From Alphaproteobacteria bacterium (GTDB lineage: Bacteria; Pseudomonadota; Alphaproteobacteria; Puniceispirillales; Puniceispirillaceae): a stretch of DNA of 64,000 nucleotides. A model generated the notes under the pieces. That model worked only from the letters and a program-made list of their open reading frames with translations, did no database searches and was not told the origin of the DNA. The stretch is from assembly GCA_016779005.1 (NCBI GenBank), contig JADHOL010000002.1:62001-126000 (forward strand), written 5' to 3'. The position numbers were made by a program, and so were the translations under genes. Of this stretch, positions 1 through 64,000 are shown one piece after another (positions within the stretch are counted from its first letter, which is position 1; the number at the start of each line of letters is the position of its first letter).

Positions 1-65
1 ATAGAATTGTGTTTCAAGCTGCCGCTTTATTTATTTTTCTTGGCTTGTTACTAATGCGTGATTAA
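1..65 (+). CDS. C-terminal end of a HIG1/twin-transmembrane protein (partial)
   Basis: The window opens inside a reading frame that stays open from base 3 and stops at TAA 63-65. The last 20 residues are a hydrophobic helix beginning RIVFQAAALF and ending LLLMRD. This matches the second membrane helix of the small HIG1-domain 'twin transmembrane' inner-membrane proteins, which in many alphaproteobacteria sit directly upstream of the cobalamin adenosyltransferase. The gene is cut by the window edge, so the start and first helix are not visible. The family assignment rests on the short tail plus its neighbour and is moderate at best. Confidence 0.5.
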   Translation, partial: RIVFQAAALFIFLGLLLMRD

Positions 66-88
66 TCGTAAGAGAGGCTTTTTTTAAG

Positions 89-664
89 GTGGTAAAATTA
101 AATAAAATATACACGCGAACTGGCGATGATGGACAGACAGTTCTGGTTAACGGTCTGCGTGTTGCAAAGCACGCCAAACGTCCTGTTGCATTTGGCGAAG
201 TGGACGAGCTTAATTCTGTTATTGGTATTGCACGAACATTTGTTGATGATTCCAAAATCGATGCGATGCTTGCTAGAATTCAAAATGACTTATTTGACTT
301 AGGGGCAGATTTGGCCACCCCTGAAATGGAAGAAGATGTGCCGAGCCTTCGTATCACCGAGCAGCAGGTGCTTCGCATTGAACAAGAAATAGACGCGTTA
401 AATGCAAATTTATCTGACTTGTCCTCCTTTATTCTGCCTGGCGGGAGTTCTCTTTCTAGCTGGCTACATTTTGCGCGCACTGTTGCTAGAAGAGCTGAGC
501 GTGAGATTGCCTCTCTTGCTACTGAAGAGCCGATAAATAAATTTGCAATGCATTTTATAAATCGTCTTTCAGATCACTTATTTGTATTAGCAAGAGTTGC
601 AAATGATAATGGCAATGCAGATATATTGTGGGTTCCAGGGGCACAAACCGGAAAACAAAAATAA
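89..664 (+). CDS. Cob(I)alamin adenosyltransferase, PduO/MmaB type
   Basis: This 191-residue protein transfers the adenosyl group of ATP to cob(I)alamin, making adenosylcobalamin in the cytosol. The N-terminal YTRTGDDGQT loop is the ATP-binding signature of the PduO-type family. The GGSS motif and the helix ARTVARRAERE near residues 125-145 are also characteristic. Length is normal for the family (about 185-195). The start is GTG at 89, preceded by an AGAGAGG Shine-Dalgarno at 71-77; no better ATG is in frame. It lies between a HIG1-like gene and etfBA, a usual alphaproteobacterial order. It implies that the cell makes or salvages B12 and uses the adenosyl form, for example in methylmalonyl-CoA mutase or class II ribonucleotide reductase. 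Confidence 0.93.
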   Translation: MVKLNKIYTRTGDDGQTVLVNGLRVAKHAKRPVAFGEVDELNSVIGIARTFVDDSKIDAMLARIQNDLFDLGADLATPEMEEDVPSLRITEQQVLRIEQEIDALNANLSDLSSFILPGGSSLSSWLHFARTVARRAEREIASLATEEPINKFAMHFINRLSDHLFVLARVANDNGNADILWVPGAQTGKQK

Positions 665-747
665 AAACATTCTTGAAACTCCATTAAAAATTGGTAAATC
701 TCGTTTATCTGGGTGAGCGTTATGGAAATACACAAAGGATATAAGCT

Positions 748-1497
748 ATGAAAATTTTGGTGCCTGTAAAACGTGTAATTGATTACAATGTAAAGGTTAG
801 GGTAAAACAGGATCAATCTGGTGTTGAGCTGAATAATGTTAAAATGGCTATGAACCCATTTGATGAAATTGCAGTAGAACAAGCGCTTCGGATAAAAGAG
901 GCTGGTGATGCAGATGAGGTCGTACTTGTATCAATCGGGCCTACCCAATCTCAAGAAACCATACGGACAGGTCTTGCGATGGGCGCGGATAGAGGCATTT
1001 ATATTGAAGCGCCGCACGAAACAGAACCTCTCAGCATTGCAAAATTATTAGCGCGTGTTGCCGATCAGGAAAAGCCTGGCTTGATTATTTGCGGAAAGCA
1101 AGCAATTGACGATGATAGCAACCAGACAGGACAGATGATGTCTGCCTTTCTTGGCTGGTCTCAAGCAACATTCGCATCGGCTATTTCACTTTCAGCAGAT
1201 AATGCAATTGTAACCCGGGAAATTGATGGCGGGCTTGAGACTATAAAAGTAAAAATGCCAGCAGTTATTACCGTAGATTTACGCTTGAACGAGCCTCGAT
1301 ATGCCTCTCTTCCAAATATTATGAAAGCAAAGAAAAAACCTATAGATACGTTGACTGCAGAAGCGCTCGGCGTTGATATTACAGCTCGATTATCAATATT
1401 AAAAGTCGAAGAGCCAGCGGTGCGCGAGGCAGGCATAAAAGTGAGCTCAGTTGGAGAGCTTGTAGAAAAGTTACAAGAAGAAGCAAAGGTGATATAA
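748..1497 (+). CDS. etfB: Electron transfer flavoprotein beta subunit
   Basis: This 249-residue protein is the small subunit of the soluble FAD/AMP-containing electron transfer flavoprotein. ETF carries electrons from acyl-CoA and other dehydrogenases to ETF:ubiquinone oxidoreductase. The N-terminal [14 protein letters not shown], the [14 protein letters not shown] stretch (AMP-binding region) and the conserved [21 protein letters not shown] signature near residues 180-200 are diagnostic. A Shine-Dalgarno AAAGGA lies about 9 bases before the ATG. The stop codon TAA at 1495-1497 shares its last A with the ATG of etfA, so the two subunits are translationally coupled. Confidence 0.97.
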
Positions 1498-2429
1498 TGA
1501 CAATCCTAGTAATCGTAGAACACGACAAAGGCGCCATAGTGCCCGCTACATTAAACACCATTACTGCTGCTAATATGTTAGCAGAACCAATTGAAGCGCT
1601 GGTTGCTGGGGATGATATTAAACAGGTTGCTGATGCTGCGTTGCAAGTTGCATCTATTTCAAAAGTACTAATAGCAGATAGCGGTGAATATGCGCATCAT
1701 TTAGCTGAAAATCTAGCGCCGCTGATACAGCAAATTGCCCCAAATTACACCCATGTTTTTGCGCCTGCCACGACTTTCGGCAAGAATATTATGCCTCGTG
1801 CGGCAGCATTGCTGGATGTGATGCAAATTTCCGACATTATAGAGGTGATTTCACAAGACACCTTTAAACGCCCTATTTATGCTGGAAATGCCCTTGCAAC
1901 GGTACAATCTTCTGACCCAATTAAGCTAATTACTGTTCGCTCAACGGCCTTTGATGCTGCCGAAGCCTCTGGCGGCTCTGCTACAATTGAAAGCATAAGC
2001 GGTACTGGAAGTTCGCAATTATCTGAATTCGAATCATCTGAGCTTTCCGGCTCTGAGAGACCTGAACTCACATCTGCAGGAATTGTTATCTCAGGTGGCA
2101 GGGGCATGCAAGATAGCGCAAATTTTGCGATGCTTGAGAATGTTGCCGATAAGTTAGGCGCCGCTGTTGGAGCATCACGAGCCGCTGTTGATGCTGGATT
2201 CGCACCAAATGATTATCAGGTAGGTCAAACAGGAAAAGTGGTCGCACCAGAGCTATATATGGCAGTTGGAATATCAGGTGCTATTCAACATCTTGCTGGC
2301 ATGAAAGATAGTAAGGTGATTGTGGCGATTAATAAGGATGAAGAAGCCCCCATTTTTCAAGTTGCTGATTATGGGCTTGTCGCTGATCTTTTTGATGCCG
2401 TGCCTGAATTAGACAGCAAGTTATCCTAG
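1497..2429 (+). CDS. etfA: Electron transfer flavoprotein alpha subunit
   Basis: This 310-residue protein is the large, FAD-binding subunit of ETF. The N-terminal domain (about residues 1-185) has the adenine nucleotide alpha-hydrolase-like fold. The C-terminal domain holds the FAD signature: SGGRGMQ near residue 200, then [40 protein letters not shown] and the NKDEEAPIF loop. The serine-rich segment around residues 170-190 is the usual variable linker between the domains. It overlaps etfB by one base and ends the cluster. Beta-oxidation genes that sometimes follow etfBA in relatives are not present here. Confidence 0.97.
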
Positions 2430-2512
2430 ATTAAAAAGTCCTGCCAAGCATTAGGGAGCTGGCTTTACTGCGCTGTTATTCACAAAAAGGCTGGAGTGAG
2501 GATACAATAAGG

Positions 2513-3076
2513 TCAACCTAGAAGGCTGATCTGTGCTCTAATATCGTTAATCATTTTTGTGGATGACCATTCTGCTATACCGGTGTGAGACACGCTTCGG
2601 GTCTGATTTGCATTGATAAGAAACGTAACTGGAAGTGCAGAAACATTCATCGCTCTTGCCCAATTTGCTTTTGAGTCAAATCCTCTAAAAGGTATATATA
2701 TTTGTTTGCTGTCCAGAAACGCGCTTACATCTTGTATTGGAGATCTATCTGTCGATACCAGCAATACATCTATGTTAAATTCTTTTAAAAGCGTAGCCGC
2801 CTTATCAAGATGGGGTAACTCAACAACACAAGGCGCGCACCAAGTTGCCCAAAAATTGATCAAAAGGGGTCGTCCAAGGAATTGTTTCAGATATAATTCT
2901 GTGCCATCCTTGTTAAGTATCTCCATCTCTGGAAAGACTTCTGTTGATTTCTGCCAGTTATTTTCTGAATATGCAGATACGGGAACAAACGGGGATACAA
3001 GCAACGATGCAGCAAATGCTGTTTGGTGTAATAACCTTCTTCTGCTTGTGTTAATTTTAGGCTGATTCTTTTTCAT
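2513..3076 (-). CDS. Exported TlpA-like thiol-disulfide oxidoreductase
   Basis: This 187-residue thioredoxin-fold protein has the active site WCAPC at about residues 80-84, inside the conserved NFWATWCAPC context, and a cis-proline segment SALPVTF near residue 145. The first 35 residues form an export signal. It contains an RRR run (SRRRLL) followed by a hydrophobic stretch and an SAY cleavage-like site, so export by the Tat route is possible; this is inferred from the motif only. TlpA-family proteins reduce periplasmic disulfides, for example during cytochrome c or cytochrome oxidase maturation. It is divergent from argH with only 40 bases between, a common alphaproteobacterial arrangement, and convergent with etfA. 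Confidence 0.85.
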   Translation of the reverse strand: MKKNQPKINTSRRRLLHQTAFAASLLVSPFVPVSAYSENNWQKSTEVFPEMEILNKDGTELYLKQFLGRPLLINFWATWCAPCVVELPHLDKAATLLKEFNIDVLLVSTDRSPIQDVSAFLDSKQIYIPFRGFDSKANWARAMNVSALPVTFLINANQTRSVSHTGIAEWSSTKMINDIRAQISLLG

Positions 3077-3116
3077 TTCTATTCTATAACACGTGCAAAA
3101 AGAAAGATACTAGTGC

Positions 3117-4532
3117 ATGTCAGAAGAAAACAAACAGAAATCATCTATTTGGGGTGGCAGATTTAAAGGCGGCCCGTCTGATTTAATGCAAGAAATTAAT
3201 GCCTCTATTACGTTTGATAAAGCGCTTTACGCTGAGGATATACAAGGGTCAAAAGCGCATGCGCAAATGCTTGAAAAGCAGCACATAATTAGCCCTGACG
3301 ATTTAAAAGCCATTCAACAAGGTCTTGATAAGATTCACAGGGAAATTGCAAGCGGTGCATTTTCATTTAGCGTCGAGCTTGAAGATATTCACATGAACAT
3401 CGAAACAAGGCTTGCTGAATTAATTGGGGATCCCGCAAAGCGTCTACATACAGCTCGTTCTAGAAATGATCAGGTTGCAACTGACATTAGACTTTATGTG
3501 AGAAACCAGATTGATGAGCTTGATGTTGGATTACAACAGCTACAGGAAAACCTACTTAAAAAAGCAGGTGAAAATACAAAGACGCTTATGCCAGGATACA
3601 CCCATCTTCAAACCGCACAGCCGATAAGCTTTGGGTTTCATCTTGCTGCCTATATTGAAATGATCGGACGAGATAGGCAAAGATTACAAGATTGCAGAAA
3701 GCGCGTTAATGAATCCCCACTTGGGGCTGCTGCGCTTGCTGGAACTTCGTTTCCAATTGACCGTCATTTAACTGCCAAGCTCCTTGATTTTGATAGGCCG
3801 ATGCCAAATGCACTTGATGCCGTCTCGGCTCGTGATTTCGCATTGGAATTTACGAGTGCCGCCACAATTTGTGCTATCCACTTATCAAGACTTGCCGAAG
3901 AAATTGTGATTTGGTCAACAGATCGATTTAATTTTATTCGTCTATCAGATGAATTCACCACTGGCTCGTCAATAATGCCACAAAAGAAAAATCCAGATGC
4001 GGCTGAGCTGATACGGGCAAAACCAGGCAGAATAATGGGTCATTTTATCTCATTAGCAACTATCCTAAAAGGCCTGCCTCTTGCTTACGGCAAGGATATG
4101 CAAGAAGATAAAGAGCCCTTATTTGACACAACAAAAACGCTTTCAATAAGTATTGCAGCAATGTCTGGTATGATTGCTGATATGAGTATTAATACAGCTG
4201 CCATGCGAGATGCGCTTCAAAAAGGGCACCCAACAGCAACAGACCTTGCAGACTTTCTGGTGCGTAATTTGGGCAAGGCATTTCGTGATGCGCATCATAT
4301 AAGTGGCACTCTGGTGGCTTTGGCTGATGAGCGCGGATGCGCATTAGAAAATTTAAGCCTTACTGAAATGCAATCGATAGAGCCGCTATTAGATGAAAAT
4401 GTATATTCTGTGCTAAAAATAGAGGAGGCATGTAATGCGCGCTCTAGCTTTGGCGGAACGGCTGCAAGTGACGTTGAATTAAGATTGGCAGAGGCTGCGA
4501 TTAGATTTAATCTAAATGACGAGCATGAATAG
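3117..4532 (+). CDS. argH: Argininosuccinate lyase
   Basis: This 471-residue cytosolic enzyme splits argininosuccinate into arginine and fumarate, the last step of arginine synthesis. It belongs to the fumarase/aspartase superfamily. The signature loop [11 protein letters not shown], with its catalytic serine, is at residues 283-293. [12 protein letters not shown] and the [11 protein letters not shown] region (His as general acid/base) are also present. Length is normal. The ATG at 3117 agrees with the family N-terminus (WGGRF near residue 12). It is followed 9 bases later by a tiny lipoprotein gene and then lysA, an argH-lipoprotein-lysA order typical of alphaproteobacteria. Confidence 0.98.
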
Positions 4533-4541
4533 GGTGATGTG

Positions 4542-4661
4542 ATGAGAAGTGTTATATTCTTATGTTTAATATGTAGCCTTGTGATGGTACAAACTGCCTG
4601 CGGCAAGAGAGGCACGCCTCAACGCCCCTCAGAAATCGCACAGAATCAACTTTTAGATTAA
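4542..4661 (+). CDS. Small LptM-like lipoprotein
   Basis: This 39-residue reading frame (ATG 4542, TAA 4659-4661) fills the gap between argH and lysA. It begins MRSVIFLCLICSLVMVQTAC, a short hydrophobic signal peptide, then CGKRGTPQRP. Cys20 is followed by the Gly and the basic/Gly/Pro pattern typical of the LptM (YifL) family, whose usual form is CG-K-G-P. In E. coli LptM helps the outer-membrane LptD assemble. In alphaproteobacteria the equivalent gene normally sits between argH and lysA, as here. The residue three before the cysteine is Gln rather than Leu/Val, so the lipobox is imperfect. The position supports a real gene; function is by analogy. Confidence 0.75.
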   Translation: MRSVIFLCLICSLVMVQTACGKRGTPQRPSEIAQNQLLD

Positions 4662-4688
4662 TATTATTACACGCTGAAGGCTGGCATC

Positions 4689-5960
4689 ATGGCACTATCA
4701 CATACTGATACCTCTGAGAGTATTCCTGTCGATGGCACGCTGGATGGGGAGGCGTTAATCAACCTTGCAGAACGCTATAGCACCCCATTATATGTGTATG
4801 ATGGAGATCAGATTTTAAAGAATTTCAGGGCATTTCAAAAAGCAGTATCAAACCTTGATAGTAAGGTTCATTTTGCTGTTAAGGCTAATTCTTCTATCGC
4901 AATATTATCGTTGTTACACACAGCAGGCGCTGGCGCAGATATTGTTTCAGGCGGAGAGCTTCAGCGCGCTCTAACAGCTCATATTAATCCAAAAGACATT
5001 GTATTCTCAGGTGTTGGGAAAACAGATGATGAATTGCTGTTAGCCATGCATCATGGGGTTGGACAAATCAATATTGAATCAGGTGCAGAGTTAGATAGAA
5101 TTGCAGCGCTTGCAGCCTCCAACAACTTGAAATGCTCTATTGCACTCAGGGTTAATGTTGATGTTGACCCAGGTAGCCATGAGAAAATATCAACTGGACA
5201 AAACAGCACAAAATTTGGGATTGCGCTAACCGGTGGTCAGGCAGAATCCTATTATGAGCAAATCACCGCCCACCCTAACCTAACCCCATCTGGCCTTGCG
5301 GTTCATATCGGCTCCCAGCTAAGAAACCTTGCCCCTTTTGAAACTGCTTATAATGAGCTGCTTGGATTTTCTGGACATCTTCGTGGCAATGGATTTGATG
5401 TGCCCTGCCTTGATCTAGGTGGCGGCTTTGGCATTGATTATGAGGAGATCACGCATCCTGATTTCACTGAATATGGCAAGATGGTTGAGCGCATATTTAA
5501 GAATACAGAATATAAATTAGGGTTTGAGCCAGGGCGTTCCATAGTCGGAAATTGCGGAAATCTCATCACCAAAGTAATCTATGTAAAACAGGGTATTGAT
5601 AAAAGATTTATCATCATTGATGCCGCTATGAATGACTTAATCAGGCCAACTTTATATGAGGCGTTTCATAGGATTGATAGCCTTGCAGAGCGCGGCGAAG
5701 ATACAGGCAAAGCCGATATTGTTGGCCCAATTTGCGAGACAGGTGATTATCTTGCCAGAAACAGACAAATGCCAATGGTTGAGGCAGGCGATTATTTAGC
5801 AGTTCGAAGTGTTGGAGCATATGGCGCTGTGATGATGTCGAACTACAATACCAGACCAGAAGCATCTGAAGTTCTGAGCTATCACGGTATGGTGCATCTT
5901 ATTCGTCCTCGCAGAACCGTTGAAGATCTTATAAAAATGGAAATTAATCCGTTTTTATAG
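4689..5960 (+). CDS. lysA: Diaminopimelate decarboxylase
   Basis: This 423-residue PLP enzyme of the alanine-racemase fold converts meso-diaminopimelate to lysine. The PLP lysine lies in HFAVKANSS near residue 64. The phosphate-binding glycine run is DLGGGFGIDY near residues 245-255. The catalytic cysteine from the partner subunit is in PICETGDYL near residue 350, and the C-terminal YNTRPEASEVL motif is present. Length is normal. It ends 8 bases before the convergent zinc-ribbon gene. Together with dapF, asd and the partial dapC-like gene it represents the DAP/lysine pathway in this window. Confidence 0.97.
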   Translation: MALSHTDTSESIPVDGTLDGEALINLAERYSTPLYVYDGDQILKNFRAFQKAVSNLDSKVHFAVKANSSIAILSLLHTAGAGADIVSGGELQRALTAHINPKDIVFSGVGKTDDELLLAMHHGVGQINIESGAELDRIAALAASNNLKCSIALRVNVDVDPGSHEKISTGQNSTKFGIALTGGQAESYYEQITAHPNLTPSGLAVHIGSQLRNLAPFETAYNELLGFSGHLRGNGFDVPCLDLGGGFGIDYEEITHPDFTEYGKMVERIFKNTEYKLGFEPGRSIVGNCGNLITKVIYVKQGIDKRFIIIDAAMNDLIRPTLYEAFHRIDSLAERGEDTGKADIVGPICETGDYLARNRQMPMVEAGDYLAVRSVGAYGAVMMSNYNTRPEASEVLSYHGMVHLIRPRRTVEDLIKMEINPFL

Positions 5961-5967
5961 TCAGGGT

Positions 5968-6666
5968 CTATCGCTCTGAGCTATGAGAAATAAAATCAAC
6001 CTGTATTTCTGCTTTTTCATCTGCATCTATTGTGATTTGTGCAAAAAATGGAACAGACATAGCCGCATCAATGATGGTGCTGTCTGGCCATACTTCATGT
6101 GTTGATAACAGCAGGCCTGATGGATCTATGATAGATATTCTTATTGGCAGAGTGTGAATGCGCATTGAGCCATTATTAACAATACTACCTCTAACTCTTA
6201 ATATATCATCTCTCCACTCTGTCTGCAGGTTTTGGATTGAGAGATTCTCGGACGAGTAACTTATGCTATATCCAGCCATCTCAAAAACTGGGATTATCAC
6301 TGGATAATAGGCCGTTATTGTAGAGCGGTAGATAATGGATGCATATAAGGCTGCTAATAGCATCCCTGTCACGCCAAATATCCACAGTAACCAAGTAAAT
6401 ATATTCGCTTTTTTCTTTTTTTGGTTTAGGGAGGTGTCTTGTCTTAGTTTCGGGCCCTCTAATTTCTGTGATGCTTCCTGTGATGTTGCTTCTTCACCTC
6501 TGTTTGCATCTATATTTAACTTTGGAAGAGTGCGGTTCGGCTCATCATCAGCAGAGATTGTCCAGACATGCGCGCATACCGAGCATCTTACCTGCTGACC
6601 ATTGGGATCAATCTTTGCCCTATCGATCTGAAAAACAGTTTCACAATTATGACAGGTTATTAGCAT
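5968..6666 (-). CDS. MJ0042-type zinc-ribbon membrane protein
   Basis: This 232-residue protein begins with a zinc ribbon: Cys5-x2-Cys8 and Cys28-x2-Cys31 within the MJ0042 pattern (ITCHNCETVFQID, then VRCSVCAHVW). A charged linker follows to about residue 85. A single membrane helix spans about residues 88-112, and an extracytoplasmic domain of about 115 residues resembles DUF3426. The function is unknown. In many alphaproteobacteria this gene is followed or flanked by ftsE and ftsX. Here its divergent neighbour is a ydcF-type gene and no ftsEX is present. The upstream region carries a 13-bp tandem duplication. Confidence 0.8.
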   Translation of the reverse strand: MLITCHNCETVFQIDRAKIDPNGQQVRCSVCAHVWTISADDEPNRTLPKLNIDANRGEEATSQEASQKLEGPKLRQDTSLNQKKKKANIFTWLLWIFGVTGMLLAALYASIIYRSTITAYYPVIIPVFEMAGYSISYSSENLSIQNLQTEWRDDILRVRGSIVNNGSMRIHTLPIRISIIDPSGLLLSTHEVWPDSTIIDAAMSVPFFAQITIDADEKAEIQVDFISHSSER

Positions 6667-6680
6667 CAGAGTCCGATTTC

Positions 6681-6706
6681 CCAGAATAAAATACCAGAAT
6701 AAAATA
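6681..6706. repeat. 13-bp perfect tandem duplication in a divergent promoter region
   Basis: The unit CCAGAATAAAATA occurs twice in tandem at 6681-6693 and 6694-6706, 15 bases ahead of the zinc-ribbon ATG. Read on the minus strand each copy gives TATTTTATTCTGG, so the duplication creates two AT-rich stretches that could serve as -10-like elements or spacing. The rest of the 157-base divergent region (6667-6823) shows no tRNA or other gene. Confidence 0.6.
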
Positions 6707-6823
6707 AACGCATCAATAACACAAATTAGACTGATTTAACTTGATTGTTTACCTAATAAACAGTGAAATTAAAGAACATAAACTATTCTTATTGAACTTT
6801 TATAACTTACAAGCGCCCTTGTC

Positions 6824-7417
6824 ATGTCCTTTATTCCTAATTCTATTCAAACAGCATTGCTCGGATTATTGGTAGTGCTGGGACTTGCGCTCGCCAGTTT
6901 TCAGAAATTTGTTCTAACGCTTCCTAATGATGACACAAAACTCTCAGCGCCAATTGATGGCTTGGTTGTTGCAACAGGCGGGCAATTGCGCATTCAAAAA
7001 GGTGTTGAATTACTAGCTGGCGGCAAGGCTGATAGAATGCTTATTTCAGGTGTCGGCAAGGGCATAACAAAAGAATTATTAAAAGAAAATCTAGCGATAT
7101 CTAACCGCCAAGCCCGTTTTTTTGATTGCTGTGTTGAAATTGAATTTACGGCAACAGATACAAATGGAAATGCACAAGCAACCTTTGAATGGATGCAAAA
7201 ACATGCGCTAGACGATATTTTACTAGTAAGCGCCAATTATCATTTGCCAAGAGCAGAATTAATTTTTAAACAATATCTTCCTGAGAATTCGGTGTATTTT
7301 CAGGCTGTGAACCCACCTGACTTAAAATTATCAGCTTGGTATTCAAATTGGCAAACAACCAGACTATTACTCAAAGAATATTTAAAATATATATATGTTA
7401 AATCAGGCCTTGGATAA
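6824..7417 (+). CDS. YdcF/SanA-like DUF218 envelope protein
   Basis: This 197-residue protein has one N-terminal membrane helix (about residues 8-30) followed by a DUF218 domain. The first conserved block is DGLVVATGGQLRIQKGVELL near residues 45-65. It is followed by LISGVGKG near residue 85 and by the block TFEWMQKHALDDILLVSANYHLPRAELIFK near residues 120-145. In this family the histidine in that last block is conserved. SanA/ElyC/YdcF relatives affect envelope integrity, and some are linked to cell-wall or undecaprenyl metabolism; the chemistry is not settled. It is convergent with tyrA, with 15 bases between. Confidence 0.85.
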   Translation: MSFIPNSIQTALLGLLVVLGLALASFQKFVLTLPNDDTKLSAPIDGLVVATGGQLRIQKGVELLAGGKADRMLISGVGKGITKELLKENLAISNRQARFFDCCVEIEFTATDTNGNAQATFEWMQKHALDDILLVSANYHLPRAELIFKQYLPENSVYFQAVNPPDLKLSAWYSNWQTTRLLLKEYLKYIYVKSGLG

Positions 7418-7432
7418 GGTTTGAGCTTAATA

Positions 7433-8317
7433 TCAGTCTGTTGCTTGACCAATATCAACAATCGAGCGTCTTATTTCGCCTGTTCTCTCAAACAGATTAA
7501 AAAGCTTATCGCCTTGCCTGTTTTTAATTGCGTTTTGAACATAGGCAAGATCGTGGTTAAAACGCTGTAGCATTTCAAGCACTGCTTCATCATTATTCAA
7601 AAAGACATCTCGCCACATGGTAGGGTCAGAAGCCGCAATTCGAGTAAAATCCCTAAACCCTGAAGCTGAAAAACGAATCACATCATTTTTTAAGTCATGT
7701 TCTAAATCAGATGCTGTTCCAACAATTGTAAATGCGATTAAATGCGGCAAATGAGAGGTGATTGCCAGTACTTTATCATGATAATCAGCATCCATAACCT
7801 CCACCATTGCACCTAGCTTTTCACAAAAACCAGTCATCACAGAAATCGCCCTATTTGTTTTATTTTCGCTAATTAATAACCAATAGTGATTCTTGAAAAG
7901 AGACGGAAAACCAGCAGAGGGACCAGAAAATTCAGTTCCTGCAAGCGGGTGCCCAGGCACAAAGAAGATATCTCCTGTTACCAGCGGATTGATATCATCC
8001 ATAACAGACCGCTTTGTTGACCCAGTATCTGTTAAGATAGCCCCTGATTTCAAATGCGAGATTATCTGCCGTACAACCTCCGCCATGACGCCCACAGGCA
8101 CCGCCAGAAAAACAATATCAGCATCCGCAACAGCTCGTTTAATATCATCAACTAATGTAACGGGAAGTCCTATCTGCTTTGCTTCAGCTCGCACTTCAGC
8201 TGAGTTATCAAATCCTACAATATGAGCAGCAGCACCAGCCTGTTTTGTAGCAAGAGCAATAGAACTACCAATTAACCCAAGGCCTATAATTGCAATGTTT
8301 GGAAGTTTCTCATTCAT
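7433..8317 (-). CDS. tyrA: Prephenate/arogenate dehydrogenase
   Basis: This is an NAD(P)-dependent TyrA-family enzyme of tyrosine synthesis that oxidatively decarboxylates prephenate or arogenate. The Rossmann motif IIGLGLIGSS lies at the N-terminus. Downstream are TDTGSTKRSV and the active-site GHPLAGTE motif. Helices with ITSHLPHLIAFT follow. The frame extends upstream to a TTG at 8359, overlapping hisC. I prefer the ATG at 8317 (MNEKLPN) because it has an AGGGA Shine-Dalgarno and sits 14 bases after the hisC stop, giving 294 residues. It is the last gene of a hisC-tyrA pair. Whether prephenate or arogenate is the substrate cannot be read from the sequence. Confidence 0.93.
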   Translation of the reverse strand: MNEKLPNIAIIGLGLIGSSIALATKQAGAAAHIVGFDNSAEVRAEAKQIGLPVTLVDDIKRAVADADIVFLAVPVGVMAEVVRQIISHLKSGAILTDTGSTKRSVMDDINPLVTGDIFFVPGHPLAGTEFSGPSAGFPSLFKNHYWLLISENKTNRAISVMTGFCEKLGAMVEVMDADYHDKVLAITSHLPHLIAFTIVGTASDLEHDLKNDVIRFSASGFRDFTRIAASDPTMWRDVFLNNDEAVLEMLQRFNHDLAYVQNAIKNRQGDKLFNLFERTGEIRRSIVDIGQATD

Positions 8318-8331
8318 CTCGCTAATTATCC

Positions 8332-9420
8332 CTATTGAAGAATTATGTGTTTTAAGCAAGATGTGAATTCTTCCATCTCGTTTGATGTGCCAATAGACAT
8401 TCGAAGCATATCTGGCAGGCCATATGGCGTCATATTTCGAAGCTGGATATTATGTTCTAGAAGGCGCGATTCAATATGACTCGCAGATGGCCCATTCTTA
8501 TCTCTGAAATCGAGCAGCATGAAATTTGCCTGACCTTTAAGAATTTTCACACCCATTTCATTGAATCGATTGACTATCTCAGTCATCCAAAACTGGTTAT
8601 GAGCGACCGATTCTTCTTGAAAGGCTCTATCCTCCATCGAAACCTTTCCTGCGAGTGCTGCCAATTGATTAACTGAAAATGGCGCACGTATCGACTGCAA
8701 AACAGCATATATTTCAGGTGGAAAATATCCCCACCCTAATCGCAAGGCAGCAATGCCAAAAAGTTTTGAGAAGGTACGCAGCATTACAATATTAGTGCTA
8801 GACTCAACCAGCTTAGCTGCATCAGACAGACCTTTAGTCACATATTCGCTATAGGCCCAGTCAAGCACAAGAACCACAGATTTTGGCAGTAATTCGATTA
8901 ATCTAGATATTTCAGATTCAGATATCATAGAACCGGTAGGATTATTGGGATTTGCTAGAAACACAAGTTTGGTTTTTGGGGTAAGCTTTGCAATAATCGA
9001 ATCAACGCTAACAGTATAGTCATCGTCAGGCGCAATAATAGGAACGCCGCCAGCAATTTTAATTGCTTGCGGGAATACAAGAAAGCCATATTGTGTGTGA
9101 ATTGCCTCATCACCAGGATTCAAAAAAGCTGTGCAAAGCAAATAAATCAGCTCGTCAGAACCATTGCCTGTTAAAATCTGGGCTGGATGTAATCTAAACC
9201 TTGATGCGATAGCATGTATTAATCCCTCATCTTGCTGCGCTGGATAACGATATAAATCAACCTCATTATTCTGGATTGCTTCCCTTACATGAGGTGAGCA
9301 TCCAATTCCATTTTCATTAGCAGAAAGTCTTATGAGTGACTTTGAGACATTCTTGCCGAATGCTGGTCTATAACTTACCAGAGATTGTATAACATCTGAT
9401 GGCACTGGCTTTATGGTCAT
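8332..9420 (-). CDS. hisC: Histidinol-phosphate/aromatic aminotransferase
   Basis: This 362-residue fold-type I PLP aminotransferase belongs to the HisC family. The motifs seen are LSANENGIG near residue 30, LTGNGSDELIYLL near 80-92, FLANPNNPTGSMI near 155, DWAYSEY near 185 and the PLP lysine in RTFSKLFGIAALRLGW near 215. The C-terminal RMSIGTSNEME contains the substrate-carboxylate arginine. HisC enzymes adjacent to tyrA, as here, are often the paralogue used for tyrosine and phenylalanine transamination. It could equally serve histidine synthesis; context favours an aromatic role or a dual one. Confidence 0.93.
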   Translation of the reverse strand: MTIKPVPSDVIQSLVSYRPAFGKNVSKSLIRLSANENGIGCSPHVREAIQNNEVDLYRYPAQQDEGLIHAIASRFRLHPAQILTGNGSDELIYLLCTAFLNPGDEAIHTQYGFLVFPQAIKIAGGVPIIAPDDDYTVSVDSIIAKLTPKTKLVFLANPNNPTGSMISESEISRLIELLPKSVVLVLDWAYSEYVTKGLSDAAKLVESSTNIVMLRTFSKLFGIAALRLGWGYFPPEIYAVLQSIRAPFSVNQLAALAGKVSMEDRAFQEESVAHNQFWMTEIVNRFNEMGVKILKGQANFMLLDFRDKNGPSASHIESRLLEHNIQLRNMTPYGLPDMLRMSIGTSNEMEEFTSCLKHIILQ

Positions 9421-9468
9421 TTTAGGATGTCTCCAGCTTTAATACATTCTATAACGTTTAAGAAGTTA

Positions 9469-10122
9469 CTATTTCAACGCGCTTGAAAGATTAACCCAAG
9501 CACCAATATGGACATGCGCGCTACTATCCGAATTTAAGCTAAAACCTGGCTTTTCAATTATGCTCGTCTCCACAAAACGGCTATTTCTAAACAGCGAAAT
9601 ATCAAATCCAGTTTCTTCTGGCATATTTTTGCAGATAATAGCAACATTATCCATCTTGTGGTTAAGATATATGCCTGTTTTTTCTCCAAGAGAGCTCGCA
9701 ATCTCTGCTAACTCACTATATGGAAAAAAAGCAACATCTGCCTGATTTTCAGATAGCTGTTTTATTATCTGCTCACCTGTAGAACAAAAGGTGAAATCCA
9801 AAAAACCAGCGCTAAATTCCGATGTGAAATCTTCTAGCCCCTCAAGGCTAATGATTTTAAAATTTGGTCTTTGACTATGAACACTTGATGCAAGTAACAC
9901 CCGCCATAGCCTCTCCACAACCTTATGTTCAACCGTGCCGTCTAGTTGCGAGAGCAACTGATGCATTAATAATGCCTCTCGAGCAGGGCGGTAAACAGGA
10001 CTGCCACCTGGCTTTGCAATTGCTATTTGGCGCGAGACATTCAACCGCCGTGTTACTAATTCCAGCAAAGCATGATCTATCTCATCTATCTTTTGTCTTA
10101 GCTCGACAAGCACATTTGACAT
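9469..10122 (-). CDS. Chorismate mutase (AroQ) with an extra C-terminal domain
   Basis: Residues 1-90 form an AroQ-type chorismate mutase helix bundle: LRQKIDEIDHALLELVTRR, then a basic segment, a Y-RPAREALLM stretch, and VERLWRVLLASSV. This domain converts chorismate to prephenate. Residues 90-217 are an additional domain that I do not recognise with certainty. The stretch EQIIKQLSENQADVAFFPYSE resembles the 'AVE-G-AD-GVVPIENS' element of prephenate dehydratase. However, the typical catalytic TRF and regulatory ESRP motifs are absent. It may be a degenerate ligand-binding domain. A GGGGGGCGA Shine-Dalgarno precedes the ATG. It lies just upstream of hisC and tyrA, so it feeds the same aromatic pathway. 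Confidence 0.82.
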   Translation of the reverse strand: MSNVLVELRQKIDEIDHALLELVTRRLNVSRQIAIAKPGGSPVYRPAREALLMHQLLSQLDGTVEHKVVERLWRVLLASSVHSQRPNFKIISLEGLEDFTSEFSAGFLDFTFCSTGEQIIKQLSENQADVAFFPYSELAEIASSLGEKTGIYLNHKMDNVAIICKNMPEETGFDISLFRNSRFVETSIIEKPGFSLNSDSSAHVHIGAWVNLSSALK

Positions 10123-10182
10123 ACATCGCCCCCCATTATAACCATCTTAATCAAATTTCTGCTTTCTAAACACGGATCCGAT

Positions 10183-10911
10183 TTATTCAGACGACGAATA
10201 AGCAGACTGGCTTTTCACAGGCGCAAACAATCGAGCCTTTGTTGTCGCTCTGTTTTTCTTTGGTTCTGCATAAACCATTTTGGTTGCTTCTACAATTAGC
10301 ACACCACCCAGAAGCTGCAATAAATGCTCTCCGACAATTTCAATCTGATTGGATACAGCCTCTGGTAATTTATCTGCAAATGGCGGCAGAAACAAACTCC
10401 TTGTGCATTTTTCGGGATTTAATCCCGTGTTTTTTAGCACCCTAACTATCTGGCCCTTGCTAAAAGGCGTGCCATGTCCGAATGGCGTTGTTTCTGCTCT
10501 TGACCATAAACCATGCCTATGAGGTACCATAAGTATTAGTTTTCCAGCACTTTTCAAAACCCGTCCTGCTTCCATCAAAAAACTATGATGATCAGGAATA
10601 AATTCCAAAGCATGGCTTATAAGAATACAATCTATCGAATCACTTTCCAGTGGCCAGCTTTTTGAATCAATTATTGCAGTATAGATTTCTTGCTCATATG
10701 CCCATGCCATACCCCCAATTTCCGCTGGCATAAGCACTGGGCAAATCATACCTTCTGGAAAAAAATAAAAGGGAAAACCAACCGCAAGATTAGAGGCAGT
10801 TTTAGAGGGATCCCAGATATTGCTAAGGTCTTCACGCAGTAATTTTGCAACCATCTGTCCGCGCGCGCCATTATAAAATGCAACGATTTTGCCGACATCA
10901 TATAGCATCAC
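10183..10911 (-). CDS. SAM-dependent methyltransferase (type 11)
   Basis: This 242-residue protein has the core of a class I SAM methyltransferase. The segment SDSIDCILISHALEFIPDHHSFLMEAGRVLKSAGKLILMVPHRHGLW near residues 95-140 matches the post-I and motif II/III region of Methyltransf_11 proteins. The glycine-rich motif I is weak: the N-terminal part (YNGARGQMVAKLL) is not a textbook SAM loop. In many alphaproteobacteria a homologue lies next to gloB or to the chorismate mutase/metX genes, as the mutase does here. The substrate is unknown. Confidence 0.75.
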   Translation of the reverse strand: MMLYDVGKIVAFYNGARGQMVAKLLREDLSNIWDPSKTASNLAVGFPFYFFPEGMICPVLMPAEIGGMAWAYEQEIYTAIIDSKSWPLESDSIDCILISHALEFIPDHHSFLMEAGRVLKSAGKLILMVPHRHGLWSRAETTPFGHGTPFSKGQIVRVLKNTGLNPEKCTRSLFLPPFADKLPEAVSNQIEIVGEHLLQLLGGVLIVEATKMVYAEPKKNRATTKARLFAPVKSQSAYSSSE

Positions 10912-11058
10912 CTAATCCTTTTCTGCATCCTTTTCTGCGTCCTTTTATGCGATATCAAACCTTATCAGTTTCTCGTAAAACAAAGCTTAAAGACTTTTTA
11001 ACAAGTTTGTCAGGATTTGGTATATGAAAATTGTGCTACCCTATAGGCACCATAATCC

Positions 11059-11424
11059 CTAACAGTTAGATAATATATAAGCTGCCTCACGGATATCTGA
11101 ATACACATCTGGCTTGCAAGTGCGCACCGACACACCAATAACAGTGGGCATTTTAAGCACCAAATCAAATATCTGACGCGCTAAGGTTTCTTGCAAATCA
11201 AAATGGGTGCTTTTGCTCAGCTCAAGAACAGCACTTCTTACCGTATCATAGTCAAGTGCCTCTTTTATATTATCAGCGCTTGGCTCCTTATCGGGATCTA
11301 AATGAACATCTAGATCAATTAGGATGCGTTGCGGCGCATCGCGCTCAAACTGATGAATCCCAATCGAACAAATCACTTCAATACCATAAAGCTGAAAATG
11401 TCGTTTTAAATTAGATTCAGGCAT
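11059..11424 (-). CDS. folB: Dihydroneopterin aldolase
   Basis: This 121-residue enzyme of the tunnelling (T-fold) family removes glycolaldehyde from 7,8-dihydroneopterin in folate synthesis. It shows the family pattern: YGIEVICSIGIHQFERDAPQRILIDLDV near residues 13-40, a DYDTVRSAV helix near 60, the FDLQETLARQI segment with the substrate-binding Glu near 80, and VSVRTCKPDVY with the catalytic-type Lys near 105. Length is typical. It begins one base after the stop codon of the upstream pteridine-reductase-like gene, so the two are probably one operon. The 147-base gap after the methyltransferase (10912-11058) shows no further gene. Confidence 0.92.
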   Translation of the reverse strand: MPESNLKRHFQLYGIEVICSIGIHQFERDAPQRILIDLDVHLDPDKEPSADNIKEALDYDTVRSAVLELSKSTHFDLQETLARQIFDLVLKMPTVIGVSVRTCKPDVYSDIREAAYILSNC

Positions 11425-11425
11425 T

Positions 11426-12190
11426 TTAGTTATCCTTCATAAAAGCCACATCCCTTGGTAGGGGTTGCAAATGCGCACCGCCATCTAGAATGATTGTTTC
11501 TCCAGTCATAGAGCTTGTTGATAATATTAAACGTGCCGCAGCGACTATATCTTCTGTATCTGCGCCTTTTCTTAATAAATTTCGCTGATGCGATTTCTCA
11601 AACTCTTCTTGTGTTTGACCACCGGAGGGAAGTGTAATACCTGGTGCAATTGCATTTACTCTGAGCTTTGGGGCATAGGCCTGTGCCGCTAATATACCAA
11701 AATTTTGAAGGGCTGCTTTTGATAAAGTATAGGTAAAATAATCTGGGTTAAGACCAAATAATTTAGAATCAAGCATATTGATTACACACCCTTGATTTTC
11801 ATGCCTAATATTTTTTGCAAATTCAGCTGTTAAAATAGCAGGTGCAGCAACATTTACAGCCATATGAGATTGCAACGTCTGTGCTGAAAATTCTGTGATT
11901 TCATCATACACAAACAAAGAGGCGTTATTTATTAATGCATCTAGACCCTCGCCCTGTGATGCTTGTTGAATTAATTGGATGCAGGCATCTGGATTAGATA
12001 AATCTGCTTGCAGAACTTCTGCTTTGAACCCTTTTTGTAAAAGATTATTGCATAGCTCATCCGCAGATTGACGATTACGATTGCAATGTATTATGACGTG
12101 CCAACCATCAGATGCAAGCTGTGTTGCTATTGCTGCTCCAATACGTCTGGCAGCCCCCGTAATTAATAGTTTTCTTGAAACCATTCCCAT
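11426..12190 (-). CDS. Pteridine-reductase/FolM-like short-chain dehydrogenase
   Basis: This is a 254-residue SDR. The cofactor loop is TGAARRIGAAIA, where Arg replaces the usual Gly, as in NADPH-dependent pteridine reductases (PTR1) and FolM. Where most SDRs have Ser in the catalytic triad this protein has Asp in the segment NMLDSK. The YTLSK tyrosine follows 13 residues later, the same Asp/Tyr spacing as PTR1. That, and its one-base spacing from folB, point to reduction of dihydropterin or dihydrofolate rather than a generic alcohol or keto substrate. The role is inferred: it might supply tetrahydrofolate if folA is absent from the genome, or make tetrahydromonapterin. Confidence 0.8.
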   Translation of the reverse strand: MGMVSRKLLITGAARRIGAAIATQLASDGWHVIIHCNRNRQSADELCNNLLQKGFKAEVLQADLSNPDACIQLIQQASQGEGLDALINNASLFVYDEITEFSAQTLQSHMAVNVAAPAILTAEFAKNIRHENQGCVINMLDSKLFGLNPDYFTYTLSKAALQNFGILAAQAYAPKLRVNAIAPGITLPSGGQTQEEFEKSHQRNLLRKGADTEDIVAAARLILSTSSMTGETIILDGGAHLQPLPRDVAFMKDN

Positions 12191-12263
12191 TTACTATCCT
12201 AAATACAAAACTAATAAACCATACCATAAAAGCGATGAAAACCAACTGCTATCCAATTTAGCC

Positions 12264-13250
12264 TTACAGCCTTGGCGCTATAATATGAGGGTGAATAGAT
12301 GTCTGTTGGCAAATTTTTGAGACATTCATCCCACGCATTAATCCATAATCAGTGACAAGAACAGATAGTAACCCTGCTGCTGTCGCCCCTAATATATCAG
12401 TGTGCAGCGAATCCCCTACCATTGCTATATGTGACTTTCTCAGTGGCCTATCTGTTTTGCGCTGAAGGATATCAATAGCCATCTGAAATGATACATGGTG
12501 CGGTTTTCCGTACCATTCTACCGGAAAATCTGCTTTTTTCAGTGCCCGAGTAACCCAATATCCAGGTTCTGCTGAAAACCCATTTTTTTGGGGTGCTGAA
12601 ACGTCTGGGTTTGCAACAAATACGGGCCGTGGATTTTCTATTAGGGCTGCCTCAAGCTCTGCCTGTTCTGCCTCTGTCCAGCCAACACTTCCCATAAATG
12701 CAAATGCTTCAGCCTCTCTTAGCGCGTCTTTATAGCTGCGCGCGTCCTTATACATATCGATATTATTTTTAAGAGGCGTTGTAGACGCGTTTAGGCGCAT
12801 TATGTTCTTCTCAGGCTTTTCGAGCAAATGTGCCTCAAGAACATCTCTGCTTGAGATAATATCACTAACATTAATATTTAATCCCCATCTTCTATATTTT
12901 TTGGCAGATATATCGGATGGGTAGCTAGCCCCATTCGTTAAAATAACAAAAGGAAGGCTGCGCGCGCGAATTTCTTCAAAGAAACTAAAAATTTCAGGGG
13001 TGGGCTGGTCGCCTATGTTAATGATTCCATACCCATCGAGAATCACCCCATCCACCTTATCTAGTATTTCGCGCACCGACCTAACTTTTTTTGAATTTAT
13101 CAATTTAGGTGCTGGCAAAATTGGTCTTAATAGCTCATAAATTTCGAATGTTTTTTCTGCATCTAATTTATCTGGAAGGGGTATTTCCAGCTTGTTCAAA
13201 TGCAGCTTATTGCCATCATTAGAATATGTTCTATCTGATCTATCAATCAT
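12264..13250 (-). CDS. HAD class IIA phosphatase-like protein (TIGR01459 type)
   Basis: This 328-residue protein has a HAD core with a class IIA cap, like NagD. Motif I is GVILDGYGII near residue 70: the nucleophile Asp is present but the second Asp of the usual DxD is Tyr. This matches the TIGR01459 subfamily, where DVWG is usual. Motif II is VILTNGA near 105, motif III is the Lys of YGKPHH near 245, and motif IV is VGDSLHTDILGA near 280. About 60 residues precede motif I and are not part of the HAD core; relatives have a shorter lead. The substrate is unknown. The gene is divergent from the FAD oxidoreductase. Confidence 0.85.
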   Translation of the reverse strand: MIDRSDRTYSNDGNKLHLNKLEIPLPDKLDAEKTFEIYELLRPILPAPKLINSKKVRSVREILDKVDGVILDGYGIINIGDQPTPEIFSFFEEIRARSLPFVILTNGASYPSDISAKKYRRWGLNINVSDIISSRDVLEAHLLEKPEKNIMRLNASTTPLKNNIDMYKDARSYKDALREAEAFAFMGSVGWTEAEQAELEAALIENPRPVFVANPDVSAPQKNGFSAEPGYWVTRALKKADFPVEWYGKPHHVSFQMAIDILQRKTDRPLRKSHIAMVGDSLHTDILGATAAGLLSVLVTDYGLMRGMNVSKICQQTSIHPHIIAPRL

Positions 13251-13363
13251 TATAATTGCCGATTTCCATTATATTTGGCACAGTCCTGCTACCTTACGCT
13301 GTGAGAGTTTAGGGTTCAATCACCTGTAGTAATAGACTGCTATAACGGAGAATTCAAATAACC

Positions 13364-14386
13364 ATGTTAACACACATATATGATTTCGTAGTTATAGGCT
13401 CTGGAATATCAGGGATATCAGCTGCCAACACACTCATAAAAAATAATAAGGACGTCCTTATTCTAGATAAAGCTAGAAATTCTGGAGGCAGGCTATCTAC
13501 AAGAATTCATCCTACATTTTCATTTGATCATGGTGCTCAGTTCTTCACAACAAAAGATTTAGAATTTAGTCAAATCGTTCACAAAGCCATACAAACACAA
13601 GAAATTGCTATTTTGGAGCATCCTGAAAAAGGCACTGTATATGCGGGAAATCCTGTGTTCAGGCCGTTTATCTCTAAACTAACTGGCTCCTTAGAAATCA
13701 TGCAAAACGCATCAGTGACGCATATTGAAAAACCACAGGACAAACCAGAGGAGCGCTGGTGCATATCTATTGCAGATAATCAGCCTATATTTGCAAAAAA
13801 TATCATTCTAACAATGCCTGCGCCTCAAACAAATGCGCTTCTGCCTGAATATCTAACAGAACTAAAACACACGTCCCTGCAAGCACTTTATGATCCTTGT
13901 ATCGCGATATTGGCTGGTGTTGAAGTGCCGTTATCCTCCTCGATTTTTCTGGATAATTCTGAGCTCTTGGATAAGCCCATCCTTATTGAAAAGGGCAATA
14001 TAGGGTGGTCTATTGCAAAATGGTCGCACTCCGTTGAAAATAACACTGCTTATCTCTCCGTAATTATTCACGCGAACCCTGAATTCTCATCACAACATAT
14101 AGAAGAAGATGTAAGCACATTTCCTGATAGCTTATGGGAGGAATGGAAATCGCATCTAAAAACAGATGCGAGGTTCGATGTATCGGCCCTGCCTAAACAT
14201 ATCTCCTACCTGAAGGGACATAAATGGCGCTATGCAAGAGTAACCAAAACCGCTGATGAAGAATGCGAGCGCACAAATCAAAAATACTCAATTGCCCTTG
14301 CAGGTGATTGGCTGGAGGGACCTCGCATTGAGTCTGCGTGGATTTCAGGGCGAAATGCTGCCATCTCTTTGTTGCCGCAAGACTAG
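13364..14386 (+). CDS. Renalase-like FAD-dependent oxidoreductase
   Basis: This 340-residue flavoprotein begins with a dinucleotide-binding fold: VIGSGISGISAANTL at residues 11-25, then ILDKARNSGGRLSTR near 35-49 and FDHGAQFF near 55-62. This last motif is characteristic of the renalase/NAD(P)-binding amine-oxidase-like group found in bacteria and cyanobacteria. The C-terminal IALAGDWLEGPRIESAWISGRNAA completes the FAD site. No membrane segment or signal peptide is evident. The substrate is unknown; bacterial renalases oxidise wrong isomers of NAD(P)H, but that activity cannot be assigned from sequence alone. Confidence 0.8.
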   Translation: MLTHIYDFVVIGSGISGISAANTLIKNNKDVLILDKARNSGGRLSTRIHPTFSFDHGAQFFTTKDLEFSQIVHKAIQTQEIAILEHPEKGTVYAGNPVFRPFISKLTGSLEIMQNASVTHIEKPQDKPEERWCISIADNQPIFAKNIILTMPAPQTNALLPEYLTELKHTSLQALYDPCIAILAGVEVPLSSSIFLDNSELLDKPILIEKGNIGWSIAKWSHSVENNTAYLSVIIHANPEFSSQHIEEDVSTFPDSLWEEWKSHLKTDARFDVSALPKHISYLKGHKWRYARVTKTADEECERTNQKYSIALAGDWLEGPRIESAWISGRNAAISLLPQD

Positions 14387-14462
14387 ACATAAACTATCTC
14401 TCGCAATAATTAGCGAAAGCAGCTTTAATCCCTGAAATTAAGGGCAAAAACAGACGCAACAC

Positions 14463-14490
14463 TTGACAGAAATAGTCGAGGATGTATAGT
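14463..14490 (+). promoter_or_regulatory. Strong sigma-70-type promoter for rplU-rpmA
   Basis: A perfect -35 hexamer TTGACA (14463-14468) is separated by 16 bases from TATAGT (14485-14490), a five-of-six match to the -10 consensus. This leaves an untranslated leader of about 120 bases before rplU, with no ORF visible in it. It is the best vegetative promoter match I see in the window and suits a ribosomal-protein operon. The remainder of the 230-base gap 14387-14616 holds no gene that I can support. Confidence 0.75.
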
Positions 14491-14616
14491 CTCGCAACTT
14501 CTTGAGGTAGGCTATTTTAATTTACCGATTAAAGTAGATTAAATATCGCGGGAATAACACAAAATACTGGTTTACATAATCAGAAATTCATTAACTTATT
14601 TATTGAGGATATCGCC

Positions 14617-15102
14617 ATGTATGCTGTGGTGAAAACAGGCGGGAAGCAGTACCGCGTTTCAAAAGACGATACAATCATGGTCGAATCTATAAAGGCGGAG
14701 GCTGGTGCCACCGTATATCTAGATGATGTGATGATGTTGGATAATGACGGTAGTGTTACGATTGGCACACCCAGAGTTGAAGGCGCAATTGTTTCAGCTG
14801 AAGTTGTAAAGCAAGCTCGTGGGCCTAAGCTGATTATCTTCCGCCGTAAGCGCCGAAAGAATCACCGCAGAATTCAGGGGCACAGACAAGATTTAACGCT
14901 ACTTAAAATATTAGATATAAGCCCAGATGGCAAGGCTGTAGCTAAAAAGCCAGCAAAGGCTGACAGCGCAGCTGAAACAAAAAAAGCAGCCCCGAAAAAA
15001 GTAGCCAAAAAACAAGCTGCTGAGAAACCAGTTGCTAAGAAAGCTGCTGCTAAAAAGCCAGCGGCTAAAAAAGCAGCCTCAAAAAAAGCAGCTGAAAAAT
15101 AA
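14617..15102 (+). CDS. rplU: 50S ribosomal protein L21 with an Ala/Lys-rich tail
   Basis: This is L21 of the large ribosomal subunit. Residues 1-103 are the standard fold: [15 protein letters not shown] at the start and [17 protein letters not shown] near residues 75-92, which contacts 23S rRNA. Residues 105-161 are an extension made of repeated AAKKPA/KKA units, rich in Ala and Lys. Such tails on L21 are frequent in alphaproteobacteria and probably bind RNA nonspecifically. A TATTGAGGAT leader supplies the ribosome-binding site. rpmA follows after 13 bases. Confidence 0.97.
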
Positions 15103-15115
15103 GAGGAGTTAACAG

Positions 15116-15385
15116 ATGGCACATAAAAAAGCAGGTGGTAGCTCACGTAATGGTCGTGATTCGGCTGGTCGCCGTCTAGGCGTTAAAAAATTTGGCGGCG
15201 AGGCTGTATTGGCAGGTAACATTATTGTGCGCCAACGCGGTACTAAATTTCACCCTGGTGATAATGTAGGCATGGGTAAAGACCATACTTTATTTGCGCT
15301 TCTTCCAGGTTCTGTAAGCTTTCGTAAAAAAGCCGGTGGTCGAACATTTGTTAATGTGAGCGATACTGCCGCCGCAGCAGAATAA
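15116..15385 (+). CDS. rpmA: 50S ribosomal protein L27
   Basis: This 89-residue protein is L27, whose N-terminus reaches the peptidyl-transferase centre. It starts [16 protein letters not shown], continues [11 protein letters not shown] and has the [20 protein letters not shown] block. No N-terminal cleavable extension of the Firmicute kind is present. It is co-transcribed with rplU from the promoter at 14463 and is followed by a clear hairpin terminator. Confidence 0.98.
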
Positions 15386-15391
15386 TTCATT

Positions 15392-15453
15392 AATCAGCTT
15401 TGGTTATCAAAGGGAGAGCCTATGGTTTTCCCTTTGATTATTTTAAGCTGATT
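15392..15453 (+). terminator. Long nested hairpin terminator after rpmA
   Basis: An inner perfect 10-bp stem, ATCAAAGGGA (15406-15415) with TCCCTTTGAT (15429-15438), is followed by TATTTT. An outer 9-bp stem, AATCAGCTT (15392-15400) with AAGCTGATT (15445-15453), encloses both. It lies just after the rpmA stop and before obgE. This is consistent with full or partial rho-independent termination of the ribosomal transcript, leaving obgE at a lower level or under its own promoter. Confidence 0.85.
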
Positions 15454-15504
15454 TATAATGGGCGGTCTTTTACGAAGCGCCAATAGTTATGAAATTTATT
15501 AAAA

Positions 15505-16542
15505 ATGAAGTTTCTCGATCAAGCAAAAATATTTATTCGATCTGGAAATGGTGGACCTGGCTCCGTTAGCTTCAGACGAGAAGCTAATGTTCCTTATGGT
15601 GGCCCAGATGGCGGCGATGGGGGTCGCGGGGGTGACATTGTTGCAAAATGTGTAAATGGTCTCAATACGCTTATTGATTTTCGCTACCAACAACATTTCA
15701 AAGCCGAATCAGGGCGCCCTGGCGCAGGCAGAGATAAATCTGGATTGTCTGGAAAACAAATAATCCTCAGACTACCGGTTGGTACTCAGATCCTATCAGA
15801 TGATCAAACCACCATACTTGCTGATCTTACTAGAGTAGGCCAAGAAATCATTCTGGCAAAGGGCGGCGAAGGTGGGCATGGAAACGCTTTTTTCAAATCA
15901 TCTACCAACCAAGCGCCTCGCAAATCACAACCAGGCATTTCGGGATTGGAAATGTGGGTTTGGCTTCGATTAAAACTCATCGCGGATGCAGGATTGGTTG
16001 GGCTTCCCAATGCTGGCAAATCGACTTTTTTAAGTGTTGTCTCTGCCGCAAAACCAAAAATTGCTGATTACCCCTTTACAACATTGCACCCTAATCTTGG
16101 TGTTGTTGCTATCGATGGCAAAGAATTTGTAATGGCTGACATACCAGGACTTATTGAGGGGGCGCATGAAGGGGCTGGGATTGGCCACCGCTTTTTGGGA
16201 CATGTAGAGAGATGCCGCGTTTTACTTCATTTAATAGATGCAACTCATACTGACCCAATAGCAAGCTGGCGGACAATCCGAACAGAGCTATCTGCTTATG
16301 ATGATGGTCTTGCCCGAAAACCAGAAATTATAGCCTTATCAAAATGTGATTCCGCGCCAGACGATTATATAACTGATTTGATTAAAGAGCTTCAAAAAGC
16401 AGGAGCAAAAAATATATTGCGATTATCTTCTGTAACAGGCAGCGGTCTCAACGAGGTGTTGCGTGCGATAGATGATGTGATACAAAGTGAGAGAATAAAA
16501 GAAGAAAATGAGGGCAAGGTTCAAGAGCCTTGGCGCCCTTAG
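15505..16542 (+). CDS. obgE: GTPase Obg/CgtA
   Basis: This 345-residue GTPase is involved in 50S ribosome maturation and stress control. Residues 1-158 form the glycine-rich Obg domain ([28 protein letters not shown], then KGGEGGHGN). The G1 loop GLPNAGKS is at residues 166-173. The switch/G3 DIPGLIEGA is near 212, and G4 is SKCD near 283. After the G domain there is only a short acidic tail, so the C-terminal OCT domain of Bacillus Obg is missing, as in other alphaproteobacteria. Position after rplU-rpmA is conserved. Confidence 0.97.
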
Positions 16543-16587
16543 CGTTTTTTTCTCTCTTGTAATGATGAATTCAAGGTTTGAGCGCAA

Positions 16588-17745
16588 GTGAAAAACTTAG
16601 CAAACAAAGTGCAACAAGCATCCTGTATTGTGATCAAAATTGGGTCTGCTCTCCTTGTTGATGCAGACACTGGTAGGGTGAGATCACACTGGATAGAATC
16701 ACTTGCCAAGGATATTGCATTATTAAAATTGGACGGAAAACAAGTTGTTCTTGTATCGTCAGGTTCAATTGCCATTGGACGGGAAATTCTCAATCTTGCT
16801 TCCAATATGATTAAATTGGAAGAAAAACAGGCCGCTGCTGCAGTAGGACAAGGAAAGCTCGTACAATTATGGGCTCATTATCTGGCACAGCACAAGATTA
16901 CTGCGGCTCAAATTCTGCTTGCGCCAGATGATACTGAAACAAGACGACGCCACTTAAATGCAAGAGCTACTATCAAAACATTATTAAATCTTGGTGTTGT
17001 TCCTGTTGTGAATGAGAATGATACTGTAACTACTTATGAAATCAGGTTTGGCGATAATGATAGGCTTGCAGCACGTGTAGCTGGCATGATTTCTGCTGAT
17101 CTTGTGATCTTATTATCCGATATTGACGGGTTATATAATACCGACCCGTCGCTTGATCCAAAGGCAACGCATATTGAGGAAGTAAATGAGATAACAGAAA
17201 CGATTCTCGCAATGGGAGGGAGCGCAAATGCCTCTTTTGCTTCTGGTGGAATGGCTACTAAATTAGCCGCAGGGCAAATAGCAACAAGCGCAGGCGCTGA
17301 TATGATCATTTGTGATGGGCGCCATGAGCAGCCCCTTAAACGATTGCTTGACGGCGCCCGTGCTACTTTCTTCCGTTCATCAATAGAGCCACATACCGCA
17401 CGAAAGAAATGGATTGCAGGCACGCTCGAATTAGCGGGAAGTGTAACCATTGATACAGGAGCTTCAAAAGCAATTAGCGAAGGTAAATCACTATTACCAG
17501 CAGGAATTACCTCTGTTTCGGGTCGCTTTGTGAGAGGTGATATAATTTCGGTACGCGATAGTGCTAATCATGAAATAGCAAGAGGTCTTTCAAACTATTC
17601 CCATCTGGAGGCAAATCAGCTAAAAGGAAGAAAAAGTGCTTCATTTGCATCCATTGTAGGGTTTCAAGGGCGTGCTGAGTTAATACATGCAGATGATTTG
17701 GTAATGATGAACCTATCAAGAGAAGATAATGAGACTTCCAAATAA
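16588..17745 (+). CDS. proB: Glutamate 5-kinase
   Basis: This 385-residue enzyme phosphorylates glutamate in the first step of proline synthesis. The amino-acid kinase domain (about residues 1-265) has VIKIGSALLVD near the start, LVSSGSIAIGRE near 55 and VVPVVNENDTV near 135. GDNDRLAARVAG and LLSDIDGLY follow. A PUA domain occupies about residues 280-370. The start is GTG at 16588; no ATG is better placed. It overlaps proA by 17 bases, implying coupled translation of the two enzymes, whose intermediate is unstable. Confidence 0.96.
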   Translation: MKNLANKVQQASCIVIKIGSALLVDADTGRVRSHWIESLAKDIALLKLDGKQVVLVSSGSIAIGREILNLASNMIKLEEKQAAAAVGQGKLVQLWAHYLAQHKITAAQILLAPDDTETRRRHLNARATIKTLLNLGVVPVVNENDTVTTYEIRFGDNDRLAARVAGMISADLVILLSDIDGLYNTDPSLDPKATHIEEVNEITETILAMGGSANASFASGGMATKLAAGQIATSAGADMIICDGRHEQPLKRLLDGARATFFRSSIEPHTARKKWIAGTLELAGSVTIDTGASKAISEGKSLLPAGITSVSGRFVRGDIISVRDSANHEIARGLSNYSHLEANQLKGRKSASFASIVGFQGRAELIHADDLVMMNLSREDNETSK

Positions 17746-19015
17746 TACAGAAAACAGCTTATCTGTTGGGGATATAATCGAACGTCTTACCTCTGAGGCA
17801 AAACAGGCCCAGTTGGTTTTGGGTCAATCCTCTCATTCAGCAAGATGTTCAGCATTAAAAAAGATAGCTGAGAGAATTAGAACTTCACGCGAACAGATTA
17901 TGGATGCGAATCAGCAGGATTTATCTAATGCAAATGATAAACAGCTTGCAGCTTCTGTGATTGATAGATTAACGCTCAATGCTGATAGAATAGAGGCTAT
18001 GGCCACTGGCGTCGAGGCAATTGCAGATATGTCAGATCCACTTGGAAAATCGCTGGCAAAATGGGAAGTTCCATCTGGTCTTGAAATCGAACGTGTTTCA
18101 ACAGCGCTTGGCGTTATTGGCATTATTTATGAATCGCGCCCAAACGTAACTGTGGATGCAGGTGCGCTATGTCTTAAATCTGGAAATGCTGCGATATTAC
18201 GTGGCGGATCTGATTCGTTTCATTCAAGCTTGCTGCTAACAGAACTTATTCAAGACTGTTTGGAGGCGGTAGGCCTTCCACGCACCGCCGTGCAAATGAT
18301 TCCAACCTCTGATAGGCAGGCTGTAAATGAATTATTGCAGGCTGCTGGCAAAATAGATGTAATCGTGCCAAGAGGCGGTAAATCATTGGTAAGTTTAGTT
18401 CAAGAAAAAGCACGTGTACCTGTTTTTGCCCACCTTGAGGGTATCTGCCATATTTATGTAACACAAAGCGCAGATGCCGACATGGCGCGAGATGTCACGC
18501 TTAATGCAAAAATGCGCAGAACCGGAATTTGTGGTGCTTGTGAGACGCTGCTTATTGACCGCTCAGTCGCTCATAGCTTGTTACCTGAGATTGCCTCTGC
18601 TCTTTTAGAGGCTGGGTGTGAGCTTCGCGGTGATGAAGAAGCAAGACAGATAGTACCTGCAATGCATAAGGCGAGCGAGGAAGACTGGCATACAGAATAT
18701 TTAGATGCAATTTTATCTATTAAAATAGTTGATGGTTTTGAAGATGCAATTTCGCATATCTCTAACTATAGCTCTGGTCATACAGAATCTATCATCACCC
18801 AGGATAGCGACCTTATAAACCGATTTTTATCAGAGGTTGATAGTGCAATTGTAATGGCAAATGCCTCTACTCAATTTGCAGATGGGGGTGAATTTGGCAT
18901 GGGCGCGGAATTAGGAATTGCAACCGGTAAGCTTCATGCAAGAGGGCCTGTAGGTGCAGAACAGCTTACTAGTTTTAAGTATAATGTAAGAGGGCATGGT
19001 GAAACTCGGAAATAA
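17729..19015 (+). CDS. proA: Gamma-glutamyl phosphate reductase
   Basis: This 428-residue member of the aldehyde-dehydrogenase superfamily reduces gamma-glutamyl phosphate to glutamate semialdehyde with NADPH. Diagnostic segments are GVIGIIYESRPNVTVDAGALCLKSGN near residues 130-152, VPRGGKSLV near 212 and the catalytic cysteine in MRRTGICGACETLLID near 260. VDSAIVMANASTQFADGGEFGMGAELGIAT lies near the C-terminus. It overlaps proB at its start and nadD at its end (20 bases). Confidence 0.97.
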   Translation: MRLPNNTENSLSVGDIIERLTSEAKQAQLVLGQSSHSARCSALKKIAERIRTSREQIMDANQQDLSNANDKQLAASVIDRLTLNADRIEAMATGVEAIADMSDPLGKSLAKWEVPSGLEIERVSTALGVIGIIYESRPNVTVDAGALCLKSGNAAILRGGSDSFHSSLLLTELIQDCLEAVGLPRTAVQMIPTSDRQAVNELLQAAGKIDVIVPRGGKSLVSLVQEKARVPVFAHLEGICHIYVTQSADADMARDVTLNAKMRRTGICGACETLLIDRSVAHSLLPEIASALLEAGCELRGDEEARQIVPAMHKASEEDWHTEYLDAILSIKIVDGFEDAISHISNYSSGHTESIITQDSDLINRFLSEVDSAIVMANASTQFADGGEFGMGAELGIATGKLHARGPVGAEQLTSFKYNVRGHGETRK

Positions 19016-19640
19016 ACGCACCCACCTATCACGCCTTTCACGTCATTTAAGAAAACAACGTATTGGATTAATGGGTGGCTCTTTTAATCCAGCTCACACA
19101 GCACATGAAGAAATTGCTGAAGTTGCCCGAAAACAGGCTAAGCTAAAAGAAGTTTGGTGGCTTGTCAGTCCACAAAACCCGTTAAAGCATGATGCGCAGA
19201 TGATGCCGTTCCATGAGCGGCTACAAGGTGCTATAAGGCTCACTTGGAACAAGCCTTGGCTTAAGGTGCTTGATTATGAATATCAGCTTCAAAAAGCACA
19301 CTGTTTTCCTGATAATCGAGCATCAACGGTCATAACGCTATCTTATTTACGCAAGCAATTTCCAGCGACTTCTTTTGTCTGGATAATGGGCGCTGATAAT
19401 CTGGTACAATTTATGCGCTGGCAAAATGCCCCAAAAATCGCAAGGCTTGTTGATATATGCGTCATGAACAGGCCTGAATTCACCTATAAGGCACTTGCAA
19501 GCAGAAGTATTGTCGCGCTTGGCACAAGAGTTTCCACCTACAATCTAGGAAGCAGCCCTAAACGCAAATGGGCCTATTCCTTTTCAACTAGGAATACACT
19601 TTCAGCGACAAAAATTAGGCAAAATAAAGCAGATGAATAG
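18996..19640 (+). CDS. nadD: Nicotinate-nucleotide adenylyltransferase
   Basis: This 214-residue nucleotidyltransferase adenylates nicotinate mononucleotide to deamido-NAD. The N-terminal nucleotide-binding motif is GLMGGSFNPAHTAHEE near residues 25-40, containing the family HxGH-like histidines. WLVSPQNPLK near 60 and FVWIMGADNLVQFMRWQ near 125 are the substrate-binding blocks, and STRNTLSATKIRQ near the end is the ISSTxIR equivalent. The ATG at 18996 lies within proA. A later start would remove basic residues but not the motif. It is usually followed by rsfS, as here. Confidence 0.94.
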   Translation: MVKLGNKRTHLSRLSRHLRKQRIGLMGGSFNPAHTAHEEIAEVARKQAKLKEVWWLVSPQNPLKHDAQMMPFHERLQGAIRLTWNKPWLKVLDYEYQLQKAHCFPDNRASTVITLSYLRKQFPATSFVWIMGADNLVQFMRWQNAPKIARLVDICVMNRPEFTYKALASRSIVALGTRVSTYNLGSSPKRKWAYSFSTRNTLSATKIRQNKADE

Positions 19641-19701
19641 CTTGTTTTAGTTGGAGTTGTCGAAGCTACGAAAAAACGCTATATAGATGTCAGGACTTAA
19701 T

Positions 19702-19708
19702 AAAGGAG
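19702..19708 (+). promoter_or_regulatory. Ribosome-binding site that selects the rsfS start
   Basis: AAAGGAG at 19702-19708 is a near-perfect anti-16S match. An ATG at 19709 follows it with no spacing and reads only five codons before TAA, so it cannot be the rsfS start. The in-frame ATT at 19716 is 7 bases after the site, the ideal spacing. The rsfS frame has a TAA at 19701-19703, so the start must lie between there and the first TTG at 19761. Confidence 0.7.
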
Positions 19709-19715
19709 ATGGACT

Positions 19716-20093
19716 ATTACCATTAAAAAAGAGCCGCTTTCACCCGACCAGCTAAAACAGTTGGTTCTGCAATCATTAGATGATGATAAGGGTGAGGATA
19801 TCTTATCTATCCCTCTTGGGACAAACTCCTCAATCGCTGATTATATTGTTATCGCATCTGGTACTTCTTCACGAAAAGTTCTTGCGATGGCTCAAAATCT
19901 GGAAATAAAATTAAAAAAAGCAGGCGTTACAATATTAGGCCGTGAAGGTGCATCGCAAGCTGACTGGGTATTACTGGATGCGTGCGATGTTATTGTTCAT
20001 TTATTCAAGCCTGAGGTTAGAGAATTTTATGGGCTTGAGCGCATGTGGTCTCCTTCTGCTGATGAAGAAACCATTCAGGTTTCAGTAGACTAG
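19716..20093 (+). CDS. rsfS: Ribosomal silencing factor RsfS, probable AUU start
   Basis: This protein binds L14 on the 50S subunit and blocks subunit joining under starvation. The body is typical: LVLQSLDDDKGEDILSIPL, DYIVIASGTSSRK, GREGASQADWVLLDACDVIVHLF and REFYGLERMW. A gene finder would start at TTG 19761, which lacks a Shine-Dalgarno and drops the usual LSPDQLKQ helix. Extending upstream in frame adds ITIKKEPLSPDQLKQ, and the ATT at 19716 sits 7 bases after AAAGGAG. I therefore annotate an AUU start giving 125 residues. An undetected one-base sequencing indel that would restore the ATG at 19709 is the main alternative. Confidence 0.88.
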   Translation: MTIKKEPLSPDQLKQLVLQSLDDDKGEDILSIPLGTNSSIADYIVIASGTSSRKVLAMAQNLEIKLKKAGVTILGREGASQADWVLLDACDVIVHLFKPEVREFYGLERMWSPSADEETIQVSVD

Positions 20094-20143
20094 GTGTTAA
20101 GCTTTCAGAACAGCTCGGTTAACACAAACTTCAGGTAACCATT

Positions 20144-20614
20144 ATGCGCTTGAGTATTATTGCAATCGGCAAACAAAAAAATGATGCTACCTATGAGCTA
20201 ACTCAAACCTATTTTAAACGATTACCCTTTGCCGGAGACATTATTGAAATTGAGCGCTCGCAGGCATCAGGCCCAAAGCGCGCAATAGAAGAAAGTGATA
20301 AAATTAGAGCCTTTCTTCAAATGAAAGCCATCAAAGGCCATCGTGTGATTGCATTAGATAAATCGGGTACAGATACAAGCTCTGAGCAATTAGCAGAATT
20401 AATACGTAACTGGCGTGATGATGGTGTGGCTGGTTGCTATTTCGCTATAGGCGGTGCTGATGGACATACGCAAACACTTCTTAATTCGGCTAATATATGT
20501 CTAAGGTTTGGTAGGGCTACCTGGCCTCATTTACTGTTTCGTGCCATGCTCGCAGAGCAATTATACCGGGCTGAGATGATTTTAAAGGATCATCCCTATC
20601 ATAATGGCCACTAA
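20144..20614 (+). CDS. rlmH: 23S rRNA pseudouridine-1915 N3-methyltransferase
   Basis: This 156-residue SPOUT-class enzyme methylates pseudouridine 1915 in helix 69 of 23S rRNA. It begins MRLSIIAIGKQKNDATYELT. The SAM-binding trefoil knot carries VIALDKSGTDTSSEQLAE near residues 70-86, CYFAIGGADGHTQT near 105-118 and WPHLLFRAMLAEQLYRAEMILKDHPYHNGH at the C-terminus. Length is exactly as expected. It follows rsfS by 50 bases, the conserved order in many Gram-negatives. Confidence 0.97.
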   Translation: MRLSIIAIGKQKNDATYELTQTYFKRLPFAGDIIEIERSQASGPKRAIEESDKIRAFLQMKAIKGHRVIALDKSGTDTSSEQLAELIRNWRDDGVAGCYFAIGGADGHTQTLLNSANICLRFGRATWPHLLFRAMLAEQLYRAEMILKDHPYHNGH

Positions 20615-20700
20615 CCTACATTAAGAAGCTAAACATCTGCTGCGTTTTTATAACGATTGATTACTTGTTCCCAGCTAACAGCTACATTATATGGATAAAG

Positions 20701-22236
20701 ATGAGAGAACATAAAGATAAACAATTAGTTTTGTGTATTCTAGATGGCCTAGGCATTGGTGAGGAAACCCAAACAAATGCTGTTTTCAGGGCTCATACGC
20801 CAAACCTTGATAAACTGATTGCAACAAGCCCTACATGCCGTCTGCAAGCCTCAGGGCCTGCGGTAGGGCTGCCAGAAAACCAGCCTGGAAATTCTGAGGT
20901 GGGGCATTTAACAATTGGATCTGGCAGGGTGATTGAGCAAGACTTGCCACGCATCCATAATGCGTTGCGCACTCATTTTCTTGCCGAAAGTGCTGAGCTT
21001 TCCCAGTTTGTTAGTAAGCTTGAAGAAACAGGTGGGGCAGCTCATATATTGGGTCTTATATCTGATGGCGGGGTGCATTCGCATATTGACCATATTGCCA
21101 GTCTTGCACGGTATTTAAGACAGCAGAATATACCTGTATTTATTCATGTAACCACAGACGGGCGAGACACCGCACCGAACGCTAGTGCAGGCTATATATC
21201 ACGCCTTAAAAAGGCATGTCCTGAGGATGTGGTTTTTGCAACTATTATCGGTCGATATTTTAGTATGGATAGGGATAAACGCTGGGAGCGCACACAAATA
21301 GCATACGACCTTATCAAGGACGCAACTGCATCACACCATGCGGATACTGCAGAACAAGCCATCCGTGATGCTTATGACCGCAAGGAAACAGATGAATTTA
21401 TCACCTCGACAGTCCTTGCAGATTACAAAGGGATGAGTTCTAGAGACGGTATTCTTATGACTAATTTTCGGGTAGATAGAGCGCGGCAAATCATGTCGGC
21501 ATTCTTTATACCAGATGAAACCGAAATAATATCTAACGCAGATATAAAACCAGCTGCCGGCCTTGCGATGACCCCATTGTCAGATAGGTTGAATGAGGTG
21601 GTTCCCCATCTTTTCGCGCCAGCTGATCTGAAAAATGGATTGGGGGAGACCATCTCCAAATCAGGGTTATCTCAGTTGCGCCTTGCGGAAACAGAAAAAT
21701 ATCCTCATGTTACCTTCTTTTTCAATGGCGGTATCGAAACCCCTTTTAAGGGCGAGTCACGTGAGCTTGTAGCCTCCCCGAGGGTGGCAACTTACGATTT
21801 ACAGCCTGAAATGAGTGCACAAGAATTATTAGAAAAAGCACTTAGTGCTATTCGCGCTCACACAGCAGAAGTAATTATCATAAATTTTGCTAATCCAGAT
21901 ATGGTTGGGCATACAGGCGATTTAAAGGCAGCTATTGCTGCGGTTGAGACGATAGATCAATGTGTGGGAGAGCTTATCAAAGCGATAACAGCAACAAACG
22001 GGATTATGATAGTTACTGCCGATCATGGTAATTGTGATGTGATGTGGGATGCCGAAAAGCAAATACCACATACGGCCCATACCACTAATTTAGTTTCCTG
22101 CAGCTTTGTGGGAGGGGATATATCTGGTTTATCAGATGGTACTCTTGCTGATATTGCACCAACAATGTTAGATTTGCTTAATATTTCCAAGCCAGCTGAG
22201 ATGTCTGGCAAATCTCTTATTGAAAATAAGTCTTAA
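20701..22236 (+). CDS. gpmI: 2,3-bisphosphoglycerate-independent phosphoglycerate mutase
   Basis: This 511-residue Mn-dependent enzyme interconverts 3- and 2-phosphoglycerate in glycolysis and gluconeogenesis. It belongs to the alkaline phosphatase superfamily. LCILDGLGIGEE near the start and the catalytic serine in NQPGNSEVGHLTIGSGRV near residues 60-80 are clear. HVTTDGRDTAPNAS and the metal ligands in ITADHGNCDVMWD and HTAHTTN follow. The frame runs back to a TTG at 20665, but the ATG at 20701 matches the family start. The gene that usually follows in relatives, the M23 peptidase envC, is absent and ctpA follows directly. Confidence 0.96.
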   Translation: MREHKDKQLVLCILDGLGIGEETQTNAVFRAHTPNLDKLIATSPTCRLQASGPAVGLPENQPGNSEVGHLTIGSGRVIEQDLPRIHNALRTHFLAESAELSQFVSKLEETGGAAHILGLISDGGVHSHIDHIASLARYLRQQNIPVFIHVTTDGRDTAPNASAGYISRLKKACPEDVVFATIIGRYFSMDRDKRWERTQIAYDLIKDATASHHADTAEQAIRDAYDRKETDEFITSTVLADYKGMSSRDGILMTNFRVDRARQIMSAFFIPDETEIISNADIKPAAGLAMTPLSDRLNEVVPHLFAPADLKNGLGETISKSGLSQLRLAETEKYPHVTFFFNGGIETPFKGESRELVASPRVATYDLQPEMSAQELLEKALSAIRAHTAEVIIINFANPDMVGHTGDLKAAIAAVETIDQCVGELIKAITATNGIMIVTADHGNCDVMWDAEKQIPHTAHTTNLVSCSFVGGDISGLSDGTLADIAPTMLDLLNISKPAEMSGKSLIENKS

Positions 22237-22280
22237 TAAATAGCTGAACCTACTGCCCATCTAAGCAAAGGATATGACTA

Positions 22281-23585
22281 ATGAAACCCGCCTCAATACC
22301 TAAATTATTATCTCGTGGTAGCTTTGTTTTGCTGGCCCTTATTGTGGTCTGGATGGCAAACCCGTCTTTTAAAAATGCTTTTTCTGAGGACCAAAGTGAT
22401 GCCTACCGACAGCTTGCTTTATTCGGCGATGTATTTCAGCGGGTAAAAACAAGTTATGTTGAAGAAAAGACAGATAAAGAATTAATTGCTTCTGCAATTA
22501 ATGGCCTGCTTACCTCACTTGATCCGCATTCCTCTTTTCTGCCTGAAGAAAATTACGAAAAAATGCAGGTTGAAACATCTGGAAAGTTTGGCGGTCTGGG
22601 TGTGGAAATAACAACAGAAAATGGGTTGGTAAAAGTAGTCTCCCCAATTGATGATACGCCTGCTTTTAATGCCGGATTGCAATCAGGTGACTTTATAATT
22701 GGAGCAGACGAAGAAAGCCTGGTAGGACTGCCATTGAATGAGGCTGTTGAAAAACTAAGAGGGCCTATGGGAAGCAAAATCGTGATCACTATTCAGCGTG
22801 GTCAAGATGAGCCATTTGACGTTTCCATAATAAGAGATGAGATTAAAATTCGCAGCGTGCGCTCAGATGTTTTTAACAATGTTGGTTATATACGGATATC
22901 AAAGTTTACCCAGCAAACAACCCCTGGGCTAATTCAGGCTGTGGAGGATTTAGACGCCTCATCCAGCGAAGGTATTAAAGGGTATGTATTAGATTTACGG
23001 AACAATCCTGGCGGTCTTCTCTCTCAATCTATTAAAGTTACGGATGCTTTTTTGGAACAAGGGGAGATTGTGTCGACACGGGGGCGCAGTGATTCAGACA
23101 TATCACATGCTTATGCGCGTGCTGGCGATATAATTAACGGAAAACCGCTAGTTGTTCTTATTAATTCTGGCTCTGCATCTGCATCAGAGATAGTCGCAGG
23201 CGCGCTAAAAGATCATAAGCGCGCTATCATTATGGGCACACGCTCATTCGGAAAAGGGTCCGTGCAAAGCGTTATAGCCATGCCAGGACATGGGGCGATC
23301 CGGCTCACCACAGCACGATATTATACGCCGTCTGGTGTATCTATTCAGAGTAAGGGCATTACACCAGATATTGAAGTTGAGCTTGCCCGTATTGAAGAGA
23401 TAGATGGCAGTGACGTTCGCGAAGAGGACCTAAAAGGGGCTCTTGATACCAGTGATGCACAAACAGATGAAGAAGCAGATGAAGAGGCGCCAAAACAGTC
23501 AGAGATAGATTTCCAACTTGCCAGAGCCATAGATTTAATTCATGCCATTAGCATTTTCAGTAATGTGTCTGCAGAAAAACGTTGA
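22281..23585 (+). CDS. ctpA: Carboxy-terminal processing peptidase (S41)
   Basis: This 434-residue periplasmic serine protease has an N-terminal hydrophobic export/anchor segment (about residues 12-28). A PDZ domain at about residues 90-170 begins GGLGVEIT and includes PAFNAGLQSGDFI. The S41 catalytic domain follows. The nucleophile is Ser300 in NSGSASASE and the general-base lysine is Lys325 in SFGKGSVQ; the 25-residue spacing matches the family. An acidic tail rich in Asp/Glu lies near residues 375-410. An AAAGGA Shine-Dalgarno precedes the ATG. CtpA proteases trim cell-wall hydrolases and other envelope proteins. Here the gene directly abuts gpmI and rppH, without the envC or yibQ-type genes found there in many relatives. 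Confidence 0.95.
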   Translation: MKPASIPKLLSRGSFVLLALIVVWMANPSFKNAFSEDQSDAYRQLALFGDVFQRVKTSYVEEKTDKELIASAINGLLTSLDPHSSFLPEENYEKMQVETSGKFGGLGVEITTENGLVKVVSPIDDTPAFNAGLQSGDFIIGADEESLVGLPLNEAVEKLRGPMGSKIVITIQRGQDEPFDVSIIRDEIKIRSVRSDVFNNVGYIRISKFTQQTTPGLIQAVEDLDASSSEGIKGYVLDLRNNPGGLLSQSIKVTDAFLEQGEIVSTRGRSDSDISHAYARAGDIINGKPLVVLINSGSASASEIVAGALKDHKRAIIMGTRSFGKGSVQSVIAMPGHGAIRLTTARYYTPSGVSIQSKGITPDIEVELARIEEIDGSDVREEDLKGALDTSDAQTDEEADEEAPKQSEIDFQLARAIDLIHAISIFSNVSAEKR

Positions 23586-23600
23586 TAGGGGCATTGGGAA

Positions 23601-24080
23601 ATGGAAGTAGAATATAGCAAAAGACCTTATCGGCCATGTGTTGGAATATTATTAATTAATGCTGAGAATAAAATCTTTGCAGGCCAGCGAATAGATAATC
23701 ACCTAGAAGCATGGCAAATGCCACAAGGCGGCATTGATGATGGGGAGGATGTTAAAACAGCTTGCTTTCGTGAGATGAAAGAGGAAATCGGAACTGATAA
23801 TGCAAGCATATTAGCAATCCATCCAGAATGGTTAAATTATGATATCCCAGAGGGGCTAGCGAATAAATTATGGCACCGCAAATATCGAGGGCAAACCCAA
23901 AAATGGGTGGCTCTTAGATTTCAGGGAACTAATGCTGATATTAATATTCAGACTGACATTCCTGAATTTTCAAACTGGCGCTGGATCTACCCAGATGATT
24001 TATCCTCACTTGCGGCACCGTTTAAACGAGATGTATATGAAGCAGTTTTAAACGAGTTTAAGCCGTTTTTGTTAGCGTAA
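23601..24080 (+). CDS. rppH: RNA pyrophosphohydrolase (Nudix)
   Basis: This 159-residue Nudix hydrolase removes pyrophosphate from mRNA 5' ends, or hydrolyses dinucleoside polyphosphates, and so starts mRNA decay. The Nudix box GGIDDGEDVKTACFREMKEEIG lies near residues 42-64, with the metal-binding REMKEE helix intact. RPCVGILLINAENKIFAGQR and WQMPQGG precede it. FSNWRWIYPDDL and a C-terminal PFKRDVYEAVL helix are typical of RppH/IalA. It follows ctpA by 15 bases and is convergent with atpC. Confidence 0.95.
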   Translation: MEVEYSKRPYRPCVGILLINAENKIFAGQRIDNHLEAWQMPQGGIDDGEDVKTACFREMKEEIGTDNASILAIHPEWLNYDIPEGLANKLWHRKYRGQTQKWVALRFQGTNADINIQTDIPEFSNWRWIYPDDLSSLAAPFKRDVYEAVLNEFKPFLLA

Positions 24081-24125
24081 TAGATTTTTGAAACGCTAGG
24101 AACGAGCAGAATAAGCGCGTTTATA

Positions 24126-24485
24126 TCAAACAGCTTCTTTAACTGCGTTTACGAATGCTGCCTCAGCCTCGGTTGCATTTACAAGCTGCTCGTCTAAATG
24201 CTGTGTGGATACCGCATCTAAGTCAACGGCGCGCTCTGCCAATATAATGACCCGTTCTGGCAACACATCTGCAACACCGCCATCAATCAAGAATCGTCTT
24301 GTGATGGCGCCGTTATTATACACATTAAGCGTACCACGTTGAAGATTAGCAAGCGTTGCGGCATGTCTTGGTAACACGCCAAACACGCCCTCGCTTCCAG
24401 GTATTACAACCATTTCCGCTGAATCGCTAAACAGCATTTCAGAGGGTGTAACAAGCTCGATTTTTATTACGTCAGCCATAGCCAA
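24126..24485 (-). CDS. atpC: ATP synthase F1 epsilon subunit
   Basis: This 119-residue protein is the epsilon subunit of the F1 rotor stalk. The N-terminal beta-sandwich is clear: IKIELVTPSEMLFSDSAEMVVIPGSEGVFGVLPRHAATL. The C-terminal helical part that can inhibit hydrolysis is short, and the protein is about 15-20 residues shorter than the E. coli one. It is the last gene of the atpHAGDC operon, 20 bases after atpD, and is convergent with rppH. Confidence 0.95.
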   Translation of the reverse strand: MAMADVIKIELVTPSEMLFSDSAEMVVIPGSEGVFGVLPRHAATLANLQRGTLNVYNNGAITRRFLIDGGVADVLPERVIILAERAVDLDAVSTQHLDEQLVNATEAEAAFVNAVKEAV

Positions 24486-24505
24486 TCTTTTCTCTTACAG
24501 CTTAA

Positions 24506-25957
<1,452 letters not shown>

Positions 25958-25970
25958 TTAATAATAATCG

Positions 25971-26843
25971 TTATAGTGCTTCTGCACCTGAAATGATCTC
26001 AATCAATTCTTTCGTAATATTTGCCTGACGTGTTCTATTATAAACCAATGTCAGGCTATCTATCATATCCCCAGCATTTCTAGTTGCATTATCCATCGCT
26101 GTCATTCTGGCAGCTAGCTCAGCTGCGAAGGACTCTAACAAAGCACTATAAATTTGAGTAGTTACATTGCGTGGTAGTAATTGTTCAAGCAATTCGTTTT
26201 CATCTGGCTCATACTCATAATTTGATGCGCCTGTATCTTCTTGATCTTCGTTTATTTGTACTGGAATCAAGGGCGTTACCACAACATTCTGAGTAATAGC
26301 GTTCACAAATTGGTTATATATAATAGATACATGGTCAAAGCTAGTATCGCTAAAACCTGTTAATATTTTGTGTGAAACTGTATCAACCTTATTATAATCA
26401 AGATTGCTTCCTTGAAGATTTTCAACGCGCTCAAATATTTTATCTGTAATTTCACGCCCTAGATTATCAGCTGCCTTTTTGCCAACCATATATAGAAGAA
26501 CTGATTTTCCCTCTTCCTCTAGGCGCTTTATCTCAAGCCGAGTTTGCCGTGCAATAGAGCCATTAAAACCACCACACAAACCTTTATCAGCAGAAACAAC
26601 AATCAAAAGATGTGTTTTAACAGTTTCTCTTCCGACCAGTAACGCAGGTGCAGTCGCCTTGCTTGCTTTGCTTGCAAGTCCGGAAATCACCTGTTGCATA
26701 CGAGAGCTATAAGGACGATTTGCTTCTGCTGATTCCTGCGCGCGACGCAACTTTGCCGCGGCAACCATTTTCATAGCAGACGTAATTTTTTGGGTTGATT
26801 TCACGCTATTAATGCGCGTTTTTAAATCTTTCAAATTGGCCAT
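25971..26843 (-). CDS. atpG: ATP synthase F1 gamma subunit
   Basis: This 290-residue protein is the central rotor shaft of F1. The N-terminal coiled-coil helix MANLKDLKTRINSVKSTQKIT and AMKMVAAAKLRRAQ, and the C-terminal helix AMDNATRNAGDMIDSLTLVYNRTRQANITKELIEIISGAEAL, are the conserved pair. KGLCGGFNGSI lies near residue 90. Length and gene order are standard. Confidence 0.98.
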   Translation of the reverse strand: MANLKDLKTRINSVKSTQKITSAMKMVAAAKLRRAQESAEANRPYSSRMQQVISGLASKASKATAPALLVGRETVKTHLLIVVSADKGLCGGFNGSIARQTRLEIKRLEEEGKSVLLYMVGKKAADNLGREITDKIFERVENLQGSNLDYNKVDTVSHKILTGFSDTSFDHVSIIYNQFVNAITQNVVVTPLIPVQINEDQEDTGASNYEYEPDENELLEQLLPRNVTTQIYSALLESFAAELAARMTAMDNATRNAGDMIDSLTLVYNRTRQANITKELIEIISGAEAL

Positions 26844-26880
26844 TTGCCAATAATCCCTTACCTATAACTATTCGATAAAA

Positions 26881-28413
26881 TTATGCAAAGCTTTTTGCAA
26901 ATGTCTCAACAGCGTCTTTTAATTTGGTTTGCGTATCATCTGAAATTTTCTTCTCAGCGCGAATAGTATCTAGAATTGCTTTTCCAGAACCACGCAATGT
27001 ATCAAGCAATCCACTCTCAAATCTTCCAATATCCCCAAGTGCGATTTTATCAAGGTATCCGTTCACACCAGCAAATAGCACAGCAACCTGTTCTTCAATT
27101 GGCATTGGCGAATATTGCGGCTGTTTCAAGAGTTCTGTTAATCTGGCACCACGCTCAAGCAACTGACGTGTTGATGCATCCATATCCGATGCAAACTGCG
27201 CAAATGCGGCCATTTCACGATATTGAGCCAATTCAAGCTTAATAGAACCTGCAACTTGCTTCATTGCTTTAATCTGGGCAGCAGACCCCACACGTGAAAC
27301 AGACAAGCCTACATTCACAGCAGGTCGAATACCTTTATAAAATAAATCTGTTTCAAGGAATATCTGACCATCTGTAATGGAAATCACATTTGTTGGAATA
27401 TAGGCTGAAACATCGCCTGCCTGTGTCTCAATGATAGGCAGAGCTGTCATTGACCCAGAACCATTAGCCTCGTTTAATTTTGCGGCGCGCTCTAACAGAC
27501 GTGAGTGAAGATAGAAAACATCCCCTGGATAGGCTTCACGGCCAGGAGGGCGACGAAGCAATAAACTCATCTGGCGATAAGCAACCGCTTGCTTAGATAA
27601 ATCATCGTAAACCACAAGAGAATGCATTCCGTTATCCCGGAAATATTCACCCATTGCAGCCGCAGTATACGGAGCCAAAAACTGCATTGGTGCGGGTTCA
27701 GACGCAGTGGCTGCAACAACTATTGAATATTCAAGAGCGCCATTTTCCTCAAGCGCACGCACAAATTGTGCTACTGTAGAACGCTTTTGACCAATCGCTA
27801 CATAAATACAAAACAATTTATCGCTGTCATTTTTCGCATTATTATTAATGAATTTCTGATTAATAAATGTATCTAGCGCGATTGCTGTTTTACCAGTTTG
27901 TCTATCTCCGATAATCAATTCTCGCTGGCCACGCCCAACAGGAATAAGACTGTCAATGGCTTTTAAGCCAGTTTGCATTGGCTCAAACACAGATTGGCGA
28001 GGCATAATACCAGGTGCCTTAACTTCCACTCTGCTTCGCTTAACATCTGTAATAGGGCCTTTTCCATCTATCGGATTTCCAAGCGCATCAACAACGCGCC
28101 CAAGCAAGCCCATTCCAATAGGCGTATCAACAATTGTTTCTGTACGCCGTACCACATTACCTTCTTGGATACCGCGGTCATCGCCAAAAATCACCACACC
28201 GACATTATCTGTCTCAAGGTTAAGGGCCATGCCTTTAACCCCATTATCGAACTCTACTAATTCTCCAGCTTGAACTTGGTCAAGGCCGTATACACGGGCA
28301 ATACCATCTCCGATTGACAAAACCCTGCCAACCTCGGCTACTTCAGCCTCGTTTCCAAAATTAGAAATTTGCTTTTTTAAAATTGCTGAAATTTCAGCTG
28401 CACGGATATCCAT
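26881..28413 (-). CDS. atpA: ATP synthase F1 alpha subunit
   Basis: This 510-residue non-catalytic nucleotide-binding subunit of F1 has the P-loop GDRQTGKT near residue 170. It also carries [31 protein letters not shown] and the C-terminal arginine-finger-containing [10 protein letters not shown] segment. Its start codon shares a base with the stop of atpH at 28413. The F0 genes (a, b, c) are not in this window; in alphaproteobacteria they are normally a separate operon. Confidence 0.99.
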
Positions 28414-28967
28414 TATGCAACACCCTTCATGGCCGATTCAAGCCGGTTCAGTTTCGTTTTAAGTGATGTATCGAACATACGCGATCCGATACGAATTACA
28501 AGTCCGCCAATCAAAGAGGGATCCACCCGCATCACAAGCGACACATCTTTCGCATCAGCAAGAGAAATAATGGATTCCTGAATTTTGGCTTGGCGCTTAT
28601 CATCTAGTGGAATAGCAGATACCACTTCTGCTGATATTTTTCCGCGCCTATTATCAACTTCTTTTATAAAAGCGGAGATGATAGAGGAGATTGCAAATAG
28701 CCGCCCATTCTTTGCAATTGTGCCCACAAATTGAACGACTAACGCATTAGCCTTTGCTCTTTTTAATAGGTGCCCTACCGCGGCCGCTTTTTCATCTGCT
28801 CCGAACACAGGAGAATAAATCAGCGTTTGAAGATCTGCATTATTATCTATCAATTCGTTAAACGAATTCAAGTCCAGTAATATATCGTCAACTTGTTTAG
28901 CCTCTGTCGCCAGCTGATATAGAGCTGTAGCGTATCTTCCTGCCAAACCTGCGGTTATTGAACTCAC
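28413..28967 (-). CDS. atpH: ATP synthase F1 delta subunit
   Basis: This 184-residue protein (OSCP equivalent) connects the F1 head to the peripheral stalk. The N-terminal six-helix domain starts [17 protein letters not shown]. The C-terminal conserved segment is [32 protein letters not shown]. It is the first gene of the operon, with an AAAAAGGTGG leader before its start and a promoter candidate about 30-60 bases upstream. Confidence 0.96.
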
Positions 28968-28998
28968 ATGACCACCTTTTTACGATTAATCCACGCAT

Positions 28999-29027
28999 CC
29001 TAAATGATGCATAGAACGAATTGTCAA
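28999..29027 (-). promoter_or_regulatory. Candidate promoter of atpHAGDC
   Basis: Reading the minus strand, TTGACA (29027-29022) is separated by 17 bases from TTTAGG (29004-28999). The -35 is perfect; the -10 is a weak match. It lies about 35 bases before atpH. The rest of the 157-base gap to priA contains only the priA terminator hairpin and an 11-base direct repeat (AATATCTACAT). Confidence 0.5.
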
Positions 29028-29092
29028 ATATCTACATGGTGAGCTATCATACGCATGCAGTAAAGGCAAGTATTTGTATCTAAAATTACGCC

Positions 29093-29125
29093 AAAAAATG
29101 ACGATATTCCTGTTCTCGGAATATC
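29093..29125 (-). terminator. Rho-independent terminator of priA
   Basis: On the minus strand the last bases of priA enter a perfect 8-bp stem, GATATTCC (29125-29118) with GGAATATC (29110-29103), around a 7-base loop. GTCA and then six T residues (29098-29093) follow. It separates priA from the atp operon promoter. Confidence 0.75.
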
Positions 29126-31386
29126 TACATAAAATTATAGGGATCTATGTCTATTTGCCTTCTGATGGTGGACGGCATTGTAATGCTAGCGTTCCAACCT
29201 TGTATGATTTTTTGAATATTTACCTGTTTGGGCGCATTGATTAAAAAACGAACTCTATAACGACCCTTTATCTGATAAATAGGCGCTGGCGCTGGTCCAA
29301 AAATTTGAACATCCTCAAATTGTGGTTTATGGCTGGTTAGTATTTTCACATAATCCGCAAGCGCTAATTCATTAAGGCTAGAATAGATTATGGCTGCTAG
29401 TCTTCTATAGGGCGGCATATTTGCGGAACGACGCATTTCCATCTCTAATTCAAAATAAGCATCTCTGTTCTGCGATTTTAAGGCTTGTAATACTGGATGT
29501 GTTGGCTCTGCTGTTTGAATAAAAACCGTGCCTGCTTGTTTCTCCCTTCCAGACCTGCCTGCAACCTGCGTTAGCAACTGATATGTTCTCTCTGATGCAC
29601 GCAAATCCCCGCCAGATAAACCAAGGTCACCGTCAATAACCGCAACACAGGTTAGTTTTGGAAAATGATGTCCTTTGGCAACCATCTGGGTACCTATTAT
29701 AATATCAACCTCGCCCTCTTCTATAGATTTGATGGTAAGTGCCATTTGCGCTGGGTTAGTAAGGGTATCACTTGATAGGATGGTAACGCTTGCTTCTGGA
29801 AAAAGCTGGTAGACTTCCTCTGCTAGACGCTCAACCCCTGGCCCTACCAGCTGTATTGAATCTGTCTGCCCACAAGACTGGCATCTATTTTGAAATGGGC
29901 GGGCAATGCCGCATTGGTGACAGCGTAGCTGATTGCTAAGGCGATGTGTGACTAATAGGCTATCACATTGATGACAGCTTTGCTTAACACCGCACTCACT
30001 ACACACGGCGAGCGGGGCATATCCCCTTCGATTTAAATATAATAATATTTGCTGATCTGACTTTAATCTGTCTTGCATATCGCTGAGTAGCGGCTCGCTT
30101 ATCCATTTACCAAATGCAGGTTTAAATTTTCTCAGGTCAATGGTTTGAATGTCTGGCATAGTCGCAACACCATATCGATTGGCAAGTATTATATGCTGAT
30201 AGCGCCCATTACGAACATTTATCCAGCTTTCAAGAGACGGTGTTGCTGTTGCTAGAACAATAGAACAATCGGCGTATTTCGCGCGCAGAATAGCCATATC
30301 CCTTGCATGGTATATCACCTGTTCTTCTTGTTTATAGCCTGCCTCATGTTCTTCATCGACAATGATTGCCCCCAAATTAGAAAAAGGAAGAAACAAGGCC
30401 GAGCGTGCGCCTACTACCACACCTGGATGCCCTTCATTTATCTCACGCCAAATGCGTTTTTTCTTACCAGCAGAAATACCAGAGTGCCAAATATTAGGCA
30501 TAAAGCCGACCCATTTTTTAAATCGATTAACCCAGCTCGTTGTCAGCACAATCTCAGGAAGCAAAATTAAACATTGTCGCCCCAATAATATCTGCTTTTT
30601 TACCAGCTCGAAATAAACTTCTGTTTTACCAGACCCTGTTACGCCATCAAGTAGAGCGACGCTAAAGCCATTCTCTGTTTCTTTGATTTTTTGGGCTGCG
30701 TGGATTTGCTCTGGGCTAAGATTAAGTGTGCTCGCTGACCTGATTGCACTTGTAAGAGAGCTTAATGTGGTTTTTATATCTCGGTTTTGACGCGGCGATG
30801 CCTCTATTTTTTCTAGCTGTCCTGCCTTTACCATCGCAAGAACCGTGCTATTGCTTACCCCCGTTTCACGCGCCAGAATATTTGCAGGAACTGGGGGGTT
30901 ATGCTGGCACCATGATATAATTTTTTGTCTGGATGCAGAAAGCTGTTCAACATTGGATTGCGCGGGCGATGATAATCCATAACGCATAACTGGCGCATCA
31001 GATTTTAATGCATTTGGGACACACAGCATCATTTTAAGTATTTGTCCAAAAGGTGCCATCGTCCATTCACTCACCTGATTTAAAAACTCAAGGGTTGCGT
31101 TGTTAATTGGGGACGCGCTACTCACCGATAAAATTGGCTTTAATTTGGAATGTTCAATTTCTGTTTCATAATTGCATTCATATACAACTCCCCAGATAAT
31201 TCGGTTTGCAAATGATACCTCTACAATACATCCTCTCTCCAGCTTTAGGGTTGAGCCTACAACATAATCAAACTCGCTCTTGGCATTTTGGGTGTTCGGC
31301 ATAAAAATAGGAACAGATACCCGCACTTTGGCAATCAGAGAAGGAGGGGGTGTATTTTTTATCGAGGTGTCTGGTGACATGGCCAT
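29125..31386 (-). CDS. priA: Primosomal protein N' (replication restart helicase)
   Basis: This 753-residue superfamily 2 DNA helicase restarts stalled replication forks. The N-terminal 3' DNA-binding and winged-helix regions occupy about residues 1-215. The helicase P-loop GVTGSGKTEVYFE is near residue 250. The DEEH box (IIVDEEHEAGYKQEE), the ATATPSLES motif and a Cys-rich zinc module (CSECGVKQSCHQC, then CHQCGIARPFQNRCQSCG, near residues 455-505) follow. Motifs V and VI (IGTQMVAKGHHFP, QVAGRSGRE) are intact. It is divergent from fsa. Confidence 0.97.
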   Translation of the reverse strand: MAMSPDTSIKNTPPPSLIAKVRVSVPIFMPNTQNAKSEFDYVVGSTLKLERGCIVEVSFANRIIWGVVYECNYETEIEHSKLKPILSVSSASPINNATLEFLNQVSEWTMAPFGQILKMMLCVPNALKSDAPVMRYGLSSPAQSNVEQLSASRQKIISWCQHNPPVPANILARETGVSNSTVLAMVKAGQLEKIEASPRQNRDIKTTLSSLTSAIRSASTLNLSPEQIHAAQKIKETENGFSVALLDGVTGSGKTEVYFELVKKQILLGRQCLILLPEIVLTTSWVNRFKKWVGFMPNIWHSGISAGKKKRIWREINEGHPGVVVGARSALFLPFSNLGAIIVDEEHEAGYKQEEQVIYHARDMAILRAKYADCSIVLATATPSLESWINVRNGRYQHIILANRYGVATMPDIQTIDLRKFKPAFGKWISEPLLSDMQDRLKSDQQILLYLNRRGYAPLAVCSECGVKQSCHQCDSLLVTHRLSNQLRCHQCGIARPFQNRCQSCGQTDSIQLVGPGVERLAEEVYQLFPEASVTILSSDTLTNPAQMALTIKSIEEGEVDIIIGTQMVAKGHHFPKLTCVAVIDGDLGLSGGDLRASERTYQLLTQVAGRSGREKQAGTVFIQTAEPTHPVLQALKSQNRDAYFELEMEMRRSANMPPYRRLAAIIYSSLNELALADYVKILTSHKPQFEDVQIFGPAPAPIYQIKGRYRVRFLINAPKQVNIQKIIQGWNASITMPSTIRRQIDIDPYNFM

Positions 31387-31409
31387 TTTGGGTTTGCTCT
31401 AGATTTCCA

Positions 31410-31427
31410 GTTGCAAGCATATGCAAC
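31410..31427. promoter_or_regulatory. Inverted repeat between priA and fsa
   Basis: GTTGCA (31410-31415) and TGCAAC (31422-31427) form a perfect 6-bp dyad with a 6-base spacer in the 111-base divergent region 31387-31497. The size and spacing resemble an operator for a dimeric regulator. No regulator is encoded nearby and no strong hexamers for a promoter are obvious, so this is only a candidate. Confidence 0.35.
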
Positions 31428-31497
31428 AAAACTGTAGACTAAACATATTAAGACTGCAAAATCTACATCACACACATCAACCGATTGGGACCCTGTC

Positions 31498-32151
31498 ATG
31501 AAATTATTCTTGGATACAGCTGATATAAATGAGATTACCGACCTGAATAAAACAGGAATGGTTGACGGCATTACAACCAACCCGTCTCTTATTGCTAAAT
31601 CTGGGCGTAATATCATTCAAACAATTGAGGAAATTTGTGGGATAGTTTCTGGCCCTGTTAGCGCAGAGGTTACCGCAACAGACTATGATGGGATGATGCG
31701 TGAAGGAGCACGGCTTGCTGAAATAGCAAGCAATGTTACCGTGAAACTTCCATTGACTGTGGATGGATTACGTGCCTGTGCAAGCCTTAGTGAAGATAAC
31801 ATTATGGTTAATGTAACATTATGTTTTTCAGCTGCTCAGGCTTTGCTTGCTGCTAAAGCAGGGGCAAGCTTTATTTCTCCATTCGTTGGCAGATTAGATG
31901 ATATTGGGGCTGATGGTATGAATTTGATCAGTGAAATTGCGGAAATATATGCCAATTATGATTATTCAACTGAAATTTTAGTTGCTTCCGTAAGAAGCGT
32001 TCAACATGTTGTTGATGCAGCTTTAATTGGCGCTGATGTTGCAACCATACCGCCAAAAATCATGTCACAAATGTATAAGCACCCGCTTACAGACAAAGGA
32101 TTGGCAGATTTTCTATCTGACTGGGAGTCTACAGGACAGTCCATTTTATAA
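31498..32151 (+). CDS. Fructose-6-phosphate aldolase / small transaldolase
   Basis: This 217-residue protein belongs to the TalC/FSA subfamily of short transaldolases. It begins [13 protein letters not shown]. The Schiff-base lysine lies in NVTVKLPLT near residue 83. [28 protein letters not shown] (residues about 105-132) and a second [23 protein letters not shown] block form the active-site strands of the TIM barrel. The enzyme moves a dihydroxyacetone unit in the pentose phosphate pathway. Sequence alone does not separate transaldolase from fructose-6-phosphate aldolase activity. Its position between priA and DUF484-xerC is conserved in alphaproteobacteria. Confidence 0.93.
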
Positions 32152-32183
32152 TGTCCTAATTTTAGAGCCAGAGGGACACTATC

Positions 32184-32894
32184 ATGAGCGATAACACACT
32201 TAATGAAGAGTTAGTATCTGCTTTCCTTGATAGCAACCAAGCGTTTTTGGAGCGGTATTTAGCCAAGCAAAGCAAGGGGTTCTCAACTAAAAATAATTCT
32301 GTCGAATTAGATACGCCACAAACAGATACGAATATTATTGATGTAACTGGCAAAATCGCAAAACGTGCACGAGAAGAAGCGCGCATCCTCTCACAAACAA
32401 ATCTATCCTTAATTGATGTTGCTGAAGATAACTCAAAGAGATGGCAAAGACTGCACGACGTGTCTATCGGGTTTATGAAATGCACTGATTTAGAACAATT
32501 TTCTTGTATGTTAGATGAGAAATTGCCTGAGATTTTCAAACTCGCTGGTGCACGCCTTCTAATGCCAGAGGAAACAGCCATAAGCAACGCTGAAGAAGCT
32601 GGGTTTCTGGTTTTGCCAGCTCAGGAAATTTTGGAAATTAGTGGCGCACAATCTGTTTATCTAGGCCCGCCACCAAAATCTGGATTGGCCTTATTCTCAA
32701 CACCTATGGCTTCCATTGCTGTTATATCCCTGCCTGATGAGATGGCGGCGCCAATTTCTGATTCGGTACTTTTATTGGCAGGACGAAACAAACATAGTTT
32801 TGTCTCCAACCAAGCAGATAACATATTGTCTAATTTATCACAGGTGGTTGGAACCTGCCTTCAATCAATCATAATGCCACAAATAGAGTTATAA
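32184..32894 (+). CDS. DUF484 family protein
   Basis: This 236-residue protein has the DUF484 layout. An N-terminal segment VSAFLDSNQAFLERYLAKQ (about residues 9-28) is followed by a helical, probably coiled-coil stretch (KIAKRAREEARILSQTNLSLIDVAEDNSKRW) and a GAF-like C-terminal domain. The end contains ISDSVLLLAGRNKHSF and a final VVGTCLQSIIMPQIEL helix. The biochemical role is unknown. It is almost always next to xerC, as here with 3 bases between, so a link to chromosome dimer resolution or its control has been suggested by context only. Confidence 0.88.
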   Translation: MSDNTLNEELVSAFLDSNQAFLERYLAKQSKGFSTKNNSVELDTPQTDTNIIDVTGKIAKRAREEARILSQTNLSLIDVAEDNSKRWQRLHDVSIGFMKCTDLEQFSCMLDEKLPEIFKLAGARLLMPEETAISNAEEAGFLVLPAQEILEISGAQSVYLGPPPKSGLALFSTPMASIAVISLPDEMAAPISDSVLLLAGRNKHSFVSNQADNILSNLSQVVGTCLQSIIMPQIEL

Positions 32895-32897
32895 TTA

Positions 32898-33812
32898 ATG
32901 GCTGCTAATCAAGCTCAGGAATTTGCGCGTCATATTGATAGCTGGTTAAACTGGCTATCTTCTATTAAACATTACCAATCTCATACGATTGATGCTTATA
33001 GCAGAGATCTTGCGCATTATCTTGGCTGTTTATCGAGGCAGACCGAGATTGATTTTAAACCAAACAGAGCTGTTTTTAGAAGCTGGCTTGCGGAAATGTA
33101 TGGGGCGGGCTGTGCTAAAACAACCATCGCAAGACGCGTATCTGCTTTGCGAAGTTTTAGCCGCTATTGTCATCGTCACGGCATCTTTGATGAAATCGAT
33201 TTAAGCTGGATGAAATCTCCGAAATTGCCACTATCATTGCCAAAAGCCATTAGTGTCAGTGATGCATCTTTATTAATTGAGCTATTAAGCAGGAGAGCGA
33301 ACCCTGTTTGGGAAAATGACAGAGATACCGCAATTTTATATCTTATGTATGGTTGCGGATTAAGATTAGCAGAAACACTTAGCATTACACCGACACATTT
33401 AGCTGATTTGAATTGGCTGAGAATCATCGGAAAAGGGGGAAAGACAAGAGAAGTGCCTGTATTACCGGTTGTTGCAGAAGCGCTGCAAACAGCAATTCAA
33501 AGCTGCCCTTTTCAACTGGAGGATAACAAGCCCATTTTTATGTCAAAAAGAGGATCTCCAATTGGGCCAAGAGCCGTGCAAAGAATGGTAGAGAAATTGC
33601 GCATTTCCGCTAACCTTCCAGCGGAGACAACCCCTCATACATTACGACATGCCTTTGCAACCCACCTTCTGTCCGCCGGGGGTGATTTAAGAGCAATTCA
33701 GGAATTACTGGGCCATTCTAGTCTATCTACCACCCAGCGTTATACCCATATCGATGCACAAAAACTCACAGACATTCACCAACAAACGCATCCACGTGCT
33801 AACAAAACATAG
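32898..33812 (+). CDS. xerC: Tyrosine recombinase XerC
   Basis: This 304-residue tyrosine recombinase resolves chromosome dimers at dif together with XerD. The SAM-like N-terminal domain covers residues 1-100 (HIDSWLNWLSSIKHYQSHTIDAY). The catalytic residues are in place: Arg in MYGCGLRLAETL, Lys in GKGGKTREVP, the H-x-x-R box in TPHTLRHAFATHLL, and His/Tyr in LLGHSSLSTTQRYTHID. Its linkage to DUF484 and priA argues for the housekeeping XerC rather than a mobile-element integrase. Confidence 0.94.
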   Translation: MAANQAQEFARHIDSWLNWLSSIKHYQSHTIDAYSRDLAHYLGCLSRQTEIDFKPNRAVFRSWLAEMYGAGCAKTTIARRVSALRSFSRYCHRHGIFDEIDLSWMKSPKLPLSLPKAISVSDASLLIELLSRRANPVWENDRDTAILYLMYGCGLRLAETLSITPTHLADLNWLRIIGKGGKTREVPVLPVVAEALQTAIQSCPFQLEDNKPIFMSKRGSPIGPRAVQRMVEKLRISANLPAETTPHTLRHAFATHLLSAGGDLRAIQELLGHSSLSTTQRYTHIDAQKLTDIHQQTHPRANKT

Positions 33813-33869
33813 TAATGTTACATCGCACAAAACTGCTGCTTAATTCACCTGATAGGCCAGAATCTTGTA

Positions 33870-35279
33870 TTAGATATGAATAGCACCCGTTCCAATAGCA
33901 AGAGCTGCTTCTTTTACAGCTTCATTCATTGTTGGGTGACCATGACAGGTACGTGCAACATCCTCAGCAGATGAGCCAAATGACATTGCTACTGCAATTT
34001 CATGGATAATTGTTCCTGCCTCATGACCTATAATATGGGCGCCTAATAATTTATCTGTTTTCTTATCGGCAAGTAATTTTACCATTCCATCTGTATGCCC
34101 AGTTGCTCTGGCGCGGCTATTTGCCAAAAACGGAAAAACACCTTTTGTATAGGAAATACCGGCTTCTTTGAGCTGCTCTTCAGTCTGACCAATAGTTGCA
34201 ATTTCTGGCGCTGTATACACAATTCCAGGCACAAGCGCATAATCAACATGCCCTGCATGTCCTGCCATAATTTCTACTGCGGCGACACCATCTTCCTCTG
34301 CCTTATGAGCAAGCATTGGACCCTCAATTACATCCCCGATAGCGTAGATGCCAGCTATATTCGTTTGAAAATTATGGTCAATTTTAACCTGACCTTTTTG
34401 GGTAAGCTCTACGCCCATTGTTTCAAGCCCAAGGCCGTCAGTGTGAGGCTTGCGCCCAACAGCCACCAGCGCAATATTACAGGTAAGCTTACTTTCTTCT
34501 TCCGTTTTGCTATCTAGCAGCGTAAGGCTAACAGATGTTTTGGTTTTTGTTGCCTCTTTCACGCCCTTGCCTAAATGAAATTTAATCCCTTGTTTTTCAA
34601 GGATGGATTTAAACTTGGATGCAATTTCTGCATCCATACCTGGCAAGATTCGTGGCAGAAAATCAACAACTTCAACCTCTGCTCCAAGACGCGACCACAC
34701 GGTGCCCATTTCAAGCCCAATATATCCAGCACCCACCACAACCAGCTTTTTTGGTAATTTTGTAATATCTAACGCCCCTGTTGAAGAAACAATCTGCTTT
34801 TCATCAATTGGCAAAGAGGCAAGGCTTGTTGGCTCTGATCCCGTGGCAATCAGAATTTTATCAGCTTTAAACTCACCTTTATCCCGCCCTGTTATGATAG
34901 TAACCACCCCTTGTGATGTTATTTGGGCAGAACCAACAAGATGGGTTATTTTATTCTTTGCAAAAAGCTGGCTAATACCTTTGGTAAGACCTGAAACAAT
35001 TTCTGATTTATGTTCTAGCATCTTTTTAAGATCTAGTTTCACGTCACTCAAACCAATTCCTAGTGCCGCAAGATGATTTTGTTTTGCCTCTGCAAATTTC
35101 TCAGAAGCATTTAGCAACGCTTTTGAGGGAATGCATCCAACATTAAGACATGTCCCGCCAAGGGTCTCTCTCTTCTCAACGCATGCAACGCTCATCCCAA
35201 GCTGTGCTGCCCGTATCGCGGCAACATATCCCCCAGGTCCAGCACCAATCACAATCAGATCGTATTTTTGCGCTGTCAT
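33870..35279 (-). CDS. lpdA: Dihydrolipoyl dehydrogenase (E3)
   Basis: This FAD disulfide oxidoreductase reoxidises the lipoyl groups of the 2-oxoglutarate dehydrogenase complex. The FAD loop VIGAGPGGYVAAIRAAQLG is N-terminal. The redox cysteines are in GGTCLNVGCIPSK near residue 40, and the NAD loop is VVGAGYIGLEMG near 180. The dimer-interface histidine segment AHIIGHEAGTIIHE and CHGHPTMNEAVKEA lies at the end. The frame runs back to a GTG at 35297. The ATG at 35279 (MTAQKYDL) is preferred because AAAAAGGTAGGAA precedes it, giving 469 residues. It is last in the sucABlpd group and convergent with xerC. Confidence 0.96.
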   Translation of the reverse strand: MTAQKYDLIVIGAGPGGYVAAIRAAQLGMSVACVEKRETLGGTCLNVGCIPSKALLNASEKFAEAKQNHLAALGIGLSDVKLDLKKMLEHKSEIVSGLTKGISQLFAKNKITHLVGSAQITSQGVVTIITGRDKGEFKADKILIATGSEPTSLASLPIDEKQIVSSTGALDITKLPKKLVVVGAGYIGLEMGTVWSRLGAEVEVVDFLPRILPGMDAEIASKFKSILEKQGIKFHLGKGVKEATKTKTSVSLTLLDSKTEEESKLTCNIALVAVGRKPHTDGLGLETMGVELTQKGQVKIDHNFQTNIAGIYAIGDVIEGPMLAHKAEEDGVAAVEIMAGHAGHVDYALVPGIVYTAPEIATIGQTEEQLKEAGISYTKGVFPFLANSRARATGHTDGMVKLLADKKTDKLLGAHIIGHEAGTIIHEIAVAMSFGSSAEDVARTCHGHPTMNEAVKEAALAIGTGAIHI

Positions 35280-35364
35280 TTTTCCTACCTTTTTCACATT
35301 CGTTAACTAATTAATTCTAGTTAATACTGGCCAAATTAATTCACCTAATTGATTTAAACGCAAA

Positions 35365-36585
35365 TTAGATATCCAGAAGCAATCTTCTTGGATCTTCAAT
35401 TGATTCCTTTACCCGCACTAAAAATGAAACAGCCTCTCTGCCATCAATAATTCGATGATCATAAGATAAAGCTAAATACATCATTGGACGAACAACAACC
35501 TCATCACCAACTGCGACCGGCCTTTTTTGAATTTTATGCATTCCCAGAATAGCACTTTGCGGTGTGTTTAAAATAGGCGTAGACATCAAAGAGCCGTAAA
35601 CACCCCCATTTGAGATAGTAAAAGTGCCGCCCGTCATATCAGATGGTCCAAGCCCGCCATCACGCGCCTTTAGCCCGTAACTTGCAACTGTTGTTTCAAT
35701 TTCTGCAATAGATAAATCTTGTGCCTCTTTTACGACTGGAACAACAAGCCCTTGCGGAGTGCCAACGGCTACACCAATATTATAATAATCTTTATAAATA
35801 ATATCATCACCGTGGATTTCTGCGTTCACCGCTGGAAAATCCTGTAGACCTGCTATACAGGCTTTAACAAAGAAACCCATAAAGCCAAGTCTTGCGTTAT
35901 GATTCTTCTCAAAACTATCTTTATATTCTGAACGAAGTGCCATAACAGCAGTCATATCTACTTCGTTAAACGTTGTGAGCATGGCTGCTGTGTTTTGTGC
36001 CTCTTTCAGACGTTGTGCAATCACACGGCGCAAACGAGACATTGGAACACGCTCTTCACGGGGCTTGTCAGCTCTTGGTGCAACAGGTGCTGGCGCTTTT
36101 GGCGCTGGGACAGGATTACTAACAGCAGGAGGCGTTGACTGATTTTTTTCCAAGAATTCTAACACATCCCCCTTGGTTAATCTGCCATCTTTTCCCGACG
36201 CTGATATCGCATTTGCGTCTAAATTATTCTCTTCTACCAACCTGCGTACAGCTGGGGATAGCGTATGCGCCTGTGGTTTTTGTGCCTGTTGGGTATTCGC
36301 TTCTGGCTTGCTGGCAGCAGCGGGTTTTGCAGTTGGCGCAGCAACGCCGCCTTCTTGCAATAGTGCCAACACAGCATCAACCTCAACTGTATCGCCTTCT
36401 TGTGCTATAATATCGGTTAGCACTCCTGCATGTGGTGCTGGAACTTCAAGAGATACCTTATCTGTTTCAAGCACCACAATCGGCTCATCAGCACTTACCG
36501 CATCGCCTGCATTTTTCATCCATTTAGCGACGGTTGCCTCAACAACGGATTCGCCTAAAACGGGAACTTTAATTTCAATTGACAT
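35365..36585 (-). CDS. sucB: 2-oxoglutarate dehydrogenase E2 (succinyltransferase)
   Basis: This 406-residue core subunit transfers the succinyl group to CoA. The lipoyl domain covers residues 1-75, with the lipoylated Lys43 in [10 protein letters not shown]. An Ala/Pro-rich linker is followed by a peripheral subunit-binding domain ([19 protein letters not shown], about 107-143), a second Pro/Ala linker, and the catalytic domain from about residue 175. The catalytic domain ends with [16 protein letters not shown], which contains the active-site histidine. Only one lipoyl domain is present, as usual for this E2. Confidence 0.98.
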
Positions 36586-36623
36586 TCGCTCATATCTCCT
36601 TCGATAAGCGCTAGAGTTTAAGG

Positions 36624-39500
36624 TTATTGCGCGGCTACACTCGTCTCAGATAGTGATAATGATTTTTGTACAAGCCGTTTTTGCTCTTTTGCGTGACGTG
36701 CAGCAGAGCCTGTCGCAGGAGAAGCTGCGGCATCCCGGCCACTATAAATAGGTCTGTCAGTATTCAGTCCTGCCTGTTGCATCGCTCCTTCAATATAGTC
36801 ACGAACAAATGTCCAGCCACCCATATTTTGCGGCTCTTCTTGACACCAGACGACATCTGCATTTGGAGTCATTTTTAATATTTCAGTCAGCTTTTTCTGT
36901 GGGAAGGGATAAAGCTGCTCAATGCGTACGATTTTTACATCAAATTGTTCTTCTGCGTTACGCATATCTTCTATATCATAATAGACTTTTCCAGAACATA
37001 AAATAACCCGTTTAACACTCTTATCATTAACCTTTGGATTTGGGTCTCTCAAGATTCTATGAAAACTGGTGCCTGGTCCAAAATCTGCAAGTTCTGAGAC
37101 ACATGATTTATGTCGAAGTAGCGATTTTGGTGTCATAACAATCAAAGGCTTGCGAAAATCACGACACACCTGACGTCTTAAAACATGAAAATAATTAGCC
37201 GGGGTCGTGCAATTTACAACTTGCATATTATCTTCTGCGCATAATTGCAAATAACGCTCTAATCTTGCAGATGAGTGCTCAGGTCCCTGACCTTCATAGC
37301 CATGTGGTAGCAATAATACCAAACCGTTCATCCGGAGCCATTTTGATTCACCTGAACTAATAAATTGGTCAATGACAACCTGCGCACCATTTGCAAAATC
37401 ACCAAACTGTGCCTCCCACATAACAAGCGCATTTGGCTCTGCTTGTGCAAAGCCATATTCAAATCCCATTACCGATGCTTCAGATAGCGGAGAATCTATC
37501 ACCTCAAATTTTGCTTGTTCTGCACTTAAATTAGCAAGTGGGACATATCGCTCCTCTGAGCGCTGATCAACAAATACGGCATGGCGCTGACTAAATGTTC
37601 CTCTGCAGCTATCCTGTCCAGATAGCCGAACAACAAATCCGTCTAATACAGCTGATCCAAACGCCAAATGTTCTGCGGTTGCCCAGTCTAGATTTTTGCC
37701 TGTTTTAATGGCTTGCGACCTTGTGTTTAAGACACGCTGTAACTTGCTATGAACCTGAAATTCTGGCGGGACTGTTGTCATTACATCGCCAATTTTGTTC
37801 AAGGTATCTATCGGAACAGCTGTATCACCGCGCCTATCATCTCCATAAGCAACCGTCATTCCAGACCATTGGCCTTCTAGCCAATCTGCCTTGTTCGGCT
37901 TATAGGCACTGCCTGCCTCAAACTCTTCCTCAAGATAGGTGTTATGCTTATCTAGAATCGCTTGTGCACGGCTATCATCTAAAACACCATTTTCCAATAA
38001 CCTGTTTAAATAAATCTCGCGTGTAGATGGCTGTTGGTTAATTTGTTTATACATTAATGGCTGTGTAAATGACGGCTCATCGCCTTCATTATGTCCAAAT
38101 CTACGGTAACAAATAATATCAAGAACAACATCCACACCGAATGTTTGCCTGAATTCGGTTGCAATTCTACTCGCGTGAACAACAGCTTCGGGATCATCCC
38201 CATTTACATGGAAAATCGGGGACATCACCATTTTTGCAACATCTGTTGGATAAGGAGAGGAGCGCGAATAAGAAGGGCTTGTGGTAAAGCCTATCTGATT
38301 ATTTACGACGATATGAATGGTACCGCCTGTGCGATATCCCCGAAGGGCTGAGAAAGCAAATGTTTCAGCGACCACCCCTTGGCCTGCAAACGCTGCGTCG
38401 CCGTGAAGTATTATGCCCACGACTTCCCGATAATCCTGCGACGGACGCTGTGCCTGTTTTGCGCGAACCCGTCCAATTACAACCGGATCGACAATCTCTA
38501 GGTGGGAAGGGTTAGGCGCCAAACTTAAATGTATTTCATCTTCATCAAAATGCCTATCCGCAGAAGAGCCCATATGATATTTCACATCACCTGAACCGCC
38601 CGCTTCTTCTGGATTAGCTGGATTGCCAAGAAATTCGGATATAATGGCTCTAAATGGTTTATCAAGAACGTTATGAAGCACGTTTAAACGCCCTCTATGA
38701 GCCATGCCTATTACGACTTCTTTCAAGCCCATTTGCCCGCCACGCTTGAAAATCTGCTCAAGCGCTGGCACCAGTGCCTCGCCCCCATCTAGTCCAAAGC
38801 GCTTTGTTCCGATATATTTTTTATGCAAGAAGCGCTCAAAATTTTCAGCCGCCAGCAATTTCTCATAAATTGCTACTTTACCACGCTCCGTGAATTCGGT
38901 TCGATTTCCAATAGCCTCAATACGCTCTTGAATCCATGCTTTTTGAGCAGGATCCTGAATATGCATAAATTCAACCCCAATTGTTCCACAATAGGTTGCT
39001 TTCAATATTTCCAATATTTCATTGAGACTTGCTATCTCCAAGCCAAGAACATAATTGATGAAAATAGGTCTGTCGTAATCTTCAAGCGTAAATCCGTATG
39101 TCTCTGGATCAAGCTCAGGATGTATTTCCTTATCTTGTAGATTAAGAGGATCTAGATTTGCTATCAGGTGGCCTCTTATTCTATAGGCCCTGATAAGCAT
39201 AATTGCCCTTAGGGAATCAAGCGTTGCAGAGCGCACGTCACCAGCAAGCAAGTCACGGTTTCCAGCAATTCCTTTTGCTACCGCTTTGATAGATGCATCA
39301 GGGTCATTTGCGCCAATAACTTTACTTCTTGGCTTACCCCAAGAAGGGGACGCCTCCTCTAACTCACCAACTGCAAGACTATCAAGATCAGTAAACCAGC
39401 TCGACCAATCCGTATCTACCGACTTTGGATGTTGCTTCCAGCGTTGATACATTTCGGCTACAAAAGTTGCGTTTGTTCCTGTAAGAAAGCTGTTATCCAT
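36624..39500 (-). CDS. sucA: 2-oxoglutarate dehydrogenase E1
   Basis: This 958-residue thiamine-diphosphate enzyme decarboxylates 2-oxoglutarate in the TCA cycle. The N-terminal [19 protein letters not shown] is the E2-interacting element of the OdhA/SucA family. [15 protein letters not shown] near residue 250, [15 protein letters not shown] near 365 and [10 protein letters not shown] near 395 form the ThDP site. [12 protein letters not shown] and [23 protein letters not shown] belong to the transketolase-like C-terminal half. Length is typical. It sits between sucD and sucB on the same strand, with a 140-base gap after sucD that holds no gene. Confidence 0.99.
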
Positions 39501-39640
39501 ATTACGCTCCGACTCAAAAATAGCGCTTACTTAGTTATAATGAATGCAACTATATCACAAAACATAATGCTAAGCTTTTTCTTAAGCGCCAGACTTCTCC
39601 CCAATCCTTCATTCTATTATATTATCGATAAAACAAAAAA

Positions 39641-40522
39641 CTACTTAAATTTTGCAATTGCCTGACTTACAGCCTCTCCCAAACCTGATGGGGAGGCAGC
39701 CATGCTATACCCGGCGGCTTCCATAGCCTTAATTTTATCTGATGCGGCGCCACTTCCGCCTGCAACAATTGCTCCTGCATGACCCATTCTTCTGCCAGGA
39801 GGCGCGGTCTGACCTGCAATAAATCCTGCAATTGGTTTCTTGTTTGGATAGGCTGCATAAAATGTCGCACCTTGCTCTTCTGCATCACCGCCAATTTCAC
39901 CAATCATTAAAATCGCCTCTGTTTGATCATCTTCCAGAAACAACGATAATGCTTCTACAAAATTCGTGCCATTTACAGGGTCGCCGCCAATACCGATACA
40001 GGTGGATTGTCCAAGCCCGATTGCACTAGTTTGCGCAACCGCTTCATAGGTAAGCGTGCCAGAACGAGAAACAATACCCACCTTGCCTGGCTTATGAATA
40101 TGACCTGGCATAATGCCTATCTTACATTCCCGAGGCGTTATAACGCCTGGACAATTAGGGCCTATTAATCTGCTGCCACTGCCATTAAGAGCAGCCTTGA
40201 CCGCAACCATATCCATAATGGGAATACCTTCTGTAATACAGATGATAAGTTCAATTTCAGCATCTATAGCTTCTAGAATTGAATCAGCTGCAAAAGGCGG
40301 CGGCACGTAAATCACCGATGCATTTGCGCCTGTCTGTGCCACTGCTTCTGCTACTGTATCAAACACAGGAAGGTCAAGATGCATCTGACCCCCTTTTCCT
40401 GGAGTAACACCACCAACCATTTTTGTTCCATACGCTATTGCCTGCTCAGAATGAAAGGTGCCTTGTGATCCGGTAAACCCCTGACAAATCACACGAGTAT
40501 CGCGATTAATAAGTACTGACAT
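39641..40522 (-). CDS. sucD: Succinyl-CoA synthetase alpha subunit
   Basis: This 293-residue subunit binds CoA and carries the phosphohistidine. The N-terminal Rossmann region shows [37 protein letters not shown] lies near residue 122, and the active-site histidine lies in RMGHAGAIV near residue 245. It pairs with sucC, whose stop lies 3 bases upstream, to convert succinyl-CoA to succinate with formation of a nucleoside triphosphate. Confidence 0.98.
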
Positions 40523-40525
40523 CGA

Positions 40526-41692
40526 CTAGTTTCCTTTCACAGCAGCAACAATTTTGCTTGCAGCATCCGCTAAATTATCTGCTGGAATAATAGCCAGCCC
40601 CGAAGATGATAGAATTTCTTTTCCGGCCTCTACATTTGTGCCTTCAAGTCTAACAACCAACGGCTTTTCAAGTCCAAGTGCGCGGGCTGCTTCTACCACC
40701 CCTGTTGCGATTACATCACATCTCATGATACCGCCAAAAATATTCACTAAAATACCTTCAACATTACTATCTGATAAAATGATTTTAAAAGCTTCGGTTA
40801 CGCGCTCTGCTGTAGCACTACCGCCTACATCCAAAAAGTTGGCTGGCGATCCGCCTTCCAGCTGAATAATATCCATAGTCGCCATCGCAAGACCAGCGCC
40901 GTTAACCATGCATCCGATATTTCCATCTAGCTTAATGTAGTTTAAGTCATACTCTGATGCTTTAACTTCAGCTGGATCTTCTTCTGATAAATCTCTTAGC
41001 GCTAATATCTCTTTTTGCCTGAACAGCGCATTATCATCAAATCCCATCTTTGCATCGAGCGCAATAAGATCGCCGTCCGCATTCACAACAAGAGGATTAA
41101 TCTCAAGTAAACTTGCATCATTTGAGCAAAAAGCAGTGTACAAACCATTTAAAAATGGGGTTGCTTGTTTTGCTGCTGCGCCTGTTAAGCCCAATGCTTT
41201 TATTACCCTTCGTATGTGATGCGGCTTAATAGCTGTCGACGGCTTTATGGATAGCGCCAGTATCTTTTCTGGCGTTTCTGCGGCCACCGCCTCTATATCC
41301 ATTCCGCCTTCTGTCGAACAAATAATACTAACTTGCGAGGTAGCTCTATCTATCAACATTGAGAGATATAATTCGCGCTCAATCTGGCACCCTTCTTCAA
41401 TATATAGACGCTGAACTTGTTTTCCTGCTGGACCTGTTTGGTGTGTTACCAAAGTTTTACCAAGCATTTCTTGAGCTTCGCTTCGAACAGCCTCAATTGA
41501 AGTAACTACTTTCACTCCGCCTGCTTTGCCTCTGCCACCTGCATGTATTTGGGCTTTCACAACTTTAACATCACCCTCTAGCTTACCTGCTGCCAAAACA
41601 GCTTCATCAACCGTAAAGGCAGGGTAGCCGTTTGGCACTTTCACACCATATTGTGCCAAAAGTGCCTTGGCTTGATGTTCATGAATATTCAT
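40526..41692 (-). CDS. sucC: Succinyl-CoA synthetase beta subunit
   Basis: This 388-residue ATP-grasp subunit starts [20 protein letters not shown]. It shows [19 protein letters not shown] near residues 43-61, LEINPLVV near 197, [11 protein letters not shown] near 212, and [35 protein letters not shown] near 265-300. The last block binds the phosphate and is a family signature. It is cotranscribed with mdh upstream and sucD downstream. Confidence 0.98.
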
Positions 41693-41729
41693 CTTTTTTC
41701 CCCAGTTTTTTAATTCGACAGATTAGGCG

Positions 41730-42701
<972 letters not shown>

Positions 42702-42804
42702 TTAAGGAACTTACGTCGAAACATAGGTTTAATCAATTTAATCAGAACAATTTATCTATGCCGCATTGGTAACTAATCCAACAAAACAAAACAAGCCAAA
42801 ACGT

Positions 42805-43896
42805 TCAAAATCCCTCATTTTGCGATGGTAAATGATACCGTGACATTTGGGTTAATCGAGATAGCGTTCTACTGAACTCAAACTGCCAATCTTCGCCAGT
42901 ATATATCTCCTCTCTGGCAACTGCGGCGCCTATAACCAGAAAGCGCCCCCTATCATAAAGCGCATCCACAAGCCACATGAAGCGTCTGGCAGCGTCTCTT
43001 TGGTCGTCTCCTAATACAGGCACATCTTGCATAAGCAAGCCTTTAAATCTATCCGCGATTATTAAAAAGTCACCTGCTGCAAGTGCGGTACGACATAATT
43101 CATCAAACTGGACAAGCGCTATATCAGCACCTGTCTGTTTGAATATTATCTCTCTGCCAGAACTGATTATTATATCTTGCTGGGGGGGGGTGTCATGCAA
43201 TAATCGACTGAATAAGTCAGAAATTTGTCTTTCCGCATTTTCATCGTATGGAAAGATCCAGCCATCAATCCCGGCTAATATTTGTTTGCGAAAATCATCC
43301 CCAGACTGAATATGAATAAGTTTAACATTCGATTTAAGCTGATTCATAAAGGGCAGAAATCTATCTCTGTGCAGTCCATTTTCATACAAGCCGTCTGGCT
43401 GTCTGTTTGAAGTTGCAACCAACACCATTCCCTGTTGCCATAGAGACGCAAATAAGCGGCTAATAATCATTGCGTCAGCGATATCGCGAACTTCCATTTC
43501 ATCAAAACATACAAGCTTGCCATTTTGAATAATCTGTCTGGCTGCCGTCTCAATCGGGTCTGCCGCATTTGCTTTTCGTGCCTGATTAATAAGAGAGTGC
43601 GCTTGTGCCATAAAATCATGAAAATGCAGGCGCTGCTTATCACCGTCAGGACAGGCAGAAAAAAACAAATCCATCAGCATTGTTTTTCCGCGCCCCACCC
43701 CGCCAAACAGGTAAATACCTTGCGGAGCTGAGGGTGAGGCCCAGAACTGCCATGATTTTTTTGTGTTTCTTAACAGAGAAAAATATAACGTATCTAGCTC
43801 TTTAATGGCAAGTGCTTGGCCCTCATCTGCGGTTAACTTACCAGATGACAACAGCGTGTTATATTTTTGTTGCGGTGTATCCTTGGTGTCTGACAC
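42805..43896 (-). CDS. zapE: Cell division ATPase ZapE (AFG1-like)
   Basis: This 363-residue P-loop ATPase of the AFG1/ZapE family associates with the Z-ring at a late stage of division. Walker A is LFGGVGRGKTMLMDLFF near residues 64-80, and Walker B is LVCFDEMEVRDIADAMI near 130. LVATSNRQPDGLYENGLHRDRFLPF near 158-182 and the C-terminal DRGRFLVIGA lie in the expected places. Within the frame there is a run of nine C on the coding strand encoding Thr-Pro-Pro-Gln. It lies between sdhB and mdh, as in many alphaproteobacteria. Confidence 0.94.
   Translation of the reverse strand: MSDTKDTPQQKYNTLLSSGKLTADEGQALAIKELDTLYFSLLRNTKKSWQFWASPSAPQGIYLFGGVGRGKTMLMDLFFSACPDGDKQRLHFHDFMAQAHSLINQARKANAADPIETAARQIIQNGKLVCFDEMEVRDIADAMIISRLFASLWQQGMVLVATSNRQPDGLYENGLHRDRFLPFMNQLKSNVKLIHIQSGDDFRKQILAGIDGWIFPYDENAERQISDLFSRLLHDTPPQQDIIISSGREIIFKQTGADIALVQFDELCRTALAAGDFLIIADRFKGLLMQDVPVLGDDQRDAARRFMWLVDALYDRGRFLVIGAAVAREEIYTGEDWQFEFSRTLSRLTQMSRYHLPSQNEGF
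43182..43190. repeat. G9 mononucleotide tract inside zapE
   Basis: Nine consecutive G (C9 on the coding strand) lie in the zapE frame near residue 237, where they encode parts of Thr-Pro-Pro-Gln. I noticed no other mononucleotide G/C run of this length in the window, and it is unusual in AT-rich DNA. A one-base slip would truncate ZapE roughly two thirds of the way through. Confidence 0.9.
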
Positions 43897-43926
43897 AGGC
43901 TTTTCTACCTGACCAAAAAATAGTGA

Positions 43927-44709
43927 TTAACTCTGCCTCTCAAGCATCTTTTGCTTAATCTCTCCAATTGCTTTGCCAGGATTAAGCCCTTTTGGACAGG
44001 TTTTTGCACAATTCATAATTGTATGACAGCGATATAAGCGGAACGGATCTTCTAATGCATCTAAACGCTCACCTGTATATTCATCTCTGCTATCTGCAAT
44101 CCAGCGATAAGCCTGAAGCAATACAGCAGGGCCAAGATATCTATCCCCATTCCACCAATAGCTCGGACAAGAAGTCGTACAGCTAAAACACAAAACGCAT
44201 TCCCACATGCCGTCAATTTCCTGGCGCTCTTCTGGCGATTGTTTGCGCTCTTTTCCTTCAGGTGCGGGTGTATCTGTTTTTAGCCACGGCTCAATTGAGG
44301 TTAATTGCGCATAGGCATGCGTTAAATCTGGCACCAAATCTTTTACCACTGGCATATGCGGCAGTGGGTAGATTTTTACATCCCCCTTAACATCATCAAT
44401 CGATTTAAGGCAAGCAAGCGTATTCGTGCCATCAATATTCATAGAGCAAGAGCCACAAATTCCCTCTCTGCATGAACGCCTGAATGTCAGCGAGCTATCC
44501 ACCTCAGATTTTATCTTAATCAATGCGTCCAAAACCATCGGACCACATTCATCAAGGTCTACTTCAAATTCATCCATTCTTGGATTGTCATCATCATCAG
44601 GTGACCAGCGATAAATTGAAAATGTCTTTACATTCTGAGCTGCACTATCAGCTGGAAAAACATTACCAGCTGTAACCTTTGAATGTGCGGGAAGCGTAAA
44701 TTCGGCCAT
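43927..44709 (-). CDS. sdhB: Succinate dehydrogenase iron-sulfur subunit
   Basis: This 260-residue subunit of complex II carries three Fe-S clusters. The [2Fe-2S] ligands are in [15 protein letters not shown] near residues 80-94. The [4Fe-4S] and [3Fe-4S] ligands are in [16 protein letters not shown] near 170-185 and [21 protein letters not shown] near 228-248. It ends the sdhCDAB operon, 15 bases after sdhA. It passes electrons from the flavoprotein to the membrane quinone site. Confidence 0.98.
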
Positions 44710-44724
44710 AATTACTTAATCCTA

Positions 44725-46515
44725 TTAATAAACACGTGCTACTGGAGGAATTGATTCTACTTCATTGGTGAGTGTTGTCATTGTCACGTCACGATAAGCA
44801 ACAGATGATTTATTATCATCATCTAACCACATGACAGTATGTTTCATCCAATTCTCATCATCTCTTTCCGTAAAATCTTCATGAGCATGGGCGCCCCTTG
44901 ATTCCTTGCGCTGTTCTGCAGAGCGAATGGTAACCAAAGCCTGACTCATCAGATTTTCTAATTCCATAGCTTCAATTAAATCAGTATTCCAGACCAACGA
45001 TCTATCCTGAATGCCGATATTATTCATATCACCTGCAATAGAATCCATTGTTTTAACGCCATCGGTTAGGGATTCGCCTGAGCGAAATACAGCCGCATAT
45101 TTTTGCATCGCCTGTTGCATATCAAGCCTAAGCTCACCAGGCTGCCTGTCGCCTTTTGCGTGACGCATTCTGTCAAGCCGTTCTATGGCACGATCTGTTG
45201 ATTCTTTGGATACAGGCGCATGCGTTGCGCCAGGCGTTAGCACTTCACTTGCACGGTGCGCTGCTGCTCTGCCAAAAACCACAATATCAAGCAAAGAGTT
45301 AGTGCCAAGTCTGTTGGCTCCATGAACAGAAACACATGCAGCCTCGCCAATAGCCATTAATCCCTGAACGGTATTATTAGGGTCGTCGGCAGTAGGAGAT
45401 AACACCTCTCCATGATAGTTTGTTGGCACGCCACCCATATTATAATGCACTGTCGGCAATACTGGAATCGGCTCTTTTGTGACATCAACACCGCAAAAGA
45501 TTTTAGCAGTTTCAGTAATGCCAGGTAGCCTCTTATGAAGTGTTTCTGGGTCAATATGCTCTAGGTGCAACATAATATGGTCTTTCTTTGGACCGACACC
45601 TCTACCCTCATTAATTTCAATGGTCATAGAACGGCTAACCACATCACGGCTTGCTAAATCTTTTGCCGTTGGGGCATAACGCTCCATAAAACGCTCCCCT
45701 TCTGAATTAGTCAGATAGCCGCCTTCACCACGAGCGCCTTCAGTGATTAAAACGCCTGCTCCATAAACCCCTGTCGGGTGAAACTGAACAAACTCCATAT
45801 CCTGAAGCGGCAAACCAGCGCGAAGCGCCATTGCATTGCCATCACCAGTGCAAGTATGTGCAGATGTACAAGAGAAATAAACACGTCCATAACCCCCTGT
45901 AGCAAGAACTGTGCGCTGCCCCAGAAAGCGATGGATAGAGCCATCTTCCATACATAATGCAACAATGCCCTGACAGGCACCATTATCATCCATGATTAAA
46001 TCAATGGCATAATATTCAACAAAAAATTCTGCCGCATGCTTAAGACATTGCTGGTAAAGAGTATGCAATATTGCATGACCTGTTCTATCTGCTGCAGCGC
46101 ATGCCCGTCTTGCCATAGCCTTCCCGTAATCTAGCGTATGGCCTCCAAATGGTCTTTGGTAAATATTACCTTCATCTGTTCTAGAAAATGGAACGCCGTA
46201 ATGCTCTAACTCAATAACAGAGGGGATTGCCTCGCGGCACATATATTCAATGGCATCTTGGTCTCCAAGCCAGTCAGAGCCTTTAACCGTATCATACATA
46301 TGATACCGCCAACCATCTCCCTCGCCCATATTATTCAGAGCAGCCCCAATACCGCCTTGCGCTGCAACTGTATGCGAGCGAGTTGGAAACACTTTAGTTA
46401 CGCATGCTGTGCGCAGACCTGAGGTTGCCATGCCTAGCGTTGCCCTCAATCCAGCTCCACCTGCTCCTACAACAACCACATCATAATGATGATCTGTAAT
46501 ATCATACGCGCCCAT
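44725..46515 (-). CDS. sdhA: Succinate dehydrogenase flavoprotein subunit
   Basis: This 596-residue subunit oxidises succinate to fumarate. [16 protein letters not shown] is the FAD loop. The covalent FAD histidine lies in [19 protein letters not shown] near residues 45-65. [23 protein letters not shown] near 242-265 and [15 protein letters not shown] near 460 belong to the active-site and capping domains. It is flanked by sdhD and sdhB. Confidence 0.99.
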
Positions 46516-46551
46516 TATATATTCACCTTCTCTACCGTAAGTTTTTATTCT

Positions 46552-46944
46552 TTAAATTGATACTATCTTAAACAGAGATAGTGCCGATAACGTTGCAAGC
46601 AAGATGAGTATTGCCTTTACAATCATTATTGAAGTAATTCGCCCCCATTCCGAGCCCACATAATCTTCTATAACTACTTGAATACCAAGCATACAATGCC
46701 AAAATCCGGTTATAATCAGTAACAATAAAATAGCGGCATGGAATGGATTTTGAAGTAGGGATATTGCTTGGTTATAGTCAGAACCTGCAATCCTAAACAC
46801 CAAATATATTGCTGACAGAACCAGTGGAACCATAGCAATAGCCGTTAATCGCTGATGCCACCAATGATGTACACCTGATTTAGCAGAGCCTAGTCCGCGC
46901 ACCTTTGCCAGAGGCGTTCTCATCGAGTTTGTAGATCGTGCCAT
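46552..46944 (-). CDS. sdhD: Succinate dehydrogenase membrane anchor SdhD
   Basis: This 130-residue membrane protein has three predicted helices (about residues 30-52, 60-85 and 100-125). KSGVHHWWHQRLTAIAMVPL, near residues 23-42, is the conserved quinone/heme-side motif of alphaproteobacterial SdhD. The second helix includes HCMLGIQVVIEDYV, which contains the heme-ligand-type histidine. It follows sdhC by 9 bases and anchors SdhAB in the inner membrane. Confidence 0.94.
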   Translation of the reverse strand: MARSTNSMRTPLAKVRGLGSAKSGVHHWWHQRLTAIAMVPLVLSAIYLVFRIAGSDYNQAISLLQNPFHAAILLLLIITGFWHCMLGIQVVIEDYVGSEWGRITSIMIVKAILILLATLSALSLFKIVSI

Positions 46945-46953
46945 TTTTATTAC

Positions 46954-47334
46954 CTAACTAAAAAATATAAATGCCCAGAAACCGACCGTCAGAACAACCA
47001 TAGCTGCTAATGCTATTCGACCAGATGTATAAACACCTGGAATATCTAGTCCTTTTCCAAAATCCCAGAATAAATGACGCACGCCGTTGCTGGCATGATA
47101 AAACAACACCACTGAATAACCAAACATTACAAACTGGCCAAGCGGATGAGATATAATCATGCTTACCAGATTAAAACTATTCTCTCCAAACGCCAGCGCA
47201 AGCAGCCAGGCTGTAAGCAAAACAGTTCCAGAGGTCAAAATGACAGCTGTGATTCGGTGCGTGATTGACATCACTGCTGGGAGTTGGAATCGCCATATGG
47301 ATAGATGCGGCGATAAAGGGCGTGGACGGGACAT
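46954..47334 (-). CDS. sdhC: Succinate dehydrogenase cytochrome b556 subunit SdhC
   Basis: This 126-residue membrane anchor begins MSRPRPLSPHLSIWRFQLP and continues SITHRITAV, the conserved quinone-binding start of SdhC. YHASNGVRHLFWDFGKGL near residues 78-95 carries the heme-ligand histidine. Three membrane helices are visible. The open frame extends 33 codons further to 47433. That extension has no similarity to the family and contains the likely promoter, so the ATG at 47334 is chosen. Confidence 0.94.
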   Translation of the reverse strand: MSRPRPLSPHLSIWRFQLPAVMSITHRITAVILTSGTVLLTAWLLALAFGENSFNLVSMIISHPLGQFVMFGYSVVLFYHASNGVRHLFWDFGKGLDIPGVYTSGRIALAAMVVLTVGFWAFIFFS

Positions 47335-47371
47335 AATTACATATTTCCTGTTTATATCTATATAGTACATA

Positions 47372-47400
47372 GGTATAAGACAGCATCCTGCCAAAATCAA
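47372..47400 (-). promoter_or_regulatory. Candidate promoter of sdhCDAB
   Basis: On the minus strand TTGATT (47400-47395) and TATACC (47377-47372) are separated by 17 bases, about 38 bases before the sdhC ATG. Both hexamers are four to five matches of six to the sigma-70 consensus. The 182-base divergent region shared with the pyridoxal kinase gene has no other feature that I can support. Confidence 0.5.
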
Positions 47401-47516
47401 CGAATCCAGCATTGATTCTGTCAATGTTTCCATGATCTAGTAAAAAGACTCTTTTTATTTAGATTCAGTTCCTTAAATCGACACTAACAGCGCAAATTAA
47501 ACGGCACATTAAACAC

Positions 47517-48311
47517 ATGAAAACACCCTCTATTCTATCCATACAGTCTTCGGTTGTGTCTGGCCGCGTTGGAAATTCAGCGGCAGTGCCGATTCACTCC
47601 TTATTTGAGCAAGAAACGTTGCGTGTTGATAGCGTTGTTCTTGCCGCACATCCTGGTATTATGCGTGCTACTAAATTTATCCCCCCCATTGAACAAATGA
47701 GGTGCTTGTTGCAAGAACTACGCGACGTAAAACCTTCAAGCGAAATTAACGCAATACAAACTGGTTATCTAGGTGAGATAGAACAGGTTAATGTTATTCT
47801 CTCATTTATAACAGACCATCCGAATTCTTTATATGTTTATGACCCTGTATTTGGCGATAATGGCGCTCTTTATGTGGATAGCCTAATTGCAGAGAAATCA
47901 AAATCTACCCTATTACCGCTTGCAACAATCACAACGCCTAATATGTTTGAATTATCCTATCTCTCGCAAATGGAAGTATCCGGCATTGATAGTGCGATTA
48001 AAGCCAGCAAAATTATTCAGTCAAACGGTCCTGAATGGGTATTATCAACTGGTATTTATTCAGGCGAGACTGAGATTGCAGATATTTTAGTTACCCCTAA
48101 TGATGTCCGTATTTTTAGTCATAAACGACAGCATACTGGCGTTTCTGGTGCAGGGGATACGCTGACTGCCATTCTTACATCCTTGCTGGTTTCAGGTGAA
48201 CCACTTGAAAATGCAGCTCGCAAAGCCTGTACTATTACGCAATCCCTTATCGGCCTATCTAACTCGCCTCAATCCATGCCGCCTTTGACACTAGATTTAC
48301 TTCGTAAATAA
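47517..48311 (+). CDS. pdxY: Pyridoxal kinase
   Basis: This 264-residue ribokinase-like enzyme phosphorylates pyridoxal for PLP salvage. ILSIQSSVVSGRVGNSAAV at the start is the PdxK/PdxY signature. TGYLGEIEQVN near residue 82, YDPVFGDNGALYV near 110 and TPNMFELSYL near 140 line the site. HTGVSGAGDTLTAIL near 210 holds the catalytic aspartate and anion hole. It is isolated: divergent from sdhC and convergent with asd. PdxY rather than PdxK is my preference but is not certain. Confidence 0.9.
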   Translation: MKTPSILSIQSSVVSGRVGNSAAVPIHSLFEQETLRVDSVVLAAHPGIMRATKFIPPIEQMRCLLQELRDVKPSSEINAIQTGYLGEIEQVNVILSFITDHPNSLYVYDPVFGDNGALYVDSLIAEKSKSTLLPLATITTPNMFELSYLSQMEVSGIDSAIKASKIIQSNGPEWVLSTGIYSGETEIADILVTPNDVRIFSHKRQHTGVSGAGDTLTAILTSLLVSGEPLENAARKACTITQSLIGLSNSPQSMPPLTLDLLRK

Positions 48312-48333
48312 GTTTTACCGACTAATTTACGAA
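48301..48333. terminator. Bidirectional hairpin between pdxY and asd stops
   Basis: TTCGTAAAT (48301-48309) and ATTTACGAA (48325-48333) form a perfect 9-bp dyad around a 15-base loop. It overlaps the stop codons of the two convergent genes, which end only 15 bases apart. No T run follows on either side, so intrinsic termination is uncertain. It may instead stabilise both 3' ends. Confidence 0.4.
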
Positions 48334-49370
48334 GAGCCCCTATTAAAATAATCTTGAGCAACTGCAAGCTCTGCTATCTGAACAGAGTTCAGGGCGGCAC
48401 CTTTGCGTAAATTATCTGAAACACACCAGAATACAAATCCGTTTTCTACTGTGTTATCTTTGCGAATCCTGCTTACGAACACTAAATCATCTCCTGCACA
48501 CTCAATAGGGGTTACATACCCCTCGTCAGAGCGCATATCAATGATAGCTAGCCCTTCTGCTTTACGAAATAGATCCCGTATCTTTTTCTCATCAAACGAT
48601 TTTTCAGTCTCGACAAACACAGCCTCTGAGTGACCAATAAATACAGGAATGCGAACACAATGCGCGACAAGCTTGATATCTGGGTCTAGAATTTTTGCAG
48701 TTTCAACCTGCATTTTCCATTCTTCTTTCGTAAATCCATCATCCATAAATACATCAATATGCGGTATTGCGTTAAAGGCAATTTGCTTTGTAAATATTTC
48801 TGGTGTCACTGTGTCATTCACAAAGATGCCCTTGGTTTGGTTGAATAATTCATCCATACCCTGACTACCTGCACCAGAAGTTGCCTGATAGGTAGAGACA
48901 ACCACACGCTTGATTTTTAGCGCATCATGAATAGGCTTTAACGCAACCACAAGCTGAGCTGTTGAACAATTTGGGTTAGCGATAATATTTTTGCCCTTAT
49001 TTTCAATCTTTGCCTGCATTAGCGTGTGCGGATTAACCTCTGGCACAATAAGGGGGACGTCTGGATCCATCCGAAAAGCAGAACTATTATCAATAACCAA
49101 ACATCCCGCCTGACCAGCCTTGGGCGCGTGTATCTTGGAGAGTTCCCCACCAGCGGAAAATAAGGCAATATTTGCTTTGGAAAAGTCAAATTTATCAAGG
49201 GATGTAACCTTGATAACACCCTCATCCCCATAGGAGATTTCTTTTCCAGCCGACTTTTCACTAGCAAGCGCAAATACCTCATCAGCAGGAAAGTTACGCT
49301 CGCTCAATGTCTGAAGCATTTCCCTGCCAACAGCGCCTGTTGCACCTGCAACAGCTACTTTATATCCCAT
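48327..49370 (-). CDS. asd: Aspartate-semialdehyde dehydrogenase
   Basis: This 347-residue enzyme reduces beta-aspartyl phosphate to the semialdehyde for Lys/DAP, Thr and Met synthesis. VAVAGATGAVGREMLQTLSER is the NADP loop. The catalytic cysteine lies in NPNCSTAQLV near residue 135, and the catalytic histidine near the VAHCVRIPVFIGHSEAV segment at about 240. An AGAAGGAG site precedes the ATG. The gene follows leuB at the end of the rplS-leuCDB-asd series. Confidence 0.97.
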   Translation of the reverse strand: MGYKVAVAGATGAVGREMLQTLSERNFPADEVFALASEKSAGKEISYGDEGVIKVTSLDKFDFSKANIALFSAGGELSKIHAPKAGQAGCLVIDNSSAFRMDPDVPLIVPEVNPHTLMQAKIENKGKNIIANPNCSTAQLVVALKPIHDALKIKRVVVSTYQATSGAGSQGMDELFNQTKGIFVNDTVTPEIFTKQIAFNAIPHIDVFMDDGFTKEEWKMQVETAKILDPDIKLVAHCVRIPVFIGHSEAVFVETEKSFDEKKIRDLFRKAEGLAIIDMRSDEGYVTPIECAGDDLVFVSRIRKDNTVENGFVFWCVSDNLRKGAALNSVQIAELAVAQDYFNRGSS

Positions 49371-49430
49371 AAGAAACTCCTTCTAAAATACCCAGCCTAA
49401 AATGCCCAACTCGCCAGGTACTTTTTTATC

Positions 49431-50546
49431 TTAGCGTGCTAGCCTGTCCATTGAGTCTATAACCGCCTGTGTCATTTGGTCAGTGCCAACAGCTTGCGCA
49501 TCCTTCGACATAATATCTGCGGTTCGCTTTCCTGTTGCTAATGCATCGCTAACAGCATTTTCAACAAGGTCTGCTTCTTCTGGCTGGTCGAAACTATATC
49601 TAAGCATCATCGCAAAACTTAAAAGCTGAGCTAATGGATTAGCCAGATTCTTGCCCGCAATATCAGGCGCTGAGCCGTGAACTGGCTCGTACATAGCGCG
49701 CGGTAAGTTTGTTTCAGGGTCAGGCGCACCAAGTGATGCAGATGGCAACATGCCAAGAGAGCCTGTTAGCATTGCAGCACAATCAGACAGTAAATCGCCA
49801 AATAGATTATCCGTTACAATCACATCAAACTGTTTTGGGTTGCGCACCAGCTGCATCGCACAATTATCTGCATACATATGAGATAGGGCTACCCCTTCTC
49901 CCTCTGCTTTATGTAATGCGGTCATCACCTCACGCCATAGAACACCTGATAGCATGACATTTGCTTTTTCAACAGATGTTAACCTGCCATCACGTTTTCT
50001 GGCCAAATCAAGGCCAACTCTGCCAATGCGCTCTATCTCACTCGTGGTATAAGCATTTGTATCATAGCCTTTTTTCTGGCCATCACCCAACTCGTCAATA
50101 CCGCGCGGCTCTGCGAAATATACACCGCCACATAATTCACGCAAAATCAGAATATCAAGTCCAGATATAACCTCTGGCTTAAGTGTAGATGCTTCAACGA
50201 GAGGCTCAAACACCAATGCAGGGCGTAAATTTGCAAATAAATCAAGCTCTTTGCGTAGTGCAAGCAACCCGCGCTCTGGTTTTAACTCAAATGGCAAATC
50301 ATCATATTTTGGATTGCCAACGGCCCCAAATAATACAGCATCACTCGCAATTGAATCTGCAAGTGTTTCATCCGTGAGAGGCACCCCATGCGCTTCATAA
50401 GCAACGCCGCCAACCAGCCCCTCAGAGACATCAAATCCCAATGAGCGGTGCTTTGCCAGCCATTCCATTACTTGCATATTGGCATGCATGACTTCTTGAC
50501 CGATACCGTCTCCGGCGAGAACCATCACTTTTCTATTCGATGCCAT
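49431..50546 (-). CDS. leuB: 3-isopropylmalate dehydrogenase
   Basis: This 371-residue NAD-dependent enzyme is the third dedicated step of leucine synthesis. [12 protein letters not shown] opens the protein. [25 protein letters not shown] near residue 135 and the active-site Lys in [17 protein letters not shown] near 195 are present, as are the metal aspartates in [15 protein letters not shown] near 245. [18 protein letters not shown] near 290 is the cofactor-binding segment of IPMDH rather than isocitrate dehydrogenase. Confidence 0.97.
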
Positions 50547-50631
50547 AAACTTATCCTAACCTTATTTCTGTATATTATCGCGCTGTAATATGCTGTGATA
50601 TAATGAGCGCTCTTCTGTATTAGATATATAA

Positions 50632-51237
50632 TTACAACCAAGGCATGCTTGATTTTCGGTCTTCTTCATAAGAGCCAATAGCCTCTGTTTTTTCGAGTGT
50701 TAGCCCAATATCATCAAGACCATTTAACAGACATTCTTTGCGAAATGGATCTATCTCAAATGAGATAGCGGCACCATTTGGGCGCGAAATAGTCTGAGAT
50801 TCCAAATCTATTTTTAACTCTGGGTTTTCAGTATCCGAAGCATCCGCTAATAAAGCGTCTCTTTCATCAGGGCTGACTTTAATAGGCAGAATTCCATTTT
50901 TAAAACAATTATTATAAAAGATATCTGCAAAGCTGGTTGAAATAACACATCTGATTCCATAATCGAGTAACGCCCATGGCGCATGCTCACGACTAGAACC
51001 ACACCCAAAATTATCGCCAGCCACCAGAATTTGAGAGTGACGGTAAGCAGGTTTATTCAAAACAAAATCAGCTTTTTCATCGCCGTCATTTGTAAAGCGC
51101 ATTTCAAAAAACAGGCTTTTACCTAATCCAGAGCGCTTAATTGTTTTCAGGAATTGCTTTGGAATGATCATATCTGTATCGATATTGATAATATCCATAG
51201 GCGCGGCAATGCCTTCTAATTTATCAAATTTTTGCAT
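50632..51237 (-). CDS. leuD: 3-isopropylmalate dehydratase small subunit
   Basis: This 201-residue swivelling-domain subunit works with LeuC. It begins [31 protein letters not shown] and contains [23 protein letters not shown] near residues 80-102, the diagnostic substrate-binding loop. The open frame runs back to 51387 inside leuC. The ATG at 51237 follows a strong AAGGGAG site and gives the normal length. leuC ends 13 bases upstream. Confidence 0.97.
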
Positions 51238-51250
51238 TCTTCCAGCTCCC

Positions 51251-52657
51251 TTAAAGTTCTCTGATATCTGCAAGATGACCCGTAACGGCTGCTGCAACTG
51301 CCATCTCCGGACTGACAAGATGCGTGCGACCACCCCGACCTTGACGCCCTTCAAAGTTTCTATTGGAGGTTGATGCTGCGCGCTCACCTTCTGAGAGTTT
51401 ATCAGCGTTCATAGCAAGACACATCGAGCATCCAGGCTCACGCCAGTCAAACCCAGCCTCTTTGAAAATTTTATCAAGACCTTCTTCTTCGGCCATCTGT
51501 TTTACCAAACCAGAACCAGGAACAACCATTGCCCTTAGACCTGATTTTACTTTTTTGCCTTCAACAATACCTGCAGCCGCTCTCAAATCTTCGATACGGC
51601 TGTTTGTGCAAGACCCAATAAAAACAGTATCAATTTCAATATCTGTGAGTTTCTGTCCTGCCTGAAGCCCCATATAATCCAGACTGCGCTCAATTTTTGC
51701 TTTTAAGACCGGATCTGATATTTTTGCTGGGTTAGGCACTGAATCTGTAATCGGCAATGCATCTTCAGGGCTTGTCCCCCATGTCACTGTTGGTACAATT
51801 TCAGATGCTTGCAATGTGACTTCTGTATCGTAAATAGCGCCATCATCTGACGGCAGGCTGTGCCACCATTCAACAGCCTTATCCCATAATTCAGAAGAAG
51901 GTGCCATCGGCTTGCCCTTAATATAAGCAAATGTTTTCTCGTCAGGAGCAACCATTCCAGCACGTGCGCCAGCTTCAATCGCCATATTACATACAGTCAT
52001 GCGCCCTTCCATCGATAAGTCTTTTATCGCCTGACCTGCAAATTCGATAACATGACCTGTTCCGCCAGCTGTTCCAATCTTTCCAATAATAGCAAGAATG
52101 ATATCCTTTGCCGTAACAAAGGGGCCAACTTCGCCAGATACGGTAATACGCATATTTTTTGCAGGACGCTGAATCAATGTCTGGGTTGCCAGGACATGCT
52201 CCACCTCGGAGGTGCCAATGCCAAATGCCAAAGCACCAAATGCACCATGTGTTGCGGTGTGCGAATCACCGCATACTATTGTCATTCCAGGCTGAGTGAA
52301 GCCCTGCTCAGGGCCTATGACATGCACAATACCTTGCCGGATATCATCCATTGAAAAATAAGGAATACCAAAATCGGCGGCATTTTGTGCCAATGTTTCA
52401 ACCTGCAATCTGCTTTCTGCATCTGCAATACCTTGAGAGCGATCTGATGTAGGCACATTATGGTCTGCTACAGCAAGCGTGCGAGCAGGCTCTCTTACAG
52501 GACGCGAGGCATTTCGCAATCCCTCAAATGCCTGCGGGCTTGTAACCTCATGAACCAAATGTCTGTCGATATAAATAAGTGAAGTGCCATCTTCTGCCTG
52601 ATGAATTAGGTGCGCATCCCATATTTTATCAAATAACGTACGTGGCTTTGCCATCAT
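51251..52657 (-). CDS. leuC: 3-isopropylmalate dehydratase large subunit
   Basis: This aconitase-family subunit (468 residues) carries a [4Fe-4S] cluster. The cluster cysteines are in [13 protein letters not shown] near residue 348 and in [12 protein letters not shown] near 408-420. [32 protein letters not shown] near 130-160 is the family signature. Two ATG codons are adjacent (52657 and 52654). The AGGAG site is 3 bases from the first and 6 from the second, so the second may be the real start. Confidence 0.98.
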
Positions 52658-52753
52658 TGTCTCCTCTTAGGTAATATCTATAGCGATACGGATACTCTGT
52701 CGAAAGTGACAGAACATTTCCTTAAATGCGCTAACCTTAAATACAGACTGTAT

Positions 52754-53131
52754 TTAAGCAGATTTTGTTCTATTCGTCACTTTTTCAGCAATGCGGGCAG
52801 CTTTACCTGTGCGACCGCGAAGATAATATAGTTTCGCACGACGCACACGGCCACGACGAACAACTTTTATCTCCTGAATTTTTGGCGAGTAAAGTGGAAA
52901 CACACGCTCTACACCTTCGCCATAGGACATTTTACGGACTGTGAAAGAAGAGCCTATTCCATCATTCTTACGACCGATGCAAACACCCTCGAAAGCCTGA
53001 ACTCTCTCACGTGTGCCTTCAACAACTTTCACATCTATTCTTAACGTGTCGCCAGGACCAAATTCTGGAAGTTCTCGCTGTGCAAGCACGGCGTCCATTT
53101 GCTTTTTTTCAATCTTATCGATGAGGTTCAT
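52754..53131 (-). CDS. rplS: 50S ribosomal protein L19
   Basis: This L19 protein lies at the interface of the subunits. [41 protein letters not shown] and [44 protein letters not shown] are the conserved blocks. An ATG at 53137 directly abuts AAAAAGGAG and is too close to it. The ATG at 53131 ([10 protein letters not shown]) is 6 bases away and matches the family, so it is used here, giving 125 residues. Confidence 0.97.
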
Positions 53132-53202
53132 ATTCATCTCCTTTTTGCGACAGCCCTCTTAATGACGGCTAGTCTATAATCTGTCAACTTTTTTCGGCTA
53201 TA

Positions 53203-53943
53203 TTACGCTTTATTATCGAGATAATTTTGCCATAAATCTGGTCGCCGATCCTGTGTTATGGTTTCAGCCTGTTTTTGTCGCCAATTCGCAATTTTTACAT
53301 GATGGCCTGACCCTAATATTTCTGGTGCAGCCATACCCTGCCATATCCTTGGATGCGTGTAGTTAGGATGCTCCAATAATCCTGTCTCAAAACTCTCTTG
53401 CTCGTGAGATACGTGATTGCCCATTACGCCAGGCAAAAGACGAATACAGCTATCTAATATCACCTGTGTTGCAAGTTCGCCCCCAGATAAAATATAATCA
53501 CCAATAGATATCTCAATCAAATCATGTTTATCTATTACCCGCTGATCTATTCCCTCAAAGCGCCCACACACAAATACAGCGCCGTCTTCCTTGCTTAATG
53601 CACGAACATCAGATTGAGTTAATCTTCTACCCCTAGGGCTTGGATAAAAGCGAGGTCCTGGCGCTTCTGCAGTTGCCCCTAATGCGGCATCAATTACGTC
53701 TGCACGCAATATCATACCAGGACCACCGCCAAGCGGGGCATCATCCACAGTGCGATGCTTATCGGTTGCAAAATCACGAATATTTACAACATCCAACTGC
53801 CAAATATTATGTTCAAGCGCGCGGCCCGCCAGCGCATGATCAAGCGTTCCTGGAAACATTTCGGGATATAGCGTTAACACAGTCGCTTTCCAAGCTTTAG
53901 CAGCTTCTATATCAAGCAGGTCTGTTCTGAATTCCTTATCCAT
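53203..53943 (-). CDS. trmD: tRNA (guanine-37-N1)-methyltransferase
   Basis: This 246-residue SPOUT enzyme methylates G37 next to the anticodon and so prevents frameshifting. [22 protein letters not shown] is near the start. [20 protein letters not shown] near residue 65-85, [16 protein letters not shown] near 124-140 and [20 protein letters not shown] near 145-165 form the knot and SAM site. About 18 residues precede the usual N-terminus. The gene is preceded by an unusual A-rich spacer with no clear Shine-Dalgarno. Confidence 0.97.
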
Positions 53944-54005
53944 CTTATTTTCTTATTTTCTTATTATTTTTTCTTGGTTTTTTTCTTATTTTTTTTCTTG
54001 GTTTT
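53944..54005 (-). repeat. Purine-rich imperfect repeat between rimM and trmD
   Basis: In the direction of transcription the 62-base spacer consists almost entirely of A and G. AAAACCAAGAAAAA appears twice, about two dozen bases apart, followed by three AATAAGA-type units that run up to the trmD ATG. Immediately after the rimM stop the same frame stays open for about 13 lysine-rich codons. It has no obvious terminator or ribosome-binding consensus. Confidence 0.6.
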
Positions 54006-54521
54006 TTAATCTATCAGCCCATCTGGAACATTCATCACCAGTTGTTTTTGTGGCAGGTGAACGTGAACAAGAAATCCCGTAAAAGGCAAAAATAATGACT
54101 CAGCGGCTTCAGGCTTAACTTCAATAAGATCGCCAGCTCCAAAATTATGAAACCCAATTATAGACCCTATAATTTTAGAATTTGAATCCAGCACCGTAAA
54201 ACCAAGATAATCTGCCTGATAAACTTCACTTTCCAAAGCTGGCGGCAAAAATTCTCGCGCAATCCTTAATTCTTGTTTCTGGATAGCCTCTGCTTGCTCT
54301 CTGCCTGTAATTTCATTGGCTGCACAGATAAGCAATCCTTTATTAACCCCAACCAGACGCGGCGTTATAATAGCGCCTGAAGAAAGCGTCAAACTTCCAT
54401 AATCAACCAAATTTGATTGCGGATCAGTAAAGCTCTTAACCTTAAACTGACCCTTTAATCCATGGGCTGAAGTAATCACCCCCAACAAAACGCTGTCAGA
54501 TAAAGACATGGTATCTGTCAT
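54006..54521 (-). CDS. rimM: Ribosome maturation factor RimM
   Basis: RimM binds S19 and assists 30S head assembly. VLLGVITSAHGLKGQFKVKSFTD is the N-terminal RimM signature. The PRC-barrel half contains YQADYLGFTVLDSNSKIIGSIIGFHNFGAGDLIEV and ends LFLPFTGFLVHVHLPQKQLVMNVPDGLID. The frame opens at a TTG at 54539. The ATG at 54521 (MTDTMSL) follows AAGG by 6 bases and is preferred; the ATG at 54509 is also possible. It lies between rpsP and trmD, the standard order. Confidence 0.95.
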   Translation of the reverse strand: MTDTMSLSDSVLLGVITSAHGLKGQFKVKSFTDPQSNLVDYGSLTLSSGAIITPRLVGVNKGLLICAANEITGREQAEAIQKQELRIAREFLPPALESEVYQADYLGFTVLDSNSKIIGSIIGFHNFGAGDLIEVKPEAAESLFLPFTGFLVHVHLPQKQLVMNVPDGLID

Positions 54522-54544
54522 CAGAACCCTTAAATGCAAAAATG

Positions 54545-55060
54545 TTACTCTTTCGCCTCTGCCGCTTCGGCTGGTGTATCTTCGGCTGGTGTATCTTCGG
54601 CTGGTGTATCTTCGGCTGGTGTATCTTCGGCTGGCGTATCTTCGGCTGGTGTATCTTCGGCTGGGGCTTCCTCAGCAGAAGCTTCTTTTTCAGGTGCTTC
54701 TGCGGCGGCGGCATCTGCTGCGGCCTTAGCCTCTGCTGCTTCAGCTTCCCGCTCAGCGCGTTTCTTACCAACGGCAGATTTTTTTGGTTGTTCTCTTATT
54801 TCTGGCGCCTTTAGAATGTCAGCTAATGCAAGTAATTTATGCACTCTATCTGTTGGCTGAGCGCCCTTATTCATCCAGAATTTCACTCTGTCTGAATTAA
54901 CAGAAAGGCGATTCTCATGCTCTTTGGGAACCATTGGGTTATAATGACCAACACGCTCGACATATCTTCCGTCACGTGGTGCTGCTGCCTCTGCAACAAC
55001 GATTCTATAAAATGGACGTTTTTTCGAGCCGCCTCTTGAGAGTCTTATTTTTAAAGCCAT
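54545..55060 (-). CDS. rpsP: 30S ribosomal protein S16 with a PAEDT-repeat tail
   Basis: Residues 1-80 are ordinary S16: MALKIRLSRGGSKKRPFYRIVVAEA, then DGRYVERVGHYNPM and NSDRVKFWMNKGAQPTDRVHKLL. The remaining 90 residues form an unusual tail. A basic stretch (KKSAVGKKRAEREAE) is followed by an Ala/Glu-rich segment and then six consecutive PAEDT pentapeptides before PAEAAEAKE. Many alphaproteobacterial S16 proteins have Ala/Glu/Lys tails, but the acidic tandem repeat is specific to this gene as far as I can judge. It is likely disordered and solvent exposed. Confidence 0.96.
   Translation of the reverse strand: MALKIRLSRGGSKKRPFYRIVVAEAAAPRDGRYVERVGHYNPMVPKEHENRLSVNSDRVKFWMNKGAQPTDRVHKLLALADILKAPEIREQPKKSAVGKKRAEREAEAAEAKAAADAAAAEAPEKEASAEEAPAEDTPAEDTPAEDTPAEDTPAEDTPAEDTPAEAAEAKE
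54566..54655 (-). repeat. 15-bp minisatellite in rpsP, six units
   Basis: The unit TTCGGCTGGTGTATC (plus strand) is repeated six times without interruption from 54566 to 54655. The fifth copy differs by one silent base, and a diverged seventh copy occupies 54656-54670. Each unit encodes Asp-Thr-Pro-Ala-Glu on the minus strand. The unit length is a multiple of three, so copy-number changes would not break the gene. Confidence 0.95.
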
Positions 55061-55101
55061 GTGATTTTCCTTCCATAAAAATCATCTTCTTGAAGTAGAC
55101 A

Positions 55102-56592
55102 TTATTTCTTTCGATTTGGTTTAATGCCAGGTGGCAATCCGCCCAGGTTTGGCATCCCGCCAAGATTTGGCAATCCACCTGCTTTGGCAGATCCAAATTG
55201 TTTTGCCATCGCATCTAAATCCATGCTGGAGCCACCAGGCAGACCTGCTGGGCTACCACCGCCCATCATTGCTTTCAGTCCTGCAGCGCCAGCCTTGCTA
55301 CCCATTTTTTTCATCATTCGCGCCATGTCCTGATATTGTTTTACAACGCGGTTGACCTCTTGCACGCTGGTGCCAGATCCAGAGGCAATTCGCTTGCGTC
55401 TGGATGCGTTTAACAACCCGACTGACACTCTCTCTTTTTTTGTCATAGATAAGATAATAGCTTCTTGTCTTTTTATCATCGAATCATCTACGCCAGCGGC
55501 TGCAAGCTGTTTGTTCATTTTTCCGATACCAGGCAGCATCCCAAGAAGACCGCCGACGCCGCCCATTTTTTTTAATTGACGAATTTGCGTTAGAAAATCA
55601 TTTAAATCAAATTTTCCTTTAGCCATTCGCTGTGCCATTCGCATGGCTTCTTCTTCTTCAATGGCCTCTGCAGCTTTTTCAACAAGCGCAACGACATCTC
55701 CCATATCCAGAATTCGGCCAGCCATACGAGCAGGATCAAAGGCTTCTAACGCATCTAGTTTTTCACCAACGCCCGCAAATTTTATGGGGCAGCCCGTAAC
55801 CTGCCGCATTGATAATGCAGCACCGCCTCTGGCATCACCATCTAATCTGGTTAATATAATGCCCGTAATCCCGATTCTGGATTGAAATGCGGAGGCAGTA
55901 TTAACAGCATCCTGTCCTGTTAAGGCATCCGCAACTAATAACGTCTCACACGGATTAGAGAGTGATTTAATCTCTGCAAGTTCTCTCATCAGCCCATCAT
56001 CAATAGACTGACGACCAGCGGTATCCAAAATCAAAACATCATACCCTTGAAGTTGCGCAGATTGCATTGCACGTTTTGTAAGTTGAATGGGGGTTTGCTT
56101 GTCATCTTCTGGCAGAATTCCAACTTCTGCCTGCTCTCCAAGCATACGAAGCTGCTCTCGCGCTGCGGGGCGCGTCATATCAAGTGATGCAAGCATCACT
56201 TTCTTTCGATTCTTGGTTTTAAGAAATTGGGCAAGTTTACCTGCAGTTGTCGTCTTTCCCGAACCTTGCAGGCCAGCCATTAGAATTACAGCAGGCGGGG
56301 TTACATCTACTTTTAGGGGTTCTGCATCACCGCCAAGAATCTCCGTTAATCCGTCATTGACGATTTTTATGACCTGTTGGTCTGGACGAACTGATTTTAA
56401 AACAGCTGCCCCAACTGCTTCCTTGCGTATCGACTCCATGAATTGTTTTACTACTGAAAGTGCTACATCAGCGTCCAGTAATGCAAGCCTTACCTCACGT
56501 AATGCAGCATCAACATCAGAATCGCTAAGCGCGCCTCTTTTTCCCAAACCGGAAAAAACAGACTGTAACTTATCTTTTAGCGAATCAAACAT
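55102..56592 (-). CDS. ffh: Signal recognition particle protein Ffh
   Basis: This 496-residue SRP GTPase recognises signal sequences on the ribosome. The N domain covers about residues 1-95. The G domain has GLQGSGKTTTAGKLA near 107-121, DTAGRQ near 190, and TRLDGDARGGAALS near 245. The M domain begins about residue 300 and contains the RNA-binding helices (SGSGTSVQEVNRVVKQYQDMARMMKKMGS). A Gly/Met/Pro-rich tail with repeated LPNLGGMPNLGG follows. Its RNA partner is not found in this window. Confidence 0.98.
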   Translation of the reverse strand: MFDSLKDKLQSVFSGLGKRGALSDSDVDAALREVRLALLDADVALSVVKQFMESIRKEAVGAAVLKSVRPDQQVIKIVNDGLTEILGGDAEPLKVDVTPPAVILMAGLQGSGKTTTAGKLAQFLKTKNRKKVMLASLDMTRPAAREQLRMLGEQAEVGILPEDDKQTPIQLTKRAMQSAQLQGYDVLILDTAGRQSIDDGLMRELAEIKSLSNPCETLLVADALTGQDAVNTASAFQSRIGITGIILTRLDGDARGGAALSMRQVTGCPIKFAGVGEKLDALEAFDPARMAGRILDMGDVVALVEKAAEAIEEEEAMRMAQRMAKGKFDLNDFLTQIRQLKKMGGVGGLLGMLPGIGKMNKQLAAAGVDDSMIKRQEAIILSMTKKERVSVGLLNASRRKRIASGSGTSVQEVNRVVKQYQDMARMMKKMGSKAGAAGLKAMMGGGSPAGLPGGSSMDLDAMAKQFGSAKAGGLPNLGGMPNLGGLPPGIKPNRKK

Positions 56593-56631
56593 TCTCTCTC
56601 CTAATCAGCACCCTATAAATCAGCATTATCA

Positions 56632-56873
56632 TTATTTTTGTTTATGGTGGTTGTGATTACACAAACAAAAACAACATCTGTGCTCGAATACTTCAAGGAC
56701 AGATGGAACCTGGCTAAGGTCTGGCTTTTTTAAATGGCCGAAAATCTGATTAAGGTGATGCCCTTTTTCAGCATGAATGTCAAGGCCAGGCATCACTCTG
56801 CCAAGTGGTAAGGGCATTTTTACCCATGACCAGCAGCGTTTTAAAAAAACGCTTTTAATAGTTCAGCATCCAT
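56632..56873 (-). pseudogene. Small ORF between ftsY and ffh, split at a T7 tract
   Basis: No known family is recognised. A 61-codon frame (ATG 56817 to TAA 56632) encodes a protein that starts MPLPLGRVMPGLDIHAEKGH and ends with a Cys/His-rich run (RCCFCLC, then NHNHHKQK). Upstream, an ATG at 56873 just after ftsY opens MDAELLKAFF and then meets TAA at 56843-56841. The break is at seven T. A -1 slip there would read on as LKRCWSWVK into the downstream frame, giving one 80-residue protein. It could be a decayed gene, a sequencing indel, or a frame recoded by slippage. The rest of this 296-base gap (56593-56888) contains no SRP RNA or tRNA that I can see. Confidence 0.4.
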
Positions 56874-56888
56874 AAATGAGGTATGCAT

Positions 56889-57812
56889 TTATTCATCCAA
56901 TGGCAGTCCAAGCAAAGCGCGTGCATATGCGTCTGCATTAAAATCTTGCAAATCTTCAGCTGTTTCGCCCACGCCGATAAGGTGAATAGGTAATTCGAAC
57001 TCTTCTGCTAATGCCACAAGCGCACCACCGCGCGCAGACCCATCTAACTTTGTCATTATAAGACCTGTTATGGCAGATACGTCCTGAAATGCTTTGAGTT
57101 GCGAAATCGAATTTTGTCCAACGGTTCCATCTAACACAATGAGGCTATCATGAGGGGCTTCAGGCACTAATTTTTTTATCACTCTTACGATTTTGGCAAG
57201 CTCTTCCATTAACTCAGTTCGGTTTTGGAGTCTGCCTGCTGTATCAATTAGAATCAAATCTGCTTTTTGTTGCCTTGCCTTTTCTATTGATTGATAGACA
57301 AGTGCGGCTGGGTCTGCTCCTCTTTGTGCTGATAATATGTCAACCGAACTTCGCTCAGCCCAGCCTTTTAACTGTTCAATAGCGGCTGCTCTAAAAGTAT
57401 CTGCTGCAACCAAAACAACTTTTTTGCCCTGCTGAGAAAACCGCCTTGCTAGTTTTCCAGCTGTTGTGGTTTTACCAGAACCATTCACGCCAACAAGCAT
57501 CATGATGTGGGGATGATACGTATCTAATACCAGCAACTGCTTCTGGAGCGGCTTTAGAATATTCGAGATAGCGACGGCTAGCGCGTCTAGCAATTCATCT
57601 TGATCACCTGACTTACCATCATATTTTTTGGCTAGCTCTTGCACTATTTTACTAGAAGCAGCTACCCCCAAATCAGCGGAAATAAGCGCTTCTTCTAGAG
57701 ACTCCATGGTATCTGCGTTTATTTTTTTACCTGTGAATATGCCCGTTAGCTGGCTAGTTGCTGAGGCTGAGCTTTTCTTCAGCCCATCGGTAAGTCTTTT
57801 AAGCCAGCTCAT
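56889..57812 (-). CDS. ftsY: Signal recognition particle receptor FtsY
   Basis: This 307-residue SRP receptor GTPase docks Ffh-bound ribosomes at the membrane. It lacks the long acidic A domain of E. coli and starts close to the N domain (MSWLKRLTDGLKKSSASA), as usual in alphaproteobacteria. G-domain motifs are GVNGSGKTTTAGKLARR near residue 110, AADTFRAAAIEQL near 140, DTAGRLQNRTELM near 192 and TKLDGSARGGALV near 253. The last codons overlap nothing. Its start overlaps the mtaB stop by 4 bases. Confidence 0.97.
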   Translation of the reverse strand: MSWLKRLTDGLKKSSASATSQLTGIFTGKKINADTMESLEEALISADLGVAASSKIVQELAKKYDGKSGDQDELLDALAVAISNILKPLQKQLLVLDTYHPHIMMLVGVNGSGKTTTAGKLARRFSQQGKKVVLVAADTFRAAAIEQLKGWAERSSVDILSAQRGADPAALVYQSIEKARQQKADLILIDTAGRLQNRTELMEELAKIVRVIKKLVPEAPHDSLIVLDGTVGQNSISQLKAFQDVSAITGLIMTKLDGSARGGALVALAEEFELPIHLIGVGETAEDLQDFNADAYARALLGLPLDE

Positions 57813-59092
57813 TCTACTAACTCCGCAATTACAGATGGGGTATCATTTCCGTTAGAATGGGCCTGCGTGATTTTAACCTTGTGAAGATGACCAGATGGCA
57901 GCAATTCATGATGGGATAAATTAACTCGGATGAAATTACGCAGATAACCTTGATTTGATTTCTCTAGCAGAATCTCATCTGGCTTGTTTAAATGATTGGC
58001 AAGAAGCTTTTCATATTGCTTTTTGCCTGCCTCTCTTAAAGCAGATGCTCTGCGACGAATATCAGATGGGTCTGTTTTCGGCATTTTAGTTGCAGGTGTC
58101 CCTTCTCTGTCGGAGTAGCTAAAAACATGTAGATGCGATAATTCAGCCTGTTCAATTAAAGCCAAACTTGATAGGTGGGCTTGTTCTGTTTCTGTTGGAA
58201 ATCCTGCTATTAAATCAGCCCCAAACACAATATCGGGGCGTCTGCGGCGAAGCTCCTTACATAAGCGCATAACGTCTCGCGCTAAGTGCCGCCGCTTCAT
58301 TCTTTTTAAAATAATATCATCACCATGTTGAACCGACAAATGGACATGAGGCATTAACCTTTTTTCAGTTTCAAAAGCGGTCATCAAAAAATGATCAAAT
58401 TCAGCTGGATCGATAGATGACAAACGCAATCTTGGTAATTCTGGCACTTCTTTTAACACTTGTAGAACCAGCCATCCCAGCTTTGGGTTTCCAGGTAAAT
58501 CTTGTCCCCAGCTTGTTAAATCTATGCCTGATAACACAACTTCTTTTGTTCCATTTGCACATAGTGCTCGCACACTTTCCACAACTTGCCCTGCTGCAAT
58601 CGAGCGAGACGGGCCGCGGCCATATGGAATAATACAGAAACTACAGCGATGGTTACACCCTTGCTGAATCTGCAGAAATCCGCGCGTATGCTCTTCAAAG
58701 CTATCAATCATATGAGCCGCAGTTTCCGTAATTTCAGAAATATCTGTTACTTCCATATCTGAAAGTTGGTTGGTTTTAAGACGTTGCCAGCTATCTTGAA
58801 GAAGCTTTTCATGGTTTCCGATCACATGATCAACCTCCGCCATTTCAAGCCATTTTTCTGGATTAATCTGTGCGGCACAGCCTGTTACTATAATTTGCTT
58901 TTCTGGCTGTTCTCGTTTCGCTTTTCGTATTGCCTGTCTTGCCTGTTTTTCAGCCTCTGAGGTAACCGCACAGGTGTTGAAAATTACAGTATTATTCAGG
59001 GATGCGTGCGTTGCGTGCTGACGTATTAACTCTGATTCCCAAATATTTAATCTACAGCCAAATGTCGAAATTGTGGGGCGATTTGAGGTCAT
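57809..59092 (-). CDS. mtaB: tRNA t6A37 methylthiotransferase MtaB
   Basis: This 427-residue radical-SAM enzyme adds a methylthio group to t6A37 of tRNAs reading ANN codons. The N-terminal UPF0004 domain begins ISTFGCRLNIWESELI, with further cluster cysteines in NTCAVTSEAE and VTGCAAQ. The radical-SAM CxxxCxxC is in QQGCNHRCSFCIIPYGRG near residues 143-160. GADLIAGFPTETE near 280 belongs to the barrel, and a C-terminal TRAM-like segment follows. The CRLN form of the first motif indicates MtaB rather than MiaB or RimO. Four-base overlaps join it to dapF and ftsY. Confidence 0.95.
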   Translation of the reverse strand: MTSNRPTISTFGCRLNIWESELIRQHATHASLNNTVIFNTCAVTSEAEKQARQAIRKAKREQPEKQIIVTGCAAQINPEKWLEMAEVDHVIGNHEKLLQDSWQRLKTNQLSDMEVTDISEITETAAHMIDSFEEHTRGFLQIQQGCNHRCSFCIIPYGRGPSRSIAAGQVVESVRALCANGTKEVVLSGIDLTSWGQDLPGNPKLGWLVLQVLKEVPELPRLRLSSIDPAEFDHFLMTAFETEKRLMPHVHLSVQHGDDIILKRMKRRHLARDVMRLCKELRRRRPDIVFGADLIAGFPTETEQAHLSSLALIEQAELSHLHVFSYSDREGTPATKMPKTDPSDIRRRASALREAGKKQYEKLLANHLNKPDEILLEKSNQGYLRNFIRVNLSHHELLPSGHLHKVKITQAHSNGNDTPSVIAELVE

Positions 59093-59979
59093 TGAGTCAT
59101 GCCCTTGCCAGCTTCAGACAGCAAATCAGTAATTTGGCCAGAAAAACTATACGATACAGGGCCAGTCATAATAACCCTGTTTTTACCGGAACTCTCCTTT
59201 GGCAATACGTCATGATAATCAGCTAGAATCTCAATCCAAAGGCTACCCCCATCTAGCTTGATTTCTACCTCACCTTTTACCAGACCAAGTCTTGCGCCTG
59301 CAACAGCAGCAGCACATGCACCAGAACCACACGCCATCGTAATACCAGCGCCTCTTTCCCAAACCCGCATTCGAAATGTTTGATCTGAGAGACGTTGTAC
59401 AAATTCAACATTCGCTCTGTGCGGAAAATAAGCGTGATTCTCAATCAATGGACCTAGTACCTCAAGCTCTATCGCCTCACAATCTGATACAAAGAAAACA
59501 GCATGCGGATTGCCCATTGAAACCAGCGTCGCTGTCTGTGAAAGCACTTCTGGAAATGGTACATATAACAAATCATCCAAATTTAAATCGGCATTTGAAA
59601 AAGGAATATCTTCAGGCAAAAAACAGGCTGGTCCCATGTCGACAGCAATCATATTATTTTTATAATAGGCACTCAAAACACCAGAGAGTGTTTCTATATG
59701 AACTTCTGGTTTGTTGAGTTCTGATAGCAGAATTGACGCAACGCATCTGGTACCGTTGCCACATGCACCAGCCTCGCTTCCATCTGCATTCAACATTTGA
59801 AGATAAATATCACCAGATGTTTTTGCAGGATGCATTATCATTATCTGATCACAGCCAATGCCTAGATGCCTGTCTGCAATTAGGCGAATTTGTTCGAGGG
59901 ACAGATTAACAGATTTTATTCTGCTATCCAGCACCACAAAATCATTCCCCAACCCGTGCATTTTCCTAAATTCTATCAT
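59089..59979 (-). CDS. dapF: Diaminopimelate epimerase
   Basis: This 296-residue cofactor-free racemase converts LL- to meso-diaminopimelate for lysine and peptidoglycan. MHGLGNDFVVLD lies at the start. The two catalytic cysteines are in EAGACGNGTRCVAS near residue 75 and MACGSGACAAAVAG near 220. MGNPHAVFFV and a WERGAGIT segment complete the site. It begins the dapF-mtaB-ftsY overlapping series. Confidence 0.97.
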   Translation of the reverse strand: MIEFRKMHGLGNDFVVLDSRIKSVNLSLEQIRLIADRHLGIGCDQIMIMHPAKTSGDIYLQMLNADGSEAGACGNGTRCVASILLSELNKPEVHIETLSGVLSAYYKNNMIAVDMGPACFLPEDIPFSNADLNLDDLLYVPFPEVLSQTATLVSMGNPHAVFFVSDCEAIELEVLGPLIENHAYFPHRANVEFVQRLSDQTFRMRVWERGAGITMACGSGACAAAVAGARLGLVKGEVEIKLDGGSLWIEILADYHDVLPKESSGKNRVIMTGPVSYSFSGQITDLLSEAGKGMTQ

Positions 59980-60044
59980 AATGCAGATATAAACAACTCT
60001 ACTGAGTATTCCAATTTATTTTAAGCATAATGCGGCTAACAATT

Positions 60045-60824
60045 TCATCCAAGTTGAAGAGAGATAGGCACATGATCTGATGGCTGCTTCCAGCCTCTAG
60101 TGTTGGTATGTATTTCTACTTTTTGTATTTGTGGGGCAAGGTCAGTGGTTGTCCAAACATGATCCAGCCGCCGTCCGCGATTGCTAGAGATATAATCACG
60201 CGCTCTGTAAGACCACCAGCTATATAATCGTTCATCTGCCCCAAAGAAATCACGGACAGCATCCACCCATCCGCCCCTCTCCTGCATGGCGATAAGGTTT
60301 ACTCGCTCTATATCTGAATGGCTTACGACATTTCTTAATTGCTTGGTTGACCAGACATCTTCTGCTAATGGCGCAATATTTAAATCCCCAACCAGCACTG
60401 ATTTGGATGGTTTATTCTGTTCAAAATATTCCGTTACTTCAGATACAAAATCTAACTTATGTCCAAATTTGATATTCTCATCTCTGTCTGGGATATCGCC
60501 TCCTGCAGGAAGGTAGATATTATGGATATTAATACCCTTAATCTGAGCTGCTATATGCCGGCAATCCCTTTTACCAACCCAATCTTGGTAGCTCTTTTTC
60601 TCAATCGGAAAGCGCGATAAAATGGCAACCCCATTATAGGATTTCTCCCCTCTTATCGCCTGATATGGCCATCCTGCCTCTGCTATCTCATTCGCAGGAA
60701 AACTCACATCTCGTGTTTTTGTTTCCTGCAGGCATAATACATCAAAATCATACTCTTCCAGCACACGCAAAACCTGCGATAGACGTAATCTAACAGAGTT
60801 AATGTTCCAAGTAGCAATTCTCAT
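60045..60824 (-). CDS. xth: Exodeoxyribonuclease III
   Basis: This 259-residue Mg-dependent AP endonuclease/exonuclease takes part in base excision repair. MRIATWNINSVRLRL and the metal-binding LCLQETKTRD near residue 35 start the fold. NGVAILSR, VLVGDLNIAPLAEDVWS near 150 and the final RRLDHVWTT and SDHVPISLQ blocks hold the catalytic Asp and His. The frame opens upstream at 60863, but the ATG at 60824 matches the family and is used. Confidence 0.95.
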   Translation of the reverse strand: MRIATWNINSVRLRLSQVLRVLEEYDFDVLCLQETKTRDVSFPANEIAEAGWPYQAIRGEKSYNGVAILSRFPIEKKSYQDWVGKRDCRHIAAQIKGINIHNIYLPAGGDIPDRDENIKFGHKLDFVSEVTEYFEQNKPSKSVLVGDLNIAPLAEDVWSTKQLRNVVSHSDIERVNLIAMQERGGWVDAVRDFFGADERLYSWWSYRARDYISSNRGRRLDHVWTTTDLAPQIQKVEIHTNTRGWKQPSDHVPISLQLG

Positions 60825-60874
60825 AATATAGGTACTTTCAAGATTTTCACTAAGCCATATCAATTCAAAATGAC

Positions 60875-61519
60875 TTAATATAATGGCTTCCCGAATAATT
60901 TATTTGCTAATTCTCGTCCATAAATTTCATTTTGCAAGGTAACTTTAGTGTTAACCCCCAAGGTATCTATCACTATCCAACCTCGCAAATTCATATCATT
61001 CGGCTCGAACAACAAAATTAATTCGCCGGCATTCTCACCTGCATCTTTACGCAAACTTATTTCAACCAGACCATCAGATATTCGGCTGGTTGTGCTAAAA
61101 TCATCTCCAATCAAGGATACTGTATCCTTCAATAAGGGTGCAAAAGGGGTTTCAGAAATTGGATAATTTACTGCCTTTTTATCAGCCGGCTCATCTATAA
61201 TAAGCCATCTTCGTGTGGTTATTAGATTATACGGATCGTCAAGATCATACTCCAAACGCATTTGAAAGGGTCTGCGAAAATATAAAGTGCCAACAGCATA
61301 GCTCCCGTCAGAAGAAATCTGGGTGAAGTCCGCTTGCAATGTTGAAATATTCTGTATCGTCTTTTCAGCGCGCGCAATAAGCTCTGCGTCTGATGTATTT
61401 GCATTAGAATAATTTGGCGAAATTATAATGGCCAAAAGCAGGAATAAGCCCGCAAGATATGGCTTGCTTATCGTGCTTTCATTGCAGATATGTCTGATTG
61501 TGATATTACACCTCATCAT
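60875..61519 (-). CDS. lolA: Outer-membrane lipoprotein carrier LolA
   Basis: This 214-residue periplasmic chaperone shuttles lipoproteins to the outer membrane. A signal peptide (hydrophobic core [11 protein letters not shown] near residues 24-34) ends near the Ala-Asn-Thr at about 41. The mature part shows [34 protein letters not shown], the LolA opening strand pattern. [35 protein letters not shown] follows near the C-terminus. The predicted start overlaps the end of ftsK by 14 bases; ftsK-lolA-xth is a common alphaproteobacterial order. Confidence 0.93.
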
Positions 61520-63812
61520 TACTTACCAGAACCTCTCTTTTTCCAACATGATTAGACTTGCTGATAATTCCAGCTGTTTCCATTTCTTCAATAAGCGTTG
61601 CCGCTCGATTATATCCAATTCGAAGGTGGCGTTGAACAAAACTTGTTGAAGCGCGCTGTTCTCGGATAACCAAGGCGACTGCTTGGTCATATAGACTTTC
61701 CTCACCGCTTGGGGCGGCACCTGTGCCATCCCCTGAGCTAGCGTTACCTTCGGTTATATCTTCTGTGACTTTCTCGTCATATTCAGGCTCTCCTTGTTGA
61801 CGCAAATAAGAGGCAACCTGTTCTACCTCATCATCATCAACAAAGGGTCCGTGAATTCTGGTAACCCTTCCGCCGCCTTCCATATATAGCATATCCCCTT
61901 TGCCAAGTAATTGCTCTGCACCTTGTTCGCCTAAGATAGTTCGGCTATCAATTCGTGATGTCACTTGAAATGAAATACGGGTTGGAAAATTGGCTTTTAT
62001 AGTACCTGTAATTACATCTACAGATGGGCGCTGGGTTGCCATAATAACATGAATTCCAGCAGCACGTGCCATTTGTGCTAATCTTTGAACTGCTGCTTCT
62101 ATCTCTTTACCAGCAACCAGCATCAGATCTGCTACCTCGTCAATCACCACAACAATGTAGGGAAGTGGGGTAAGGTCAAGCATATCTTCTTCAAATACAG
62201 GGCTACCTGTTTCTTGATCAAACCCTGTTTGAACCCTGCGGGAAATCACCTCCCCCTTAGAGCGCGCTAATGCAAGGCGCTCATTATAACTTGTGATATT
62301 ACGAACGCCTATCTTGGCCATATTGCGATAACGGCCCTCCATTTCTCTTACCGCCCATTTAAGTGCCATAATAGCCTTTGCAGGATCTGTAACCACAGGC
62401 GTTAATAACTGCGGAATTCCGTCATATACAGATAGCTCAAGCATTTTTGGATCTATCATAATTAACCGGCAACTATCAGGCGTATGTTTATATAATAGTG
62501 ATAATATCATCGCATTGATACCGACCGATTTTCCAGAACCGGTGGTACCAGCCACTAGCAAATGGGGCATTTTAGCCAGATCCACAATGATAGGCGCGCC
62601 AGCAATATCCATCCCAAGAGCAACTGGCAGATCTGCTTTATGGTTTGTCCACTCATCAGAATCCAATAAATCGCGAAGTAATACTATTTGACGTATATCG
62701 TTTGGCAGCTCGATGCCGATAACATTCTGTCCTGGCACAACAGCAACCCTGACAGCAAGTGCGGACATAGACCTTGCAATATCATCGGCAAGGGCAATTA
62801 CACGCTGTGATTTAATTCCTGGTGCTGGCTCTAGATCATATCTTGTTACAACAGGGCCATGCCGGATATCGGTGATGTCTCCCTGTACTCTAAAATCAGA
62901 TAATACAGTTTCAAGCTGTTCCGCATTTTCCTCCAATAATCCCTGAGGCGGTGCAGAATTCGATTTTGTCGGTGGTTTTAGCAAATAAGATGGTGGCAGC
63001 TGAAAACTACCATCGCCATCAAATTCAAATACGGCCTGTGACGTGTTTGTCTTTTTGGGTTTAGCTTTAGTCTTAGTACGCAGACTTGGCTGTTTCTTGG
63101 CAGAGGGCGTTTGTGTTTTTTTAAAAGCACTATTTGAGGGCTTTGCAATAGCTGTTTGGGATAAGTCCAATATCTTTTGTGATTTATCACGCTTTATTAC
63201 GGATAGAAGCGCCAAAATAGGCATAAGGAGTAATTTGCCTAACCGATATACCCAGCCTGCTTCTTTTTTGCCAAGAGCTGTTGACCAGACATACAGTAAA
63301 ATGCCTATTACCGCTAATAACAGCGCTAATGCCTGTTTACTATCAATTCCCAACTGGTCTAAACGAGTGCCCATAATAGGCAATAATGCCTGAAACAGCA
63401 CCGATGCAATGCCTCTGAAATCAAATCCTAATCCGTAAAAACCAGCAGACAAAAATTGAATAGAAAGTGGTAGCAAGCATAATCGCCAAATCCACAATGA
63501 TACCCCGCGATGGGCAAATATTCTAACCCCCCAAACAAACAAGGATACTGGAAATAATAGTGCAAAAAAACCAAACCAGGAGACAAGCTGATTTGATAAT
63601 AACGCCCCAAAGGATCCAAACCAATTCTTTATCTCACTCTCGGATGAGACATGCGGTGCTGGGTCTAGTGCAGACGCACTGGCAAGAATAATACCAAGAC
63701 AGACGGCGCCCAAAACAAGCAAAATTCCAATAAGCTCTTTTATTCGGCGAAAGAAAAATAGCCGAAGCCTATCAGACATTACTTTGCCTCTAGATTTTGT
63801 CTGTTCACTCAT
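61506..63812 (-). CDS. ftsK: DNA translocase FtsK
   Basis: This septal DNA pump segregates the terminus and activates Xer recombination. Four N-terminal membrane helices lie within about the first 170 residues. A short basic linker ([24 protein letters not shown]) follows, much shorter than in E. coli. The motor has Walker [18 protein letters not shown], Walker [13 protein letters not shown] and [24 protein letters not shown] gamma winged helix with [19 protein letters not shown] lies at the end. The frame opens at a TTG at 63875. The ATG at 63812 overlaps the upstream stop as ATGAGTGA and is chosen (768 residues); the ATG at 63779 is an alternative with a good Shine-Dalgarno. Confidence 0.97.
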
Positions 63813-64000
63813 TGGTTTTATTATCCTGCCAGATATCTTCGATGAATATCTGTAAGCGCTGCATCGCCTGTTCAATTACCTCTAGCTGATGAACCATTGC
63901 GATCCTTACATAACCAGCGGCTGGGTTAATACCGCCATTGAGAGCTGCCATATAACTGCCCGGAATGACTTTTATCGCCATATGCTGCCATAATAATTTT
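63805..64000 (-). CDS. DapC-type aminotransferase, C-terminal end (partial)
   Basis: The minus-strand frame is open from the window edge to TGA at 63807-63805, giving 64 residues that begin [20 protein letters not shown] and continue [25 protein letters not shown]. The pattern 'VIPG-YMA' followed by 'YVRIA-V' is the C-terminal arm of class I aminotransferases. It fits best with the succinyldiaminopimelate aminotransferases that precede ftsK in alphaproteobacteria. The PLP lysine and start lie outside the window. Its stop overlaps the ftsK start by 8 bases. Confidence 0.75.

Follow-up and report, generated by a model that had tools for sequence, protein, structure and literature searches.

A predicted AUU start codon for rsfS in a SAR116 bacterium and near-cognate rsfS starts across the Alphaproteobacteria

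Genes with IF3-discriminated start codons

The standard case of a start codon discriminated against by IF3 is that of E. coli infC, the gene for IF3, which begins at AUU and is subject to IF3 autocontrol. An AUU start also limits the translation of E. coli pcnB, a start for which class-wide conservation is not known to us. More generally, starts outside the set ATG, GTG and TTG are repressed by IF3, as is that of Streptomyces sigR, which begins at GTC (PMC5472188). IF3-discriminated starts are thus already known from infC, pcnB and sigR and from certain genes of staphylococci (PMC13009471); the known cases are few, and mostly single genes in narrow groups.

Here we describe rsfS of the Alphaproteobacteria, whose product binds uL14 and blocks subunit joining, chiefly in stationary-phase cells and following a nutrient downshift (PMC3400551). 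It resembles E. coli infC in its putative near-cognate start behind a Shine-Dalgarno sequence, in encoding a subunit-separating factor, and in the IF3-rejected class of its codon, but RsfS selects no start codons, so that control would come from IF3 and would not be autocontrol. With pcnB it would share a translation-limiting AUU start, on a different protein. Like sigR, it would be a gene other than infC brought under IF3 by a noncanonical start; unlike in our case, the codon there is GTC, the organism is a Streptomyces, and IF3 dependence has been shown experimentally (PMC5472188). S. aureus cvfC1 (AUU) and ccpN (AUA) are similar in that their near-cognate starts are conserved and lie behind strong Shine-Dalgarno sequences, and differ in that the cvfC1 start is described as conserved among staphylococci, the products are not ribosome factors, and the starts were mapped by Ribo-Ret (PMC13009471). 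We found no prior report of an unusual rsfS start in the open-access literature searched, which leaves out most subscription journals and preprints. With its start conserved over a large part of the class, rsfS thus appears to be a new member of the IF3-discriminated genes, though an earlier mention is not excluded.

The rsfS locus and its start in the SAR116 order

The window, the whole 64,000-nucleotide stretch analyzed, comes from a 1.97 Mb genome of the SAR116 group in 48 contigs, and carries proB, proA, nadD, rsfS and rlmH in that order; the last three were named by family models and the first two identified from their translations. On the forward strand, nadD (18996-19640; TIGR00482, 115 bits, above cut-off) precedes rsfS, and rlmH (20144-20614; RlmH models up to 145 bits, under their strict cut-offs) follows it, an order matching that of E. 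coli except for cobC. The gene between them (19716-20093, forward strand, 125 codons and TAG) is rsfS, the ribosome silencing factor: read from ATT, its product scores 104.7 bits with PF02410 and 109.2 bits with TIGR00090, against a cut-off of 56.9 and over model positions 2-99 of 99, which satisfies the requirement of family membership.

The initial annotation proposed that this gene begins at AUU. All of the coordinates behind that proposal were verified: the frame is closed upstream by TAA at 19701-19703, the Shine-Dalgarno sequence AAAGGAG lies at 19702-19708, and after a 7-base spacer (19709-19715) comes an in-frame ATT at 19716-19718, all on the forward strand. From the stop onward the frame reads AGG AGA TGG ACT ATT ACC ATT AAA AAA GAG CCG CTT TCA CCC GAC CAG. 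The Shine-Dalgarno sequence scores 8.5, the joint strongest near the starts of long ORFs in the window, and is kept as (A)GGAG in relatives. The first in-frame ATG, GTG or TTG is the TTG at 19761-19763 (codon 16), as had also been noted, and the next is at codon 58. Translation from AUU 19716, positioned by the strong Shine-Dalgarno sequence, is strongly supported by these features and by the comparisons below, in the absence of translation data; presumably the codon is read as methionine by initiator tRNA. The predicted start lies outside AUG, GUG and UUG, and so meets the codon requirement for an IF3-discriminated gene. One other noncanonical start was considered in the window, an ATC after a Shine-Dalgarno sequence in the minus-strand ORF at 60878-61522, and was dismissed as ordinary, with an in-frame ATG just upstream.

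Next, we compared rsfS 5' regions in 58 species of the SAR116 order, 49 of them in families f1-f3 and nine in family f4. The codon after the Shine-Dalgarno sequence is ATT, ATC or ATA (ATH), and never ATG, in all 49 species of f1-f3, one of which (G044) has an extra in-frame TTG between the Shine-Dalgarno sequence and the ATH codon. Fifteen of these loci have an in-frame stop at most three codons upstream of ATH (for example TGA ACT ATT, TAG ACA ATT, TAA CCC ATT, TAG ACC ATC and TAA AAA ATA), making a start further upstream impossible there. In 26 species no ATG, GTG or TTG occurs from the upstream stop until about 14 codons past ATT, and in three congeners (G001, G004 and G005) none occurs before codon 58, a start at which would lose half of the domain. 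ATT is invariant within the genus, being found in nine further species of it. The alignment of relatives thus bears out the AUU proposal, and the putative near-cognate start qualifies as conserved between species. Family f4 is the only one with ATG, in all nine species (L128-L131, L312 and L314-L317), eight of which have no notable Shine-Dalgarno sequence; a near-cognate rsfS start is therefore not indispensable. Our guess is that f4 may have swapped one route to low initiation for another. As a side observation, the bin G006 contains two rsfS genes, L117 (G006:C40) and L121 (G006:C321), one with ATT and one with ATA; it is probably a mixed bin (5% contamination reported).

These comparisons also bear on the two ways in which a conventional start might be recovered. 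We consider it very improbable that the true start is TTG 19761, giving a protein without the LSPDQLKQ segment; it is the first conventional codon in the frame, but it has no Shine-Dalgarno sequence and the corresponding codon is not TTG in most congeners, three of which, as described above, lack any canonical codon upstream of codon 58. The stretch that such a start would remove moreover evolves as coding sequence: within the genus, codons 7-15, which encode LSPDQLKQ, show 62, 36 and 122 pairwise differences at codon positions 1, 2 and 3, while the stretch upstream of rsfS is aperiodic (169, 190 and 171). Even less credible is a sequencing or assembly error, in which an indel conceals an in-frame ATG at 19709, an outcome that the initial annotation had named as one that would refute it. 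That ATG directly follows the Shine-Dalgarno sequence, though in a different frame, and its spacing to it is zero. In many relatives its position is ATA within an in-frame TAA, TAG or TGA (e.g. AGGAGATAGACAATT) and ATT is kept, which excludes the indel, and ATT also recurs in assemblies made independently, among them four genomes in a single contig (G015, G022, G037 and G043). The five-codon ORF from this ATG (19709-19726, forward strand) was separately considered as a conserved leader and rejected, as its conservation is absent in the SAR116 order.

Near-cognate rsfS starts across the class

To assess the class as a whole, we drew 144 alphaproteobacterial genomes, 136 with rsfS, nearly all of which were read. 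We used a codon-blind test that counts in-frame codons 4-9 bases past the strongest Shine-Dalgarno sequence, with expectations from the composition of the same stretches. Among 84 rsfS genes with strong sites, the observed (expected) counts were 20 (2.3) for ATA, 20 (3.5) for CTG, 10 (2.1) for ATT, 8 (3.1) for ATC and 9 (3.3) for ATG. Gene by gene, 54 were classified as near-cognate (ATA, CTG, ATT, ATC or ACG), 13 as canonical, 3 as ambiguous and 66 as undecided; GTG and TTG were found at the Shine-Dalgarno sequence in only two and three genes, respectively, against the 54 near-cognate ones. No canonical codon at all precedes the core in 17 of the 136 genes. Among named organisms, ATA is seen in Skermanella and Telmatospirillum, and ATA or ATC in several MAGs of the Rhodospirillales. 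Placed on a quickly built protein tree, which also includes genes from the SAR116 order and from outside the Alphaproteobacteria, near-cognate and canonical starts require 12 changes, indicating that the two states have repeatedly replaced each other. Taken as a trait of the class, this suggests that rsfS starts on AUU, AUC, AUA, CUG and in a few cases ACG, and is largely off AUG, GUG and UUG.

The CTG genes of the Rhodobacterales were not counted as clean support, since their Shine-Dalgarno sequence is also followed by an ATG in another frame; the class totals nevertheless include some of them. In Yoonia, Loktanella and Octadecabacter, the rsfS start region reads AAGGAGGACAATGNNCTGTCT or a near variant, in which CTG is in frame and conserved and the preceding ATG is out of frame. 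CTG without a competing ATG occurs in several other families (e.g. L154, L157, L169, L188 and L278). In Rhodobacteraceae the out-of-frame ATG behind the strong Shine-Dalgarno sequence opens an 18-22 codon ORF (L073, L075, L079, L081, L083, L085, L086, L088-L093, L095-L101, L103 and L110). In most species this ORF stops on an in-frame rsfS ATG or no more than two bases from it. It is possible that it is a translationally coupled leader peptide, a genuine rival to the CTG start there.

Controls did not reproduce the pattern, so that rsfS is distinct from the genes around it. Outside the class, in 40 genomes, no rsfS lacked a canonical codon and near-cognate enrichment was absent; the E. coli gene starts with TTG. 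A canonical codon was always available in rlmH (97 genes) and nadD (32 genes, SAR116 order), controls that mainly test for the presence of such a codon, with few strong Shine-Dalgarno sites among them. Two further controls, nadD outside the order (three genes) and proA, were left unused because of their small size. When the codon-blind test was applied to other ORFs, ATG was found 9 times (2.1 expected) and ATA twice (1.9) for all long ORFs of the window, ATG 6 times (1.6) for other ORFs at the class loci, and ATG 32 times (5.6) for other ORFs at named alphaproteobacterial loci; consistent near-cognate enrichment was not found at either of these two sets of loci. For neighbor ORFs in the SAR116 order ATG was not enriched (4 observed, 4.6 expected), and the test therefore has low power there. 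In the same neighbor ORFs (L032-L066), CTG was seen 6 times at strong Shine-Dalgarno sites against 2.9 expected, possibly by chance or because of another near-cognate gene.

Possible control of rsfS by IF3

We then looked at IF3 and its gene in this group. The host encodes one IF3 gene (PF05198, 107 bits, complete reading frame), fulfilling the requirement that IF3 be present in the organism. An infC start at ATA behind GGAG is apparent in 12 of the 12 genomes read, those of the window and of 11 relatives (L290 around 1456 in the window genome, L321, L325, L329-L332, L336, L338-L340 and L343); only right-strand loci were included, leaving out the half of infC loci on the other strand. G048, the one f4 genome among them, still has ATA after GGAG at infC, although rsfS in f4 has ATG.

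The most likely mechanism can be inferred from these observations. IF3 on the 30S subunit would destabilize initiation at the near-cognate rsfS codons, keeping the yield of RsfS low; this yield would drop with an ample supply of IF3 per 30S subunit and rise when IF3 is short. RsfS on uL14 of the 50S subunit blocks joining, and the level of an anti-association factor on the 50S side would in this way be set by the activity of a factor on the 30S side. The infC gene, apparently on AUA here, would fall under the same IF3 check. We have good though incomplete confidence in the joint explanation that combines the AUU start, the class-wide near-cognate trait and an IF3-sensitive, low-yield initiation. 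That selection has kept alphaproteobacterial rsfS on IF3-rejected starts as a cross-subunit circuit, with more silencing when IF3 falls below 30S subunits, is a proposal on which we are evenly divided.

The main competitor accepts the AUU start without regulation by IF3: the near-cognate codon would merely hold RsfS, a protein harmful when overproduced, at a low and unvarying yield, for which the strong Shine-Dalgarno sequence would compensate. We think this unlikely, though by no means negligible. In reporters tested in S. aureus, near-cognate starts gave about 10% of the AUG yield, and for some genes this depended little on conditions (PMC13009471); family f4, with its ATG lacking a strong Shine-Dalgarno sequence, looks as though weakness can be reached by another route. 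Weakness alone, however, predicts the use of GUG and UUG as well, and both are rare at alphaproteobacterial rsfS Shine-Dalgarno sequences. We favor IF3-sensitive initiation because the rsfS codons are the ones that IF3 rejects and GUG and UUG are very scarce. Support for the IF3 link, which the initial annotation had put forward as inference, is indirect, coming from this choice of codons over the IF3-tolerated GUG and UUG and from the apparently similar infC start; IF3 control of rsfS, its direction and its cellular use are inferred, as there are no data on IF3 dependence.

One practical consequence is that gene callers restricted to ATG, GTG and TTG, as was the ORF listing program applied to this window, will misplace the rsfS start in many alphaproteobacterial genomes. 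For the biology of the class, the comparisons point to a ribosome-shutdown factor that keeps a near-cognate start over much of the Alphaproteobacteria while its codon drifts among AUU, AUC, AUA and CUG, and seldom to AUG. IF3 control of ribosome silencing becomes directly testable in laboratory species, and the conserved rsfS start suggests a conserved control through which the condition of the initiation machinery bears on ribosome shutdown.
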